A DNA stretch of 10,198 bases from Candidatus Iainarchaeum sp. (GTDB lineage Archaea > Iainarchaeota > Iainarchaeia > Iainarchaeales > JAAZKV01), in contig JAPLVQ010000139.1 of NCBI GenBank assembly GCA_026397035.1, forward strand, positions 1-10,198, written 5' to 3'. The notes beneath the pieces were generated by a model. The model did no database searches and was not told the origin of the DNA. It was given only the letters and a program-made list of their open reading frames with translations. Positions 1 to 10,198 of this stretch are shown piece after piece. The translations under genes and the position numbers were made by a program. How positions within the stretch are numbered: the first letter of the stretch is position 1; every line of letters starts with the position of its first letter.

Positions 1-26
1 CTAAAGCACGGTAAGGGTTCTCTCGC

Positions 27-422
27 TCAAGACTCTAAAAACGCTTTCAGTTCTTCAACAAACTTTGCCGGGAGTGTGTGCCCTGGTTTTTTTGCAATTT
101 CAAAGAGTTCGTGTAATATTTTCATAGGGTCCCTTCCTGCTTGGTCTTTAATTATTCTCCAACGGCTTTCAACGCCCTTTAGTTCTTTTCGATTTTGCTG
201 TACCCAAGTGGTGATTACTCTTTCTTGTAATGAATCAAGCGGGGTTGCGTGATAACTCATTATCTGTCCGTGCATTCCAATAATCTTTGGCTTATTTGGT
301 CATCCGTGTAAACCCCCTTTAGGGTTGCTTATAACTCTTCCAAATCCTTTGCTTCCTTGCTTAGCAATTGAAATAGCGCGTGAGCGTCGAGCATCAACAT
401 ATTGATTATGTATTCCTGACAT
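27..422 (-). pseudogene. Unknown small basic protein, split by in-frame TGA
   Basis: An ATG at 420-422 opens a reading frame beginning MSGIHNQYVD that runs 40 codons to a TGA at 300-302. The same frame then continues without interruption to a stop at 27-29, for 131 codons in all. The downstream part alone could start at an ATG at 273-275 and give 82 residues. The upstream half is basic and glycine-rich (KQGSKGFGR); the downstream half looks helical (SLQERVITTW, KILHELFEIA). A TATA-like sequence sits about 35 bases before the first ATG, which argues that the upstream start is the original one. A CGA or TGG codon changed to TGA would explain the break. I do not recognise the family. Alternatives are a real 82-residue gene, a sequencing error, or two genes. 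The neighbouring apbE relic supports decay. Confidence 0.5.
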
Positions 423-453
423 AAAATCACATTCACAAGAAATAACTTAATTG

Positions 454-461
454 TTTATAAA
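454..461 (-). promoter_or_regulatory. TATA box for the 27-422 gene
   Basis: TTTATAAA matches the archaeal box A consensus and is centred about 35 bases upstream of the ATG at 422. Initiation about 26 bases downstream would leave a leader of roughly nine bases. The octamer is palindromic, so orientation comes only from the gene it precedes. Confidence 0.45.
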
Positions 462-745
462 TTCATCTCTAACCTTTTGGAAAAATAAAAAAAGGTCCAA
501 CAATATGGCTCTTTTTGTGACTTCCGAAGTATTGGTTATAATCCCCTGAAGTTGCAACCCTCGAGTTCTTTAGAATAATTGAAAACAATTGCTTTTCTTT
601 GTCCCTTGAGTACTGAATAAAAACTTCTTCCTCATGCTCGCCAAAAATTAGCAAATCCCCCTTTGAGTCAATAAAAAAATCTTCCACCCTAAAACCGTCA
701 ATAAACTCCGCAATTTTATCCGTAATATGCCCTTTAGCAATGCTC

Positions 746-766
746 CCTAAATCTGCTGTGTTGCAT
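746..766. repeat. Left end: target duplication plus terminal inverted repeat
   Basis: CCTAAATC (746-753) is the left target-site copy and TGCTGTGTTGCAT (754-766) the left terminal repeat. Both match the right end perfectly. Confidence 0.85.
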
Positions 767-894
767 TATTATGCTTCTCATACTTTTTAGTATCGCAAAC
801 CAACAAAGTTCAAACTTTGGTATTTGCTTCTCAAACTTGATAACATTCAAGTATTTGAACATCAAACCAAAAAAAGGAGTTATGCAACACAGCA
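754..894. mobile_element. MITE-like non-autonomous element, 141 bp
   Basis: The element is bounded by perfect 13-bp terminal inverted repeats, TGCTGTGTTGCAT at 754-766 and ATGCAACACAGCA at 882-894. These are flanked by identical 8-bp direct repeats, CCTAAATC. It has no transposase and no ORF of useful length. Inside are a 7-bp hairpin with a 2-base loop (CAAAGTT at 804-810, AACTTTG at 813-819), a 5-bp hairpin around ATACT/AGTAT near 786-799, and a 9-bp direct repeat TGCTTCTCA at 772-780 and 825-833. An 8-bp duplication is the length typical of IS6- and IS1595-family transposases, so one of those could be the mobilising partner, but the family is not established. The insertion lies in the apbE relic, and the perfect ends suggest it is fairly recent. 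Confidence 0.85.
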
Positions 895-902
895 CCTAAA
901 TC
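882..902. repeat. Right end: terminal inverted repeat plus target duplication
   Basis: ATGCAACACAGCA (882-894) is the exact reverse complement of the left terminal repeat and is followed by the second CCTAAATC (895-902). Only one of the two octamers belongs to the original apbE sequence. Confidence 0.85.
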
Positions 903-936
903 CACCAAAGCTTTTTTATTATTCAAAGTTGCATTA

Positions 937-1458
937 ATGAGCATGGGTTTGCGAAGAAAAAATCATCCTCTCCCGGGACAAGCAGGGCATGCAAAAAGCA
1001 TTTGGAAGAGGTACGCTATTAGGGTAGATGATTTTGGAAACAAACTTTGCTCAAGAAGAGAAGAGAATAGAGCCCCAAACCAACCTTCTTTTGGGTTTAT
1101 TGTAAATAAATTAAGGGTTCCAAAAAAAGCTCTTGAGGCTCTTGCCCCGCGCACCCCAACCGCTAAATTATTGTTAAGAAAAATGACAACAAATGAGCGT
1201 TTGAACGAGTTAAATGTTATGGTTAAGCTTCACTTAAAGACGCTCGCGGGCTGGAGAAGAAAAGGGGTTCTATCCCCGAAAGATTTTGATTTGAGGGCAA
1301 AAGATACTTGGGAGCTTTTTGAGAAATGCAAAAGGGGTATATGCACTCCAGAAGATTTTATGGCAAACAGCTGGCTTGATATTTTTAGAAAGCATGCGCT
1401 CAAAGAAGGCGAAGGGTATTATGAGTCGCTGGTAAAAAGAACAATTCATCAAAAATAA
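937..1458 (+). CDS. Hypothetical protein, 173 aa, possibly 5'-truncated
   Basis: This is a long open frame of basic, soluble character, with no signal peptide or membrane segment. Its C-terminal half looks helical (for example LNVMVKLHLKTLAGWRRKG and FMANSWLDIFRKHALKEG). I do not recognise the family. The frame is open further upstream, back through the right end of the MITE-like element, but the first ATG is at 937, with another at 943. No Shine-Dalgarno sequence or convincing TATA box precedes it. Its first codons overlap DNA that reads as apbE on the other strand, so the current start is probably accidental: either the real start is internal (an ATG at 1183 is possible) or the gene lost its 5' end when it was joined to the apbE relic. 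It converges on the HicA-domain gene with only 27 bases between the stops. Confidence 0.5.
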   Translation: MSMGLRRKNHPLPGQAGHAKSIWKRYAIRVDDFGNKLCSRREENRAPNQPSFGFIVNKLRVPKKALEALAPRTPTAKLLLRKMTTNERLNELNVMVKLHLKTLAGWRRKGVLSPKDFDLRAKDTWELFEKCKRGICTPEDFMANSWLDIFRKHALKEGEGYYESLVKRTIHQK

Positions 1459-1485
1459 GTTCAATCTAAGAATTAGCTTTGGAAT

Positions 1486-2580
1486 TCATTTAGATTCAAT
1501 ATACTCTATTCCATTCCAAATAAATTTGGTACCATGCATGCGCGCAGCATTGAATTGCTCTTTTGTAATCCCTGCTTCGCGTAATGTATCCGCAATAACA
1601 GGAACATTTTTCTCAGGGGAACTGCGATGTCCCGCAACAACAGTCCTTTTTCCAGTTTGAGAATTAACCAAAACCCTGTGACTGCTCCTGGTTTTGCCTC
1701 TTCCAAGAAAACCAAAATTGTGGATAAGCAATTTTTCCAGTTCTTCATAATGAATCGGTCGTAATTGTTTAGTCGCAAGATTTCTTCCATTATGCGAATT
1801 TAAAAAAATCCTTTCTATATTTTGCGGATTCTCAACAGTTTCCTTTTCCAAAACGCTTTTTTCTTGTTTTTGCGTGTGATTAGCAAGAAGATCCCTGATT
1901 GCAGACTCTATTTTGGTCACATCCCTAACCGAACTCACTTCAAGTTTTTTAATTTTACTAAGAAGGAGCGGAATTTTTTCACGCGGCGCTCCGTCTCTTA
2001 ATCCCCTTTTTATAATATATTTATGTAGCTCTGACGCATTTCTTTCTTGAATCTGCTTTGCCGCCTCAACTTCTTTTTGCCGCATCAATAACTCGGCTTC
2101 GCTCCATTTTGGTCTAGTCGCACCACTTCCAGCAGGTTTCACTCCTTGATAAGCACTAAAATTATTCCTAGTATGCACTCTATTTTGAGTTAATTCTCTT
2201 TTTCCCCAATTGCTTGGCCTGAATCTTCTTCTTAATCTAATTTCACTAATCCATTTTTTTACCTTGCCAAAAGCAAGAACCCCTAATAAGGTTACGCCTA
2301 GACCAGTGCTTGCCCCAGAAAGACCATCAATCGCAACTTGAGTTGAAGAGTTTTTATGAAAAGAGGAATGTGTAATTAAAGCTATAGAACCTGCTGCTGT
2401 CCCGCCGGCAACAATCCCTGCCCGCTTAATTCCAGCCTTAACTTGTTCAGGAGTGGGTCTGTTGCGAAATTCTTCCCTTCGTTGTTGTTTCGCTTTTCTG
2501 TGCCCCCTAATCTTGTCTCTTCTTATTATCCTTAAGGAATACCTTCTTGCACTATTAAAGAAACCGCACAAAATAATCAA
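1486..2580 (-). CDS. Membrane-anchored protein with C-terminal HicA-like toxin domain
   Basis: The protein has 364 residues starting at TTG 2580; an in-frame TAG lies just upstream and no ATG is nearby. Residues 10-40 are very basic. Two glycine-rich hydrophobic stretches (about 55-70 and 92-107) could form a membrane hairpin. Residues 160-250 are charged and helical, including YIIKRGLRDGAPREKIPLLL. Residues 276-343 resemble HicA (YcfA-type mRNA interferase): YEELEKLLIHNFGFLGRG, then SSHRVLV with His301 where HicA has its catalytic GSHH histidine, then KRTVVAGH and ADTLREAGITKEQF, the usual C-terminal helix. Free HicA toxins are about 60-80 residues and paired with HicB; here the domain is fused and no HicB is visible on either side. 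It may be a membrane-tethered RNase or an RNA-binding derivative that has lost toxicity. A separate TATA box in the 74-base gap behind the dehydrogenase suggests its own transcription. Confidence 0.75.
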   Translation of the reverse strand: MIILCGFFNSARRYSLRIIRRDKIRGHRKAKQQRREEFRNRPTPEQVKAGIKRAGIVAGGTAAGSIALITHSSFHKNSSTQVAIDGLSGASTGLGVTLLGVLAFGKVKKWISEIRLRRRFRPSNWGKRELTQNRVHTRNNFSAYQGVKPAGSGATRPKWSEAELLMRQKEVEAAKQIQERNASELHKYIIKRGLRDGAPREKIPLLLSKIKKLEVSSVRDVTKIESAIRDLLANHTQKQEKSVLEKETVENPQNIERIFLNSHNGRNLATKQLRPIHYEELEKLLIHNFGFLGRGKTRSSHRVLVNSQTGKRTVVAGHRSSPEKNVPVIADTLREAGITKEQFNAARMHGTKFIWNGIEYIESK

Positions 2581-2634
2581 CCTATACTATTAGGATAAAT
2601 TCTTTTACTTAAACCTTTCCGCAAAGATGGTAAT

Positions 2635-2643
2635 GTATAAAGC
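2635..2643 (-). promoter_or_regulatory. TATA box for the HicA-domain gene
   Basis: GCTTTATAC on the minus strand lies in the 74-base gap after the dehydrogenase stop. Initiation about 26 bases downstream would give a leader of about 33 bases to TTG 2580. No clear Shine-Dalgarno sequence is seen. Confidence 0.35.
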
Positions 2644-2654
2644 ATATTAAATTT

Positions 2655-3686
2655 TCATATCGGTCGTATTACAACTTTTCCGCCGTTGATTTCTCCGCGT
2701 TGCCCTGTTTTGAGGTTTAATCCAAGGATTTGGAATGCGGTTTGATAATCCTTAATAGAAATAGTGTGGGTAATGATTTTCTTAAAGGATTTATTGTCTT
2801 TGAGCATTTTTATCGCGGGTTCAAAAGTTAAGTTAGAATCAATGGATCCAATTATTCGTATTCCATTATCAGTCAAAAAAGAGGGTTTGATTTTCGCTTC
2901 AAAGCTATAATCAAGCCCTGCTACAATAATATCTCCTCCACGGTCAACCACATTAATCAGTTCTTTTAACAATCTCCCGCTCGTGTCAACCACTATGTCA
3001 AACTTTCTCATAGAGTTAACTAAAAGTAAATCCATTTTTGTATAATTTTGAACTTCTCTAAACAGTCCTTGGGCTTGTTTTACTCTGTATTCAGAAATAT
3101 CTCCTATTGTTACTTCGCACCCCATTGTGCGTGCTGCGAGTCCAAAGAGTAGTCCTATTGGTCCTGCTCCGACAATAAGTACTCGTGATTCGTAGCTGAT
3201 TCGGCTTTGTCTTAAAGCATTTAGTACGCAAGCCAATGGTTCAGTTAGTGTAGCTTCTTCAAAAGATAATTCTTCGGGGAGTTCGTGCAAAAAGGAAGCG
3301 TTTACGACGTGGTATTTTGCATAAGTTCCATTATGAGATACTCCTGTTTCTGTGTGGTGTTTTTCCGCGCAATAGTTTGGTCGGTTGTTTTGGCAGTAAA
3401 AGCAAATCCCGCAGTGGTAGGTAGGATCAATTATAATTTTGTCCCCTACTTTTACATTTTTCACTTTTGAGCCTACTTCTTTAACAATTCCAGAAGATTC
3501 GTGTCCTAAAATAATTCCGTACTTGGCTTTGTATTCTTTTCTTAGTATATGAATATCGGTTCCGCAAATCCCAGTGGCTTTTATTTGAATTAGCACATCA
3601 TACTCATCACTAATTTTTGGTATTGGAACATTTACTAGTTCCAGTGCTTTATTTTCGCTATATACAAGTGCTTTCATAGTATTCAT
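2655..3686 (-). CDS. Zinc-dependent medium-chain (sugar-)alcohol dehydrogenase
   Basis: This 343-residue protein has full family length and belongs to the MDR superfamily near sorbitol/L-threonine/polyol dehydrogenases. Catalytic zinc ligands are visible as Cys41 (GICGTD), His62-Glu63 (GHESSG) and Glu149 (TEPLAC). The structural zinc site is complete: Cys92, Cys95, Cys98 and Cys106. The Rossmann motif is GAGPIG (173-178), with Asp196 at the end of the next strand, which favours NAD over NADP. It should reversibly oxidise a secondary alcohol to a ketone in the cytoplasm. The start ATG overlaps the phosphatase stop as ATGA, so it is translationally coupled as the last gene of the operon; ATG 3677 (MKALVYSENK) is a possible alternative start. 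The preceding aminotransferase and phosphatase genes suggest it makes or consumes a keto-polyol that is aminated. The substrate cannot be read from the sequence. Confidence 0.9.
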   Translation of the reverse strand: MNTMKALVYSENKALELVNVPIPKISDEYDVLIQIKATGICGTDIHILRKEYKAKYGIILGHESSGIVKEVGSKVKNVKVGDKIIIDPTYHCGICFYCQNNRPNYCAEKHHTETGVSHNGTYAKYHVVNASFLHELPEELSFEEATLTEPLACVLNALRQSRISYESRVLIVGAGPIGLLFGLAARTMGCEVTIGDISEYRVKQAQGLFREVQNYTKMDLLLVNSMRKFDIVVDTSGRLLKELINVVDRGGDIIVAGLDYSFEAKIKPSFLTDNGIRIIGSIDSNLTFEPAIKMLKDNKSFKKIITHTISIKDYQTAFQILGLNLKTGQRGEINGGKVVIRPI

Positions 3687-4693
3687 AAATTTTCACTTCC
3701 CCAGTTAAGTTGGTTCATAATCTTTTGGTGTAAGTCAGGATTTGAAGCTGCGATTATTGAGCACTGCCCTTTTATGCTTTTATCAGTTGTGAGAACGAGT
3801 TCATCTAGACTTTTTCCATAAGCGTCAGTCACGACCCCTCCCGCTTTACTCAAAATAAATGCCGCTGCCGCAATGTCATATGGAAAAAGAGTAACAACCT
3901 TTCCCCGCCCGACTTTTAGAAATTCTTCTTCAAGTTCTGGATGATCCAAAAGTATTCTGTGTCCTACATCAACATGTGAGTCTAATTGTCCCGTAAGTAT
4001 CCTTGTTAATGAAAATGAAGCGCTTGTAAAAACAAATACCGCTCCTGTTGTCACAGAATTATCAATCAAGTCTCCGCATACTTTTGTGATTTGCTTTATC
4101 GGGTGCGCAGTGAGTTCGGTGCTCCAAAACATATTATCAAGTTCAATTTCTTTATTTAGTAATGGTACTTGCGGAACCGAGCTCATAATTTTTGGCTGAC
4201 TTCTATCCGCATAAAAATAATCCCCGCTTTTTAATTCAAGTATTAAAGCATTAGTGATTTCTCCAAATACAGGACGTTTAGAGTAAGGCACTACTGCAGC
4301 AGAGAAGCAGCAGCTTTCAAAATTAGCCATTGCGGGTCTTGTTCCGTCAATTGGATCTATTATGAGCAGCCACTTTGGGTTTTTGTGAACAGAAATCATT
4401 CCCCTGTCTTCAGAAAAATAAGCTATAGGAAGTTTCCATTCTTGCAGTGCTTTTTCAACGATTGTCTCAGCAAGCTCGTCGATCTCAAAATGCGGGTCTC
4501 CCCCGTATTGTCTTCGAATAATTTCCCGTTTGTTATTATTTAACTTAGGCAGAACAGCTTTTCGAACGTTTGTTGCAAGTTTTAACAGTTCAGTAAGCAT
4601 GGATAATTCTTCACCAGTCCCAGTTGGATTATCTTTCTTGACAAAAATATTCTTCTTAACAGAAGTACTCTTTTCGACAGAATTGTTTTTCAT
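3683..4693 (-). CDS. Inositol-monophosphatase-family sugar/polyol phosphatase
   Basis: The protein has 336 residues and the metal-dependent, lithium-sensitive-type phosphatase fold. Motifs in order are GGDPHFEIDELAE (64-76), FSED with metal ligand Glu95, IIDPIDGTRPAMAN (111-124; metal ligands Asp113 and Asp116), and PYDIAAAAFILSKAGG (271-286; Asp273 is the third metal aspartate). All catalytic residues are present. Members remove phosphate from inositol phosphates, fructose bisphosphate, phosphoadenosine phosphate or NADP; which applies here is not evident. The first roughly 27 residues are an added tail of hexapeptide repeats of xSVKKx type (TSVKKN, IFVKKD) encoded by an 18-bp DNA repeat; the conserved fold begins near residue 28. 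Both ends overlap neighbours by ATGA, placing it between aminotransferase and dehydrogenase. SpcA and StrO in aminocyclitol antibiotic pathways are family members with a comparable role. Confidence 0.88.
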   Translation of the reverse strand: MKNNSVEKSTSVKKNIFVKKDNPTGTGEELSMLTELLKLATNVRKAVLPKLNNNKREIIRRQYGGDPHFEIDELAETIVEKALQEWKLPIAYFSEDRGMISVHKNPKWLLIIDPIDGTRPAMANFESCCFSAAVVPYSKRPVFGEITNALILELKSGDYFYADRSQPKIMSSVPQVPLLNKEIELDNMFWSTELTAHPIKQITKVCGDLIDNSVTTGAVFVFTSASFSLTRILTGQLDSHVDVGHRILLDHPELEEEFLKVGRGKVVTLFPYDIAAAAFILSKAGGVVTDAYGKSLDELVLTTDKSIKGQCSIIAASNPDLHQKIMNQLNWGSENL

Positions 4694-4737
4694 AAAAGCA
4701 CCTTCTTATCATGTCCAGTTATTTCCTTATCAGAATC
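4613..4737 (-). repeat. Degenerate 18-bp tandem array across the aminotransferase/phosphatase junction
   Basis: Read on the minus strand from 4737, the DNA divides into about seven units of 18 bases; one unit, containing the ATGA overlap, has 17. Example units are GATTCTGATAAGGAAATA (4737-4720) and ACTTCTGTTAAGAAGAAT (4666-4649). The shared core is approximately NATTCTGNNAAGAA. The units encode the C-terminal DSDKEI-type tail of the aminotransferase and, in another frame, the xSVKKx N-terminal tail of the phosphatase. Their age and degeneracy make the outer limits uncertain. Confidence 0.6.
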
Positions 4738-6270
4738 CATTGATTTTTGATTATGTTTCGGATTTACTTGGGCAAATATTTCCAGTACTTCTTTAGTTAA
4801 ATCGCCAAGGTTTTTTGGATTATATATTTCATTAAGAACTAAGTCAAGTGTTGTAAATGCCTGTTGTAATTGTTTTGTAGTTGTTATTAATGGTGGCTGG
4901 AACATTAAAGTGTTTCCAAGGTGGCGGTATCTGGAATTGGAAATTATTATTCCTCTTTGGAGCATTTTTGAAACAATTAAATCAGCAGTCTTCGCATCCT
5001 CTGCTCCAAAATTATTCACTATATCAATCGCACCTTTTAGACCCATGCATCTGGCATTTTTCAAATTAGGATACTTTTTTTCAAGATTTTCAAGCGAAAT
5101 CTTGATTAAGTAACTTAATTCTTCAGTTCGCCCTAAGGCGGGCGCTAGCTCTTTTAAATAAGCGAGTCCCGCGCTTATGCTGACTGGGTTGTGGGCGAAC
5201 GTAAAGGAGTGGTCACCAGGCTCAAAAGCATATTTTTCCTTGTAAATAGTACCAGCAAGAGGGAATCCTCCTCCGATTGCTTTTCCAAACACTAAGATGT
5301 CAGGAATAATTTCGTATTCACTGCACAAGAAAGTTACTCCCATGCATCCAAATCCGGTCTGGACTTCATCAATAATCATCGCTACTCCATGCTTGTCACA
5401 CAAATTTCTTATTCCTTTAACTAAATTTTTGTCCAGGATTTTGCATCCTGAGTTTCCTTGTATTAGTTCAAGAATAATTCCTGCGGGTTTTTCTTTTACC
5501 ATCTTTTCTTCAATATCAAAAATATCTTTTTTGACTTCAATTCCATTGGTAAAGTAATTCTTGTACTTGCTTTGGGGCAATTTCCAGCTGACCCCCATAG
5601 TAGCAAAGCTCCTTCCATGGAACCCATCTTCTAAATACAATATCTTGTCCCTGTCTTTATAGTAATTAATAGCTAATTTCATGGCTCCTTCAACAGCAAG
5701 GCTTCCGTGGAGTACAAAATTAACTTTGGCTAGACCTGTTGGAGCTAGTTCAAGTATTTTTTGCACGAGTTCAGTTTTTTCTGGAGTAGCATAAGCGGTT
5801 CTTAAATGAGTTATTTCTAATAGTTGTTTTCTCACTGCCGCAATTACTTTCTTATTATTGTGCCCTAAAGGCATTGACCATGTTTGAGAGAACATGTCAA
5901 AGTATCTTTTCCCGCTTGAGTCCCACAAATATACCCCGTTTGCTTTGTCAATAGTAAGGGCTTCGGAACAAATTGTGCTTCCTTCGCACATTGCGTGCCC
6001 TGCTTTTTTAACCGTTTCAATTGGTTGAATAACTTCACTTTCAAAACTTCTCGAATTCTCAAAATCTTTTAACTTCTCAGAATGTACTAAAACATCAGAA
6101 GTCATTGAACCCACTGGAGTTACTGTCTCCTTTGAAGGCGCCAAAATCCTAGAAGTCACTAAATTCCCAGAATCTGCCAGCCCCTCAGAATTCACTGAAC
6201 TCAATATAGTTTTGAAATCCTCAAAGTTTTTCGCAGTTTTTAAACTTTTTTCATTAAAATTTTGGCTCAT
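4690..6270 (-). CDS. Class III PLP-dependent aminotransferase with repeat-rich N-terminal extension
   Basis: The protein has 526 residues, against about 400-450 usual for the family. The core starts near residue 80. Landmarks are GVYLWDSSGKRYFDMFSQ (112-129), HGSLAVEGAMKLA (188-200; PLP phosphate-binding region), DGFHGRSFATMG (215-226), IIDEVQTGFG (299-308; Asp301 contacts the pyridine nitrogen), FGKAIGGGFPLAG (328-340; Lys330 forms the Schiff base) and SFTFAHNPVS (355-364). Residues 27-80 are nine hexapeptide repeats of xSxxLV type. The last 15 or so residues come from a related 18-bp repeat. It should transfer an amino group from an amino donor to an aldehyde or ketone. Its place ahead of a sugar-type phosphatase and a polyol dehydrogenase favours an amino-polyol or aminocyclitol product over ornithine or GABA metabolism, but this is inference. 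The start has GAAGG six bases upstream and a TATA box; an internal start after the repeats is possible. Confidence 0.9.
   Translation of the reverse strand: MSQNFNEKSLKTAKNFEDFKTILSSVNSEGLADSGNLVTSRILAPSKETVTPVGSMTSDVLVHSEKLKDFENSRSFESEVIQPIETVKKAGHAMCEGSTICSEALTIDKANGVYLWDSSGKRYFDMFSQTWSMPLGHNNKKVIAAVRKQLLEITHLRTAYATPEKTELVQKILELAPTGLAKVNFVLHGSLAVEGAMKLAINYYKDRDKILYLEDGFHGRSFATMGVSWKLPQSKYKNYFTNGIEVKKDIFDIEEKMVKEKPAGIILELIQGNSGCKILDKNLVKGIRNLCDKHGVAMIIDEVQTGFGCMGVTFLCSEYEIIPDILVFGKAIGGGFPLAGTIYKEKYAFEPGDHSFTFAHNPVSISAGLAYLKELAPALGRTEELSYLIKISLENLEKKYPNLKNARCMGLKGAIDIVNNFGAEDAKTADLIVSKMLQRGIIISNSRYRHLGNTLMFQPPLITTTKQLQQAFTTLDLVLNEIYNPKNLGDLTKEVLEIFAQVNPKHNQKSMDSDKEITGHDKKVLL
6031..6192 (-). 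repeat. Nine-unit degenerate 18-bp (hexapeptide) repeat in aminotransferase N-terminus
   Basis: The 162 bases from 6192 to 6031 divide into nine in-register 18-base units encoding residues 27-80. Example units are NSEGLA, TSRILA, TSDVLV and HSEKLK, with consensus x-S-x-x-L-(V/A). Serine codon TCT follows an A/C-T pair in most units (AATTCT, GATTCT, ACTTCT, CATTCT). The last two units (DFENSR, SFESEV) are the most diverged. The segment is serine-rich and probably disordered. Confidence 0.7.
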
Positions 6271-6276
6271 GATTAA

Positions 6277-6321
6277 CCTTCGAATGGATTGAATATATTA
6301 CTTGTCCCAATAAAATATAAC
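6277..6321 (-). promoter_or_regulatory. Promoter and ribosome binding site of the three-gene operon
   Basis: On the minus strand, GTTATATTTTA (6321-6311) is a TATA-box candidate about 46 bases before the ATG at 6270. It predicts a start near 6290 and a 20-base leader. GAAGG at 6281-6277, six bases before the ATG, is a plausible Shine-Dalgarno sequence. No comparable promoter is needed for the two downstream genes because of their ATGA overlaps. Confidence 0.45.
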
Positions 6322-6471
6322 GAACCTTATTCAGGATACAAAAAGTATGATTACTATTTTTCCAACCCATATTGCGCATATTGAGAATATCAAAACTATG
6401 CTTTATATTTATCAAATTAGTTTTGTTTTTAAAAAGCCGCCTTCCAAAGCTTTATCCTTACACTAAGCTAT

Positions 6472-6478
6472 AAAAAAA
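6472..6478 (-). terminator. Oligo-T terminator candidate after phoU
   Basis: A run of seven T on the minus strand lies about 64 bases past the phoU stop, and oligo-T tracts can terminate archaeal RNA polymerase. A second, shorter T5 run follows near 6430-6434. The rest of 6271-6541 holds only the operon promoter; small ORFs there look random. Confidence 0.35.
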
Positions 6479-6541
6479 GTAGAAGCCAAATTTAATCGAG
6501 CTCAAGAAGTTAGATTTATTTTTAATTTTTAGAATTGTGTT

Positions 6542-7570
6542 TTAGTTTTTTACTGCAAAGCAAGATTCACACTTTAAATCAATCGCTAATTCAGTTAGTG
6601 AAATCATGAATCTTGCAATTTTCTTTAAATGATGAAGTAATTCTTTTTCATAGTTATTGCCTAAAGGATAAAGCTTTTTTACGGTTTCAGCAAGTTCATG
6701 ATCATTCTCAAAGATTTTTATCGCTTTTTGCTTTGTCGGACTGTAAAATAATTCATTATATGCTTCTATTTGGGAGTTAATATCTTTAAAGAAAACCAGG
6801 GCTGGTTTTCCATAGTTTTTGCTTTCTATTAATGCATGCTGTGCAATTCTTTTGTACTCGTCCCCTACCATTTCAAGGAGAAATATGGTTGAATACATTG
6901 CGGGCGTTTTCTTGTAATCCTCATACCCTTTAACGCTTAGTACTCTTAAGCAATAGTCCTCAAACCTGTCTAAATTAGTGTCAATCATGTGAATGCTTTT
7001 CAGTACAGAGAGATCATTTTTGTCTATTGCGGTTAATATGTCATCCCCTGTAGAAACAAGCAACATTTGAATTCTTCTTAGAGCGTTTCCAAACTCGTTA
7101 TAAGATATTTCCCCAAATTGTTTAACAATAACATAATTCGGTCTTTGTTCTGTTATTTCTACACCAATAAATCTGTTAATTATTGCTTGTACTGCATCAA
7201 GCGCGGTTAGTTTTAACGAGCTTTTTTTTGGCAATTCTCCTCTATATATCCAGTCAGTCATGTCATGTGAGAATTCCAAAAACCTTTCCTTATCGTCCTC
7301 TATTCCGCCAAAATTAATCTTTATTTCATCATATCCCGCCCTGTACGCAGAAGAAATAAATCTCCAAATTAGCTGGTTAGGCAGACCAGTAATATCAATT
7401 TCTATTTTCCCAAAAGATTCTTTATTATTTTCAGCGTTAATTATGAGGGTTTTGCCTTGTTCTATAACATCAATTTCAGCCCCGGCCTTTACCCCTTGGG
7501 AATTCGCCCACTTTATTGGCAGAGTTAATGTATATGTATTATGCCCTTGTTTGATTACTTTTCGTTTCAC
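6542..7570 (-). CDS. phoU: AbrB/SpoVT-PhoU domain phosphate-uptake regulator
   Basis: The N-terminus KRKVIKQGHNTYTLTLPIKW followed by VKAGAEIDVIEQGKTLII is a swapped-hairpin SpoVT/AbrB-type DNA-binding domain. From about residue 140 the protein is all-helical with PhoU-like repeats (EFGNALRRIQMLLVSTGDD, LEMVGDEYKRIAQHALIES, LLHHLKKIARFMISLTELAI). This architecture is common in archaea, where the protein is thought to bind DNA and modulate phosphate transport. I prefer GTG 7570 (MKRKVIKQG, 342 residues), the form usual for archaeal homologues, with GGGGGCG nine bases upstream. TTG 7588, six codons earlier, is the alternative. No pst transporter gene is in the window. It is divergent from the Imm1-like gene across an AT-rich region that may contain its own operator. 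Confidence 0.88.
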   Translation of the reverse strand: MKRKVIKQGHNTYTLTLPIKWANSQGVKAGAEIDVIEQGKTLIINAENNKESFGKIEIDITGLPNQLIWRFISSAYRAGYDEIKINFGGIEDDKERFLEFSHDMTDWIYRGELPKKSSLKLTALDAVQAIINRFIGVEITEQRPNYVIVKQFGEISYNEFGNALRRIQMLLVSTGDDILTAIDKNDLSVLKSIHMIDTNLDRFEDYCLRVLSVKGYEDYKKTPAMYSTIFLLEMVGDEYKRIAQHALIESKNYGKPALVFFKDINSQIEAYNELFYSPTKQKAIKIFENDHELAETVKKLYPLGNNYEKELLHHLKKIARFMISLTELAIDLKCESCFAVKN

Positions 7571-7654
7571 TCTTAATTTCGCCCCCAAAAAGCTTCAAGT
7601 ATATATTGGAGCGAAAAATATATAATATGATTGTTCACTATATATATCTTTAAA

Positions 7655-7685
7655 ATATATTCACTGTATAATATATTGAATATAT
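7655..7685. promoter_or_regulatory. Operator-like palindrome upstream of phoU
   Basis: ATATATTCA (7655-7663) and TGAATATAT (7677-7685) are perfect 9-bp inverted arms separated by 13 bases. The site lies some 85-115 bases upstream of the phoU start. Its symmetry would suit a dimeric regulator, possibly the AbrB domain of PhoU acting on its own gene. The high AT content lowers its statistical weight. Confidence 0.35.
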
Positions 7686-7877
7686 GTTTAATAGTAAAAA
7701 TATCTCCTATCAAAACAAGGATTATGAGTGTTTAAACCCCTTCAAATAGAACTACCCGCCCCATAAATTAATTCCTTTTTTATTGTCTTAAATTCTATTG
7801 CTTAAAACAGGCTAAATCACCCCCTATTCACAACTCTCTTGAATTAGACTGCTTAATGATTTTTTAGGTCAACTGTC

Positions 7878-7916
7878 TTAAATATAAATTGCACGGACAT
7901 TAAATATTGCAGGTGA
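7878..7916 (+). promoter_or_regulatory. TATA box and Shine-Dalgarno of the Imm1-like gene
   Basis: TTAAATATAA (7878-7887) is a good box A and predicts a start near 7909. AGGTGA at 7911-7916 is a strong Shine-Dalgarno match only four bases before GTG 7921. The spacing is short, but it fixes the GTG as the likely start. Confidence 0.5.
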
Positions 7917-7920
7917 GTAC

Positions 7921-8328
7921 GTGTATTTTATAGATAAAATAATTGAAAATGATTTAAATAATTCTAATGAAGAAAGCATAGATGCTGAAGTTAAGTGTAC
8001 TGAATTAATTCAGGTAAAGGAAGCTATTGACAGGATTAATGGAACAAACAAGACAGCAGTTGTTCTCAAGAAGGATGATTCTAATTTCATGATTATCGGC
8101 GGGGGTCAGAATGGAAAGTACATTGTTAACGCTTACATTAAGGGCAAAATGTACTCCATGGCAAATAAATTTAACGTTCCAAAAGATTCTATTGAACTCA
8201 TTGTTGGCGGTAAAGCAGGTATTCATCAATCAAAGTACTGCTTAAACCTTGAAATGGTTCTGGAATCAGCAAAGCACTTCGCTTTAAGAGGAGCGCTCGC
8301 GCAGACATTTAACTGGGAAACAAAATAA
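7921..8328 (+). CDS. Imm1-like immunity protein
   Basis: A 135-residue soluble protein starting at GTG, chosen for its adjacent AGGTGA and TATA box. After a variable acidic N-terminus, residues 31-69 read VKEAIDRINGTNKTAVVL, then FMIIGGGQNGKYIV. Residues 91-133 read IELIVGGKAG..., then LEMVLESAKHFALRG and FNWE. This order (alpha helix with a leucine/isoleucine-aspartate pair, strand, glycine pair followed by YVV-like strand, VGG, then a helix ending in FxxxGxxxxxxxW) resembles the Imm1 family of polymorphic-toxin immunity proteins. Those proteins neutralise a cognate nuclease or deaminase toxin inside the cell. No toxin is visible next to it, so it would be an orphan immunity gene, or a housekeeping relative. 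The match is from pattern memory and is moderate. Confidence 0.55.
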   Translation: MYFIDKIIENDLNNSNEESIDAEVKCTELIQVKEAIDRINGTNKTAVVLKKDDSNFMIIGGGQNGKYIVNAYIKGKMYSMANKFNVPKDSIELIVGGKAGIHQSKYCLNLEMVLESAKHFALRGALAQTFNWETK

Positions 8329-8508
8329 AGTTCTTTTACAGTAATTTCAAATCCAGAATTTCTCATCTCAGAATGTCCTCTTTTCGGGATTCCTCAACTC
8401 CCATTTACTTACTTTCGAGAAACTCCCTTCAATCAAACCCCCCGCAAAAACCTCTTGTCAAAACACCCTGCTAAAAATAATTTTACAACTTGCCAAAGTG
8501 AACCAGAA
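8329..8508. other. Pyrimidine-rich spacer with repeat-like fragments
   Basis: The stretch between the Imm1-like gene and the radical SAM promoter is C/T-rich on the plus strand. Its minus strand contains CATTCTGAGA and AAATTCTGGA about 17 bases apart, resembling units of the 18-bp repeat in the aminotransferase gene. No credible ORF or structured RNA was recognised. Confidence 0.3.
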
Positions 8509-8516
8509 TTTATAAG
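8509..8516 (+). promoter_or_regulatory. TATA box of the radical SAM gene
   Basis: TTTATAAG is centred about 27 bases before the ATG at 8540. Transcription should therefore begin at or within two or three bases of the start codon, giving a leaderless mRNA. No Shine-Dalgarno sequence is present, which agrees. Confidence 0.55.
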
Positions 8517-8539
8517 CTTTTTGGATTACAAAATAGAAA

Positions 8540-10012
8540 ATGGCTTCAGCTAAAACGGCATCTGATAATAACGATTCAGCAAGGCAAATGGCTCAAATGG
8601 TGGAAGCTGTTTTGGGTAATCCTCTTTCGCGCGACTTAATAAAATTCTGTACCAAGAGATGCAAGTGCGGGAGAAGAGTAGAGCTGGCGCTTGAAGTTCT
8701 TTCAGGCATCAAACCAAAGCTTTGTCCAAAATGCGCCCTGGCATCGAAAATAATCAATTACATGATTACTTCCATCACAAAAAAGAATAATATTAAAGAT
8801 TCTGATTTAATGGCGTGTATAAAGGAGCCTTACTGGAGAAGGGGACTTGCCACTACTCTTGAAGGAATTGCAGAGTTTGGAATAAAAAAACCTTTCACGG
8901 GCTCAGCGCCTTTCTTAATAGTATGGAACATCACTAAAGCCTGTAATTTGGCGTGCAAGCATTGCTACGAGAATACCCATGTAAAAGCACCCGATGAATT
9001 GACCACTCAAGAAGCACTTGATGCCGTTGATTACCTTGCCGAACAGGGCTTAGCATATATTGCAGTTTCCGGCGGGGAGCCTTTAATGAGACCCGATTTT
9101 TTCCAAATCGCTGAAAAGATGAAGGAAAAGGGAATCGCTTTAAGCATTGCGACTAACGGGACATTAATCACAAAAGAGACTGCAAAGAAACTAAAAAGCG
9201 TTAATTGCCTTTACGCCCAAGTATCTGTTGACGGCGCGACGGCAAAAACCCACAATTCTTTTAGGGGAAGGAATAGTTTTGAGCAAACTCTTGAGGGGAT
9301 AAAAAATTTGGTTGCTGAAGGGATAATTGTGGGAATTTCTTGCACGGTTACAAGATTCAATATTAGAGAAGTTGAGAAAGAAATTGATTTGGCTGAAAAA
9401 ATCGGCGCTTCAATTTTCATGCATTATAATTTCATTCCTGTCGGAAGAGGTACAGAAATAGCAAAATATGATATTTCGCCAAAACAAAGAGAAGAATTAA
9501 TGTTGACTCTTGCAAAACAGAATGGAAAGAGAAAAGTTACTCTGCTCTCAACCGCGCCCCAATATGCAAGGGTTTGTTCGGGTTTTTCAATTGCTTCCCT
9601 TTCACATTTTGATGTTTTTGGCACTAATCCCGAAATGACAAAGTCCTCGGCTTTTTTAGCTGATTTTGTAGGCGGGTGCGGCACTGGAAGATTATACCTC
9701 GCGATGGAACCTAACGGGGACATCAAACCTTGCGTTTTTATTCCAATTAAGATTGGAAATATTAAGAACAGGAATTTTGACAAAATTTGGAGGGAAGACA
9801 AGAGCCTTCTTGAATTAAGAGACAGAAAGTCCTTCAAAGGTAATTGCGGCTACTGCAAATTCACTTCTTCCTGCGGGGGTTGCCGAGCAAGAGCCCTTGG
9901 TTACTTTGATTCATTAAGCGCGCCTGACCCGGGATGCGTACTAAACCAGAAATATTGGGATAAAATAGTGAAGGGAAAAACAAAAAAGAAGAAAAACAAG
10001 AAAAAGAAATAA
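8540..10012 (+). CDS. Radical SAM/SPASM protein with N-terminal cysteine module
   Basis: A 490-residue protein. The radical SAM cluster motif is CNLACKHC (Cys135, Cys139, Cys142), which binds the [4Fe-4S] cluster that cleaves S-adenosylmethionine. SGGEPL (177-182), ATNGTLI (204-210) and VSVDGA (229-234) are the usual core strands. A C-terminal SPASM-type domain supplies Cys380, Cys398, Cys436, Cys439, Cys445, Cys448 and Cys466 (CGYCKFTSSCGGC), enough for auxiliary clusters. Before the core, CTKRCKCG (37-44) and LCPKC (61-65) form an extra five-cysteine module that may bind zinc or another cluster. The linker WRRGLATTLEGIAEFGIKKP is characteristic of a conserved archaeal group related to PqqE/AhbC/AhbD-type maturases. 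The C-terminus is a lysine tail (KTKKKKNKKKK). The exact reaction, whether peptide modification or cofactor synthesis, is unknown, and no precursor peptide is visible. It has its own promoter and converges on pyrB. Confidence 0.88.
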   Translation: MASAKTASDNNDSARQMAQMVEAVLGNPLSRDLIKFCTKRCKCGRRVELALEVLSGIKPKLCPKCALASKIINYMITSITKKNNIKDSDLMACIKEPYWRRGLATTLEGIAEFGIKKPFTGSAPFLIVWNITKACNLACKHCYENTHVKAPDELTTQEALDAVDYLAEQGLAYIAVSGGEPLMRPDFFQIAEKMKEKGIALSIATNGTLITKETAKKLKSVNCLYAQVSVDGATAKTHNSFRGRNSFEQTLEGIKNLVAEGIIVGISCTVTRFNIREVEKEIDLAEKIGASIFMHYNFIPVGRGTEIAKYDISPKQREELMLTLAKQNGKRKVTLLSTAPQYARVCSGFSIASLSHFDVFGTNPEMTKSSAFLADFVGGCGTGRLYLAMEPNGDIKPCVFIPIKIGNIKNRNFDKIWREDKSLLELRDRKSFKGNCGYCKFTSSCGGCRARALGYFDSLSAPDPGCVLNQKYWDKIVKGKTKKKKNKKKK

Positions 10013-10062
10013 TGATAAGCTAAAAAATCACTTTTTGTAACAATTATAAAACTCCTTATAAA
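10013..10062. terminator. Convergent terminator region
   Basis: Fifty bases separate two convergent stops. A T5 run (10032-10036) serves the plus strand and a T6 run on the minus strand (10027-10022) lies past the pyrB stop. These suit archaeal oligo-T termination in both directions; no strong hairpin was found. Confidence 0.35.
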
Positions 10063-10198
10063 CTAGCCTTCCCCAAGAAGGTGTTCAAGGAGCGCCATTC
10101 TAATATATAACCCATTTTCCGCCTGCCTAAAGTAAGCAACTCTTTTGTCTTCTTGTTCTAATTTTATTGGCAGATTAATTTCCTCAACGTGCGGTAAG
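10063..10198 (-). CDS. pyrB: Aspartate carbamoyltransferase catalytic chain, C-terminal fragment
   Basis: The last 44 codons of a gene whose 5' end lies beyond the window. The frame reads LPHVEEI, then [20 protein letters not shown], ending LLGEG. This matches the conserved end of PyrB (HPLPRVDEI followed by YFxQAxxGxxxRMALL), where the leucine-proline loop forms part of the carbamoyl phosphate and aspartate site. PyrB condenses carbamoyl phosphate and L-aspartate in the first committed step of pyrimidine synthesis. The regulatory chain PyrI, if present, would have to lie outside the window, since nothing resembling it follows the stop. The ending is at the normal position, so this is truncation by the window and not decay. 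Confidence 0.9.

Follow-up and report, generated by a model that had tools for sequence, protein, structure and literature searches.

A two-copy 141-bp MITE, very probably of the IS5 family, in an archaeon from the order that includes Candidatus Forterrea

What is the 141-bp sequence, bounded by perfect inverted repeats and flanked on both sides by the same 8 bp, that lies near one end of a contig of Candidatus Iainarchaeum sp., and which enzyme could have moved it there? The whole stretch of DNA analysed here, 10,198 bp long and referred to as the window, is contig C154 of the host assembly (G000), which comprises 1.29 Mb in 188 contigs and is 77% complete. An earlier note on this DNA had read the locus as a MITE-like insertion. 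That reading is borne out by a second copy, by three same-genus genomes in which the corresponding gene pair is free of the element, and by IS5-family elements that share its ends. We find that the element is a real new MITE family of a well-known kind, and very probably an IS5-family MITE, that is, an IS derivative that keeps only the transposase-binding ends.

The terminal inverted repeats are complementary at 13 of 13 positions with 115 bp between them, exactly as had been claimed, and the 8-bp target duplication described earlier is present as perfect copies of CCTAAATC (Table 1). Counting perfect 13-bp inverted pairs at spacings of 20-600, the window contains three, and in one of these the 8-bp flanks match. 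In 300 dinucleotide-shuffled versions of the window such pairs averaged 0.34, and a pair with matching 8-bp flanks arose in 0 of the 300. The element spans 47 codons in all, with one frame per strand open throughout, which agrees with the claimed absence of a transposase. It is predicted to fold strongly (z = -6.3 for the 141 nt as RNA and -5.3 as DNA), and the 115-nt interior alone gives z = -3.9 as RNA, so the fold exceeds what the terminal repeats alone would provide. The internal hairpins and the 9-bp direct repeat reported from the first inspection both stand.

Table 1. Features of the MITE and its insertion site, in window coordinates.
Feature	Position	Strand	Basis
apbE-like coding sequence, 3' part, downstream of insertion	469..753	-	472-753 matches PF02424 127-214 of 266, E 5.6e-16
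Left target-site duplication CCTAAATC	746..753	.	Identity to 895-902
141-bp MITE, non-autonomous, no transposase gene	754..894	+	Two genomic copies, same exact boundaries, different 8-bp duplications
Left terminal inverted repeat TGCTGTGTTGCAT	754..766	+	
Internal 9-bp direct repeat TGCTTCTCA, copy 1	772..780	+	
Internal hairpin 1, 5-bp stem	780..793	+	Predicted fold
Internal hairpin 2, 5-bp plus 6-bp stem	795..827	+	Predicted fold
Internal 9-bp direct repeat TGCTTCTCA, copy 2	825..833	+	
Internal hairpin 3, 6-bp stem extended to 10	831..858	+	Predicted fold
Right terminal inverted repeat; element ends ATGCAACACAGCA	882..894	-	
Right target-site duplication CCTAAATC	895..902	.	Identity to 746-753
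Short 5' part, same apbE-like frame	895..944	-	Frames read without the element

A DNA search of the host genome returned two places only, the window and C125:3508-3649. The second copy (G000:C125:3509-3649) is likewise 141 bp long, is identical at 135 of 141 positions, has the same boundaries and 13/13 terminal repeats, and is flanked on both sides by a perfect 8-bp duplication of its own, AAACTTGC. The earlier note had proposed looking for copies with different 8-bp flanks, and the contrast of AAACTTGC with CCTAAATC supplies them: different flanks, equal duplication length and equal boundaries are together the signature of transposition. The element thus combines what marks a MITE, namely 13/13 terminal repeats in both copies, a short length without a transposase, a duplication of constant length (8 bp twice) at different sequences, and repetition in the genome, although in low number (two copies in a 77% complete assembly). 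The six positions at which the copies differ all lie within element positions 107-126. The C125 copy carries a run of 18 A at G000:C125:3613-3630 (L003 2614-2631), corresponding to window 858-875; five of the six differences lie in this run and all six are changes to A. The run could be due either to genuine slippage or to misassembly.

The neighbours of the second copy are a 201-aa gene on one side and, on the other, a small gene that we call zinc-ribbon-like from its cysteines, as it has no Pfam match. The 201-aa gene is present in four of the nine other genomes of the family, and in three of those four, all of the same genus (G001, G002 and G003), the small gene lies beside it. Measured between homologous codons, partly by extrapolation over up to 17 unaligned residues, the distance across the pair is 197, 212 and 197 bp in G001, G002 and G003, respectively; in the host it is 357 bp, or 208 bp once the element and one duplication are subtracted. 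Judged by gene adjacency and spacing, the site of the second copy, and of that copy only, is apparently empty in these three relatives. A second copy with its own duplication, together with the empty-site spacing in three relatives, identifies a true two-copy MITE. In a DNA search at E 0.001, 52 other genomes from the order gave no hit to the element.

The copy in the window landed in an apbE-like frame, in a gene perhaps already decaying beforehand. The insertion point falls in the D-L-G codons that open DLGSIAKG, and beyond it the frame can be followed for 16 codons back to an ATG, with a stop 6 codons further on; the apbE-like N-terminal half is thus mostly missing. None of the nine other genomes of the family had a match to the apbE-like piece, and no orthologous site was found for this copy. 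The adjoining 173-aa ORF (window 937-1458) returned only itself in a large protein search and is possibly an orphan gene or no gene. Elsewhere in the window, three minus-strand genes that overlap by 4 bp (2655-6270) look like one operon; their products are a zinc-dependent dehydrogenase, a protein resembling inositol phosphatases and a class-III aminotransferase extended by about 100 residues at its N-terminus. The minus-strand product of 6542-7588 has a MazE-type N-terminal domain just under the Pfam cut-off and no NCBIfam match. The product of 8540-10012 is a Radical SAM/SPASM protein with relatives among heme-synthesis and peptide-maturase families; it falls below the cut-off for each of the best 25 of 90 NCBIfam models.

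The ends of the element recur in the order: the exact 13-base end is found in 15 of 75 genomes, host included. The earlier note had suggested a search for a full-length IS with the same ends, and relatives do carry IS5-family elements whose ends are the same or nearly so. A Candidatus Diapherotrites MAG (G066:C110, JAFGEM010000076.1) has a 1101-bp IS with both ends and a 315-aa transposase; G042:C75 has an IS of 1051 or 1068 bp with both ends and its transposase in two frames; and G035:C12 has a 1266-bp IS with a transposase between both ends. In G066 and G035:C12 the second end differs at 1 of 13 bases. All three transposases exceed the 140-bit cut-off of NF033579 (NCBIfam, IS5 family transposase), with scores of 210.8 (G066), 156.4 (G035:C12) and 157.9 (G042, for the C-terminal 208 aa), so that IS5-family DDE transposases do lie between such ends; the G066 protein is deposited at NCBI as an IS5 family transposase. 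The transposase of G035:C12 (L216) is 33% identical to that of G042, yet the two elements have nearly the same 13-base ends.

The likeness goes past the 13-bp repeat. The first 17 bases of the MITE's left end equal the left end of an IS in G004, of the same genus, and its right end, read inward, shares an unbroken 21 bases with the 5' end of the G066 IS. The best match at each end comes from a different IS, but autonomous elements of the same genus and of the wider order have these ends in common with the MITE. Compared directly, the G066 IS has one end identical at 13/13 and the other at 12/13 positions; it differs from the MITE in its length and its transposase, and in lacking an 8-bp duplication at its locus.

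The three IS-bearing genomes (G066, G042 and G035) belong to the same order as Ca. Forterrea, which NCBI taxonomy places within the phylum Candidatus Iainarchaeota; as a member of that order, the host should fall there as well. Candidatus Forterrea multitransposorum itself (CP045477.1; G012:C1) has two copies of a related IS, with 36% identity to that of G066 and a changed end, AATTGTGTTGCA; one of the two copies has an 8-bp, T-rich duplication. Among nine loci with IS relatives, four that carry more distant ones, two in Archaeoglobales, one in Euryarchaeota and one in Thermoproteota, were checked for ends and set aside as having no convincing matching ends. IS ends also occur back to back, 7 bp apart, at L169 (G055:C100:4560-4588) and in tandem, 4 bp apart, at L172 (G042:C75:1464-1493); these close-set ends may mark neighbouring insertions or junctions between IS.

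ISH1 is an IS5-family member with a subgroup of its own, and an 8-bp duplication, a feature of that subgroup, is seen at both MITE copies and in pairs of IS ends (three in G004, one in G073). None of the three IS contained on one contig (G066, G042 and G035:C12) is flanked by an 8-bp duplication, so for the IS the 8-bp rule rests on end pairing. In G004, 18 of 20 matches to the 11-base end are IS ends, 8 left and 10 right, the latter at the contig places of a transposase C-terminus; the other two (C45:23663 and C69:17578) were omitted, their inner bases being unlike IS ends. Three left/right pairs have matching 8-bp flanks, none match at 4, 6, 7, 9 or 10 and one other pair matches at 5, while five of the eight left ends have no partner. 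In G073, where 6 and 5 ends were compared (the matches in C7 and C44, of 13, being omitted on the same ground), one pair matches at 8 and none at 6, 7 or 9. In G004 and G073 almost every IS-type end is no more than about 260 bp away from the end of a contig, as expected of multicopy IS, which break assemblies.

The host assembly (77% complete, 188 contigs) yielded no IS with these ends. When up to two mismatches were allowed, 41 end-like sites turned up, against about 25 expected from base composition: four are exact and belong to the two copies, one falls within a long ORF, and the other 36 are two mismatches away; 26 of the 37 remaining sites (one or two mismatches) were searched for a pair with a duplication, and none was found. 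The single one-mismatch end, at G000:C159:3468-3480 within an open frame of 1994 aa, was put down to chance. Three DDE_Tnp_1 genes are present, on C59, C144 and C107; in the stretches examined around them no end came closer than 3 mismatches, with one side out of view for the C59 and C107 genes, which are close to contig ends.

These results bear on a variant of the IS5-MITE explanation that does not exclude it: the element would be a real MITE that is now immobile in this host, its parent IS having been lost. The missing parent, the presence of two copies only and the clustering of all six differences at element positions 107-126 would fit such a history. Perfect duplications and terminal repeats at both sites, however, suggest recent moves, and a parent could have escaped an assembly that is 77% complete, given that multicopy IS break assemblies, as the ends in G004 illustrate. 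We regard this variant as possible, but less likely than not.

Other MITEs on nearly the same ends occur in the order. G030:C53 has a 129-bp element with the duplication GCACTTGA; G035:C111 has a 131-bp element with the duplication AAGGCCAA and one end off by two bases; and G035 has three further, scaffold-gapped copies (C37, C45 and C105), each with an 8-bp duplication. The elements at G044:C38 (130 bp), G073:C44 (130 bp) and G056:C2 (104 bp) have no 8-bp duplication. A perfect 8-bp duplication is therefore found at five of eight non-host elements (104-131 bp), or at seven of ten when both host copies are included. Over roughly its first 52 bases, the G056:C2 element agrees, but for 3 mismatches, with an IS-type end in G050, of the same genus, which adjoins an ORF resembling a transposase N-terminus by eye; this match is consistent with internal deletion as the origin. 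When aligned with MAFFT, the host, G030, G035 and G044 elements are not clearly similar in their interiors, and the folding energies of these other MITEs are similar to that of the host element. At G030:C53 a 330-aa ORF (L167 1501-2603) with a LAGLIDADG-like domain (PF14528, E 2.4e-5) runs at its 3' end into the MITE (L167 1501-1629), which apparently supplies its last codons. The search for partner ends with duplications covered a minority of the 11-base end matches, and the order may hold further MITEs beyond the inspected loci. Both exact 13-mers at MITE spacing (gap 90-130 bp) were found nowhere in genome_contigs or viral_contigs, nor did a looser MITE-spacing search of viral_contigs return any.

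Parentage by the IS6/IS26 family was the first hypothesis, prompted by the 8-bp duplication and by the resemblance of the element ends to the IS6-type end (GG..nTGTTGCA), with which they share the TGTTGCA core. An excerpt of PMC6807381 also records 8-bp duplications for that family and names one of its MITEs, MITEHarch3, which to go by its name may have an archaeal host. We dropped this parentage as very improbable, since PF13610, the IS6 transposase domain, is absent from the host genome, the elements with these ends encode IS5-family transposases, and the match to IS ends runs 4 and 8 bp past the 13-bp repeat. That the element is a structured functional sequence (a small RNA, an attachment site or a regulatory hairpin) and no product of a transposon would suit its strong predicted fold but is scarcely credible, as no Rfam family reaches its gathering score within the window, the copies sit in different contexts with different 8-bp duplications, the other genomes searched have no match, and the other MITEs fold with similar energies on interiors that lack clear similarity.

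For the IS5-family MITE that we favour, the order of events can be outlined. The element would have originated by internal deletion of an IS5-family element. An IS5-family DDE transposase, supplied in trans, would bind its ends and cut it out in a cut-and-paste reaction; insertion would take place at staggered cuts 8 bp apart, and repair of the gaps would leave the 8-bp duplications. From the sequence comparisons above, the mobilising enzyme is most likely an ordinary IS5-type transposase.

Two known systems offer a comparison. In an excerpt of PMC3852290 that includes its Table 4, IS5-derived MITEs of Methanosarcina species and M. burtonii measure 140-252 bp, have terminal repeats of 15-17 bp and, as here, resemble their parent IS mainly at the ends, likewise in archaeal hosts. 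They differ in their direct repeats (0 or 3 bp, against 8 bp here) and in copy number (5-24, against 2 here), a comparison made by description. Part of the text of PMC7193027 describes ISH1 of Halobacterium as a 1.1-kb element with an 8-bp duplication in bop; it is archaeal, shares the duplication length and has about the length of the G066 IS, and differs from the MITE in being autonomous, again compared by description. MITE hosts named in an excerpt of a review (PMC10969869) are Sulfolobus, Halobacterium, Haloquadratum, one desulfurococcal species and several other archaeal genomes. Among the matches listed in literature searches on archaeal or DPANN MITEs, Forterrea, Iainarchaeota, Diapherotrites and ISH1, we recognised no paper describing the element, which is weak evidence of novelty.

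A broader reading, which we put forward as speculative and on balance unlikely, is that a single end sequence (TGCTGTGTTGCA) has hardly changed throughout the order while the transposases between such ends diverged to about one third identity, and that MITEs of 104-141 bp with different interiors arose repeatedly on it; the ends may then be interchangeable, with MITEs moved by transposases from other lineages, even in hosts without the parent IS. The element adds a MITE family and its parent class to what is known of little-studied small-genome archaea (DPANN; the order that includes Ca. Forterrea). Across this order, nearly the same ends are found on IS5-type elements and on several MITEs, in what is otherwise an ordinary mobile-element story.
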